Origin: Turritopsis dohrnii
Taxonomy: Eukaryota > Cnidaria > Hydrozoa > Anthoathecata > Oceaniidae
Assembly (NCBI GenBank): GCA_027922465.2
Contig: BQMF02000002.1
Location: 2,852,001-2,916,000 of the forward strand
Direction of reading: 5' to 3'
Length of the DNA: 64,000 nucleotides
The position numbers and the translations under genes were made by a program. The notes under the pieces were generated by a model, which did no database searches, was not told where the DNA came from, and was given only the letters and a program-made list of their open reading frames with translations. Below, piece after piece: positions 1 through 64,000 of the stretch (within the stretch, counting starts at the first letter, position 1; each line of letters opens with the position of its first letter).

Positions 1-144
1 CTAAACATCAACACAACTCAAGACAAAACATGTTATCCTGCCGCCAATAACGGTGAGGTAGAATCCAAGAAACTCTGTTTTAATTCCGCCTTCACTTACA
101 TCATCACTACTGCTTTATTTTCAAAAGCATGGCATTTCTCTTAC

Positions 145-3100
145 CTCCTTTCGGCATATCCATCGGTATTCCTAATATCACACTCAACACAGTCATCATT
201 CGTGGATCTTTAGTAAATCTAAAGTCAAAAATCATCTTTAATGTAACTTTCAGTTGAATTCTGTTCATTTTTTCACCTATCGATTCACAGAAAGATTGCA
301 ACAAGGGCTATTCACACTGTATTATCAGGAGTCATCATCAATCAATAAAAAGGAAATTTGTTTTAAGTGGAATTTCAAAAAGTTCAGAAATTATATTATT
401 CCACGTAAAACAAATGTATTCTTTTTCTTCGCCGTATTCTTTACATTTAATTTCATATCAGGGGTCGAAATAAGAAAACTTTGTGTAGCCGGCTGTTTGA
501 ATTAAGTATGGAAATAAGGCAGTGGGGCAAAATTTTTTGATTTTAAAGCCTGTAGAACAGCTTAAACGCAATTCTAAAGGCTTTTCTCATCACTTATACG
601 CACAATTTACGTCATAAAAAGAAGATATAAGCAGGGTTAAAAAAAGAAACACACTTAATGAATTAAGGAAGAAACTTCTTTTAATTGAATATCTTTTGAT
701 ACAAATGTTAACTGCTGTTCTTTAGGTCACGCAAAACAAAAAATAGTCTCACTTAATATATTACGAACAATTTTCTTTATTTTGTTATGTCTCTTTATAA
801 TACAATATCATACGGAAAGCATACATTTTTTGTGTACAATTTTCTTGCAAGGAAGAAATTGTATTTAAAAAAAGGAAATACTTGAGATTTAATAAAATAA
901 AGAAGTGTTTATAGAATTTACACAGACTCGTGTTCGTGATAAAATACGTCATTAGCAGCTGGCTGGGGTTACGCAAGAATATAAATAAAGAGATGTGCAG
1001 GGAAACTCCCTTCGCTTTTTTACCACGCTCGTTCTTTTTATAAAAGAAGAAATCACGTGATGATTTTGAGAATGTCTGTGCTCTTAATCTGTCTTTTAAT
1101 AATAGAAAGAAAAAGAAATACGCAAAAGTGATTCTAAATGTTTCATTGATTCATATATGTAAAAAAGGAAAGGAAAAAGGCTGTTACTAAATCAAAAACT
1201 TCCAAAATGCAGCCGGCTAAAAAGGATTTTTCTACCAATAAACTGTCCGGCTAAATTAGAATTCGTCGTTATTTCGACCCCTGCATATTTCAAACGACTT
1301 TGAACCTGGAAGTGGAGTTTATATATATCAAACACCCTAGTATCATTGTTACACATGGTCATATGTTTTTTTTTATTTTTTTTCATCAAAACCGTTTTAT
1401 TATCAACATAATGACGAAGAACTTGCTGCTGCTGTAATTGCAACTATTTGAAAAAGAAAATCGAACAGAGAAAGAAGAAAGTATTTGGTAAAGGATTGGA
1501 TTTTGCTTCTCTCCACCCTTCCCCCCATATTGATAAATTTGCCTGTGTCTAGCTATTTTCCCTGCCATTTATCTCTTTCTCTCTGATGCAAAATTTTGTT
1601 TACGTTTTTCTACATCACTTCTGTGCATTCATGAATGCATTCTGATTAGTCAATCACTTCATTTCAAAAGAAAACCATAGAGTTATACAATCATATGTAT
1701 ATGAAGAAATAGAACATAATATGGTTTTACTTCATAGAGGTATGTTACCACGTCATTCATTCATATGATCATATACTATTATATAAAATATGATTGTGTA
1801 AAAGCGTCATTTAAGCAGTAGTGGCATAATGGCGTTAGGCTGGCACATCAACGGTTCCAGGTTTGAATACCCTTTGGCTGAACACAAATTGTACCGGCCA
1901 CGTCCTTGGTGGTACTGCTACCAGCCCATTTCCACGTGAAGTCTTTGGAAGTTTCAGGGTCAATAGCCCTGGTTGAGGGGTAAGTGACAAATTAGTGCCA
2001 AATTGTCAGCTGGAGTGGGAAAGTAACCCCTCCCCTTAAAATGCCTATCAGCTACCCAGTACAACATATCCTTATACTTGACACCAATACTTGACAAAAT
2101 GGTGTATATTAGTATCTCGTTAAAGTTTTGCACCAGACAAATTATTAAATAGATTATCAAAACAGTTTCAAACATTTTTTAGAAAAAGAACATTTTTTCA
2201 ATCTTTTTCAATGCAAAAGTATTTGAGTCCAAAATCAAAATTAGTAGGTAAACTGAAAAACAGTAAAAATAATAATTGGCAGACAGATAGAATGCGAAAA
2301 CCAAAAAAAATTCCTTTGCTCTGACATGAAATAAAACTTACAGGTTTAGTTTCGATGGATCCATTTTCAACTGTGCTAACATATTCACAAAAGAAGGATC
2401 GCTTAAGAATTCCCTTGTACGTGGATCCATTGCTAGCTTAGCTTCCATGTTAGGGTCAGCAAATGGATTGTTCAGTCTACCTAAAAAAATTGACAACCAG
2501 TATCAGCCTGTTGAATTAAAAGACACAAGTCAAAATTACTTGATCAAACACAAAAGATCACCAACACTGCTATCGTTTTTGACATGCAATGTTATGATGA
2601 ATCAGCATATTTAAGTGATTGTTCCCCAATCAAATACGACAGTGAAGTACTGATGAATATTAGCAAGTTGGTCTAGTACTAAAGGACTTGGAATATTACT
2701 TAAAGATGATCACGTGAACATACAACTACAGGTGCAGTAACAACAGTTCAGATGAAAATCTGCTTATACTACCACCACTGTGCTGTAGCTCCCTTCAATT
2801 TTCAAAATTTCATACACACAAAGTGAAGAATATGCAGAAAGCCATATTCATAATGCAAGGTGGAAAAAAAGTACATTAAACTTACTTAGTTTTGCTTCAA
2901 GATCCTTTAGTGCAGTTTGAAGTTGTGCATTATTAGGATCTTTTTTTAAACCTTCTTCATAGGCTTCCATTGCTTCAGTATCTTTCCCTAGGTACGTTAA
3001 AGCAGCACCCAAACGGGAATAACCCTGTAAAGTAATACAAAGGAGCTAAGGTTGGAAAGCATGTCCAAACCATTCATAGCAATGCAAGCACATTATATTA

Positions 3101-6100
3101 AAGAACCCCGTCGGTCTCTTTTTGAAGCCCTCAAACCAGCTCAAAGAAAGAATTTTAAAACAGAAGCCTAAAACAGGCTACAGCAGGCCTGGTCGTAAGA
3201 AAATTAGCAGGCGTGTGGTCATCGCACGCCTTAATTGACGATATCAGTTATGGCGTGCGCTCGTGTAAATTTTTGACAGATGTGCGATCAATTTTTTGCA
3301 GTTAAGATCAACAATCTTCATTCTGTATGATAATCAGACAAATTTGAAATGTGTCATACATGTTAAAAAATACTGTGATTTTCACGGAGAATGAATTTAA
3401 TAAAATAAAACACTAAAGATTCGGTACGTAAAAACTTAGCCATAAAGATTAGTTTGACCGTAAATAAAATTTATGTATATTTCTCCATTGTTTTGGTTTG
3501 AAGTTCAAATGGTTTTTGAATTAAATTAAAGACGTTTCCGTTCCATTAACTCATCACCACCTGGCTGGCTATTTTTTTTTAATAAAAGATTATTTTTTCG
3601 AAACTGCAACCTTGCGCATACTTTTGTAACTTTTGTAAGAAAGTTAAAAAGAAAGGGAAAACTACATAATACAATTAAATAATATATACATAATAAAATC
3701 GCACGCACGAAGCTCCTTCATTCCACAGCGGATTTCGCTGAGTAGACTTATTTTTACTACGAAACGAATAAAATTTGTGAGCACTGATTTTTAATTCAAA
3801 ACCACTACCGTATTCCAAATCGATCAGAGACCACTTCTGAAATGGTAGCAAAGTTTCGTTCCGTTACTGTAAAATTTAATCGTAGCACATGAACAATTTT
3901 CGAAGCAAAACTTTCAACATTTTGGGACAGATTTTCGTTGACTTTTAAATAAAAATTTGTTATCACACTTGTCATTACAAGCCAGGCGTGCGATTGCCAC
4001 ACGCGTAAATAAATCTTGGCGTGTGCGGAGGCGTGCGCGTGCGATCGCACGCCTCTTACGACCAGGCCTGCTACAGTGAAAATATGTTTTCAGTTTCATA
4101 CATACCTTCCCCCAGTCGGGTTTAATTTCAACGGTTTTTTTAGCATCTTGTAAGGACTTTTCGTAGTCACCTTTTTTAGCATAAGCAGCTGACCTGTTAC
4201 TGTAAAAAACATGATTTGTACCATCCAATTCTATGGCTTGTGTATAATAACCAATGGCCTCCTCAAACTTTTCTGCTTGTAATGCTTTGTTTCCTTTATC
4301 TTTCAACTCGTTTGCCTGGTAACGGTGAAAACAAACAATTAGTTTACTTCAAATACAAGCAAAGGTAATGAGATGCTCACAAACAAAATGACATATATAT
4401 CAGAATTGTTTGTAGAAGAGGTGCTGCATGTATAGCTACACTTTTAAGCTTGCTTCTAACTGTGCACTAACAATTAAATGGAGCAAAAAAATCAATCCTA
4501 AGCTGATAAAAAATTCTTAACTGTCATAGTGAGAATGTGAAAATTAACTGCTTTATCTGATCATTAACGAAGTGTTAACTCAAAAAATATCAGAACATAA
4601 AAGTTCTTAAGATCTTTTTTCTCTACTTTTTAAACAATGTCTTCAGCTAGTAAATCATGAGAAGTATGTTTTTTTTATCAAAATGAAAAAACCATGGTAG
4701 TTGGAAAGTGCTTTAATTGTATGAAGACTACAAAAAGAAATATGGTAATTACACATTGAGTGGTATGTGTGTTGTCATGATATTGATGAGATATTTACAG
4801 GGTATGAGTAACTTCAGAATTTACGAATAAAGACAAGACATAATAGAATAATGCATATATTGATTGCAAAGGAAAACTTCACAAAGGCTGCCATCAACTA
4901 ATTATGTGAGCAAAAAAACTTTGAGAATTAAAAAGGTTAAAATTTTTTGACAGCTGCTTTGTAACACTCAACACTCCACATTTGTGACGATTCAAAGGAA
5001 AACCACTACAAATGGTAATAGCACTTCATACCACAAGTGCTAATAGTGATAAAAGAATTTGTTTTCATTTATAAATGTAGTAATATTAGCGATAAATTTA
5101 GCAGTTGTAGTTTTCTCATTATTCAACATTACTATTATCGCCTACTATCTTTTGCCTGTTTTTACAAGCAATCAATTTCTCTGTTCCTGAAAGTTAGTTT
5201 GACCAAAATAATCAAAATGTCTTGATAAAAAACAGCTCCCCTTTGATATTTTAATGATTTTTTACACAAGTACGAAAATTCTTTCTAATTCCCATCTACG
5301 AGATGAAATAAAATTGATGAAAGGATTTTCTCCCAACATCTAATTGGCAATGACTACTGTACACTACGAATTGCATAAACTGATAAGTTTACACACACAA
5401 GCAGGGATTTTTCCAAGCACTTTCCAACTACCGTTTACCGGTAGTCAAAACTCAATCTTGAATTGAGTTTAGAAACTCAATCATTCATTGTCAATTAAAC
5501 ATTTTTTAGCTCTTTAATGCGAAGTATTTAAAAACATGTTCTGAGAAAGTAATAAGGCCATTATTCACCAGCCATCCTATTGCTAGGGAGAACGACCACC
5601 GTTGCTAAGGTAATTTTGAAATTTCTTTTGTTATACGCATTCATTTCTTCACCTTACGACGAAAGAATATGAAAACGAAAGTGGTACCAGTAGGACTCGT
5701 TTTCATGTTATTCAATGAAATTAAAAAATATTTTAGTTTCCAACTCCCTATGCATGCCTCTCATGACCTGTTTGTGGAGATTGAAATCTCTAAAATTGTG
5801 GAGCTTCCTGGACTGTAAAACTCAATCTTCTCTACGAAAAACGGTAGTAACCAAAAGTGCTTGGAAAAATCCCTGACAAGTAAACTTCAAAACCATAATC
5901 GAAAAACACATCGAAAAACACAGAACTATGAATATCTGAAACATAATGATTATAAACTTCATGTTATGACGAATGACGGTTTTGATTAAAAGGAGATTAC
6001 CAGCATGCCATGCCACTTTCTCTCTGGAGCACGAGGCAAATAGTGGGCCGGAAAAACGGCCAGTAATATTTAGTGAATATATTAGCAACAAATTAATTAT

Positions 6101-9100
6101 GCGTGAATAATTAAACAAGAAAGCGTTTAGTGCTTATATTTATTGTTATGATGATAAAGTAATATTTTTCGAATAGTACTTATTATTGCTAAATTTGTCA
6201 ATGTTAGCGTTAAATTTAGCGCTACTTCTCATTGCAAGTGCTATTACCGCTTGCAGTGATTTTCCTTTGAATCGTCACATTTTTTATCAAGTGATGTATG
6301 GACTTTACAACATAGTTGTTTGTGTTAAATTGGATTTCTGCGAAAGCAAGAAATACATTAAAACCAGCTTTGTTTTTTTTTTCTGCTGTCCAAACCTAGC
6401 GGTTTTTTTGAAATTTTGTGTGTGCCTTTACATGAAAACTACCAAAACATTCTTTATGTAAGTATTGTAGTGTTTTGCCACTTTTTATGAAAAAACAGAC
6501 ATTTCTCCCACTAATAACATAATGGAGAACTTCAGTTCCACCAAATTCGAAGCATCACATGATTTTAAAAGTTTGTTGTTGGTAACGTCTTGTGCAGTTA
6601 GGAAAATTTATCGAAGTCATTCATAGTTAAACTTTTTAAAAGCTATATTTTTAAATGTTTAGTAGCTAGATTAGGTAGACATGTAGTTAGTTTTAAACAA
6701 AGTATTTCTGATGAGTTTTTCACTTTTGTTTCTTAATTTTCTTTTTCGAAAAAGTTTGTGTTTTTTTTTCTTGCTCTTACATCATTTCTTTTTTAAAGAA
6801 AACTGTCTTATAAAATGTGTATCCATGGTTAGGATTTGCACCTTATGCGTATTTCTTTTCTTTGTTGCTTTTAGTTAAAAGTCCTATTTACACTTTTTAA
6901 AAGGTAAATTGCCATCATCCCTGGGAATGAACAAAAGTTGACAAACTTTCTAGCGGGATTAACTATTATAGTTCTATTTTTGTTTTATCTATTTTTGATC
7001 TATAGTATATATCAGTTATGCTTTCATGGATTCCTAGGGGGTGTGTGATCGAAAATGTGATGTTGTATTGTAGAAGTCATTCAATCTTCAAATTTGAAGA
7101 ATGTCGCTAGTCTTTCATTTTTCATGCTTCAGCTGGTTTCGCAGAAATCCTTATGCCTGTCAGGGCATCTCGTTTCATTTGAACTCCATGTAAATCTATG
7201 TAGAGCTTCCAGTTTAAGTTACTATAGTTTTTAAGGCAGATAAACATTTTGTGGGCATATATACCATTTGTAGTTACAAATTTTTAAATTTCTATTTTTC
7301 ATGCTTGTTACACACAGTCAGGGGCAACCGTAAATAGCAGGATCCCGTAATAACGGGATGTAAAAAATAATAAATCATACATACTGTAATTACACGATGA
7401 CCAGTATCGGCGTGCATACTGTAATTACATGAACACAAAAAATCAGCCATTTTAATTTTTTTATGTGCGAGGAAATGGTCAGCCTGACCAAATTTTATAT
7501 GAGGGTGTTAAACGAGCAAAGTTCTTCAAGGTCAGAAGCAGAAGAATCGTTATTGATGTGTTCTAAAGTCACCATTTTAATTTACCACTGCAAGAAAATT
7601 GTCGATTTTACAAAAGGTCATACATAGCCGCATTAAAAGGTTTAACATAAAATAAGGTCCAAGTCTTGCAGGGGAAATGTGTCCACCGCAGATTCAAAAC
7701 AAACAAAATTCTTAGAATTGCGGGATGTACCGTAAAGCGACTTGAAAGGGTGACTTGAAACACCTGGGGTGACTTGAAACAGCGTCAAAAAAACGTTATT
7801 TCTCATGAAATAATGAATGAAACTCCGAATTTTTTTCAGATTCCGTTCGGAGACTATCTAGCGCAACATTCGATAGAAAAATTTCATTAATCAAAGAAGT
7901 TCTTCGGAAGCTGAAGATGAACAAATCGCCGAAAATCAGTACCCCTGTAAAATGGCACGTCAAGGCGATTTAGCATATCGCCAAATAGAATTTTTTTACA
8001 TCTGTAAAATAGAAAGGTCAAAGGGAGTAATTCCAGAATTTTATCGAAAAATATTTAAAATTGACAGAAATATATCCCATTAAAATGTTTCGTTTTTTTT
8101 CACTCGATACACTTCGTCTCTTCGATTATTGCATAAATATTCTTATCAATAATGATGCAATCGAATCATTGATGTGTGATAAAGTTCAGCCGATGGAGTT
8201 TCAAAGGTGGTATAAGTCATTTGGTAATTATTATAAGTTCAATTAATAGAAAGAGTTAATATCTAAGAATTGAACCTCAATACACTCGTTTTACTAATTA
8301 CCATAACTGAATACTAATCAGATTTCTGCACAAATTAGTGCTGCAATTATATCCTCTGTTCAAGGCTATGGCCACACTATACTTTTATTGTAGAATTAGC
8401 GATAGACGGGACTGCGTGTTGTTACTATTAAAATTTCATACTTAACCTTGTTACCAGGGCTTCTTCTTGCCTTTTTGATATATGGACGCCGTTTCATACT
8501 CCATGACATATGCAATGGCGCAATAAATTCGCGTAATCCGGATGAAATGATGAAGCGCTTCAATTTACAAGTTTTAAAATAAGTACAGTCGTGTAAACTA
8601 GCTATAAATCCAAATTCATCTTGCCTGCTTTCGATATTGTTACTCAAACAATTACGTTATCGCATGCTTAATGATTTTAATGGCTTCAGATAACTTATTT
8701 TTTACAATGTTTTACCGTTCTGAAATTTTGAGTTTTTAAAATTTACTAACACTCTCCATCACTTAATAAAAATGAAACTGGCACTAACAGGCCTTGTCAG
8801 GAAGAAAAAGGGTGGCGTGCGACTACCGCACGCCTGAATTTAAAACTTCAAAAATATGGCGTGCGATCATCGCACGCCATCTAATTTTTAGGCGTGTGAT
8901 GGAGTGCGAAGCTTAAAAAGATTATATACATTCGTTCTTGTAACGTAAAAAAAACAGCTGGCACTGTCTAGACGCAGCGGAATTTATTTAAATAATTGTT
9001 TACTTTAAAGTACCAGTTGTATATCAAAAAGGCTTTTATTAATCTTGTTCATGAAAAAAGTTTTTCTATTTATCAATCTTCTTGAAAAGAAGTTTTTGAT

Positions 9101-11667
9101 GACGTTATCGACCACGACGAAAAGAGATACATAATTTCTTTCATGTGTTATTAAAAAAGTCGAATATGAAATTTACATTCGAAAATTTATATCACATCGC
9201 GTTGCAGCATGTTTCGCAATATTGAAACAGAAATTGTCACCTGTCTTTGCTTATAGATATTTTTTTGAATGAAGCACGTAAAATTTTTTTCTTCTCGTGC
9301 TTAAATGTTTTCAAAGACAGCTGACAGCTTTTGGGAATACTATCGTGACGTCTTAAAATGAATGAAAATGAATGATCATTTTTTTCAAAAGTTATCGAAG
9401 AAACTTTTTTACGTTGTGCAGTCGATCAATGTTTGATAATGAATGAATTTTCATTTCTTTTCTCAAAAGATCAAAGATTATGAAAGCGCGATTTTCCTTC
9501 ATAATTGTTAATTACATTGTACGATCAAATGTGTTCATGAACAGATGGCTTGTCTGCATTTCTTATACTTTGACGACCCCACTAGTTCTCTTATTGAAAG
9601 ATTTATTCTCTAGCCACGGAGGACTTCAGGTTTAAACATTATCAGACAAGAAAAGTTAAGACTGCGAGAGTCAACCTTTAATGTATTGACGCCAGTCCTT
9701 GTGTTTGGGGTTCACAAGTTTAAACGTCCCCCACTTGTCTGTAAAAGATTAGGCAGACATACAAAATTTCAGGCGTGCGGTCGATCGCACGCCACATATA
9801 AAAAACGTTAAAACAGGCGTGCGAACAACCGCACGCCTCGAAGAATTTAGGCGTGTGTGGGGGCGTGCGAGTGCGATCGCACGCCTCTCCTGACAAGGCC
9901 TGCACTAACAAATTATTTTAATTTATGTTTTATACGCAAGTAATCGTAGATTAAACGCTTTCTGTTTTGGCGCTCTATACAACAACATTTTTGTGCAAAC
10001 AGCACTGTTTCAAGTCACCCCGCACGATAAATTTCAGTAGGTGTACTTTGTGAAGCAATAACTTGAGATGGTATGCATCAATTAGTTTGAGCACTTCGTT
10101 ACCTGAAAGACAAAAGATGAATGGACCTTTTCATAGTAATTACTTTCTTAGAATAAAAGTTATGAGCAAATCTTTTCAAAAAACGGCGAATTTTGTTTCA
10201 AGTCACCCCGTTTTACGGTATCACGTAATTACGGGATCCTGCTATTTACGGTTGTCCCTGACATTTATAAACTTAACCACACTGATGGTAACTTCTGGAA
10301 GACTCTAAATTACAGTTATAATTATTATAGAAAATTCACTTCCAAGATCTTCTATGTAAAAACTATTTCTCCTTGTCTTTGTCAACAAGTGACTAGGACT
10401 ATCATTAGCAATTCCAACTGTGCATGAAGATGTCATCATGTAATCAGAGGAAATTAATCTAATAGTTTACTTTACACAAACTTTTTCATAAAACACTTAT
10501 AAAACTCTACATAAATCTATATAAAATTCTATACTATTCTTTTTAATTAACTAGGGAATTAATTCCTGGGAGTATTCTAATTTTAGAATTCTTATTCATG
10601 TGAAATTGATACACATGGGATTTGAAGTTCCAATATAAAAAAACACTTTTATAATAAAGACAGTCATAAAATTATTAATAAAATCAGATAGCTTTTCGAA
10701 TAAGTCACTTTCATCAACTTTAGAAATATTAGAATTGTCTTTTTAAGATTTCTCCTTACTTTTTTCTTAAAGCCTGCACAGTATATTCCTAAGCATTCAT
10801 TTGTAGCATTTCATAATTAATAAGACATACTTCTAATGTACTTCAAAGTTGAATTTTATTTTAGCGTGATTTTCTGTTTTTTAAAAGAACAAAATAATGT
10901 ACTTCCAATGTACTTCAATATGCTTTTTTAATTTCTGCTTTTCTGAAGTATAAAATCAGTATACTTCATTTATACTTCAAGACAGAAGTATAAATGAAGT
11001 ATGAATTTCAAGTTATACTTCTTCTGTACTTCCATCTCAGAAGTATAGAATAAGTATATTTCAAACCTACTTCTTCAGTTAAAAGTAGAAATGAAGTATA
11101 CTTTATGTGTACATAAAGTATACTTATGGTACTTCAATTTTAATAAGGGATACCAATTAGAGAAATGGTTTCTGGACTATTTCACCGCTCGTTTGTAGGT
11201 GGATGGCAAATAACAAGGTTTAAGGTTGAGGAGTAGATGGGTAAGATCAGTACCAGCAAATAAAAGAATGCTCAAAAGTCAGATCTATAATCAAATTGAA
11301 GCAAGGAAAGAATAGGAACATTCATTATGGCATACACAGACAGAGCTTCCATTTCCCAACCAAACAGAACTGTGTTCCATTGTTTTGAAGATGAAATGAC
11401 TGAATTATCTTTTCTTGTGTCAGTAATTTAACTTTATGATGCCGCATAGTTTTATTAATATTAGTAACGCTGCAATTACTAACAACTTGCATAAAAAATT
11501 ACATTTTCATCATCACTTTCCAGGCCTGATTTTATTTTATTGTTTAGTGTACAGTGATGTGTACAGTGATCACTTACACTCTATGTTTAGTGTAAGTGAT
11601 GAAAACCAATAAAAAATAGATGTTATTGTATGTTGCTCCAGTCCTTACTCACCTGAGAGGAAGCCAT
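145..11667 (-). CDS. STIP1: STIP1/Hop Hsp70-Hsp90 organising co-chaperone, 5' part (exons 1-5; continues past the left edge)
   Basis: Cytosolic adaptor that hands clients from Hsp70 to Hsp90. Exons on the minus strand: 11653-11667, 4106-4315, 2886-3024, 2342-2480 and 145-218, all with GT-AG borders and consistent phase. Exon 1 codes only five residues (MASSQ). Exons 2-3 form TPR1, with the carboxylate-clamp positions of the family kept: Lys and Asn in [10 protein letters not shown], Asn in [14 protein letters not shown], and Lys and Arg in DWGKGYSR. Exons 4-5 give the first STI1/DP1 domain ([20 protein letters not shown], then [14 protein letters not shown]). TPR2A, TPR2B and DP2 must lie left of position 1. 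Intron 1 is 7.3 kb and full of transposons, intron 2 holds another, and intron 4 holds a SINE. Recognition is by remembered family sequence and is strong. The 3' half is unseen. Confidence 0.93.
1817..2045 (+). mobile_element. tRNA-derived SINE in STIP1 intron 4
   Basis: The left end looks like an RNA polymerase III promoter: an A-box-like TGGCATAATGG near 1828 and a B-box-like GGTTTGAATACC near 1859, spaced as in tRNA heads. About 180 bases of non-tRNA sequence follow. The tRNA fold is degenerate, so it is not a working tRNA. The 3' boundary is uncertain and no clear target duplication was found. Confidence 0.5.
3184..4070. mobile_element. Non-autonomous inverted-repeat element with 6-bp target duplication (STIP1 intron 2)
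   Basis: The ends are perfect inverted repeats (CAGGCCTGGTCGTAAGA), flanked on both sides by ctacag (3178-3183 and 4071-4076). Subterminal regions carry repeated GGCGTGCG/CGCACGCC palindromes. There is no transposase frame in 887 bp. CA...TG ends with a short duplication suggest a hAT-like element, but classic hAT duplications are 8 bp, so the superfamily is open. The element at 8788-9902 has the same architecture. Confidence 0.85.
4983..6279. mobile_element. Inverted-repeat element with ~45-bp termini, carrying a nested insertion (STIP1 intron 1)
   Basis: TGTGACGATTCAAAGG at the left is inverted at the right end. Similarity continues inward for about 45 bases with a few mismatches, through the segment GGTAATAGCACTT. 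A second, separate element (5402-5875) sits inside. No coding capacity and no clear target duplication were seen, so the exact outer borders may be off by a few bases. Confidence 0.7.
5402..5875. mobile_element. 474-bp MITE with 5-bp target duplication, nested
   Basis: Terminal inverted repeats of about 22 bases (CAGGGATTTTTCCAAGCACT and its complement) are flanked by acaag on both sides (5397-5401 and 5876-5880). It lies inside the element at 4983-6279, so it is the younger insertion. No open frame of note. Confidence 0.85.
7319..10260. mobile_element. 2.9-kb inverted-repeat element hosting a nested element (STIP1 intron 1)
   Basis: Termini match over about 33 bases in inverted orientation (CAGGGGCAACCGTAAATAGC at the left, complement at the right with one mismatch). 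Flanks are acagt and acatt, a near-match 5-bp duplication. Just inside both ends are repeated units built on GGGTGACTTGAAACA (7755-7790, and inverted at 10005-10030 and 10195-10212). Without the nested 1.1-kb insertion it would be about 1.8 kb. No transposase recognised. Confidence 0.8.
8788..9902. mobile_element. Non-autonomous inverted-repeat element with 6-bp target duplication, nested
   Basis: Inverted termini CAGGCCTTGTCAGGA with direct repeats cactaa on each side (8782-8787 and 9903-9908). Both subterminal regions carry several GGCGTGCG...CGCACGCC palindromes (8813-8890 and 9770-9890), like the 3184-4070 element. The two share design but little internal sequence. No transposase frame. 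Confidence 0.85.
10830..11145. repeat. Dense cluster of TACTTC/GAAGTA motifs
   Basis: Within about 300 bases of STIP1 intron 1 the hexamer TACTTC or its complement recurs more than fifteen times on both strands, often paired as GAAGTATA...TATACTTC so that arms can fold. There are no clean termini or target duplication. It could be a worn fold-back element or an unusual satellite-like stretch. Confidence 0.6.
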
Positions 11668-12271
11668 AGTGTGTCAAACTGGTTTACTTGGCAGAGTAAA
11701 TATGAGTAAAGTGTAACAAATATGGCACGCACCACGCTTTCCGAACAGTTCTGGAAGATAGTTCTGGAATAAGATAATGCTGACTGTGCAATTTAAGTGT
11801 GGGATTTCCTCTGAAAGTTGACAGCATTTTGACTGTTTAATAAGCATGTTCTAAATCGACACAATTACCTGATACAAATGAAATGTAAATAAAATCGGTT
11901 CTAAAGGGAATTGAATAAAAAGATGGAATGACCTTTTCGACAAACTTCTATCTGGCACTCACAATATCAGCTTTGTTCACGCTGCGCTGCCGCTACTTCA
12001 GCCGAAGCATCATCAGCGTAGTAAAGATGGCGGGATGGTATACGATCTTTGGAGAACATCAGCATTCAAAGAAAAATCTGCAATATCTTAGGAAAAAATT
12101 CAGGTGCTGGTTCTTAAAATAACGAATCATGGGTTAATTTTTGAAATTTCTTTGAACCAAGCAAGTTTCTGAAGAATCTCAATCAGAAAATCAAATTTTT
12201 CCAATTTTTTACTTTTAAAAGAAGAAGAACTTTCCTCCTCCGCTCCGTCTCTCGTGTGTGTCTATCTATCT

Positions 12272-12302
<31 letters not shown>

Positions 12303-12407
12303 ACGAAAGTGTCTATCTATCTATCTATCTATTTAGTAACATTAGTATTTGACACTCGAGTGTCAAATACTTCGGAGCCTCCAACCTCTAAGCAGTAACG
12401 AGAGTGG
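11668..12407. other. STIP1 upstream region, TCTA microsatellite and a 28-bp palindrome
   Basis: Non-coding. After the promoter region comes a TCTA/TA microsatellite (about 12,263-12,332) and then a perfect 28-base palindrome at 12344-12371 centred on CTCGAG. The motif after the microsatellite, TTTAGTAACAT, recurs inverted near 13,045-13,057 beside another TCTA tract, so the flanks of the next element are themselves an inverted pair. Confidence 0.7.
11738..11770 (-). promoter_or_regulatory. Putative heat-shock elements upstream of STIP1
   Basis: Two identical TTCTGGAA motifs (11749-11756 and 11762-11769) fit the TTCnnGAA core bound by heat-shock factor, with a further GAA/TTC pair at 11743-11751. 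They lie about 80-100 bases upstream of the STIP1 start codon at 11667. Spacing between the two pairs is not a perfect 5-bp multiple. STIP1 is a known stress-responsive co-chaperone, so the position makes sense; function is inferred. Confidence 0.5.
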
Positions 12408-13026
12408 CAGTTCGGGTCACTAGCTAAAATGTGCAGTAACTTCCCGATGAGGAAGTTCTTCCCGATATGTTAGTTTTTCGTCTACCCGATAGTGCAACGG
12501 CTACCCAATTTGATAGCAAATTCGAACTAAGTGGATCTGCGGAGCACAATACTTGTCAGCGCATTTTTCAACGACGATAAATAGATGCTGCACGAAAAAG
12601 AAGCTCATTTCACCAAAGACAAAATTTTTTTACCACGGCTGCCTGGAATCCACAAATCATTTTTGTGTTACACGTGCGGTGCGTGCTTCAGGAATGGCTG
12701 AAGAAAATAATACTTTACAAGTATCTGGTAATATTACCTAATTTCTGGCTGTATTTTTAAAGAAATTTAAACTGGAAAATTTCCGCGGAAAGGAAAGAAA
12801 AATAAATAATATATACTAGAATCGGATTGGTTTATAATGTTATGTTGAACTCGTTTCAACTGTTCCTGATATATCTGCACGCAGGAGCGGGAAAGAACAA
12901 AAGAATAATTAGCGAAAGAACCAATCACGTTTTTTCTTTGTAACTTTGTAAAATCGCCAAAACCCGATCGGGAAGTGACTTCCCGATAGAACAGTTACTG
13001 CACATTTTAGCTAGTGACCCGAACTG
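12408..13026. mobile_element. 619-bp MITE with 5-bp target duplication
   Basis: Inverted termini start CAGTTCGGGTCACTAGC and match over about 33 bases. Direct repeats agtgg flank it (12403-12407 and 13027-13031). The motif CTTCCCGAT recurs near both ends. No coding frame is supported. Confidence 0.85.
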
Positions 13027-13230
13027 AGTGGTGTGCCTTCGGCGGGCCTGGATGTTACTAAATAAATAGATAGATAGATAGATAGATAGATAGACTCGCA
13101 TGAATGACAAGAACCCAAACACCCGATGTATCGTCTATCCAATTTCCCTCACATGGCATGGGTCGACCCGGCACTATAATATGAAAAATTCACTCACGCA
13201 TAGTGAATCGCCGCTAAGGGGAATTGAACC

Positions 13231-16067
13231 CAGGCCTCGAAATTTCAAACTTTCACGTAAACTATACTTCGTTTCCTTCGTATTATATCAGTATCCAAAA
13301 CAATCGTTATCAATGTAGTTCATTAATGACTGGGTACCGCCATTTTGTTGGTTCTGGGAAATGATCGTTTCTGTATATATATTGTTACCGAAAAGTGCCA
13401 GCTGAGTGACGAATTAAAGTTAAATGAGTTAAAAGGTGTTGTTGTTTTCATTCGATTTGTCATTTTATTTCATTTTATGTCATTATCATCTCAGTGATTC
13501 AAATATTTTATCCTCTATAAAGCAGAAATGGGTACATTGCCGAATCCAGAAGTTTTTTGGGCATAACGTTTTCTTATATACTGAATGCATGGTTTAGTGT
13601 CAAACAGGCGAAATTTACAAATTTCATCAAGCAAAAATAAACAATGTGTTTGACTCTCTATTTTTACTTCCTTTTCTTCTTGTCATTGTATCAATATTTC
13701 AGAACTAGCCGGCAAGGCGGCGTCGCTCACATGCTCGCATGCGTTGACTTCACGAAAAATAAAATTAAGGAATTGGCAACCGAAAGTGTTACCATGTTGT
13801 AGAGCTCGTTAAACTGATCAAAAAAATGTATGGGATCATTCCGCTACGATCAACCGTTACAGAGATATCATTCTTCAAAGATTTTGATGACGTCACAGAC
13901 CCCTCCCAAAAAAATTAGACCCAAATTTTTCATCACCCCATCACCTGTATCGCGGACCCCAAAAAACGTCAGTTATCCCTAGAGGCAGATTCGAAATCAA
14001 ATATCAAATATCAGTTCAAGCCTCGAAATAGCGGTCGGACATCGGACATTGTCCGACCCAGACTCAAAATTGTCCGACTGAAATCAGTTCTGGCCTGACT
14101 TTTTGTCCGACATGTTTTCATGCGATAGTTTACTTCGCAAATACTGCCGTCGTTACTGTAAAGCAACAAAAAGTTAGGTCTGTAATGTTAAATTTTTCTT
14201 CAATTAGTCTTCCACGATTATATCGGAAATCAATTTAAGACTCACTGAAAAGGACTTGAATGATAATCTTTCGATCGATCAATTTCGAATGAAAATGAAA
14301 CGCATGTAGGTGACCTTAGAAAAATGTAATCTTTTTTAATTCATTCTACTGCACGTTTACGTCATAGCAGGTGTGTTGTTTATTAAAATTTTTCTTCTTT
14401 TCTATAAAGGCCAATTTTCACTGCGCGATATTAAATACTCTTCCAAATAATATACATCGTGGAAATATAGATAGCGGCGTTTCGATATTATTGGTGAAAA
14501 ACTCTGAAAAGTTACGAAACTTTCCTTTTGTGCATACAGTTGATCTTTCGTTTTAAGAAATAAAAATGCCAGGTGCTCAACGGATTAAATTCAATTCGAT
14601 TAAAGATTCATTCATTTCATTTGCGCAACTTTTTATCGTGGAAGATGGCCCATCCATAGAAGATTATGAGCCATCCAATGCCATAAAATTGTGGGTGGAG
14701 GAAAAGGACAGGTGACCAAATCAACGAAAGAGATCGCAGTATAAACCACGCACTGGTTTGAAACGGAAACTTGCCTCGCTAAGTGATTGTAGCTCGAGTG
14801 AAGAAGAGGCAGATGATACGTTTTTAAATGATTTGTTTGGCGATGATGATGAATATGAGGACTTCCTAGGTTTTTAATACGTCAAACCTTTAGTTTTTCC
14901 ATTTTTCTTTTGAATTTTGTTTCTTTGTCAGTGAGATGATTAATTCTGAAGTCGAAAGTTCTATTTATTGTGCTAAGGCAAACTCGAAAGTTCTATCGAA
15001 GAAAAAGCCGCGGTAACAGACTAATCTCTCATCAAAATAACATACTGTTTGTTGCTAAGTTGTTTTGATTTTTATTTTTCAAGCAAAAGTAATTTATTTG
15101 TGTTATCAACAGTTAATCAATTTTATATGTCAGAAAGTAATGGTTATCGGACATGTCCGACCAGATTTAAAATGTACCGGACATTTTGTCCGACTGTCCT
15201 CAAAAAATTATTTCGGGGCTTGCAGTTTAAACAATGGTTCCAAAAAAACCCAAATTTCATGATGTGTTATTTATTTTTTAAAACAATCAGTACAACAATA
15301 CACTCAAAACATAGAGAGAAAAAAACTTTTTATTAGCTAAAAAAATATTTTGTTTCATGATACTCTTTTTTTACCTATCGGTTTTTAAACATTTTGATTG
15401 CTCGAAAAAAAAGTTCACCCATCTCAAACAGTCAGGCAAGGATACGTTGGGATACACTGGCAAACCGAACATGCTATCACATTCTGCCACGGCTGCTTTT
15501 TGTCCAAAATGTTTAATCAGTTAGTTTCTTTGTATTTAGTTGATTTATTGTTTTCAAAGCCAAGTCAACGTGGAATATAAAACTAACACAATAATAATAA
15601 AAACAAAACGTTATTCCTATTAGTTCATCAGCCAAAAAAAGTCACGTTCGATTGGGTTTGCAATGTATTTGCTTCGAACTCACGTCGCACACAAAAAAAG
15701 AAATAATTTCGCTCACAACTCAATCTACCATTTTGCGTGACTTACAAACAGACAGACAAACAGAGAATCGGCTATTAATATATAGACTGCGAAGGTGAGA
15801 GATAATGTTCGATATCAATTCCCTTGAGAGCTTTCATCTCTGTATACGTTCGTTAAATAACCTTTAATCAGCAAACAAAACCCTTAAAAGCCCTTTAACT
15901 TAAATTTTTTGGGCACATTTTTTGGGCGCCCATAACGGTTCAACATTGTCAAAAACCCTCTGGATTTGCCACTGGGGTACTTTACAGAAACGGAAATGCG
16001 TTAGATGATGCTATCACTGTAATGATGTGGTAACGGAACAATTGTTCCAGTGAAATTTCGAGGCCTG
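13231..16067. mobile_element. Inverted-repeat element with 5-bp target duplication, hosting another element
   Basis: Perfect 16-base inverted termini (CAGGCCTCGAAATTTC) are flanked by gaacc on both sides (13226-13230 and 16068-16072). It interrupts the SINE and contains the 14017-15222 element. Termini resemble those of the inner element (CAAGCCTCGAAATA), so the two belong to related families. No clear transposase was found in the remaining 1.6 kb. Confidence 0.85.
14017..15222 (+). mobile_element. Inner inverted-repeat element with GTCGGACA subterminal repeats and a transposase-tail relic
   Basis: Inverted ends CAAGCCTCGAAATA / CAAGCCCCGAAATA with cagtt duplications (14012-14016 and 15223-15227). 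Both ends carry runs of GTCGGACA/TGTCCGAC. A plus-strand frame from 14,566 reads about 49 codons to a TGA, then stays open to 14,876 with a basic then strongly acidic, Ser/Asp/Glu-rich end (SSSEEEADD). That looks like the C-terminus of a decayed transposase. A relative of the left end is at 53981-54174. Confidence 0.75.
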
Positions 16068-16705
16068 GAACCCCAACCTCATGAATTCCGAGAGTGATAA
16101 CCACTATACTACCGCACCAGTACAGTAGTTTCTACTGAACAAATTCCACACAGATCGCATATAATCATCTTTTGGTTTCTGTATTTATTTGTTATAGTTT
16201 AGCAAGTATGTGTGTTTTATGTATTTAGTTTTAAGTCATAACATAAATCGTTCTCAGTGGTTTCAAAATTTGTGTGATCATCAAAAGCCAGTGAGGCGAG
16301 CGATTATAGCACCCAAAACGTTAATCCCTGCCTTATTTGTGGCATTCATCTTCTTTTTAACAGAAACAAGATTGGCTGCTGTAAGTCCGCAGTATTTGAA
16401 TGCTTTCAGTGCCATATCAAACCTTGATTGAGCCCCAGTAATTACAAGACTGTCAAAGGCTTTTTTTGGTCTTTGGGCAAAGTTTGGCAAAATGATTTAT
16501 ATGTAAGATTTTCTGATCAATAGATACAGCTTCATGAAAGTTGTTTGGCAGATTCCTTCTGATCATCCATCCATATTTTCTGACAAAAATGTGATGGTCC
16601 AGGTTAATAATTTTGTTGGACGAAGCAGAGTAGGTTTGGTTGGATTTACACTGGTGCCAACAAACACATTCAGAGTATGGCACCAGCAGTATTGAATGAG
16701 TTGTA

Positions 16706-17861
16706 CAGGCCTGTAAATAACTTTTTGTCCCTTGCTGGACACGATGTCCTATGTGCATCGTGTCCATGTCGGACATGATCATTTCATGTTGGACATGCTT
16801 TTCCAAGTTTCTTTTAGAGTGGTATCTGGGATCGTTCAGAAAGGTAAGATGATGATTGTTTTGCCGTAAAAATTAAAAGTGAGCGATTCAAAATAAAACT
16901 TGTGCACCCCGTCAAGTTAATTTAAAAATTTTTTTTGTTTGTCTCATCGTATCATCCCGTTTCACACTTTTTTGAAAATAAAATTCAGGAGGAGAGCGAC
17001 TCTTTTGCTTTTTCGATATGTCAAATTATAAAAAGAAAAACAATTGTTTCATTGATTAATCTTTTAACTTTTCAAATATAGTTTGATCTCTAATTAATAT
17101 GTTACCTGTAACAAAATAAAAATTAAAATAAACTGAGGTCAGAAAAAGAACAAAAAGGCAGGATTTCTTGTCTCCATTTATTTTCAAATTCAGCTTAGCA
17201 ACAAAAGAAAAAAACGTTCAGTTTTAAAAACGTGTTATAGGAAATGGTTCACATGCACAAATTTGGAAAGCAAAATATTTCCAGAAACTATTTCATATTT
17301 CTAATCTTCTAGAAGATGAGAGAAATCTTCATCATCACTAAAGTCCCAGTCAATTGCCGAAATTAGTTTTTCTTCCTTTTTCCTTTTCACAAAATTCTTT
17401 TATTAAGGTTAAGCACGTACCATAAACTTTTAATTGAATTAATTGAAATGACCTAGGCAAGGTGGGATGAAATTTCATCCCGGCTAACCGGGATCATGTA
17501 ATCAGCCCCTAAGTCACTTGTGAGATTTTTATATTGATAAAAATAGAATCTAGCCGACGGTTTCTACCTTGACTAAAAATAAGAACCTTTCATTCATTCT
17601 TATTTTCAAATCAGTGTAAACCAGGTTACTTGAAAATTTTAAACAGTAAACAAAATTAATAATTAATGAGTTTATATCCTGTATCTTATGACATTCGTTC
17701 TGCATACTTTTTATTCGTAGCATGTTAGAGATCAAACTGGCCGATAGAAACGGCGATAAATTCCTGTCGGACATCATGTCCGGCAGTACAAGATCTCATG
17801 TCGGACGCAGCGCATTTCTTGCCGGACAATGTCCGATGTCCGACGCTTATTTACAGGCTTG
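16706..17861. mobile_element. Inverted-repeat element with 6-bp target duplication and GGACATG subterminal repeats
   Basis: Termini CAGGCCTGTAAATAA / CAAGCCTGTAAATAA, with gttgta directly repeated at 16700-16705 and 17862-17867. Ends are rich in CGGACATG/CATGTCCG repeats. On the minus strand near 17,300-17,400 a short frame ends with a basic then acidic tail (WDFSDDEDFSHLLED, stop), again like a transposase C-terminus. Related to the elements at 13231 and 14017. Confidence 0.8.
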
Positions 17862-17972
17862 GTTGTAGGAAACTGCTAGTCTATGATGCAATTTATGGTA
17901 ACATTGCATACAGAGGGTAAAATCTTTCACCTTTCCTTTCTTGAAGCATTGGCTTGTTACAGGCCCGACATA

Positions 17973-19008
17973 GGGACTTTAAGATTTCGAAAACGGGAAC
18001 GGGAACTTCATAATATCACTTGACTGTGCATGCGTGAGGTGATTTCCATGAAATTTTGAAGTTCGCTCTGTTTGTTTGGAACGTGAAATCACACATTTTG
18101 AAGTTCTGAGAAAACGTGAACGCTCAAGGAAGAAAGATGGCTGAAACTGCTGAGCAAAAACCACTGAGCATTCCACTGTCATGGCGCTTACCATCTGCAG
18201 GTCCAAATAAGTTTGAAATTAGACCATTAGGAGCTATTACTGATTGAAACTTTATTAAATGTACTCTTTTGTGCCCATTATAAACAATACTCTGATTTTC
18301 GTTTGGTCTACATATAGGTCTTAGGGTTGCATTTATGAAACCCCAGCATTTGTTCAATGGGACATCACTTTCGTACACTATGTCTGCAAAGATTTGGAGA
18401 TTCTTAGGTGATAGCCAGGGCTGATTCATATCACTCAATAAATGTCTCCATCGGTCATAAATTAGGCTGAAAATATGATTGTTTATTATACAAAGTTCAG
18501 GTACAGGCCTAGCAAACCTGTTCCATATCTGAGTATCTGCAGGGATATGCATACCTTTTCAAAAAACACATAGTGCCTCGAGGCCACACACATTCGTGCC
18601 ATTGTAACAAATTATTCTCTCAGGGATTTCTAGGGTTGTTCTGAGAATTGGAATATCATCTTTATAATAGTGAAATTCAGCCAGACACTCATCTTCAGCT
18701 AGATTATTCAAGCTGAACTTCTCATACCTCCAGTATGGTAGACACAGATTAGAGGATTTTTCTTAATCCAAAAGTAGTAAAAATTCTTCATCATCAATAA
18801 TTTTATCATAATGAGCAAGGTGTAAAAACTCTTTTTTCTCCATTATTACTGTTTCAGTGTTTCAGGCTTCTAAGTTTGTTTACAATTTAATGCGCCATTA
18901 TGAAGTCGCGCACTTTCTTAATCCCCGTTATTACACATAACCAGAACGAGAACCTAACTACGGAACAGCGTTCCCGTTCCCGTCCCCGTTATGAAAACTT
19001 AAAGTCCC
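17973..19008 (-). mobile_element. PIF/Harbinger-like (ISL2EU-type?) DNA transposon
   Basis: Inverted ends GGGACTTTAAG with a further GAACGGGAAC-type inner repeat, flanked by TA on both sides (17971-17972 and 19009-19010). It carries the broken Harbinger-type transposase listed separately. A 2-bp duplication rather than the usual 3-bp TWA suggests the ISL2EU branch or a related lineage; this is inferred. Confidence 0.75.
18124..18843 (-). pseudogene. Broken Harbinger-type DDE transposase
   Basis: A minus-strand frame starting at 18,843 has an in-frame stop after about 26 codons (LLLLD, stop) and another after LEALCVF near 18,557, with signs of a frameshift just beyond it (the family pattern YAYPCRYSDM appears in a neighbouring frame). 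It then runs to about 18,130 through PVPELCIINNHIFSLIYDRW, a GFINATLRPICRPNENQ segment and YNGHKRVHLIKFQSV, which fit the DDE_4 nuclease of PIF/Harbinger transposases (usual GFIDGT...RP). The expected first catalytic Asp position reads Asn (FINAT). The 3' part is missing, so it is inactive. Confidence 0.8.
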
Positions 19009-19420
19009 TATTATTGGAAGACATTTTATTGGGATTTTGATGGCTACATTCTCCATTGTCCTAGAACTAAGGATTGCGCGAGAAGCCATCTCTTTACTTT
19101 TGTTGATGAATATTGTTTCGTTAAGTGTCTTATCATCCCAATCTACATGACCAAAGTACCATCAATGTTCCTTATTACAGGCAGCCTTATTACGGACATC
19201 AATCAAAGCATAGTTCCAACTGTCTGCAAATTAAAAACACGGCACATCCTGTACTGTCAACCAAACTGTAGTAAAACAAACTTCAACTTTATTTGAACGC
19301 TTGAAAATTACCAATATGCCCTTTGGAATTCATTTTTCTAAACTTTAAAGATTTCTTTTATAGACTGCTCTCTTGAGAACCGTGCCTATTTTTATAAGCT
19401 CTGTGTGTACAATAGTAGCC

Positions 19421-21160
19421 ATATTTAGGGATAAAAAATAATAATGGCCACCTCCGTCATAAAATATCAGTAATGTCATCATAAGGAACAGAGGGCTTCG
19501 ACAGGTTGAAAATTTATGTTTAAAAATGAGTTGAGGAATGAAAATGAATTTAGAGCATGCCTTTAGAAAGTTAATTATTCAAATAAATAAAGTTTTTGTA
19601 CGTCAATCACATTGGGGGAGGACACTTGTTAATGAGTATTGAAATATAGGCCATTATGTATGATTCTTCACGGCCCAATCTTCACGTGTTGCTGCTAATT
19701 GCTCTCTATTGCTCTGTTTCATGAAACATTTTAATAATATGATATATTATTATGTAGTGAACTTGGTAAGAGTGAATGTATGTTTTTTGTGACAAGAATC
19801 TTTGTTTACATTTTGATGTCCATAATAAGGAAGGCGGTATATCCTTTTTACTCTCCTCATGAGAGAGAAAGTATTTTGTGATATCCTCTGTATAATCAAA
19901 CATTTGTTGACATGTTTAAACTCATAACTGCTTTCAAGAGATGCCTGGCATTGACTGTCCACTCCTTGGTGTTGTGGCTATTCCACTGATTACGTAGAAG
20001 CAATTGTAAGTGCAGCTCAGTTGAATATTCATGGTGCCACACCAAGACAGAAGCCATCATCACAAAGAACTTGTATAGATTATCTCAACAGTGATGAGTG
20101 TCAGAAAACAACAAGTTGCTATCCATGATTCAAGATCATGGTCAACCTATTCAAACATTTGCCGGAAAAGTTAAAGGCAAAGCCCAAGTTTGTGTGGTTG
20201 CAAAACAATGTACAAGTGCAACAATAAGAATGTGATTTTTGCTTGAAATGTAAACTTTATGATGACCATGTTTTTATAACACTAAATATTTGGTTGTCTT
20301 CGGGATGAAAGGAGAAAGTATAAAATGACAATGCTCTAGGAGTATTGTACTACCATTCATTCACAGTTTTGTAAGATTTCTTAGAAGCAAAGCTCATAGT
20401 ATCAGAAAGTGCTTTAATAGAAAACATAAAACTTTTAGTCTATGCTAATGATGTTGTCATCTGACTTTTAATTTTAGGGAAAATTACCCAAGTTAGATGA
20501 CCTTATTTTTATTTCTATTTTGTTTGATTGTGTTTCGAATGGGAGATATTTCTTATGTACAATTTCATTAGGAGCAAATTGCAAATTTTACACCTTTTTT
20601 ATTAATGATTTAAATGCATTTGTTAAGCGATCAAACAGGTAGACCTTTTTCGGAACATAGGGCACAGCAGATCTTGCCTCGCTTTCAAACTATATAATAA
20701 TGGCATTTGTGTCATTTTTGAAAAGAAATGATACCCAAGGGGAAAGTCTTACACAAACTTTTTTATATAATTCTTAATTACATAAGTAATTCAAAATGTT
20801 TAAAATGAGACAAGAACTGCTGTGACGTAATTTCTGAAAAGGTTTATTATTGTTATAATGCAGTGTCACATTGTCACATCAAATATTTGTGGGCAATTTT
20901 GACCCTGGCAATTTTGGCAATAACACTGACCAATAAGTACTATTCTTGTCTGTTGCCAACCTGTAATTTTTATCTAAAACATCTGCAGAACTTAAGTGTC
21001 AGCAAAATTACACAAATTGAGAAGATAAATATCATCAGTTGTAAAAACAGAAACAATACCAGAAACATGAAGTTACGTGGAATGTGACACTGTGACAATT
21101 ACTAGATTAATCATAACATAATGATGTATCATTGTTATCACCTTTTGACTTCTTAGCACT
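19421..21160. other. Intergenic region upstream of GANAB
   Basis: No gene is supported. Around 20,090-20,240 a plus-strand stretch reads LLSMIQDHGQPIQTFAGKVK followed by Gly, Ala and Val-Cys residues, which resembles the gag region of LTR retrotransposons. It is short and broken, so I rate it tentative. The rest is AT-rich sequence without clear repeats. The last few hundred bases should contain the GANAB promoter; no diagnostic motif stood out. Confidence 0.4.
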
Positions 21161-24100
21161 ATGTTAAATAAAATTAACTGGCAGGTTTTCTACCTTCTCT
21201 GTCAAATTCATGTGGTGTTTGTCGTTGACCGAGGAAACTTTAAAACTTGTGAACAGAGCAGTTTTTGTAGGTAAGGTCAATTTCCATGAAATTCATTGCT
21301 TTTTATTTCTATTGTTTGTAGTGAAAAATTCAGATTTTATGAAAACAGCTCGTTTTGCAGGCAAGTATTCAATATAAGAATTTGTCGTTGCTTCATTGTA
21401 TCAAAGGGAACCAATAATGCTTCTTCCTTTCCTAAAGTAATGACTAGTTAAAAGAGTTTTGATTGGAAGCAACAAAAACTAGATAGTTCGGGTTGCCGAT
21501 GATGCTTGTTTATCCTCTATTCTTAAATGAGGAATATCAAAATGACAAATGTGATTTGAATTTATGTTTCTAGACGTAACCGTGCTATTCAACCTGGGGC
21601 GTCTCCTTTTGCCATTTTGCCAGATACAGTAAAGTTTGAGGTTGCTAGTATATCATGCGACGTTTTCAATTCAAATACAAATGTCTCCTTTAAATTGACC
21701 ATTGATACATTGGAAGGAAAGACTGCTAGAATTCGTATGACTGAAGTGAGTCCAATACGGCCGCGATATTTCGTACAAGACTCGCTAATAAGGGAGCCAC
21801 ATCTTGTTAAGTGAGTTGGGAATATTTTTTGTTGTTTATTTTTCAAGTAGTAACAAATTATACTGTTCTGTCCAGTAGAAACTTATGTACATTCATTTGA
21901 AAATAATGTCTGTTTATCTTGAACAAATTTTAATGGTTCTGTTTTCCTAGATATCATACAGAAGCTTCAGATGATAAAGGATTCAAAGTTAAACATGAAG
22001 AAAACTTAATAGTTGTGACATATAAACCACTCAAAATAGATTTTTATGACAATCAAGGTGTATTGATAATCTCTGTAAACAACAAAGGTCTCCTCAATTT
22101 TGAGCATTACCGAAATAAAATGTAAGATTGATTTGATACGATAAGAGTTGTTATGACATGTATAGGTTCTAAGTTTCTATCAAAATCAATGGTTATCTGT
22201 TAGTATTAAAGCTGATGAGAAAGCTAGTGAAGAAGCACCTGCTGAAAACAGCGATACTGATGATAAACCAACTGAAGAAGAGGAGAAAGCTGATGAAAAT
22301 GTGGTAAACTATTTAGAAGCAATTATTTATAAGCATAAATAGTGATCGTTAATTGTAAGATTCGGATTTAAATGAATTGATCGACTGTTAAATGATGTGT
22401 GACTAGAGCCAAGTCTACCAATTAGACAATGTGCTATTTTTAGAACGTCTTTGATAATAATTACTATTATGGTGTCACATAATAATTATAGGATAATCCT
22501 CAGGTAGCTGCTGACGATGAAAAGGATATGTGGGAAGAAGATTTTAAAGAACACCATGATTCCAAACCATACGGTTCGTTTGTTTTTGAAACTTGAATTA
22601 TAGGTTTTATTATAGTTTTCTGTACATTTCCTTTCTGTTATGTCAGATTGCTTCAGCTTTTGAAACAGTTTCTTGCTGCATCCGTTTGAGGTCCTTGTTA
22701 TTTAGTTCCAATTTTTGTGGAAAGTTTCAGCTACAATGGCAGCACTGCCTTATGCCCCTAAAGCACTCTTATACTTAGCAAAAAACATACCTGTTTCTAG
22801 TCTTACTTTATCAAACAATTGTGTTTTAAAACTAAACTGTACGGTGGTCAGTTTATTAAAAATAATCATTGCCAGAGAACAAGTGATTTATTCAAAACAA
22901 CGTGATATGGATTAATGTAGTCAAAGAAAAATTGTATTCAATGGTAATGTAAAAAGGAAAATGGAAAAAGATGGTAGAAGCTGTAACATAACAAACAATA
23001 GATTTTATGGCTTATGGAAACTTGATTGTGATATTTTGTAATAGTAGCCTCACATGTTACCTGAAGTTACTGTTTATGTTGTTTGAAGTTCCTACAAGAA
23101 TACAACAGTCAGTTTAAGTATTAATATTTTTCTATACCCTTCCCTGTTTTGTTATTTAGGACCTAGTTCGGTTGGCCTAGATGTTTCATTCACTGGCTTT
23201 GAACACGTGTATGGTATACCAGAACATGCTGATTCACTCTCACTGAAACATACTAAGTAGGTTTCCTATCTCATGATGCTCTCTAATTATACATGAGATT
23301 AAAGTACGTTTCAAATGAACTTGCACAGTTTTTATAAATGCTTGGCAAATTTGAGGGTTATGAGATATTTCAAAAATTCTTTTTGCACTGTGTCAAGCTT
23401 AACTAGCACTATTTCATGATATAAAAATTTGGAAGAATAATGAAAATGGAAGAAGAAAAACGAAGATGAAAAAAACGAGCTTTTTATAGAAAAGAGCAAA
23501 ACAGCTCATTTTTTTGTGAGACAAACTTCAATCTTTGATCGTTCAAAAGGCGAAATAATATTTCAAAAAAGTGAAATAGATCGCAAGACATAGTGCTTTT
23601 TAAGCTTGACACAGCGCAAAAAGAATTTTTGAAATATCTCATCATCTTCAAATTTGCCAAACATTTATAAAAACTGTGCAAGTTCATTTGAAACGTACTT
23701 TAGTTACACAGTAAGATTATTCATAGAAGTTCTTCTAACTTTGATACATTGTCATCCTTACATTAAGATTTTGTAAATGCTTAGTTTACTTTTATGTTTT
23801 AAAGAGATCTTGTTTACATTCCTCATTATACATGTGTTTTTATTATATTTTAGTGGTGGTGATCCTTATCGATTATATAACCTGGATGTATTTGAATATG
23901 AGTTAGACAACCCAATGGCATTGTATGGATCTATTCCTTTCATGGTTGCTCATAACGTACACAAAACAGCAGGTGTATTTTGGAATAATGCAGCTGAAAC
24001 ATGGATTGACATCTCATCTTCGAAATCAGTTCTCGGCACATTGATTTCATTTTTTAAAACACCTGACGTTCCAGAAGTCGACACACATTGGATGTCTGAA

Positions 24101-27100
24101 AGTGGTATTATTGATCTGTTCATATTACTCGGACCTAATCCACATGATGTATCAAAACAGTATGCTGTACTTACAGGAACAACCACTTTACCTCCTGTGA
24201 GTAATTTCAATCTTTTATCTTTATCTGTGAGTATGTGAGACTTTGATTTTTCTCTTAGTTCTTGTTTTGTTTTGTTTGTGTGGTAGAGTTTAGGTTAGGG
24301 AGTGTTTATAATGTATTTGCTAACTTTTTGTTATGTATAAGTGTCTTTCATTCATTTGGTAGAACAGACAACTTAGGATTTTTGTCACTTCAATAATTTT
24401 AATGTTGCTGCTTTAGATGTTTGGGATATCTTACCATCAATGTCGGTGGAACTACAACGACGAGCAGGATGTGCGGCAGGTGGATGCTGGTTTTGATGAA
24501 CATGACATTCCATACGACGTACTGTGGTTGGATATTGAGCATACCGATGGCAAAAAATACATGACTTGGGATAGCGCAAAATTTCCAAACTCAAAAGGGA
24601 TGATTGAAAATATTGCGTCCAAAGGCAGGAAAATGGTTACAATTATTGACCCTCACATAAAGCGTGACAGTGGCTATCACATCCATTCCGAGGCGACAGC
24701 CAAGCAACTGTATGTGAAAAAGAAAGATGGTAGCGATTATGAGGGGTGGTGTTGGCCAGGTTCATCATCTTGGATTGACTTTACTAATCCTGAAGCTAGA
24801 GCGTGGTGGGCAAGCAAATTCTTTCTGGATCAATATCAAGTAATGCCTAAATTCACTTTTCCTAATTTTATTGATTCACTTGTTATGAATTTAATCTATG
24901 CATGTTTATGTTTTGTAACATAGGGTTCCACGTTAAATTTGTTTACTTGGAATGATATGAACGAACCATCAGTTTTTAATGGTCCTGAAGTGACTATGCA
25001 CAAAGATGCTGTGCATTATGGGAACTGGGAACACCGTGACGTCCATAACCTTTACGGAATGTACTTGCATATGTCTACTGTTCAAGGACATTTACAAAGA
25101 TCTGATGGAAAGGAGCGACCGTTTGTATTGTCTCGAGCTTTTTTTGCTGGTACTCAACGATACGGTATGGTTTTCTCTTGATAGAATTGAACATGCTGTT
25201 TTCAATTATGTTGCACGTTTCTTCTGGTTTCTTTTCACATATCTGATGTTTAGGGCCGATTTGGACCGGTGACAACAAAGCAGAATGGTCTCACTTAAAA
25301 GCCTCAATTCCAATGCTCTTGTCATTGAATGTTGCAGGGTTGCCATTTTCTGGCGGTAATTACTTCTATGTTTTTCAGCTAAGCTTTTCTAATGTTATGT
25401 TACTTAAAATTTCTCAAATTATTCAAATTGTTCAGCTGATGTTGGTGGATTTTTTGGTAACCCTGAAGTAGAACTACTTGTGCGTTGGTATCAGGTATGG
25501 TGATTGGGTAAAAGGAGTATCCTCTTCTTCCTTACCTTTATTGTTTATCCATCATAGCATGTGCCACCTTATTGCAATTTGTCCTTGTTATCTGCAGGCT
25601 GCAGCTTTCACACCATTTTTCCGTGGACATGCTCACCTTGATACAAGACGCCGTGAACCTTGGTTGTTTGGTGAGGAGAACACCAAACTGATTCGAGCTG
25701 CTATCAGGAAACGTTATGCTATCCTGCCTTACTTGTACACACTATTTCATGAAACATACGACACTGGTGTCGCTCTCATGAGGTTAGCGTCTCGTGATAT
25801 CTGCTACACTAAACACTCATGAAACACTTTTTTACAGTCAGTACTTCTTTTCTACAGGCCACTGTGGATGGAATTTCCAAAAGACACGAAAACTTTCAAT
25901 ATGGACGATGTGTTTTTGCTCGGTACCAGGCTATTTTTGTTTAATTTTCTTTCATTTCTGTTGTGTCAGCAGAACAAGGGAAAATGCAGTGTCACCTACC
26001 GTAAATAACGAAATTAGCGCCCCCTGCCGAATAACCACCCCTGCCCGAATAAGTGCCCCGGGATAAGAGTATTTTTTTTCAATAAGCGCCCCTGCCCCAA
26101 TAACCAAATAATAATTTGAGAATAAAAAAAATAATAATAGATATAGTTATTATAGTTGTTATTTAAATGTAATCATTGCCTCAAAGAAATTCAGTCCTGT
26201 AAAGCTTGAAAGGAATTTCTAAGAAGCCAACTTTCTTGACAGGAAAAGATACTGATCCATTTCAGCTTGATGAAATCGACAGCAGCACCTGATGTCCTTG
26301 TTGTCGATTCTGACCATGAAGAAGACGTAGATATTGACATTTATTTTAATTTGGCATTATTTCGGACATACGAAAAATAAAAACATTAAAAAAATATATT
26401 TTCCTTGTATTGATATGAAAATTTAATAAGCGCCCCTGCCGAATAAGCGCCCCCTCTAAAGGTTGAAATTTTAAATAAGCGCCCCGGGCGCTAATTTCGT
26501 CATTTGCAGTATCCTTGTTTCTTGGTTAAATAATTACCTTTTTATTTTTGTAAACAACACACATCGATATTCAACTTTAACACGAGGTGGATGTTCTCTC
26601 TGTTTCAGGTGGTAGTTTACTCATCAAGCCAGTCACTGCCTCGAGACAGGATGACGTGCTGCTGTACTTCCCTGGTGGAGAACGACAGGTGAGCATTATC
26701 TTAGACGAAAAATCGATGAGAAATTTTGAACTGAAGTGAATGAGAACTGACTTCGTTTTTCGTTTCAGCGTTGGTATGATTTTGACACATTCCAACTCCA
26801 TTATGGTGGGAAGTCAGATGTCATCCTTACACCGTTAAGTAAAGTATGTGTATTTGTGATCGTTACTGAAGCTTTTATCCTTCCTCTCCAAAGACTGTTG
26901 ATTTTAACTAGGCTGTCATCTTAACTTCTTTAGATTATTTTATCACTTCTCTTGACGTTTTTCTTAACCTTCACTGACTTTGATTTCTGTATGCTAGATA
27001 CCTGTTTTCATACGTGGTGGCACAATCGTACCGATCAAAGAACGTGTGCGTCGTGCATCATCGTTGATGAGTCGAGACCCGCACACATTCGTTATTGCCC

Positions 27101-27454
27101 TTGATGAACAGGTAATTCATGAAATATATGTTGTTTCTTTCTTCTTAAGTGGCGTATACTTGAATGTGAGAGTTATAAGTCTGGTAAATGAACCATTTGC
27201 CCGCTTGTGTTACTAGGGAGAAGCCGAAGGAGATTTGTATATCGATGATGGTCATTCCTTGGAATACAAGAATGGTAAATTCATCACTGCCAAGATATCT
27301 ATGAATCCTCAAAGTATTATGTATTGGTGAGTTCATCGTATCGTAACGTTGTTGTTGTTGTTGTTGTTATTGTTGTTGTTGATGATGATGTTGTTGTTGT
27401 TGTTGTTATTGTTGTTGTTGATGATGATGTTGTTGTTGTTGTTGTTGTTGATGA

Positions 27455-27492
<38 letters not shown>

Positions 27493-27985
27493 ATGATGTT
27501 GTTGTTGTTGTTGTTATTGTTGTTGTTGATGATGATGTTGTTGTTGTTGTTGTTGTTGATGATGATGTTGTTGTTGTTGTTGTTGTTGTTGTTGATGTTG
27601 ATGATGTTGTTGTTGTTGTTGTCGTTAATGACGTTGTTGTTAATTGATGCTTTCGTTTCAGGACTACTCACAGTGACTTCAAAACGAAATCTTGGGTGGA
27701 AAGAATCATTGTGTTGGGGATGGTGAACAAGCCATCATATTGTACTGTTATGTTAGATAGTACGTCCGTTTTTTTCTGATAACTTCATACGGATTGGTTT
27801 CTGCTCAGATATTCGGATCCAATCTTTGTTGTGTTGCCTGTTATCTATATTTTTCTCTGCTTTTTTTTTCTCTCTCAGACGATATGAAAAAGCTGGATTT
27901 CACATATGACGGAGATAAACAGTTACTAGTGATCAAAAAGCCCGTACCTTACGTAGACAACAATTTCACTATCACCATTGGATGA
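21161..27985 (+). CDS. GANAB: Glucosidase II alpha subunit (ER alpha-glucosidase, GH31)
   Basis: Trims the inner alpha-1,3-linked glucoses of N-glycans in the ER, feeding the calnexin cycle; works with the beta subunit PRKCSH. Nineteen exons: 21161-21270, 21574-21810, 21951-22121, 22204-22303, 22492-22573, 23160-23256, 23854-24196, 24417-24839, 24924-25164, 25254-25355, 25436-25494, 25598-25782, 25858-25922, 26609-26688, 26769-26843, 26998-27111, 27217-27326, 27662-27759 and 27879-27985. They sum to 2799 nt, 932 residues (human about 944). The start gives a signal-peptide-like run (hydrophobic [13 protein letters not shown]) leading straight into the family's [15 protein letters not shown]. 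An acidic linker lies in exons 4-5. The GH31 nucleophile Asp is in WNDMNEP (exon 9) and the acid/base Asp in WTGDN (exon 10). Intron 13 holds a MITE and intron 17 a long TTG microsatellite. Confidence 0.96.
23302..23700. mobile_element. Fold-back MITE in GANAB intron 6, probable TA duplication
   Basis: Arms of about 110 bases (23,302-23,415 and 23,590-23,700) are imperfect inverted copies, beginning AAGTACGTTTCAAATGAACT. TA flanks both ends. About 400 bp in total, without coding capacity. TA duplication fits Tc1/mariner-type mobilisation, but that is inferred only. Confidence 0.7.
25998..26511. mobile_element. MITE with AATAAGCGCCCC arrays in GANAB intron 13
   Basis: Ends are inverted (AACGAAATTAGCGCCC and complement), flanked by TA. 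Next to each end are several tandem-like units of AATAAGCGCCCC or CCGAATAAGCGCCCC. The middle (about 26,180-26,380) has a short plus-strand stretch ending acidic ([12 protein letters not shown]), like the tail of a lost transposase. About 514 bp. Confidence 0.65.
27344..27640. repeat. TTG/TGA trinucleotide microsatellite in GANAB intron 17
   Basis: About 300 bases of TTG repeats, interrupted by TTA and GATGATGAT blocks in a higher-order pattern of roughly 35-75 bases, which shows duplicated segments. It sits between the donor at 27,327 and the acceptor at 27,661, so it is intronic. It creates long but meaningless frames of Val, Leu or Asn. Confidence 0.95.
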
Positions 27986-29062
27986 TTATGACGTAATTTT
28001 TTGTATGAGATTTCGTATTGGCTTATTTATTAGAGAATTGTTGGCGATAAATGTTTTTTTTTTTTTTTTTTTTTTTGCGACGTATCTTGAAGTTTTTTAT
28101 GGTATAGTGACAAGTATCAACCAATACTTCGTTATGAGCTTGTTTGTTTTTTAAAGAAAGAGAGTTGATCTTCGGTTTTTAGAAAAATTCATTCATATAT
28201 ATACATCATCATTATGTCTTGTATCTGTCTCGTGAATAATCGCCCAATTAGTGAAACGGTCATTTAATGTTGACGGGTTGTTTTGACGTCGACTGAATAG
28301 ACTGCTAATGCCGACGTATCGTTCTCACGAATGGATTGTACGAATTCACTGTTGCGCATGTGCGGAGTTTAATAGCACGTGTTTAGTAGTTCAAAGATTT
28401 TCGTGATGTTCGTCTGTATACACGAAAATTATAAATCATCAAGCAATTGGTTTTCTTTTGCTGGTGTTGAAATATTATACTGATTTTTCCTCGAATGTTT
28501 CCATTCACGCAATCCATTTGTAAGAACTGTTAAAATCTTCGACCAATCGCATTTGAACGAATCAGCCGATGGTGTCACCAATTTTATTTCTTAGGTTCGC
28601 AATTTTCGAATTCAAAAAATGTGATGTATCATAACGTTCTGTAATTTCTTTTTGACTTGCTAACCCGTGGTCTTTGAGCTAAATTTCCACTGAATCATTG
28701 AAGTTCAAAAGTAAACATTTGGACTAGGCCAGCGTGTGAATCCAGCCTTAAGGACAGTCGACTGTTGAAGAAAACTACCTATTTGCGTATTTGATGTGAG
28801 GGTTCATGCATTTTATATGGTTAAGTCTATGAGTATATTCATGTGACAAATTGCAACCATTACAAACACTTACAAATACATTTGAACAAATGAGGCTAAG
28901 CCCTCACTAACCCAGACACATTTCACAAGGTTTACACCGTAAAGTCTGATGGTTGCAATTTGTCACACGAGCTATAGGAAAAATATGTTTTTGAAATTAC
29001 CTTGTTCATTATAATTCTTCCAGAAAAGTTTAATAATAATAATAGATGAAAAGTATCCTCTG
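27986..29062. other. Intergenic: GANAB 3' end to the RING-fusion gene
   Basis: Includes the GANAB 3' flank with a 20-plus T run near 28,054-28,077, and a 124-bp palindromic MITE at 28843-28966 (see its own entry). The stretch 28,990-29,062 should include the 5' leader of the next gene. Otherwise nothing recognisable. Confidence 0.6.
28843..28966. mobile_element. 124-bp palindromic MITE
   Basis: Perfect 18-base inverted ends, GTGACAAATTGCAACCAT at 28843-28860 and its complement at 28949-28966. The interior shares about 35 bases (CTCACTAACCCA... ACAAGGTTT-CACC, with a few differences) with 63,022-63,056, beside the retrotransposon at the right edge. Target duplication unclear. Confidence 0.65.
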
Positions 29063-31391
29063 ATGACGTCATGCAAATCGTGTTGTGTGATTGGTACAGG
29101 TTATATTGGCATTCGAATCGCAGGTAAAAGTTTCTCGGTATGTCTTGTGTGAAATAGGATGAGTGACGTCAAACGTAACTAGTGGTCCTTGTCATTCTCC
29201 CACTCAATATTTTCCTTGTTGGTATTATCGTGTTTTTTGTTCAATTATTGAAAAGTATGTTAACGAAAGTATGTTATTTGTAGGTGAGCTGTCGAGGCTT
29301 GGATTACCTGTAAACGTGTATGACAGCGATTTGGAGAAACTGAGGAGGGTGCCTAACATCTTGCATAATCAACACAGCGAGTTGTTAGCAAGGCGGCTAT
29401 GTCATCCATCACAGAAAGTAAGTTCCTGTGGCAACTGAAATTCGTCTTCTTTTATGGTACTAGCCAATGATCAACGCTTATACACTTTTCGAAGAGTTTT
29501 GTTTAGCAAGATGTTTTAAGACAAGTTGAAGAGAAGGTGTAAAGTGGTCTTTCAGAAGTTACTTTCTATTTCAGCTACAAGTAAGAATCTGTGAAACGCT
29601 TCTCGAAGCTGTTGAAAATGTCGATTTTATTTTCGAAGCGGTGGTGGAGAATTTGGATATCAAACGGTGGCTTTTTCAAAGTAAAATCATCTCTTAAAGT
29701 TCTTCAAAATAAACAAATGTGAAACGATCCGTAAACACGTCATTATATCTTAATTCACGTTCGCATAAAAATGTCACTAAAAGAATCTCTAAAGTTTAAC
29801 TATCATTCTGCTGTGGTTAGAATTCACGTCGTCGGAGTTTTAACGCATGTGTCGTTTATGTTTTTTTATACAGAATTGACGAACTGTTGTCGAAGCTATG
29901 CGATCATATGCAGCAACACTTTGAATCTCGATTTGAATCAGATGTCGGAAGAAGCTCTATTCAAGAACGTAAGTAAGCAAAAACATGGCCGAGAAAGCAA
30001 ACACCTATCAAATATTTTCTGTTCGATTCTTTTCTAGAGAATAGTTGGATGTCGTTTCCTCTTCCCGGTTTTCGCTATTCCGATTGTTGAATTGACGACA
30101 GCAAGCACAACGTCACCAGAAACCGTCGAAACATTGTCGGCGTTTCTCGAAGGAATCGGCTACGAAGTTCTTAGACGAGGAAGCATACCAAAGATGCTTT
30201 CTGAAGCCGACATAAGGCGGTATTGGAAAGGTATAAAGAAAGAACGTCGTTATCGACAGTCGTTTCACAAATTACCAGATGGCGTCATAGCGCTCGTTCT
30301 TTTTGAGTTTCTTAAAGTAGACCTCGTATGGACGGTTACATTTCTTTTCTTTTTTAAACAGAAGGTAAAGTGAAGACACAATCGGCCGACAACACGGCGG
30401 ACCTTCAGCTATCTGTTAGTCACGATTTTGCGTGTGTGAGTAATCTTGGTAAACAGACTGAATGCGAGGTGGCACGTACAAACTGTGAAACGGTGCAATC
30501 CATAGTTGGTATGCATAATGATAGGACTTTATCAGCGGTCGAAGATGACATTCAGAATCGAACTCGCGATACAAAGCAACTTTATGCTGACTCGGCACGC
30601 TCATACGCCCCGTCCACGAATGATACGATCAATGAACGTGCAAAGAAAGACACTGATGAACTTATCGATGTCCATAACATGCAAACCAAATCCGGCCACT
30701 ATACGCAAATTAAAAATCCGAACAGTGCAAACGCAGACGGAGAAGTTGATGAACTTATTGATGTCCATAACATGCAAACCAAATCCGGCCACTATACGCA
30801 AATTAAAAATCCGAACAGTGCAATCGCAGACGGAGAAGTTGATGAACTTATCGATGTTCATAACATGCAAACCAAATCTGGCCACTATACGCAAATTGAA
30901 AATTCCAGCAGTGTGACCGCTGACAGAGCAATTAATGAACCTATGGATGTTCATAACATGCAAACCGAATCCGGTCACCACACGCAAACTGAAAATCCGC
31001 ACAGCGGTAACACCGACAGAGCAATTGATGAACTTGTCGGTTCTCACAACAAGCAAAGTGAGGCTGGCCACTGCAGTATGTCTGAAAGTCAGTCTGGAGG
31101 TTTGAGAACTAGCAATGTTATTTGTAATCTCTTGTCCCTCCAATTGAGTTGTATTGAGGTGATAAGTGGAAATGCCTAGTAGTCACGTGACATTGAAACA
31201 TCTTGTCTTTGTTTTTAGGTAGCCAATCAGAATGCGTAGTTTGCAACGAGCACATAATCGACACCGTCCTTTTACCGTGCGCCCATATGTGGTTGTGTCA
31301 CGGCTGCGCGTTGACGCTCAAAAATGCTGACAAGACCTGTCCCGCCTGTCGGCAGCCTATCAAATCTATAATACGCGTCTTTAAACCTTGA
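29063..31391 (+). CDS. 3-hydroxyacyl-CoA dehydrogenase-like NAD-binding domain fused to a RING finger
   Basis: Seven exons: 29063-29123, 29284-29417, 29575-29680, 29874-29968, 30038-30230, 30362-31099 and 31219-31391; frame intact, 499 residues. Residues about 5-165 match the N-terminal domain of the HADH/lambda-crystallin (CRYL1) family: Rossmann motif VIGTGYIG, acidic residue after strand 2 (NVYDSD), VDFIFEAVVENLDIK, ICSNT and IPIVEL. Catalytic positions are changed: the Ser after SNT is Leu, and the His of the usual GLHFFNP reads Arg in GCRFLFP. The C-terminal dehydrogenase domain is absent. A long polar region follows, with five 31-residue repeats, then a C3HC4 RING (CVVC, PCAH, LCHGC, CPAC) ending 12 residues before the stop. 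Likely role, inferred: an E3 ubiquitin ligase with a pseudo-dehydrogenase sensor or binding domain. The exon 6 donor is ambiguous (31,100 or about 31,122). I know no named gene with this layout. Confidence 0.82.
30655..31099 (+). repeat. Five-copy 93-bp coding tandem repeat
   Basis: Units start at 30655, 30748, 30841, 30934 and 31027, exactly 93 bases (31 codons) apart, so the frame is kept. The unit starts DELIDVHNMQTKSGHYTQ. Copies 1-2 are almost identical, copy 3 close, copies 4-5 progressively diverged. Polar, with no Cys in the first four copies, and predicted flexible. It lies between the Rossmann-like domain and the RING. Confidence 0.95.
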
Positions 31392-33348
31392 ATACCGAGT
31401 CTTAGAAAAGAACGGTTTCTACTGGGAAATGGTGACATGTTCATGGTGCGCCATGTTGAAATTTGGTAAAAGATGGGTGGAGTTGAACAACATGAAATAT
31501 TCACGAAAGACATATTTACAAATAACTTAAAACTTCTAATAAAAAATTCGTTGTTATTTTTTGATTTTTTGTTCAGTTCTTCATATCAACGATTCCTCCC
31601 AGTTTCCGAAATTCCGAAATGCTTCTTCTAAATCTAAAACGAAAAAATGTGTTTGTATAGCTTTTATCATTTTATTTTTGTATAAATGTTATTTTTTTTT
31701 GTTAATGAATAATTTATTTAAAAACAGAAAGAGGTTAGTTTCTTTTTCGACTTTTTTTGTCTATAGAAATCAAGTATTACCCACCAAACAGGAGAAAAAC
31801 CCTTTAAAAGCTAAATAAATAAAACGGGATTAAAAAGACGGGCCAGAATTGATTTTTCACTTTACTTTGCATAAACTGCAAGTCTCGTCTTTACAAAACG
31901 TTTAAAAAATGAAAAAGGGGGTTGAAAAAGGAAAGAAGTCTTGGTTATTGAACATCTAAGGACTTATTTATTACTCTTCGTCAATAACAACACAAGCAGT
32001 ATCTGCACTTGCGACAGGTTTAGCGCTGTTGCTTTTACTTTGAGAAGCGATCGTATGTCGGCGGTGGAAGTATCACAGTTTCTCTTTATTGTTTTTTGCT
32101 CTTTTCCTTTATGGGAAGTAGACTTTGACTGAATCATATTCTCAGTTGCTGGCGCTACATTGACCTTATCTGAGAGAAGGATAAGACCAAAGATAAATAG
32201 ATGTTATTCCATAAATCTGCTTTTTCCATTCCAACTAAAGTTTGTACATACACAGGTACTAAACTACGTGTTTCCCGACTTTCGATTTTATTAAATTTCT
32301 TGCATCCGCAAAAATTAATTCCGCAAAATCTCTTTTGAGGTCTTCATCCGCAAAAATTTATTCCGCAAAATATGGCATTTTTGGGTCATTCATCCGCAAG
32401 AATATATTCCGCAAAAATATATTCTACAAACAATTTCTTCCGTATGAAATGCGTATGAAATTTTAAAATGATGCGATAGCACATTTTTTAAAATTGTTAC
32501 GTTGTTACACTAGGTTGCAGTACTAGGTTTTGCGCTCTATGTTATGACTTGGTTACTGACAAAAAAAGCCCGTGTACATGGATTGTTCTTTGATGTTGAA
32601 ATTAAGAGAGAGGATTACCTGTTTACCTGATATTTGGTGTTGTTGTTTGGATAGCTATCGAACGAATGTGTTTTCAAAGGTTTTTAATCAAACCTGGAAG
32701 ACTTACCTTCAGGTAACAGCGCCTCGTTTACATCATCTGGTAAAATTTTTCGTGCCTCAGATAAATTTTCTCGTGATCGCTCTAATATTGATCTGATGTG
32801 AGAGTTGCTGAAAAAATGTCACGTGATTCCATGAGGTACGGCATTTTTTTCGTAAACAAACAAACAAACAAAAAGTGGCTAATAGTGTCTAATACATCAC
32901 AAAAAACTTTTCCTTGTTGTTACTGTAAAGAAAATCCCACAATGCAATCTATGTTGAAATCCCACAATGCAATCTATATGATAGTCATGTTCGGTAACCT
33001 CAAGCAGTGTCTGGATTTTCAATAGAATAATTGACCATGGTCATGAGGACCGAAAGTTGCGTGTGAAAGTCATCATCAATGTGTTTGTTTCCTGCAAGTT
33101 TTGAGGGGCTGCTTTCAGATTGAAGTATTAAGAACCCCCTGAAACTTTTGGAAAAATATTTATAAATAGTAGATTTTAAGGTTAGCAAACTCGATGACAC
33201 TTCGTGCAGTCCGTAACACCTGCCGTGCTGGTTATCGAATGGCCTTAAGATATGAGGAGATCATAAAACTCTTATTCTTTCCGACATTTTAGTGATTTTC
33301 TTGCATTGTATTGCGACATGAAGTAAAAAAGGATATATCAACATTTCC
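31392..33348. other. Convergent intergenic region between the RING fusion and the membrane-protein gene
   Basis: No gene supported. At about 32,304-32,425 a motif of the form ATCCGCAAAAATTTATTCCGCAAAA recurs about three times with drift, an old tandem or transposon-end repeat. Near 32,936-32,975 a 20-base segment (ATCCCACAATGCAATCTAT-like) is duplicated. The rest is plain AT-rich sequence, including the 3' flanks of both genes. Confidence 0.5.
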
Positions 33349-35851
33349 TTACTCGCTTTCCCATTCGCTTTCATCAGCCATATCCTCGATTAACTTCGAC
33401 CCAATGAAGGTGTGCGTGCTAAAGAAAAATATTTTTTGTAAAGAAAATAGAAAAATCTATTCTGAAAATAATTTCGTTGAGAGATCATCTGTTGTCCTTC
33501 TCCACGGTTGCCACACCCAACCACCACACTACATTGCACTGCTGTGAAAGATCCTTCTTTCTTATTTCAACCGCGGAAAAACCTCATAAACCATATTTTT
33601 TTACAACCATACAAACAATTCATGAATTTCCCAAATTAAGAGAAAGTGAAAATTTATGACGTGTTTAGCGCATCATAGAAACTCTCACCTTAATTGGACT
33701 AGTTGCCCCAACGCCGATGAATTGCCATCTGGAGTTCTAAATATACAAGGAAAAAAAAATTAACTTTTATAAGCCGACCTTTCTTATAAGTGATTTTTCA
33801 AAAATACATGGTCAAACCTCTTCAAACAAATATCACACAAATATCTCATCTCTCACACAATATTAATAAGGTGAGTGTGATCAGTTGAAGACATAGTTCT
33901 TCCATCAAAAGAAAGTTTACTAGCCGCACGAAGAATGCCGAAGAATCAACACGACGTTTGTTTCCCAAATACCCCACCACCACCACCCACCCACCCACCC
34001 ACCACACCTATAACAAGATAAAATGATCTGTTGAGTGACCAGTCTCATCAAGACAAACTCCTTACAAGTCTTCTTCATTTAACTTTCCAATGATGATGTG
34101 CTTTTTGGCTAAACTCTTCGGACTTCTGCTAGCCATCCCTTCTATTCGAATCTGCGAGCTGAAAATGAAACAAAGTTATCGTTCTATCCATCAATCAAAG
34201 GATGCTGCTTTCAACTGAATTACCTTTTCCGACCGACAAATGAATTACCTTTTCCGACCGACAAATGATCTCTTTTTATTTTTATCGGCTTTAAATTTTG
34301 CCAACATGACGTCATATATCTCTTGATTTGTGCCTTGCCTGTTTTTCAGAATAAACAAAAACAATACAGTAAACCTAGTTAAATTTTTCTGGGTTAGCGA
34401 GAGGTAAGGATATGAGCAAATGGTGTTGGAATGGCTAGAATTGAGTAGGTGAGAGTACACACGCCCAAAAATCCTACCTCCCACCACCACAACCGCCCCT
34501 ACATAAACGAGATACCTTGATAAGTGATACTTTAATTAAGTGAGACAAATATTGTCTCTACTAAGAATAAAGGTAGCAACACAATATATTCGTTTGTAAA
34601 CATCACAACACTTATCGATGGTAAACAGTCTGTTTCCTTATACTCTTCGGAAAACTTTGAGTCTTCATGTTATAATGTAGACCTTTCTTACTTGGACTTC
34701 TTCTTAAATGCCTGACTATTTCGTGCTAACTGTAGCAAACCATCCGTGTGATCCTTCAATGGGGAACTTTCATCAGTGTTGGGACTAAAGAACATAAGTC
34801 AAAACCACATTTGATCGATACATTTATAATTTACTATAGAAAACACACTCAAAGCACCTAAGTGCGGGTTACATGTGCAGTGTTTTCGGGTTACATGTGA
34901 AAAATCATTGAATTTCAGTTTGGTTTTCCGATGATGTGTAACAATATTCCGACAAAACATCCGCTAAGACGACTTACTTCTCGTCATAATGATTTTTGAC
35001 GGCAATAATGATGACACAGACGATAAATATGAGAATTGTTGGAACAGCTGAAGCAATTCTCAACCATTGCGCAGCAAGTTTTCCATTTTCATTTGTCGTA
35101 TTGTTTCGCGTCGTTGCAACTGCAGCGGTAAACGTTGGACGGAGCGAAAAACTGATATCTGTCACGTGATTGGTCTTAGTTGGAGTACCTTAAATAACAG
35201 CATCAAAACCCACTTCCAACATACTTGTTTATCATATCACATCAAAATATTAAGATCACATCAGTTTCAGTTTGCGAATAAATGAACGACATTGCAAATT
35301 GTTTCTCATAACATCACAAATGTGAAAAATAGACTGATTAAAAAATGTGAGATCAATATTTACAAATGTCATAGCTTTAAAAATCAGGAACTTGATACTT
35401 AATTTTGTGAATTTGAGCGTCATTGCGTAATCTTTAATACCGTCAATAAAACAACCACAGCTTATGTGTATCGCAGCATTTGATTTTATGAGAATATTAT
35501 TTTAGACGGAGGGAGCTACAAAATGGGCTAGGGTATAATTCAAGGACCCGATACAACAAGCTACAGAAACCACGACGAAGAAAACAAACAGTTAAAAAGT
35601 ACGACGGCAAGCGAGCACTGTAAATTAATGTTTGGAAATATTTGAGATTCTTGTGCACATCGGAAAAAATTCATAATGAAAGCAACATTTAAAGATTTAT
35701 CCGTTTGTTTTGAAAGAATGTCACACACAAAACAAGAACAAGAACAACATAGCAAAATAAACAAAATAACAAAATAAATTAACTCACCTCCTGATACAAT
35801 GGTATTTTTTAAGGTACATACAACCAAGCACGACACAACAAATTTCCACAT
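33349..35851 (-). CDS. Small single-pass (type I) membrane protein of unknown family
   Basis: Six exons on the minus strand: 35788-35851, 34978-35188, 34692-34784, 34066-34158, 33689-33736 and 33349-33418; all GT-AG, phases consistent, 192 residues. Residues 1-21 look like a signal peptide (MWKFVVSCLVVCTLKNTIVS). The short outside part is Thr/Asn-rich with two candidate N-glycosylation sites (NNTT). One membrane helix is clear (VPTILIFIVCVIIIAV, about residues 68-83). The roughly 105-residue tail is basic at first (FKKKS, SPKSLAKKH), then acidic at the very end (EDMADESEWESE). No domain recognised. Intron 4 has a G-quadruplex-type tract. The model rests on splice logic, so exons 5-6 are less certain than 1-4. 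Confidence 0.65.
33972..34000 (-). other. G-quadruplex motif (minus strand)
   Basis: Four CCC tracts separated by single A bases (33986-34000), plus CCCC at 33972-33975, give four or more GGG tracts with one-base loops on the minus strand. That is the sense strand of the membrane-protein gene, in its fourth intron. Such short-loop motifs are very stable in vitro; a role here is not shown. Confidence 0.75.
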
Positions 35852-38414
35852 AATCCTTTGTTTCTAGAATACAAGCAAAATTTATACAATGTTTCTTCAA
35901 GTTCAACGATCGAGAAAAAACCTTCTTAAAAGTGAAAGCTGATTTAAACAAATGGACAAAAATTAGTGCTAAAAAGTTAAAAAAATGAAAAAAAAACTTT
36001 CATGTTTCTTGAGGTTTCGAACAAGTGTTTTTCAAAGTAGTTTCACTACTCTTTAAATAGTTAATGGCTAACCCCGGTATTTTCCTAGGTGAAGTGTTAT
36101 CTTATAAGAAAGAAACAGTTTGAAAATTATAAGATCAACCAAAGATAACTAAAACCAAATTGTTAAAAGAAATACAAGCAGTTGAACACTTCCATACATG
36201 AAAACATCTTTCGCTGTGTTAAAAAAAAATTCAAAACAAAAAACTTTTGATAAGATGTTCTTGACCACGTGTTTGAAGCACAATAGAATTGTACTTATCA
36301 ATAACTGAAGTCAACTTTTGTTGTCGTGTTTGTTAATTACGACTGTTAACTGTACACATACCACTTTAGATGTTTTCAGCAGTTACAGCATCAAAGACAT
36401 TAGACATAGACATTAATTAATAACTTATCAACTCATTAACGTTAGAGAACTGACGACACCGCAGTCATATTAGACGGACTCATTCTTATGACACACAATC
36501 AATTTATAAGTGACTCTCCTAAGATTACAAAAGATAAGGCACTTTTAGTAGTTATAAAAGTGACCATTTCTCCAGCGGACGTTTCACCCATCCTATTTGG
36601 TCCACTGTGAAGAGAAATCGAATGAAGTGTTTATTTCATACGAAAAACAAAATATGCAAGAATAGCTAACGAAGGACAGCATAGCGTCAATAATTAAATA
36701 ACATTGCGTCGTTGACAATTATACATATAGAAATCACACTGGAAAACATTAGAACGGAGACAAAGGTATTCCAGCACTTTCTAATCTTATTTATATGACA
36801 AGGTTTTTAAATACATACAAACTATAAATTCAAACGGCAAAGGGAATGGAGCGTACACGAATTGTCTCTGAGAACAAATTTCTTATGATGCATCACGTCT
36901 CAAAAAAATTAAATAAAGCAAGGATGTTCTCACAACTTCCAAGCTAGAAAAACCTTTTTTCAGAAAAAAGCATTATAGTGTCAGTTTGAGACAGTATACT
37001 TTTGTGTACTCACAGCAAACATCTGTTGCATATTTTCTTTTTTTCTCACAGTGAAAGAAGCACAACGGAGAAGTTCAACAGAAAGCTAATGACGGACAAA
37101 CTTGTTATCTCCTTTTAACCAATTTTGCAATAAAATTAACTATACTGATTTCTAAAATAAAACATTTTATATACATGTACCAAATATTTCTTGAATATCA
37201 TCGGGTAATGAACGAGAACAGATTTTTTTTATCATTTTTTCACAATCAAGAACTTTAGGAGTCCTATTTAGAGGTACGCTCTTAATAATGAGTTGTTGTC
37301 GATTACCGTTCCATTCAAAAGAATTTTTGCAATTAATACCAACCACATCATAATAAAGAATATGTCAAACAATTCTTGTTATTAAAATGTTAAAATCAAA
37401 TGAAAGCTTGTAAAACAAAATAACAGCAAGGTCACATCACATTCTCATATTAACTTTTCATGTAAACAATATCTCCACAAGATAAACAACTCATACGTAA
37501 ACAATTTGTTCACAAACATTTTATATTCTAACGTTTGTTCAGATTAGAAATTTTCACGACAACTATCAAAGTTAATCTAAATACTCGCGTTTAATTACAG
37601 CCACATGATTTTTCTTTTTATTTCATTTTGGCTTAAAATGGAAGGCGTTATTACTGCCTTGTCTCGCAGCAGCTTTTTGTACACAAATTTATGAAAGTAT
37701 TACGGTCTTTACGACAACCCGTGATCCCTATTATACTTTGGTGATTGAATTCGTTAAAAGCTAATCTGTGGTTGACGTTTTTATGTTTAAATTCTGATCT
37801 AAGTAAAATGACATCTTTTTGTGATAGGAATTCATCAAATCCCTGTTAATTATAAACATTTTGTTTGACTGAAGGATTAAAGATGGTACAGTGACGATAT
37901 GCGATATCCCACAACTTTTAAATCTTACATTATTTTCAGCAGAAAAGTTCACCTCGAACAAGATTACTCAAACATGTGAAGTTGATTTTTACGTGCTGTG
38001 ATGTGGTGAGTGAATGAATGCATGCTTGATAATCCATTCATAAAATCATCATTTCTTGCTGATGCTTTGATGATTAAGTTTTTTTGGATCGATTCGGAAA
38101 GGCAAAAGCATACTTTTTAGGACAGAAATGTTCACACGGAGCCAATGTATACGCAAAACAGGTCCAACTTTATCTGATGTTAACATATTCACATGTTAAC
38201 ATATTGTCAAATTTATCATTTCCAGCTATCCCCCGTCTTATCGCGCATGCCGTTGGAATATGCACACAAGAAACTTTCATGAAAGAGAAAATAAATAACA
38301 ACAGATTTGAAAGACAAGTTAATATTTCTATCACTTTTATCACCCAGTGGGCAACGTAGTCTGTTCCGACATTGTTCGGGGGTCACAAAATGTTGATCGG
38401 ATGGAAAACAAGCT
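35852..38414. other. Intergenic region, membrane-protein gene promoter side to NUP133 3' end
   Basis: About 2.5 kb with no coding, RNA or clear repeat signal. The left end should hold the promoter and any 5' leader of the minus-strand membrane-protein gene, and the right end the NUP133 3' UTR. I see only AT-rich single-copy-looking sequence. Confidence 0.6.
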
Positions 38415-41400
38415 TTACAACTGCAGAACTTCGTAACACGCTTGGATTTGTCGAACAATGGTCGGACTCCATTCAAGGTGGCGGCAAGCTAGTAGGTCAT
38501 CCATATTAGGAATCAAAGCACGGGAAACATCTAAAAGACGAACGTTTCCATGCCAATAAAATCCAGTTAAAGAAACATAAATTTGACATATTGTGTTCAA
38601 TTATTTTGAGGACTTTCGTTTGGAGAAATGAAAGGAGGATGGATGATAACATGTGTAATGTTTTTATAACATTTTACGCCAGGGATGAGTAAATTAATCT
38701 TCAGGTTATTCGAATACATCAAAAGATGTTCGGTAGTTTTGTTGGCTTCCCAAATTTCGTGATGTATCAATCACCTTGTAGGAATTTTTTTTCGCAATAA
38801 TGCAATTCGTCTAGCGAAACCAACCCTCATTCCATGAGTTTCGTTAGTTATTCAACCTTGTTCATGGCTACAGGAAAACAAAACAACAACAAACCTGTAT
38901 CATTGCATCTTTTTAAACACCTGAAAAATCTTTTCTGTGTGACCACGCTAACATAATCCAACTGTGGACAGTCTTCCCATCTATAAACAAAAACCACAGA
39001 CAAGAACACAATTCTTTTTAACGACAGATAATAACATGTACTAAGAAATAAGCAAACAACATTGATCTATCATTACCTATCGTGTTCTATGCATTTACAC
39101 CAGAGACGTAAGCCAGTATCTTTTGTTACTTCGTCCTAACAAAGACATAAGTGCATTTAGACGTGTTAAAGAAATCTCATTATTAGGATTAAGACTATAG
39201 AATAAACATGATTTAAAAAGCAAAGAAAACAACGAGTTGGAATGGAGCCAAAAGTGTTAGATTTATTATTAGTTCTGCAAACGAAATTCTATTGATGACG
39301 ATGTCTTGGAAAACGATAAAGATTTTAACATCCTGGTGTTATTTATGTAAATGAAAAAAAATCAAGATTCAAATGTATCGAATATAGTTAGATTATAGAG
39401 AACTCATGATGGGTGATAACGAAGGGCGTGAGGACTCATGATGGCTAGGTGATGGTGAAGGGTGTGAGAACTCATGATGGGTGGGTGATAGCGAAAGGCA
39501 ATCACTGTTTGTTTTGAAGCAAACTTACGTATCGTAGCAACTGGAAAATGGCGATCATGTCGTCATCGGTAGCGTGCGCCAGGTCGTAATCCAAGCATAA
39601 CTGAAAAACAAACAAACGAAAGAATCAGCAAAATAACAATTCACGTTTGCTATGTAACACGACACGAAATTCATCAAGTACCTCTAACAGTTCGTTGGCT
39701 GTGAGTGGTTGCATGCTCGAATAATCTTTCTTAAGAATCTAAAAGTCAAATGGTGACGGAAAACTGAGAAGTCTTACACGCCGTCCTGTTGTGACATTCA
39801 TCAATCATTACACGTCTATTATTCAAACATCCGGTCTGTCATGAAACGTAATCCAAACAAACTTCCTGCTACCAGTCAAATATTAGTTGCACGTCGGCTA
39901 GCGTAAGGGCTTATTACTCTATTACTTACTAACTTATGCATCCGATCTAAATTACATTGGAGCTCGTTAGCCTTACACCGTTCGTTGAAGAAGAGAGGAA
40001 TACCTTCATTATTAGCTCCTGGTAGTCCAGTAACTGTAATTCATCATCAATACCTACGAAAAGATTAAAAAAAATCACTGCTAAAAACAGAAAACTAGAA
40101 AAAACCGTCAAACTTTTGTCGACAGTCCACTGCCGATGACTTACTGTTTAATGCAGGGGTTATTTCAGCTGATGGTTCGTCAGAAGCCAATAAAGCCAGA
40201 TGAGATAAAACCAACATTATCTAACAAGAAAAAAATCCGTGTAGAAAGAAAAAGGAGAATAATTAGAAAATAGAGAAAGAAGCAAATGGAAGAAGAAGAA
40301 GAAGAAAACTGAAGATGCATAAAGTTCCAGATACATAAACATATGACTTGATGTTGTTGAGAGGTACCTTTTTTCTTGAAGCGCAGATATCTTCTTTGTT
40401 TGATAGATGCTTCAGAACATGTGAAGCCTAAATTTGCACAAAAAAAAAATGTCATTTCCGCGTTCAATAAGCCCATCCTCATAACATTACATGGTACACA
40501 CCTTTGAAAAGTCGTTTTTATCAATCAATTGCAACCAACTCAGATGTTCGTACTGAACCAAGAAACTGTTCAAACTGCCCACTTTATCGTCTTGAGAAAG
40601 CAGTTTCCCCCATGCACCTGTAACAAGATCGTATCATAGGACAAATGAAAAACACAGCTGCAGTCAAAAGCATACTGTCAAGTTTAAACCACTTGCGAGT
40701 AATAAGGAAGGACTTGACTTAATAAATTTATATCTTTGATTCGCCATAAAGATATCGAAGTGGAAGGATTACCTTTGTCCATATACCATTGATAGAGGAT
40801 ATTAGAGAATCCCTAAATAAAATGACAAAATCGCAACATACAGTATACAGGCTTGGAAGAGACCAGTATACAGACAGTCACAGCCTCGATTTCAAAACCA
40901 ATCGAGAGTGAAAAAGAAGGACAGTTGAAAACGTTCATACTTGAAAGTTACTTGTGTACATGTTCATACTTGAATTTTAAAAAAATCGTAACGATTGAAC
41001 GATGATAGTTGCTAGCATACAAGTTATAGTTTAACAGCCTACCTGCTCGTGAAACATGGTCTTATATTCTTGCAGTTTCTCAGCATCTTTCGTCTTCTCA
41101 CAAATCATAATAAGCACTACAAAATCCTCATATTTCTCTGCAAGTTTACTCGCTTCCTCATAATATCCGTATTTCACTAACAAACACAATGACAAAATAT
41201 CACACCAACCCGACACCATCCATTTCGCTAGTCTGTTACGATGGGCTTAGGTTATAAGATGACACCTTTTTCGAGTCTACATAAAATGGTACCTAAAGCT
41301 AGTAGAATGAACTGCCGTTCTTGGTGATATTCCTCTGACAGGATGCGCTGCTGTTGTGAAGAACTAACAGAAACACAAGATAACTTAAGTCCCGATAAGT

Positions 41401-44400
41401 CAGACACTCGTAGGCAGATAGGAATAGAATCGTTCGAGTTTATCGAGGAAACCCTTCAGGCAGGAGTATTCAAAAGATGAGAAAAAAACCAACAAAGTGA
41501 TAATCTAGGATTAGGGTCAGGATTAGGGATAACCCTAACCCTTTGGCTAAAACCTCACCACTTTAGCACATATTAAACAAACAAATGTTTTTTTTTTGTT
41601 ACTCAAGAAACTTATCAAACCTGGAGAGTTGGCATTCGTAACCATCAAGAAAAATGTCTGCCAGCAGCACAACTTGTTGCGTGAGTGACGAGCCCAACTG
41701 AAATCATAAAGAAGAATTCAATTTTCGATGCTTTATTTAAAAGAAGATCTCTCATTAAACTAGACTACCTTTGTGCTATCTACGTTAGGGACTGCTTTCT
41801 CTAACTGGAGGTGAATCTAAAGAATAACCGGAATGCAATAACAAAATTATTGTTTTAAAGGTGAATTAAATTCCAACATATCTTATATCTCCATGCCTGT
41901 CGCTTCAAAAGTGATCGGCTGTTAAAGCCCCTGGAGCTTCCTACAAAATAAACAGAATCATTGGTCATTTTTTCAATCCTGTTTCCTTCCTCTCACCTTT
42001 CTCTGATACAATTTGACACAACCAAAACATTGGAAATTTTTGTCTTACCAGTCCATGGAACATGCTTGCTATCTTTCTTAGCTTCTTTATCCGCAGATAG
42101 CCTATACTGCCATGCTGCTGTGAAGCATGTCTAAGACCAAACAAGAGAGACCTCACTTAATTAAGATGAAAAATATGAAAAATTTCAAATGATGAAAAAT
42201 TCTGTTACCGTGAACATTTCGCTGACTGCAAATATCAAATCGATTTGCTCTTTTAAAGTGGCCAACTCTGAAAGTCGTTCTTCCTCAATGGCGACCATAC
42301 TCGAAAAAAACCTCCCGATATCTGTTACCTAACCATACAAACAAACATACAGAAAATATACAGTTTTGAAGTTTTCAAAAAGTTCTACAATTCAACTACT
42401 CTCGAGTCCAGAATACAAAGAGTGGTGGGAATAAGCGGGGTTGGTGGAAGTTTTACTCAAAGCAAATAAGTGAGGTGGAGAGTGGGTGGATATTTTCATA
42501 AAACTTAATAAACGGGGTGGGTGGAAAAATTGTAAAGCTATTTTGGTTTTTATGAATACTAATGGTAGTTACGTAAATATGTTCTTTTATGAAGAAAAAA
42601 GTGTCTGAAATAAATAGGGTGCGTGGAAAAATTTGTAAAAATAAATAGGTGGGCCGGGTGGAATAAGAACGTCTTTGGTGGAAAGTTTCATGAAGAAAAA
42701 TAATCGTCCCAGGACCTCTATTCCGGACTCGATAGTAGTTGAATTGATTTGTGGTGGATCCTCAGCTATGGTACTGAGGGTTCAGATTGGAAAAGCAACC
42801 AGTACCGTACCTATGATTCAAGCATTGTGGCAAAAATCATATTGGGAACACCATGACAAATTTCAATATTTTATAATAGCATAATAAACTCTACTTGACT
42901 GAAAGAAACTGCACCTTTGTAAAAAACAAATCCTTTTTATTCAGATACAATTCTTCGTTTCCCTCTGACATATCAATATCAATGGCATTTAGCACTTGAT
43001 CAATCAGCTTGCTTGATCTGCAAGATCGAAATAGAAGGATAACAAAAGATTTACATGCCTTAATCTTGCAAAATGAATAGGTAACTGAAAAACGCTTTTT
43101 ACAAATCTGTGAATCATGACAGAACTAAATCATACAGAAAAATGGGAACCTGTTATACATGTCCAGTAAAGCAATCATACTCTGAAGTTTTTCATTGTTC
43201 TCATGCAAATAAAATCGTGTGGATGAAGATAACTGACCAACCTACAGGTATAAAAAAACAACTGCCTGTTTCAGGGGATCTTAAGTCCCAACAATCATCA
43301 TGTTTTCAGATCACGGATCAATGCATAGCTTCATGAAGAAGTACATGATTCCGTATTTCCTCTTTTAAAATCGGGATCTATGGCATTTTTTATTAGCACG
43401 GGAGGGATAGGCTCGTGGCCTGGTCAATTTTCCTCATAATGGATTAATTACTAATAAGAATAACACTAGAAAAACAAAAACCAGAAATATCCGTGATCCT
43501 TCACTAAAATTGATTGTTCAATGGATTCAAACGTGGACAGATCTCGATCGTGATATAATCAAGATATGATTCCGTTGCTGTGCTTTATCAACAGCAAATG
43601 ATTTTGTTGCATGAATTTTCAAAACAATTTAATAATATCTGTAGTGTCTCCTTTACCATTGAAAACTGCAGGTTGCCACATCTTCACAAATAGACTTACC
43701 TTCTCCCAAACATGAGCACTGTTGAGAAATTCAATGAAAAGCTGATGGATCTGTACTTTATCTTGGAGTTGGTTCAACAAGAGAACAGCAGATGTTACAA
43801 GGCCTAACCAAACAAAAAAATAACAAGATATACAACATCATGTACCAAAGTATCTAAATTATTATAGGCAGTATGTTTGAATCTCAATCAAATTTCCATG
43901 AGGATTTCAGCTGGAATTCTTTTGATTTGAGCATAACATCAAATCAAACATCAACATGTACTCCGCTACACATAAATAAAAAAAACAAACTAAAGATCAC
44001 ACACTGATCATTAAATTAATCTTGCAGTTTTTTTACTACATAGTAATACATTGAGGCAAGAATGTTGTCTTAATAATACCTATGTTTCTTTGGGCTGCCC
44101 ATGTGGCATCAGTGGCTGGAGAGCTGTCGAGGAGCTCACAACTAATTTGTTGAATTGCAGAATGCATTTCTTCACTTGAATAATCAATAGAAGTAAGTAG
44201 ATTTTGAACGCCCTGGAAAGTTTTGAAATTATTGAAGCAGAAATCAAATATCAAAGTCAAATATGGGAAAATGTTTTGTTATAGTCACACTATTACAATG
44301 TAACGTTTGATCGCAAACTTACCATGTTCTTCTTCGAGTAGGCAACAAAAGCTGATTTTAAGCCTGTGTAGCAGTCGGTAGCATCTATCAGAAAGCTACT

Positions 44401-47400
44401 TTCATTGGCCTGAATAAAAAGAGAAATAATGTTGTTTTGATTAATTCTATTCAAGCAGTTCAAAGAAATCTCCGAACACAACTGATCCTCTTTTCACAGC
44501 AACAATAATGGATTCACGTTCTGTTTTATAATGGAAGCAATGGAACAGCCACATACTGTCTTTGCTGTTGTTTCCTTCTCGATGGTTTCATCCAACAACA
44601 TTCTGAATGGAAAAGCAAAACAAAAGTACCTAAAACAATGAAGTCTTTGGATGACAATAACAATTGATTAATTGCATACATTTCTGGAGCTTGCGTCAAC
44701 TTTAAAGTTACTAAACCATATTTTCTGGTAAGAAAAACTGAGTCATTCGCACAGCATCCTGGAAAGAGAGTTGATTTGCAAAGCTGTCACTTGCAAGCGT
44801 ATAAAAAATAACAACAGTCCACAACTAACAGACTGTGTTTTACTATTTTCCATCAAAGAAGTATCAGTACTTATGTAATAGACTTTTGATGGGATATCAG
44901 AAGGCTATGTTATGTCAAGGCTGCCTGAAACAACGGTACTCACCAGCAGTTATCAAACCAGCAGATGCTTTATTAAACTCAACTGTCACTGGATCCCACT
45001 TGGAGTTTGAAACTGCAAACAATTACGAACAATTAATTCATGGTAACAGAAAAAGATTTGATACAAAGAGAGATGAAACAAATCATCCACCTGACTGTGC
45101 AAATATTTTCGTATTTGTCGATATATATACATGGTAATCTCCTGGAGGAAGGATTAACTTTACAACCGACAGTTCATCTTCCTATAACAATTAATTTTCT
45201 ATAAGGTAGTATTATTTCTTTCTTTAAACATACTGGTCCACCCTTGTGATGATAAGTAGCAGATATACCAAAAAAGTACCTGGAGACAGTTATCTAGTAC
45301 CACAACACGAGTTATACTCAGCTGACTTTCATGAAACTTCATTGTTGCTAAATGAAGAGATTTCAAATCACATTAAGGCTGTCAACAATAATGAAAACCA
45401 CCATAAAATGAAGACATACCTAAGATGGAAATAAACAGCTCATTTTTCCATAAAGCTATTAACAACATTGTACCATAGCCAGTGGCTTTCATATCCAATA
45501 CGTCTATGCTATCAAAATCACTGTATTCATTCTGCAAATAGGAATGGAAATACGATATCATATTATAACATAAAACATATGCAGGATCCTTCTTTTAAAC
45601 ACAATATCACCAAATTAATCCAATGTTTCAAGCATTAACTCGAGTATAACATCTTTACTTACTGGAAGAAGGTTTTGAAAATTCTTTAAGCATTTTCTTA
45701 GATCAATTTCATTGACCATCTACAAATTCATTAAAAAGATTTGATTAGGAAAGGGCAATACTTTTGGAAAACAAGAAGTCTTTCATTGCTGATTTACCCT
45801 GTTTTCATGTTCCGATATACCAGTCAACTCCCATCGTTGAATGTTTTCATTACTGGCCACAAGGAATATCCTATTCAAATATATACATAATAAATACAAA
45901 AGTCTTCCCAATCATTTGTAGTGGAACAGAAGGCACAATTCAGTTACAAACCTTTGAGAAGAATCAAATTCAATCGTTGCTGAGCAAATACATGGTGGAC
46001 GCTGTTGTTCCCAGAAAAGAAAGAAATAAAATTACACAGATATTTCGCAATAGACTTGTAGTATATTCAGAGAAAGGATGTATGACACCTTAGTGATCAG
46101 TCCACAACAAAGTTCATAACAAAATAAGGAATTGAAAGATTCATTTCGTCAATGCCAATAGTCTGATTAATAGTGCAATTAAGGCTAGTATTGCACAATC
46201 AAATATCTGTGCTGATTTGAGTAATGGTTTGCAAGTTGTTTTGTATAGCACAACAACAGTGCCTTAACAAGTTTGATAAAAAAAAATCTGAATACACAAT
46301 ACTTAATGTCTTGTAGGTCTACCTTACTGTCAGAAGAGACGACAGGCTGAAACCAAAAGCTTGATACTCGACGTCCGATATTAGAAAGCATGCCAGATGA
46401 AGAAGTCAACTGTCTGCAATGTATTCCCGACTAAAAAAAGTTTCATAAACCTGATGTTCTACTAAAACCAAATTACAAAGTGAACCATTGCGACATTGTA
46501 ACACTTCCCTTCTCACTAATTTCAAAGAGGACAAATATGTACTCACATGGCTTGGATTTATCAAATAGAGTTCATTACTTGTAGTATTCATGACACAACC
46601 ATATGGCTAAATTTGTAAAAAACATGAACATTTCAGAAAATAACTGATATTACACTATTACACGATAAATATTAAGAGTTCGTCTCAAGTTTGGGATTGT
46701 ACAAAGTAATTTCTATGAAAGGCTGTTGTTAAGCAGAACGTTAGGAGAAATTAGGTGAAATCAGGAAATTTTCAATGTTCGATATCTCGGACACTCCTTA
46801 ATTTTAAAAACTGAAACTTGGTACACGTTCTTACTACTTGACGGAACTCACATGCCGAATTTCAAGAATTTTTGAGAGGGTGGGTTAAGTCTAAAAAATC
46901 TGATGATTTGACATGGAATGACCCAAGCATGATATATTCAACTAAATATAAGTCAAAAAAAGGGAAAAGAAAAACAACATTGTTTATAAAGAAGCAGCTA
47001 GAAAATCTTTATCAGATTGGTAAGCATTTTCTATTCCTACATTGAACTCACCATTACTGACAGCAAAGAGTGGCATTGCTTTCCATTTAATGGAAGTGTT
47101 GATACTGTTGTCATAGATGGGCGGTTTATATTTTGCCAAAACTGTACTGTTCCCTCAGCCGATATAAACAGCAAACCAGTCTTAGAATTAAATGACTGCA
47201 ATGGGTCAGAAGATTGACTTTCTATTATACATGTCAAACTGGCGTCATGCTTCAATTCTGTTGAGGGAAGTTGCAGTTCTATACACTTAACGGCCTGAAA
47301 AATTAACCATTCGATTAAATCAATAAAAACCTGAATTTCAAAATGCTTAGTAGCAAATACAGCATTTCCTCTTATTACAACCTACTCACTTTAAAGTGTC

Positions 47401-48326
47401 CCCTTCTAATAAATGCCACCCAAGCAGTCAGTGTTGACAGTGTAAAAAAAAAAACAATTAAAGTAACTTTCACTAAAACCCTGAAACATCAGGTTTTGAG
47501 AAACCATAAGCATAAGTTCTTACAGCGTACAGCTGTAATTTTCAGATGACAAACTTTTGTTTTTGAAGGCACTATGTGAATGTTCTTGTCATTAAGACAT
47601 GATGAACTTGGTATTTACCTTGCGAACAGTACTTGCAACATATCTCCATACATATAATTTTCGGTTATATATTATAGTAACCCAACCTGACTGGTGTATC
47701 TTTGAAGTGATGTATCCTATGAAAGATAGGTAGTAGTCAACTGTAAAAAAGAAATTTTAAAAAAAAGTTTCCATATTTCAACAAATTTTTAATTAACTAA
47801 CGATTATTTTAAATTATTATGAATTCAATTTTTTTTAATTTTCCAAAATATTCAGTTCCAAATGGACAATTTAGATGTGGTCCATAATTCTCATAAAATA
47901 TAACTGATTTAAATTTTATTTTTGTTAAGAAATAGGTAACAATTGTACCTTTGTTATTATTTGGCGCCAAACACTGAGCTATCTCCAATGGAAGTGTCCC
48001 ACCAAATGTAAGCAACTGATGTGTTTCGGTTTGTTCAATCACTTGATTGAAGTAACTAAATATATTCAAAAAACATTTCTAGAACAATAAAATATATTGC
48101 TCTTTATTAAAACTGCCTTCAGATCATCTGAATCAAACTTCCAACTTAAGAACCTATCAAGATATCGGTGATAAATAAATAGCTTTTACTTTCTTGTAGA
48201 TGGTGTTCTTTTAGCAGAGAAATCATTATCTTGACCAAATGAAGTATTTGCAAGTCGATACGGCGAATCTGCTCTTCCAATGATTGAATCGTCATGAAAC
48301 TTTGTATTCCTTTTAGGGGTATACAT
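38415..48326 (-). CDS. NUP133: Nucleoporin NUP133 (Y-complex of the nuclear pore)
   Basis: Scaffold nucleoporin of the Nup107-160 Y-complex. Thirty-seven exons sum to 3285 nt, 1094 residues (human about 1156): 48190-48326, 47949-48055, 47619-47716, 47052-47294, 46547-46606, 46323-46430, 45952-46001, 45798-45870, 45663-45719, 45420-45531, 45280-45347, 45091-45181, 44944-45012, 44680-44758, 44557-44602, 44323-44409, 44080-44212, 43700-43803, 43159-43241, 42915-43017, 42209-42328, 42049-42130, 41882-41940, 41769-41816, 41621-41697, 41293-41363, 41043-41176, 40773-40812, 40502-40617, 40368-40427, 40145-40220, 39930-40033, 39682-39738, 39529-39600, 39077-39135, 38895-38980 and 38415-38530. A short disordered N-terminus leads into the beta-propeller (GMLSNIGRRVSSFW is the clearest match), then the alpha-solenoid (VPWT; QVVLLADIFLDGYECQL; KYGYYEEASKLAEKYEDF; YEHLSWL). 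The 3' border of exon 23 is non-canonical. Confidence 0.93.
39400..39505. repeat. Three-copy tandem repeat in a NUP133 intron
   Basis: A unit of roughly 36-40 bases containing AACTCATGATGG...GGTGATA..GAAGG occurs three times with small indels. It lies left of exon 34 (39529-39600), in the intron that follows it on the minus strand, with no sign of coding. Confidence 0.7.
42425..42665. repeat. G-rich repeats in a NUP133 intron
   Basis: Several diverged copies of a motif like AATAARCGGGGTGGGTGGAAA are scattered over 240 bases between exons 20 and 21. The G-rich strand is plus, opposite to the gene. Could be a decayed MITE with array-type ends, similar in style to the GCGCCCC element in GANAB, but no termini were found. 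Confidence 0.5.
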
Positions 48327-49561
48327 TCTAATACTAAATTCGTAAATCAAAACAAAGCAGGTTATGTCTACTCTTCACAACAAAGACATTTCGGAGGGTG
48401 AGAGAAAGGAAGACTTCCATAGAATTCAAGTTAGATATTTTTCATTACTATACATAAATCTTATCATTTACAAAAGTAAAATTCTAAATTAGCGAATATT
48501 TATAATAGTCCCATCATTTCTAAGTTACAACTGACCAACGATGGACATAATATGAAACACTGCATTGAAATCCATGGAGTACCCTAACTTTGATCAGACA
48601 AAAACTTGGCAAATGAAACTGTACCCTGCACCTACTAATTACGGATACGCACTGCATTTTCACCAAGTTTTTATTATCCTTCTATTTACACAAAAAAAGC
48701 CAAGAAAAATAAAAAGGACTTATCTGCCAGAATAAACTGAAGCTGACTTTTGGAATAAGCAACCTTCGTAGTATACAGAAGGTTCATACAAGAGACTACT
48801 TTTTTCCAGAGATTAAATTTCTCAAGGTATCTGCAAATTTGCCAACACTGTGCTCATTACTAGGTCAAACAATGCAATGACAACATACAGTGACAACATA
48901 CAGTGACCATAAAACTCACATTAAGATAGAAACAGAATTTTACACCACAGCTCATTCATTCAATTTTATCTTGAAGAGTTTTTGGTAAATCAACTTTAGA
49001 ATTAGCTTTAAATTAATTTTGATGCAAACTGTGTAATAAGCAGTAATTATAATAAACAATCTTTTGACACTTTCAACTCCACAAGTTTCATATAATATTT
49101 GTTTCTGATACAAATCAGGCATACAGCCGTTTCAAATAAGTCATCAGTCATTTTATACTTAAATACCACTATCATCTGTCCACAGAGCAAATAATCAAAT
49201 TTACTGATATAAAAAACAAAAACACACTCAATCTTAATGGTAAAGAAAAAATGACTTCAAAATGAATTCGGACCTTACTCTTCACTTTAATGATGGAAGA
49301 GAAACCCCGCTCCGAAAACATAAAAAGTTCGTAAAAATAAATACAAGAATGTTTTTATTACATCCGTTCCACGTTCTCCATCCATCCATTTCGTTTGATA
49401 GGAGAAGACTATCCAGTTTACACCAATTCTTAAGAATTATTCAATGCTGATATCTTGAACGTCTTCACCTGCAAAGTTATTAAAGCAAATTGACTCAAAA
49501 AAATAACAAAAAACATGTAATGAGAATAGCTTCTAGAAGATTGGTACACACCAATTAAGTG
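48327..49561. other. Spacer between FRMD8 3' end and NUP133 start
   Basis: Both neighbours are on the minus strand. The 1.2 kb should hold the FRMD8 3' UTR and the NUP133 promoter. No repeat, RNA or frame is supported. Confidence 0.6.
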
Positions 49562-52500
49562 TCATCTTTTGAATGGCCTGCTCAGTGAGAAATTATGTTT
49601 TTTGTCTGGCTGGAATGTCGAATAGCCTGTTGAAAAAATAATCATAATGATAATCACAAGCACAATCAGGAGGTCATCCAGGCTGCATAAAGATTTTTTC
49701 ATGATAAATAAATCACAAATTATGAAAAATTTACTTATGTTCAATAATTTGCTGTAGTCAGCTGACGTCGGTCTGAAAATAGAGGTGACATGAGATACAT
49801 AGGTTGACGGCTATTGCAATGCTAACCTACAGCTCTACAGATATTTATTTTTAAAACATAATGAAAACATCAAACTGCCCTTTCATCGAAATTTACAGAA
49901 GATTAATATAAGACATGCAAAATCAGAAAGATTCAATTTGACTTGTGGAGCTAGTGCTGAGCTAGTGCTTACGTTTTTGGTACATTCATAACATTAAGAA
50001 ACTGAACGCACGAATCCACCATGCAGTCCATCATGCAAGCTTGTCTTGATAAGATTTGGATCTGTTGTGGTTCAGCTTCTCCATCAGTATTAACTATATC
50101 ATATTCGATGCACAAAGCGTCAGGTGATCCATCTTCTTTTAAATATTCCCAAGATAGATCGTCATAAGCAATATGCATCAACACAGCCTAATGCAAGCAA
50201 GGGACATTTTTAGAAGCAGTTTCTCTACTGGTTAAAGTCATAAGAGTAGTGTAGTACTGGTGTTGTACCTCCATGAGACTCTTGAACACTGTTATGCCGT
50301 TACGGTTGATACCAACAATAATTTCCTTTTCACAGGACTTCCAAATTTTCCAGCTATCATATTCTTGCAAAACTTTACCCCGGAAAAATGCACATCTGTT
50401 ATGAAACAGAAAAGGAACATGCATAGTTCAATCTTTGAACAAATTCAACAATTAAGCAATAAATCAATAACATACCCATAATATGGTAAGCTTCGGCAGT
50501 ATTCAAGAAATTTGACTTGACAAGCGAGAATGCTGTCTGTTTTCTTTGTAGCGTGCTCATGTTGATCACGCAATCGCTGTTCAGTGCCAGTGATACGAAA
50601 TTGCTGGATAATCTTATTGGAACCAATTGCGTAATACGGAAGGAATTTCGAAAGTTGCTTTCTACATAGAAAAACAGGGTGTCTTTTCACTAACATTAAT
50701 GTGGCTATTATTTTGTGAGGTACACTCTTTCCGAAATTATCAGTATATTCAAATGAATTGCAAGATATTCATATGCTCATTTCCTATGCAACTGAGAAGC
50801 CATTAAAGAAGCTACAAGGTAAACAATGAACAAAGACGTTGGAAAAACATTTCAGGAGATATAACCAGATCTGACCAGAATGAAAGCACCGCAAGGGAAA
50901 CATACCTTAAATATCCAGGTTTAAGAGATGACGAGTAAGGTCCAAGCTCTATTCGAACGAGCAACCCACCCAATATTTCTGCGTCAGCAACAGGTATAGG
51001 GTACTTTGCATTCAGTATGTTGTATCGAGCCTAAAACATTAAAATGATAGTTTCAGTTAAAGAAGAAAACTCAGATGATGAAAATGATGAAAAATTTGAT
51101 TCTCAAACTACTATTCAAGTAAATCAGAATGTAGATTCAAAATTACCCCTGTCGATCAGCAAATATGAAATAAAGGTTATACATTATCACGGGATATTAT
51201 AAGTAAGGTTTTGATGACCACACTTTTTTGCAAGTGATTTTTCCATTATTTAACCAATGATCCACACAGTTTCGATCTACCAGCTTAAAATAGCTTGGGT
51301 AAACAACTTAAATAGGGCCTGGGATTTTAGGATAATGACCAAATGTTTTCCCAACTGAAATTTGAAGACATCATAAACCCTGTTGATTTACCTCTGCAAA
51401 TAATCTTTTTATCACTGTTTCATCAGTCTCCTAAAATATAATATAAAATAAATATATTATATTAAAGCAAATTTGTAAATCTATGTAAATCCACTTTCAT
51501 TCATAGACTCAATTGAATTTAAGTAAAATGAAAATAGCCAACCATTTCCTCATCTTTTACTGAACAAAAGGAATTTCTTTGAAATACAAGCACAGGTTCA
51601 TCTAAAAAAATATAAAATGTCAATACACAAATTGAAACATTGACTTGACTTATGGTTAAAAACGAAACACACCATTCAGGGCCAAAACTTGCTCTTGACA
51701 TGATGAAAATTCAAGCAACATATCACGCCACTGTTTTCTTAAAAGATACGGTATGTGATGGCTCTTTAGTTGTATCTCTATAACATAAAGGAACGCTCAA
51801 GGAAATTCATTCCTTAAACCATAAAGGTGCATGTGGACCATATAATGGCATTATATACATGATAACCCGTTCTTTCAAATATGAAAAGAATTTTCACCAA
51901 CAAATTTGGTCTCATATCTTGTATATATACTCATGTTTTAAAATAGTTAGTTAGTGTAAATAGGGTCTGAGCACAGAACACCAGCAAATCAATGTTTAAA
52001 ACAAAAGAATTATATACATGCATAAGCTCTGTAACACATGTTAATTTTTTTGTATAAAAATGTCTTATGTAGAATAACACGCGAAAATAAAACTGTTTTG
52101 ATCATGAAACCAAAAATACATTCAAAATAACTATTATTTTGAACTAGATCTTTGAATGCCAAAGACAGTGACCAGTGGTAGATAGTGTAAAGAAATCCTT
52201 TGCCATTTGCACTCTCTCTTGCAGATAAGGTAACTCTTACCACAGTTTATTTCAAATGTATAATTTGCAGATATCCATTCAATCTCACAAACTAACCAGA
52301 TTTTGTGTTTGGCTAAATCATTTCCATTTTTGATGATGATGATGAAGAAGAAAATGCTTTTTTTAACATATTTTTCAACCCACTTCAATATATTTATGAC
52401 TAATTGCTAGAAGCTATGCTAAAGATATTCCATAATTTAGGAAGAAAAAAGAAGTTCATCTATCGTTGCAAAAACATAACATAAATGAAACAAACCTTCA

Positions 52501-53451
52501 AGTATGTATTTCAAATTTGATCAGTAAAAGAAGAACAAAGGAAAACAAAGATAAATTCTTCATCTGAAGAAAAATTTTAGGCAGCACCAACTATATCAGT
52601 GGTCAATAGAAGCTGCATAATGGAAGCTTACCAAGATAAGGTGAAACCATCCAAATCGAAAATACTTTGCTAGCAGACCTTGGTATTGATAGGATTTCCA
52701 GCATCATCCTCTTAATTTCACCAGCAGTTGTTAGTTTTCCCTTTTCCAGTTGCAGTAAATGACCCTCTCCTTCTTTGAGGAAAATCGCAACATTAATGGC
52801 TGAAAGCAAAAGTGATACTACAGTACTAATAATTTGTAATGGCAATATATCCTTGACTATTATTGTTGTTGCAAGTCACAAAATCACAAGGCATGGTTTC
52901 TCTCATTCTTACAGTAACAGATCCCATGAAATACACCATTTACGTAGTTTTTGTTTATCATCAACATTTTAAGCATAAGTCTAAGGCATAAAAACTTCAT
53001 GAAGGACTTAAGAGAAAAAGTATGAGAAGAAAAGAAAGTTAGGTAGGATCAATATCATGTAAACATGCGTGGAAACCAAAATCAAACTACATTATAAAAT
53101 TATGATGAAAGTTCTATTAAAATGTTTTAAGCAATACTTACACTTTGGTGTTTCACTAGTACTAGGTCCAGTTGGTGTTTGAATATCTTGAACATTTTTA
53201 AACAAATTTTTGCTGTTATGTTTGACAGCAGATTCGATGTCAAGGTGCAATGGTCTCAATTTGGACTTATTTGTATGTGTTGCATCAGTTTCATCAGGAC
53301 ATTCATCAGCCACATCTAAGCCAGTATCAGTATTGTCAAATGTGCTATATGTAGCATTTTCTTTTGTTGGGCTTTTCTTAGACTGGACTAATAGTGTTTC
53401 TTTTTCATTATCGTCATGAATTGTTGATTCTGCCTCTAATCGATCTTCCAT
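49562..53451 (-). CDS. FRMD8: FERM domain-containing protein 8 (iRhom-binding iTAP)
   Basis: FRMD8 binds the cytoplasmic tail of iRhoms and stabilises the iRhom-ADAM17 sheddase complex in vertebrates. Eleven exons: 53142-53451, 52632-52799, 51673-51777, 51543-51601, 51392-51430, 50906-51030, 50476-50661, 50269-50395, 49973-50187, 49735-49772 and 49562-49626; 1437 nt, 478 residues (human 464). The first about 100 residues are an acidic, Ser/Thr-rich extension. Then comes FERM F1 (GKLTTAGEIKRMMLEILSIP, FSIWMVSP), then F2 (DEPVLVFQRNSF; LGGLLVRIELGPY) and the F3/PH-like part (CRSLPYYGCAFFRGKV; YDDLSWEYL). The human protein's long tail after F3 is mostly absent; this one ends about 35 residues after the last FERM block with SLSRPFKR. 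Identification is by remembered sequence and is good. Confidence 0.88.
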
Positions 53452-53980
53452 TTTTCCTGTATAAATACAACAAAATTAAACACTGTTAATGTAACTGGAG
53501 CCTTTATGTGAACTGCAAAATTTCTGCAAAATAGATGGGTAATAACCTAGCTACTACCGTTTGTATTTCATGTCATTTTGACTTCAAATTGAAGTATCTG
53601 ATCTCCTGAAGCATAACTGTTGCTGGAGGAGTGTTTTTTACCTTAGACTTTTTGTGTTGTGGTTTGTGTATGATCCTGACTGCACTGTTGTGCACTTGAC
53701 TGTACTATTACTGTATTATTATGCAGTGCATGCCAGTGTTCAATCAATGGGGGTAAAATATGCACAGCAATCTACCTGCTGATGATTATCACAATGACCA
53801 AAAACAACTAAGACATACACATGTTAAGATAATTCCTCAATTTTCACTTTCTTTTGGCTATGTTTATATTATAATGCACTCCAACCATATTGTAGGGAGT
53901 ACAGTTGTATTTTTATCATGTAAAATTAGTGGGAAATGAAATAAATATTTTAACAATAAAATGGCTTTTCTCTTCTTCTT

Positions 53981-54174
53981 AGACTAATCGAAGAAAAATT
54001 TAACAATACAGACCTAACTATTTGGCTGCTTTACAATAACGATGGCAGTATTTGCGAATTAAACTATCGCATGAAAACATGTCGGACAAAAAGTCAGGCC
54101 AGAACTGATTTCAGTCGGACAATTTTGAGTCTGGGTCGGACAATGTCCGATGTCCGACCGCTATTTTGAGGCTT
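53981..54174 (-). mobile_element. Truncated end of the GTCGGACA-type element
   Basis: About 195 bases match 14,017-14,218 in inverted orientation with roughly nine in ten bases the same by eye: terminal AAGCCTC-AAATAGCGG, GTCGGACATCGGACATTGTC, and on to the AGTCT-like inner border. No partner terminus was found, so only one end survives. It shows that the family is dispersed in this genome. Confidence 0.85.
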
Positions 54175-54860
54175 GCTAAATGCATCTTTTCTTGGTTCTT
54201 TCTTTTCTTGGTTTTTTCTTGGTTTTCCAACTCGGAAAGTTGGTAAAATTGTCGGAAAAAAATATTGATAACATAACATGTCGCAATAATCTAAAAAATG
54301 CTGACCGAATCTCTGACTCTCTCTTTTGTCCGCCATTATGTTTTGCAGATTTAGACTAGTTTTCTGTACATTTTCAATCTAATGGTCATCACTTACAACA
54401 ACAAAACATGCAAACGAAGAACGATAGAGAACGAAGGCTAGTATAGAGTGGCCCGTGTGAAAGTTGCAATATTTTTTTATGCCGACTGACCGACCAATTA
54501 ATTAAGGCTGTTGTTGACCCGAACAGAACATATTTGAATTTGCCACCTTATGGGTAAGTTTATGGTAATTTGAATTACTACCATGCAATGAATATAGGTT
54601 CTTCTGTTCGTTTTCAGCAAGTGATTCTGCCAAATTTTTTTTAATGTTTTCACTGCAGCTTATACTTTGGGGAAAATCCTATTTTCCCTAGGTGAAAAAC
54701 CTAAAGTCGTTGAACAGCCATCTAAAAAACTTTAAAAAATAAATACCAATAATAAAGAAGATGAAAAGCAAGATGAAAAAATATAGAAAATATAGACACA
54801 GAAATCCAATTAAATAACCACAGGAATTTTCCAACACACCACAAACATAGTTCTTAATCA

Positions 54861-56524
54861 TATACCCTCTATCGTCCTAACTTCGGACATCCTTCCAAAC
54901 TTCGGACATAAAAAAAACATATCCGCAAAATACAAACCATATCAATAAAAGTCCATACTGCACTGTGAATTAAACTATAAATTAAAACGTGTCATAACTA
55001 AACTTACAAAAATGAAACACTTAAATTAGTTGACTGTACCCTTGAGACTAACATGATTTATAATTACTGTGCGTTTAAAGGCGAATATCCACTTTGTCCA
55101 CGGACATAAATACGAACATATGCAGGTGCTCATTACGTAGAGAAGAGTATTGTAAAATCATCATACACAATTGATTAGTATCAAAGAAAAAAGTCGAAAA
55201 AAATGTAAACAAAACACTTCGCTAAACAATATTCAATGCTTGGTTCTCTGGTTACCTGGTTCTCATTCAGTTACAGATAAAAGATGCAATAGTTATTTTA
55301 AAAGTTAATACCAGTAGAAACCGTCTGCTATAATACTATTTTAAGTTGTTCGACAGGATTGCTTTTGCAATCCCTTGAGGATAACCTTTATCGTTATTTT
55401 CAAATCACTTATTTTCTACACGCTTATAGCGCTTCACGCTTATTTACACTTCACGCTGACTTTATTGCGTTTCAACACATTATTTTTTATCAGCTTTATC
55501 TAATATTTTAGTATTTATTAGATTTCGCTAAGCGAAAGATATTGGTTTCGGCGGCGTTCTATCTATCTATCTAATCTATGTACGGCGAAGGTTTTTTAGT
55601 ATCGCACTTACTAACTTAAAATTCTTTTATTTCTATTTCTTTTTATCCTTGCTCTCATGACCACGATATGTTTTCGTATATTTCGTGAGCTGTAAAGTGT
55701 ATTTACCACATAGTCACAAAAAAAAAGGATCTTTCCCTAAAGGAAAAACAAAAAGAAGGGTTTCAATTACTTTTTTGATTCGAAGTACCACTGTGAAATT
55801 TAAATTAAGTAAACTTTAGTGACGCTTTTGATGTTGATATCCTTCGAGGATCAACTGCAGTGAAGAAGAAGCCTTACAAGCAGTTTTAATTTTTAACTCT
55901 AGCTTCAAACCGTCTATTGCAAACAAACTATTTGTTTGTTATTTGATTTGTTTATTTTGTTTGAGTATTTTGGATAGATTTTCGTTTTTTAAAATTTTTT
56001 CGAACAAATCTTTTTTTTCTTATCTCTTTTGGCTCACGTTTTTTTTATAAAATCATTTTTTTTAAAAAAAATTCATGTTTACAACTCATACAAGTATATT
56101 TCTTTTGTTATGTTTCAATTTGTGACGTGGTTTTTAATAAAGTTAGGTTTACACAATAAAACTTTTTTTATTTCTATGCTTACACTAGCAGATCTTTTTA
56201 ACAAAATGTATCAGTAGGGCAACTAGGCTCAGAAACAGGGAGGTTACGCAGAAATACGAAAACACGTATCACTATGAAGACGGGTTTATTATAAATTCCG
56301 CTCTGCAACCCAATGAATCCTCAAGTTATGTATTTAGAATGGGCGTTATTTATAGGTCGCTATTCTTAAAAAAAGATAAGCGAAATCTTTCGACCATCCG
56401 GTCGTCTTGTTGTGACTTGGTTTGATTGGTTATGTACATTTCGTTTACCAGACAGGTCTGTTTATTTAGCATATCTGAAGTTTGGAAGGATTTCAAAAAG
56501 TTAGGTAGGGACGATAGACGGTAT
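54861..56524. mobile_element. 1.66-kb non-autonomous inverted-repeat element
   Basis: Both ends read TATACC-TCTATCGTCC, followed further in by TCCTTCCAAACTTC, in inverted orientation. TA is a possible duplication. The interior has a CTAT microsatellite (55,559-55,576) and several small palindromes, such as GATTGCTTTTGCAATC near 55,360. No transposase frame. Confidence 0.65.
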
Positions 56525-57024
56525 AATGGCTAATCTAAAAAAAAAACGTGGTCATATTATTTGTAATAATGGAGGGTAATACTAACAAGTCTTGGCACAT
56601 GTGCATAGAAAAAAGTAAGTGTTAATATTAAATTTCTGATCAAAATCTACTAAGGTTTTAATAATTTCTCTTACTTGATGATAAACCTGATGTTGATGAT
56701 GGTATTAATGCTGCCTGTTCAACACTGTTATCCATTGCAATTACACACCTCCACCTCCAGCTAATAACTTAAGCTGTGAACATCAAATAGCAAAGGGAAA
56801 TTTAGTTAATTGGCTTTATATTGTTGATTTTTTGTTTGTTTTACATTCAGGAAATTGATCACTTCCACATTTTTTATTTGTTTATTTATTGTAGCGCTCA
56901 GCACATTATCTGTAGTAGAGTAAATTTTACATTCTAAATTCTATACCAGATTAGACATCAAACGCTAGGGTACAAAACCCTATCATTGCGAAACGTCTCC
57001 CTCGGGGAATTTTGTTCTTTCAAA

Positions 57025-60000
57025 ATGGCGGAAGAAACAAGACGTCGCGTGATAGAAACTGAAGATGACGAAGATTCAAAATTGGTTTTCGAAACATCTG
57101 AAGAAGTCAAAGTCACCAAGACTTTTGACCAATTGAAACTTAGGGAAGATCTCCTTCGTGGAATCTATGCTTACGGTAATTTTCGCTTTCTTCTATAAGC
57201 TTTTTCTTGAAGAATAAGGATAAGTGTCAATCGAGCGAGCGAGGTACGATCTTTTTTGCTTTGAAACAGATGAAACAAATAAAATATGTTGAAAAACAAG
57301 TGTGAAAATTAGCTGGTCATATAACGGTGCAAACAACTTTTTTCATTTTTATTTTATTTTTCGTCTTGTTGTTTTTTTCTTCCAAAACAAGTTAACTTTG
57401 CCAGAGCAGAGCCAGAGGAGTTCAAGAGTTGCTATTTTTTTTTCGCACCCGCCACTCTCCGTCGTCCAGGATGTTTTAGGGCCAGGGTTAGGGTTATTTT
57501 TTATCTTTTTATTTTTTATCTCAGCCAACTAGTACAAAAATAAGGCAGATACATTTAGGAGGGGGGTGCGAAAAGGAAATAGCACCGGAGTTCAATCATC
57601 AATAATAAAGATTAATAATGAATTTGTATCGCAAACATGAAAAATAGCATCCTTTAAGATTGGCAACATAATGGACAAATGATAGAGAAATTAGAGTGAT
57701 TGCTTCGTTGGCTAATTATTCTTTTGTTTTTTGTTTTTTTTTTCCAATTCCTGTCTACCAAATGATCAGATCAGAAAAATGTGCACTCATTTGTTATGGG
57801 AAAGAAATAAAACAATCAGTTTTTTTGTTTTTTTTCCTGTCTGCAGAAATTTTTGAGAAGTGGAAATTAACCTTAAAAGCCTTCTAAAAATCTAGACAGA
57901 CACAGTATTTTCAGATAATACAAGGGAAAAGATGAAATAAGAAAAGGAAGTGGGATGTTTAAAGCATTAGTTAGGAAGGCTGTCCAAGTCAGTACAATTG
58001 ACAAGAAAATCATAATTAAAAACCCGTCAATTAAAAAACCAATCCTTGAAAAATTGTTTTTTATGGCAGTTTGGATAAAGACAATTACAATTGCTGAAAT
58101 TTTGAAATTTAGACCCTCTAAAACAGCATCTACAGCCTCTCTTAACAGTATTTTTGTTCAGTGATTTTGTAGAAAACAACGTTGATCATTGAGATTTCAG
58201 GCCTTAATTGTAGCGAAAAGAAGCCTTGGGAACCATATTGCTGAGTTTTTTGTAATATCTTTCGTGAAAGAGTTAAACCATCGTTTTTAAAAAGCTTTTG
58301 TGCAAATCCATCTTACATAAAATATAACTTTCAAAGAAAGCAAAAATGACGTGTTTGGTCTGAAACAGATTAGATGTCTATGTCTGGTTCTGATGATTCT
58401 GATGATTCTTCTAAGTCTGAGAGCGTATATTTTGAGATATCCACAGCAACGTTTGAATTATTACCGGTCTTCCTTCGTTTAGCTGGATACTTGTGTGGCT
58501 TCATGGCAGATATCCTGTACATTTAATTTTTTTTTACTTTACTCCCGCACAGATCTTTTTCTAATGTGAATTCACTTCAGTTTCCCATTCATGTACCATT
58601 TTCAACGAAACAACGAACAACAAAAACAGACATGATTTTTTCAACTACATTGAAAAACTATTCGTTTGCACAGAAAAATAGTTTTGGGAGGCTACCGCCT
58701 CCCAAATTATTTTTCTGTATTAGCCCCTGATTAATCAGGTCTTCCTTGTAATGGCAACCACAAAAGTGTTTTTACACAACTCTTATATAATTTAGGTAGT
58801 ATATTTTCACACTCTTTAAACAAACTCATTTGAATCTTCAGCTTGTCTGCTAATTCAGTGATTGTACCAAGAGAGGAGATGCATTATTTTTTTAAATGTG
58901 ATAATACCGACAGACAATTAAAATTTTTAATAGAAATAGAAATCTGGGGCCCATTTCATACCTCCTTTGAAGTGATGCAATACACAAAGAAAACCTTTTC
59001 CTAATTGAAAGCCGGTTTTAACTATGCCTGCCAATGGAAATAGTGATTTGCATACACAGTTTCGTTACTTTTTTGCCCAATCAGATTAATTTGTCTTAAT
59101 GAAATAACACCATGAAAAAAGAATTTTTGTACCATGAAAACCTAATGATAAACATTAACAAAAGGGAAGGTTTTCAGGCTTGTTCTATGGTAGTGAGTCA
59201 AGAGATGTAAAAGGAAGATGTGAAAAAGATTACAATGAAAACAATGGTAGGATTATAAAATGGATGTGTGGGGTTAAAGTAACAGAATATCTGGGATAGA
59301 GAAACAGGTTGCTATTAAATATCTTAAGAGAACACAACATTGGGTACTGGCATGGTTTGGTCATCAAGAAAAAATTGAAAGTAATGGTTTGTTGGTAGTT
59401 TTGAGGGGTTCGACCTCAGGTGACTTGGAGTAAAGTAGTAAAGAAAGATTTAAGAAAAAAGAAAGTAAAAAAATAGTTAAGGATAGGACAGTATGGAAGG
59501 CAGTGGCCAGAATCCATCCAACAGACATTAAATCAGGTAACATAAGGATCATGGTGACAAGTTTCTTAACTAATACATATTATTAAGTGCTTACCTATTT
59601 TCTGTAAATTACTCTGTTTCAATCTTTTGGGGACATGAAAAAAATTCATTTCTTCAATTTTGTGTCCTACTCTCTGATCATATTTTTCTTCGTAATGAAT
59701 GGCTAGTTAAAGCAATTTTGAATACAAACAGAGTAATTTCTTTCGTCACTAATATAATATATATTTACTAGACTGATTATCTGCTGTTTACACACATAAG
59801 AAATTAAATGGTTAATTAGGATTTATAAACTCAATTAAACTAGATCTTTTATAATCATCATGAATAGTCTTTCGTAAAATAGATTATAGTTTGTGGTAGT
59901 TGGATTATGTTGTCTACTCTGTCTTTGTTATGAATACCACGATCACTGTTTACTATGTTGTAAAAGGCCTATAAACATGAAATCGTTTTAATGTAATAGG

Positions 60001-62290
60001 TTTTGAAAGACCATCTGCTATACAACAACGAGCAATCAATCCAATTATTAAAGGCCGTGATGTCATTGCACAGTAAGTATTTTTCCAGTTTAATACCAAA
60101 TTACATGATCATTTTTCAACTGAAGATAAACTTATCTTTGTTTTTCCTAGAGCTCAATCAGGTACTGGAAAAACAGCCACCTTCTCCATCTCTGCACTGC
60201 AGCAAATCGACACCAGGGTTTGTCACTATCTTAGATATTTCTCAAGATATTTCTAATTATATATTTGCATCACTTGAACTAAATTCTTGTTGGGTTTTTT
60301 TTTCAGCTGAGAGAGACACAAGTTCTTATCTTATCACCAACTAGAGAATTGGCCGTTCAGATTCAAAAGGTTTGAAATCTTTCTTCCACTATAATGTAAA
60401 GAGGTCGTTGTCTCATATTCTTTATCAAATAACAATAATGATATTTCAACTACAACGAATGTCTGTGAGCTAAGAGTATCTGTCATTACAAATAGCCTGT
60501 CAGGAAATTTCAATGTACAGTAGGCTTTTTATTGGCTGTATTCAAATCTCGTATGTATAATCCAGGTTGTACTTGCCCTTGGTGATTATATGAGTGTACA
60601 GTGTCACGCATGTATTGGTGGAACAAACATTGGTGAAGATATCCGAAAGTTAGATTATGGTCAACACATTGTCTCAGGAACGCCTGGACGTGTTTTTGGT
60701 ATGTAAACCATTTTTAACACGCTACACGTTTTTAGGTTTTGTCAATACTCACGCAACGAGTATCGTTATTTCTCAGATATGATCAAACGACAAAATCTGC
60801 GGACCAGATCCATAAAAATGCTTATATTAGACGAGTCAGATGAAATGTTGAACAAAGGTTTCAAGGAGCAAATTTATGAAGTTTACAGATATCTACCTCC
60901 AGCAACACAAGTATAGTGATCTAAGTTGTTTTATGATTTATGTGTTCTTTTCGTTTGACAGTAGAAGGAATAATCTGCGCAAAGTGGCCATCGAAGATGT
61001 TTGTTAAAATGTAGCCATTATGCTGTGGCAAACCTGTACTTTTTCTTCACGCTCTCCATCACTTGTGCTTTGTAGGTGGTTTTAGTCAGTGCTACTCTTC
61101 CCCACGAAATCTTAGAAATGACGCAACAATTCATGACAGATCCTATCCGCATCCTGGTCAAACGGTACCTCATCATCACTTTTATAGAGTTTTCTATACT
61201 GTCTGTTGTTAACTGTTGGCTCATAACTGTATTTATGTTGTTGTTGTTTTAACAGTGATGAATTGACGCTGGAAGGTATCAAGCAATTTTTCGTGGCAGT
61301 TGAACGTGAAGAATGGAAGTTCGAAACATTATGTGACTTGTATGACACGCTGACCATCACGCAAGCTGTAATCTTCTGTAACACCAAGCGTAAAGTCGAT
61401 TGGCTTACTGAGAAGATGAGGGAGGCGAATTTTACAGTTGTGTCCATGCATGGTGATATGCCGCAAAAAGAGCGGGAATCCATTATGAAGGAATTCCGAT
61501 CGGGTTCGAGGTAATCTCGTTAAAACTACTTGTTTGGATGCGGATGTTGGTTTTGTCAGCATTTTGTCTTATCCTCAAAACGGGTTTTCCGGTTTCTAAT
61601 TGGTTGTTTTCTAGTCGAGTGCTTATTTCAACAGACGTGTGGTCACGTGGTTTGGATGTGCCTCAAGTGTCGCTTGTAATCAACTATGATTTACCGAATA
61701 ATCGTGAGTTATACATTCACCGGTAAGATATTCAACAGACTTCGTTATTAATTCCTTAAATTCCTGAAATCTAGTAACTTTATTTTGTCATCGTGTACAT
61801 GCAAATTTAACCTGCAAACAGATCCTCTTTGTAGATACGCCCACAAAATGTTACGGGCATTCGTCTAACTATCATGCCATATAATTTTCACTTGATCGAC
61901 GTTAATTTTTTACTTAACTTCGAGATCTGCGTTTTCATAAACGTTGTTCGCAATAAACATTTACGTTATATGCAGCATACACTAATGCATCGCCATTTTC
62001 GCTTTTGCACTTTACACTTTCTCGCACTGAAATTATTGTTACATATTTCAACCATTCTTAGTATTGGGCGGTCTGGTCGGTATGGGCGCAAGGGTGTTGC
62101 AATAAACTTCGTGAAATCCGATGACATTCGTGTTCTCCGTGACATCGAACAGTATTACAGTACACAAATCGATGAAATGCCGATGAACGGTTAGTATATC
62201 GATTTTATAGGACAATACTTTTTGTTTGCACAATCACACGGCAGACGAAATATATTGTTATTTATCCTTTTAGTTGCCGACTTGATTTAA
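57025..62290 (+). CDS. EIF4A3: EIF4A3, exon-junction-complex RNA helicase, with altered DEAD motif
   Basis: Core ATPase clamp of the exon junction complex. Eleven exons: 57025-57175, 60000-60072, 60151-60217, 60307-60369, 60566-60698, 60777-60910, 61076-61164, 61256-61510, 61615-61722, 62062-62189 and 62274-62290; 1218 nt, 405 residues (human 411). The N-terminus [18 protein letters not shown] and C-terminus DEMPMNVADLI are EIF4A3-specific, not EIF4A1/2. Motifs: Q ([12 protein letters not shown]), I (AQSGTGKT), Ia (PTRELA), Ib (TPGRVF), II, III (SAT), IV, V and VI ([13 protein letters not shown]). Motif II reads DESD instead of DEAD, motif V VWSRGLD instead of VWARGLD, and the residue before GTPGRVF is Ser instead of Ala; all three Ser use TCA. 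Intron 1 (2.8 kb) contains a MITE, a hairpin and a LINE relic. Confidence 0.95.
57426..57586. mobile_element. 161-bp Mutator-like MITE with 9-bp duplication (EIF4A3 intron 1)
   Basis: Direct repeats ggagttcaa sit at 57417-57425 and 57587-57595. Inside, the termini are inverted copies around TGCTATTT--TTTTCGCACCC. A 9-bp duplication is the hallmark of Mutator-like elements. No coding capacity. Confidence 0.7.
58370..58504 (-). pseudogene. 44-codon acidic-tailed small frame, probable transposase-tail relic
   Basis: Starts [15 protein letters not shown] (basic, nuclear-signal-like) and ends [17 protein letters not shown]. The basic-then-acidic plan is the same as the transposase-tail relics at about 14,750-14,876 and 17,300-17,400. 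It is intronic and antisense to EIF4A3. It may equally be chance. Confidence 0.3.
58671..58717. other. Strong hairpin with 4-base loop
   Basis: CAGAAAAATAGTTTTGGGAG.. pairs with its near-perfect complement across the loop TACC; about 21-22 paired positions with one or two mismatches. In EIF4A3 intron 1. It may be the end of a small transposon; no CTRR sequence follows as would be expected for a Helitron. Confidence 0.7.
59165..59540 (+). pseudogene. Non-LTR retrotransposon reverse-transcriptase C-terminal relic
   Basis: Broken plus-strand frames read [35 protein letters not shown] and DRTVWKAV in the order typical of the C-terminal region of LINE-type reverse transcriptases (WMCGV, RWFGHV, GRPRKTW, KDL, DR..WR). 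Stops and frameshifts separate them. Inactive, in EIF4A3 intron 1. Confidence 0.75.
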
Positions 62291-63062
62291 TCATATGGTG
62301 ATGTCTTCACGCGAGAGTACCTATCTCCTATCCTATCACGGACGTTGTAAAATATTCCATAAAATGTCTTTCGCTGCTGACTAATGACAGCCTTTCACGT
62401 CGGAACGAAATAAATTGTGGTTGCTGTGAGACTCTTCCGTGTTTATACTCTCGTTTTGTGCACTGCGCTCCATCGTTGATGCTGCAAGCGAGTATTGGTT
62501 TTATGATGTAATTTATATACAAAAGGTTTTTCGAAGTCTTTCACTTCACTTGTGAAAACATGGTAAAATGATTTTTAAACGTTTATTGGGTTTTTCATTT
62601 TCTTTTCATGTTACGTATCTGCCCTTATTCAATGTGGTATCCCGTCTTGAAAATTTTTAAAGTACCTAAGTATAAAATCTAGGACATTCAGATGATTACA
62701 TAGAACGCACAAACTAGTACCTAGTACTTCAACCTAGTGTAGTATCCTACTGTTGCATCATTTCAAAATTGCATGTTGCTAATTTATCACTGTCTTTGCT
62801 TATAAACAAAAAAAACTTGTATGAATCTTTTAATAGCGTGATCTATTATCTTGTGATCATGCTTGATTTTCACCGACATGCTGGAGGCTTTTAATTTTGG
62901 AGAACATGCGTAGTAAACGTAATAGAGAGTAGTTTCATGGGACAATTTGAGTTCATCAAACTTTTTGCAGGAAAGTCTTATAAAAATGTTTGAAAGAACG
63001 AGGCATGACGTAATTTAATGCTCACTGACCCAAGCAAATTTAACAAGGTTTTCACCTTATAT
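62291..63062. other. EIF4A3 3' flank
   Basis: No gene. Contains the EIF4A3 3' UTR region (AATAAA at about 62,408-62,413 and others) and, at 63,022-63,056, a 35-base segment shared with the MITE at 28,843. The retrotransposon 3' tail begins at about 63,061. Confidence 0.55.
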
Positions 63063-63200
63063 AATAATAATAATAATAATCGATTTATTTCCAATTCCAA
63101 AATTTACATTGGTTCTTCTATTGGAAATGCGAAGTTGTGTGTATGTGTAAGCGAGTCAATATAAAAGTAAGGTTAAATTACAAAACTATTATTACTCTAA

Positions 63201-63240
<40 letters not shown>

Positions 63241-64000
63241 TATTTTGACTTAATATTCTTGCAGTAGCACGGTCAAAATAGTATTTCTTTGCATCGCTGC
63301 AGAACTTGTCATAATTAGTTTCTCGTCTTAATGGCTGCGGAAGTTCATTGAATCGTTTGCCTGCGACATAGCAGAATGATCCTTTGATATTGCCTGTTTC
63401 TACTTCCAGCATTCTGTTCTCGTTTCCGCGAAGGTTTACCGCTCTCGTTGACTTTCGTGTAAGCTGTAAATAAATTGGCCAGTTGTCTGATTTGTATAAC
63501 GACTTGTGAGCAGCTTTAACGAGAGAAAAAGATATTCTTTCCTCGACTGGTAGCCAATGCAGGGTTAGTACGTCGTTGTCATTGCAGTATCTGTTGTAGA
63601 TAAAGCTGGCGGCAGAACGTTGAATTTTTTGTAAGCGTTTAATTAGGTAATCAGGTGCATCTGCAAAAATGAGATTGGCATAATCAATTTTCGCAAGAAC
63701 TAGAGACTGCACCAGCGACTTCTTTACGTTGAAGGAGGCAGATCTTTTGAATTGTTTTAAAGATCTGAGGGTTGCCAAACAAGATTTTAGAACTTTGTTT
63801 ATGTGGGTATTCCATGTTAGATGCTGATGAAAGTGCACACCAAGTATCCTGTATTCTTCTAGATATTCAATTGGTTGACCGTTGCTGGAACGTAAAATAT
63901 GTCCTTGACTGTGAAAATTGTGCACCTTCGCCATTTTTGGCTTTGAGAATAACATGGCTTTTGTTTTCTTTGTGTTAAGGTGAAGATTGTTTTTATGTGA
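63061..64000 (-). mobile_element. CR1/jockey-type LINE, 3' end, running off the right edge
   Basis: On the minus strand: reverse-transcriptase coding end, then an A-run of about 30 (63,207-63,237), about 130 bases of 3' UTR with AATAAA, then an (ATT)n tail at 63,061-63,080. The short microsatellite tail is typical of CR1/L2-like elements. Its 5' part lies outside the window. Confidence 0.8.
63236..64000 (-). CDS. Reverse transcriptase C-terminal region of a CR1/jockey-type LINE (partial)
   Basis: The minus-strand frame is open from the right edge to a TAA at about 63,236, over 240 codons with no breaks, so this copy is fairly young. It starts in the LNTKKTKAMLFS segment just after the catalytic palm. 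It continues through YRILGVHFHQHLTWNTHINK, LKSCLATLRSLKQF, IDYANLIFADAP and LTLHWLPVEERISFSLV, the thumb and C-terminal region of CR1/jockey-clade enzymes. The palm motif FADD and the endonuclease would lie beyond the window. Clade assignment is by memory. Confidence 0.85.

Follow-up and report, generated by a model that had tools for sequence, protein, structure and literature searches.

The 64,000-nucleotide stretch of Turritopsis dohrnii DNA analysed here (the window) contains, at 29063-31391 (+), a gene of seven exons with GT-AG introns and a single spliced frame of 499 residues. The encoded protein begins with a 3HCDH_N Rossmann domain and ends with a RING, the two being joined by a linker in which units of 31 residues are repeated. 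The Rossmann domain is spread over the first five exons, all features given here lying on the forward strand: exon 1 (29063..29123) carries the start codon, whose position agrees in the alignment with the start of the related protein P0001, and the GxGxxG loop (residues 11-16, 29093-29110); exon 2 (29284..29417) contains Asp34 and a helix, GELSR, that is specific to the family; exon 3 (29575..29680) contains the FEAVVEN stretch and Lys95; exon 4 (29874..29968) bears the SNT motif and Leu117 at the position of the catalytic Ser; and exon 5 (30038..30230) completes the domain, with Cys137-Arg138 at 30050-30055 and Arg at the position of the catalytic His. The linker is encoded by exon 6 (30362..31099), whose 3' end may be 31057, 31087 or 31099, the donor at 31099 matching five of nine consensus positions and the same-phase sites at 31057 and 31087 seven of nine each. 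Exon 7 (31219..31391) encodes the C3HC4 RING, the C-terminus (Arg487 at 31350-31352, Phe497 at 31380-31382) and the stop codon. The first AATAAA-type hexamer 3' of the stop, at 31538..31543 (+), is a candidate polyadenylation signal by motif match only. About 40 bases 5' of the start codon, 29010-29024 (+) is a good 3' splice-site-like stretch ending in TTCTTCCAG, where a 5' untranslated exon or a spliced leader may join.

Just 3' of the gene, tandem repeats of about 42 and about 15 bases (32298-32424) carry the phrase ATCCGCAAAAAT; upstream, a long simple repeat (27279-27734) leaves frames of more than 110 codons open on both strands and is unlikely to be coding. Further upstream on the same strand are fragments of a gene for a family 31 glycosyl hydrolase with mutarotase-like and TIM-barrel domains (23777-25819, +), presumably similar to glucosidase II alpha. 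DEAD-box helicase exons occupy 56938-61723 (+), with Helicase_C at 61227-61511, and by eye we take this helicase to resemble eIF4A3; a tetratricopeptide-repeat exon (TPR_1; 3917-4348, -) presumably resembles, again by eye, a co-chaperone such as SGT or STIP1. The window also includes a frame that matches a transposase weakly (DDE_Tnp_4, 22.6 bits vs a cut-off of 24.8; 18127-18558, -) and a 254-residue frame running off its end (63239-64000, -), which by eye resembles the terminal part of a LINE-type reverse transcriptase and has no Pfam hit.

In the window protein, Pfam places 3HCDH_N at residues 8-176 (110.3 bits) and the RING at residues 445-492 (53.8 bits). The C-terminal 3HCDH domain has no Pfam match at E<=1 in this protein, nor at E<=0.001 in the three relatives described below (P0001, P0002 and P0023), and the dehydrogenase models of NCBIfam fall far under their own cut-offs and offer no better name. 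The first-pass annotation had called an intact seven-exon, 499-codon gene that joins a Rossmann domain to a C3HC4 RING and lacks the dehydrogenase C-terminal domain; the seven exons, the frame and the two domains were recovered, and the missing domain is missing in all four members.

When the window protein was compared with about 5.8 billion proteins, at least 18 were reported at E<=0.001, two of which, P0001 (404 aa, E 1.4e-77) and P0002 (324 aa, E 8.8e-21), contain both domains; the remaining 16 have no RING among their listed Pfam domains. A second search with the three-member alignment reported at least 16 proteins and no new member. Both searches scored the 7997 candidates with most words in common, so that the member counts are lower bounds. 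With residues 96-206 of P0001, chosen as a query to avoid words frequent in dehydrogenases, 51 candidates were scored and two reported: P0001 and a further protein, P0023 (394 aa, E 5.8e-23). Pfam confirms 3HCDH_N and RING, in the same order, in all three relatives. Each of these is read from a short intronless stretch, the longest contigs being of 1444-1588 bases, which would fit transcripts. Identity to the window protein in P0001, P0023 and P0002 is 52%, 47% and 35% over the Rossmann domain, and 60%, 60% and 38% over the RING. When a tree was built from Rossmann domains, the four fusion proteins grouped in a single clade, separate from 38 enzymes (support 100/99), with P0002 on a long branch, as the program warned; faster tree runs gave this clade a support of 99 when four long enzyme rows were left out, and the three remaining members a support of 100 when P0002 was left out. 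The 38 enzymes comprise 19 of 20 database proteins, the domain picker having removed P0018, and 19 of the 23 loci entered (L015, L016, L018 and L019 were dropped; L003-L006 were not entered). These data suggest that the fusion proteins are a family of one origin with no fewer than four members. Among viruses, 104 pattern matches yielded no confirmed relative, and the bacterial and archaeal relatives (21 loci), known from their matched part alone, correspond to query residues 1-197, the dehydrogenase half.

The combination had first been regarded as unfamiliar. No description of it was found by title and start of the abstract in the literature searched, mostly non-subscription papers and without annotated animal protein databases, where unnamed entries of the same fusion may well exist; the single listed paper containing both “3HCDH_N” and “RING” is about fruit-fly larvae (PMC10830740). 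The notion of a one-off does not stand, since at least four sequences share the design. The domain combination is real, conserved and undescribed as far as searched, and probably makes a form of RING E3 ligase.

Copies within T. dohrnii were sought in an assembly of 891 contigs and 435,911,712 bases. With P0023 as the query, 14 matches were obtained: four at the fusion locus (one on Rossmann exon 5, two on the linker and one on the RING), three in ordinary HADH-type frames and seven at the RING end. Of the latter, the two that were read, L032 and L033, are terminal RINGs of other proteins, and the match on C475 (query residues 300-388) extends into the linker. No second copy of the fusion was seen in the genome with this query, by which short exons are easily missed. 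A genome search with PF02737 (3HCDH_N), intended to exclude paralogues, was dropped: it listed six places and missed the fusion gene itself, a gene with short exons. Two intronless HADH-type frames, L002 and L003 (G000 contigs C21 and C64), encode an identical protein over their shared length, and may be recent duplicates or uncollapsed haplotypes.

The eight zinc ligands of the RING, with C3HC4 spacing, are invariant in the four members, all of which exceed the Pfam cut-off for zf-C3HC4_3. All four also have the linchpin Arg that follows the final zinc-binding Cys (Arg487 in the window protein). An aromatic residue stands in register in the C-terminal tail of three members (Phe497 in the window protein, Tyr in P0001 and P0023) and is absent from this register in P0002. 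A fold prediction had been recommended by the first-pass annotation, and the RING, modelled alone, superposes on the RINGs of MDM2, cIAP and MEX-3C. The nearest RING varies with the method: MGRN1 by sequence, cIAP2 and IDOL by Foldseek, and MEX-3C and MDM2 by VIA-align. When the whole P0001 model was used in VIA-align, no RING chains appeared among the best 50 matches, because one domain fills the list. Among PDB hits, none of the best 60 of 116 carries both domains. MDM2, cIAP1/2, MEX-3C and IDOL share with the fusion protein the zinc spacing, the linchpin Arg, an aromatic two residues before the C-terminus and the fold, but their N-terminal parts consist of other domains. Not every RING protein is an active ligase on its own. 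The zinc-ligand spacing, the linchpin Arg, the C-terminal aromatic in three of four members and the predicted superposition give indirect support to the fusion protein being, as is likely, an active ubiquitin E3 ligase.

The Rossmann domain combines catalytic loss with a retained nucleotide site. In the alignment, the catalytic His, kept in all 38 enzymes, is Arg in every fusion protein (Arg138, invariant), and the catalytic Ser, likewise kept in 38 of 38, is replaced by Leu, Phe, Leu and Ile. With these substitutions and the absence of a C-terminal dehydrogenase domain, the epithet “pseudo-dehydrogenase”, already given to the window protein, is apt for the whole family: of the features of an active 3-hydroxyacyl-CoA dehydrogenase, the NAD-binding Rossmann domain is present, and the catalytic His/Ser pair and the C-terminal 3HCDH domain are not. 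GxGxxG, Asp34, Lys95 and Asn115 are invariant in the four members and Glu150 is kept, while the equivalent of HADH Glu110 is Asp in two of four, a change that may weaken the nucleotide site. On balance, these residues slightly favour NAD(H) binding by the domain. Compared with HADH and 3-hydroxybutyryl-CoA dehydrogenases (3HCDH_N plus 3HCDH), the fusion protein has lost the C-terminal domain, the catalytic His and the Ser, and gained a RING; CRYL1 (L-gulonate 3-dehydrogenase), unlike the fusion protein, is a two-domain enzyme without a RING. Which of the two enzymes is closer depends on the measure: profile scores give about 80 bits for HADH vs 54 for CRYL1, the fold comparison puts CRYL1 higher and single-sequence comparison is about level.

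Within exon 6, a 93-bp unit (31 residues) is repeated in 4.2 copies (30654..31039, +) and carries the motif HNxQ, found five times in the window protein, twice in P0023 and once in P0001 (the three proteins scanned). By eye, the fuller motif is approximately [I/V]D-x-L-[I/V]-x-x-H-N-x-Q-T-x-x-G-H-x-T, of which P0001 has the first half only. Local alignment of the window and P0023 linkers scores 132, the maximum of 1000 shuffles being 73, though this score is favoured since shuffling destroys the repeat order; the window and P0001 linkers score 64 (matched by 5/1000 shuffles), and those of P0001 and P0023 score 41, which is not significant (191/1000). The genome search with P0023 also matched the window linker (E 1.9e-5 and 3.5e-5). 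In the P0001 model, the motif coincides with a short helix (320-332; block pLDDT 53), in a region where most values are below 50. The motif is probably a docking site present in variable number, from one to five copies. A kinship of the repeats with those of tau, indicated by a single hit (E 0.0023; four copies at 4 bits each), was taken as chance; the tubulin-binding Pfam domain has no hit in the window protein.

We therefore propose, with a probability of roughly 0.6, a homodimeric RING E3 in which a dead dehydrogenase, probably holding NAD(H), is the part that recognizes or senses. The C-terminal RINGs of two molecules would dimerise, as those of MDM2 and cIAP1 do, and the paired RING would bind E2~ubiquitin, Arg487 and the C-terminal Phe497 holding ubiquitin ready for transfer. 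In the non-catalytic Rossmann domain, which would recognize or sense, a ligand or client could bind to two surfaces conserved specifically in this family, the GELSR helix and the face of the former active site (Cys137-Arg138). Both domains would be connected by the flexible linker, its motif probably docking. For the ligase half of this mechanism there are several features at the level of single residues; for the sensing half there are solely the kept nucleotide-site residues. Control of the ligase by a ligand is possible, if on the unlikely side.

Another explanation, less probable but serious, is that the Rossmann domain of this E3 is a protein-interaction scaffold only, its dinucleotide motif being kept for folding and no ligand being sensed. 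Catalysis is indeed lost in the four members and the Glu110 equivalent varies; however, GxGxxG, Asp34, Lys95 and Asn115 remain invariant though the catalytic residues changed, and a pure scaffold needs none of them. It is improbable that the Rossmann domain lets the ligase form pairs with active 3-hydroxyacyl-CoA dehydrogenases and that the ligase controls the level of these enzymes: HADH is mitochondrial and dimerises through its C-terminal domain, precisely the part missing from the fusion proteins. Still more improbable is an enzyme of altered mechanism using Arg138 in place of His, to which the invariance of Arg138 and the retention of Glu150 would be congenial, as the Ser and the entire C-terminal substrate-binding domain are gone too. 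Least credible is that two adjacent genes were wrongly joined, for which the weak exon 6 donor and a stop met on read-through at 31177-31179 (so that a RING-less isoform is possible) could be invoked; the same domain order in P0001, P0002 and P0023, the relatedness of the linker to that of P0023 and identity in every exon led us to reject both this and a chance arrangement.

Returning to the sensing E3, few ligases are known to read metabolites directly, and MARCHF6 is not known to have a Rossmann domain. MARCHF6 has been reported as an NADPH-sensing E3 (PMC9583509); it resembles the role proposed here in reportedly reading a nicotinamide dinucleotide and differs from the fusion protein in being a membrane E3, for which the ER is named. 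This is an analogy only, and gives the idea of a metabolite-sensing E3 a precedent built from unrelated parts. More speculatively, and with a rather low probability, these proteins could be a conserved, soluble E3 family in which the dead dehydrogenase is a receptor for NAD(H) or acyl-CoA, so that the metabolic state picks the ubiquitination targets and the number of motif copies sets client docking. T. dohrnii, a hydrozoan cnidarian, reverses its life cycle, and the present results hold no tie between the fusion gene and this trait. If the proposal is true, metabolites would be read by a fold still recognisable as that of a dehydrogenase, though with substituted catalytic residues, and attached to a ligase module of understood mechanism, so that standard assays could be applied to both halves.
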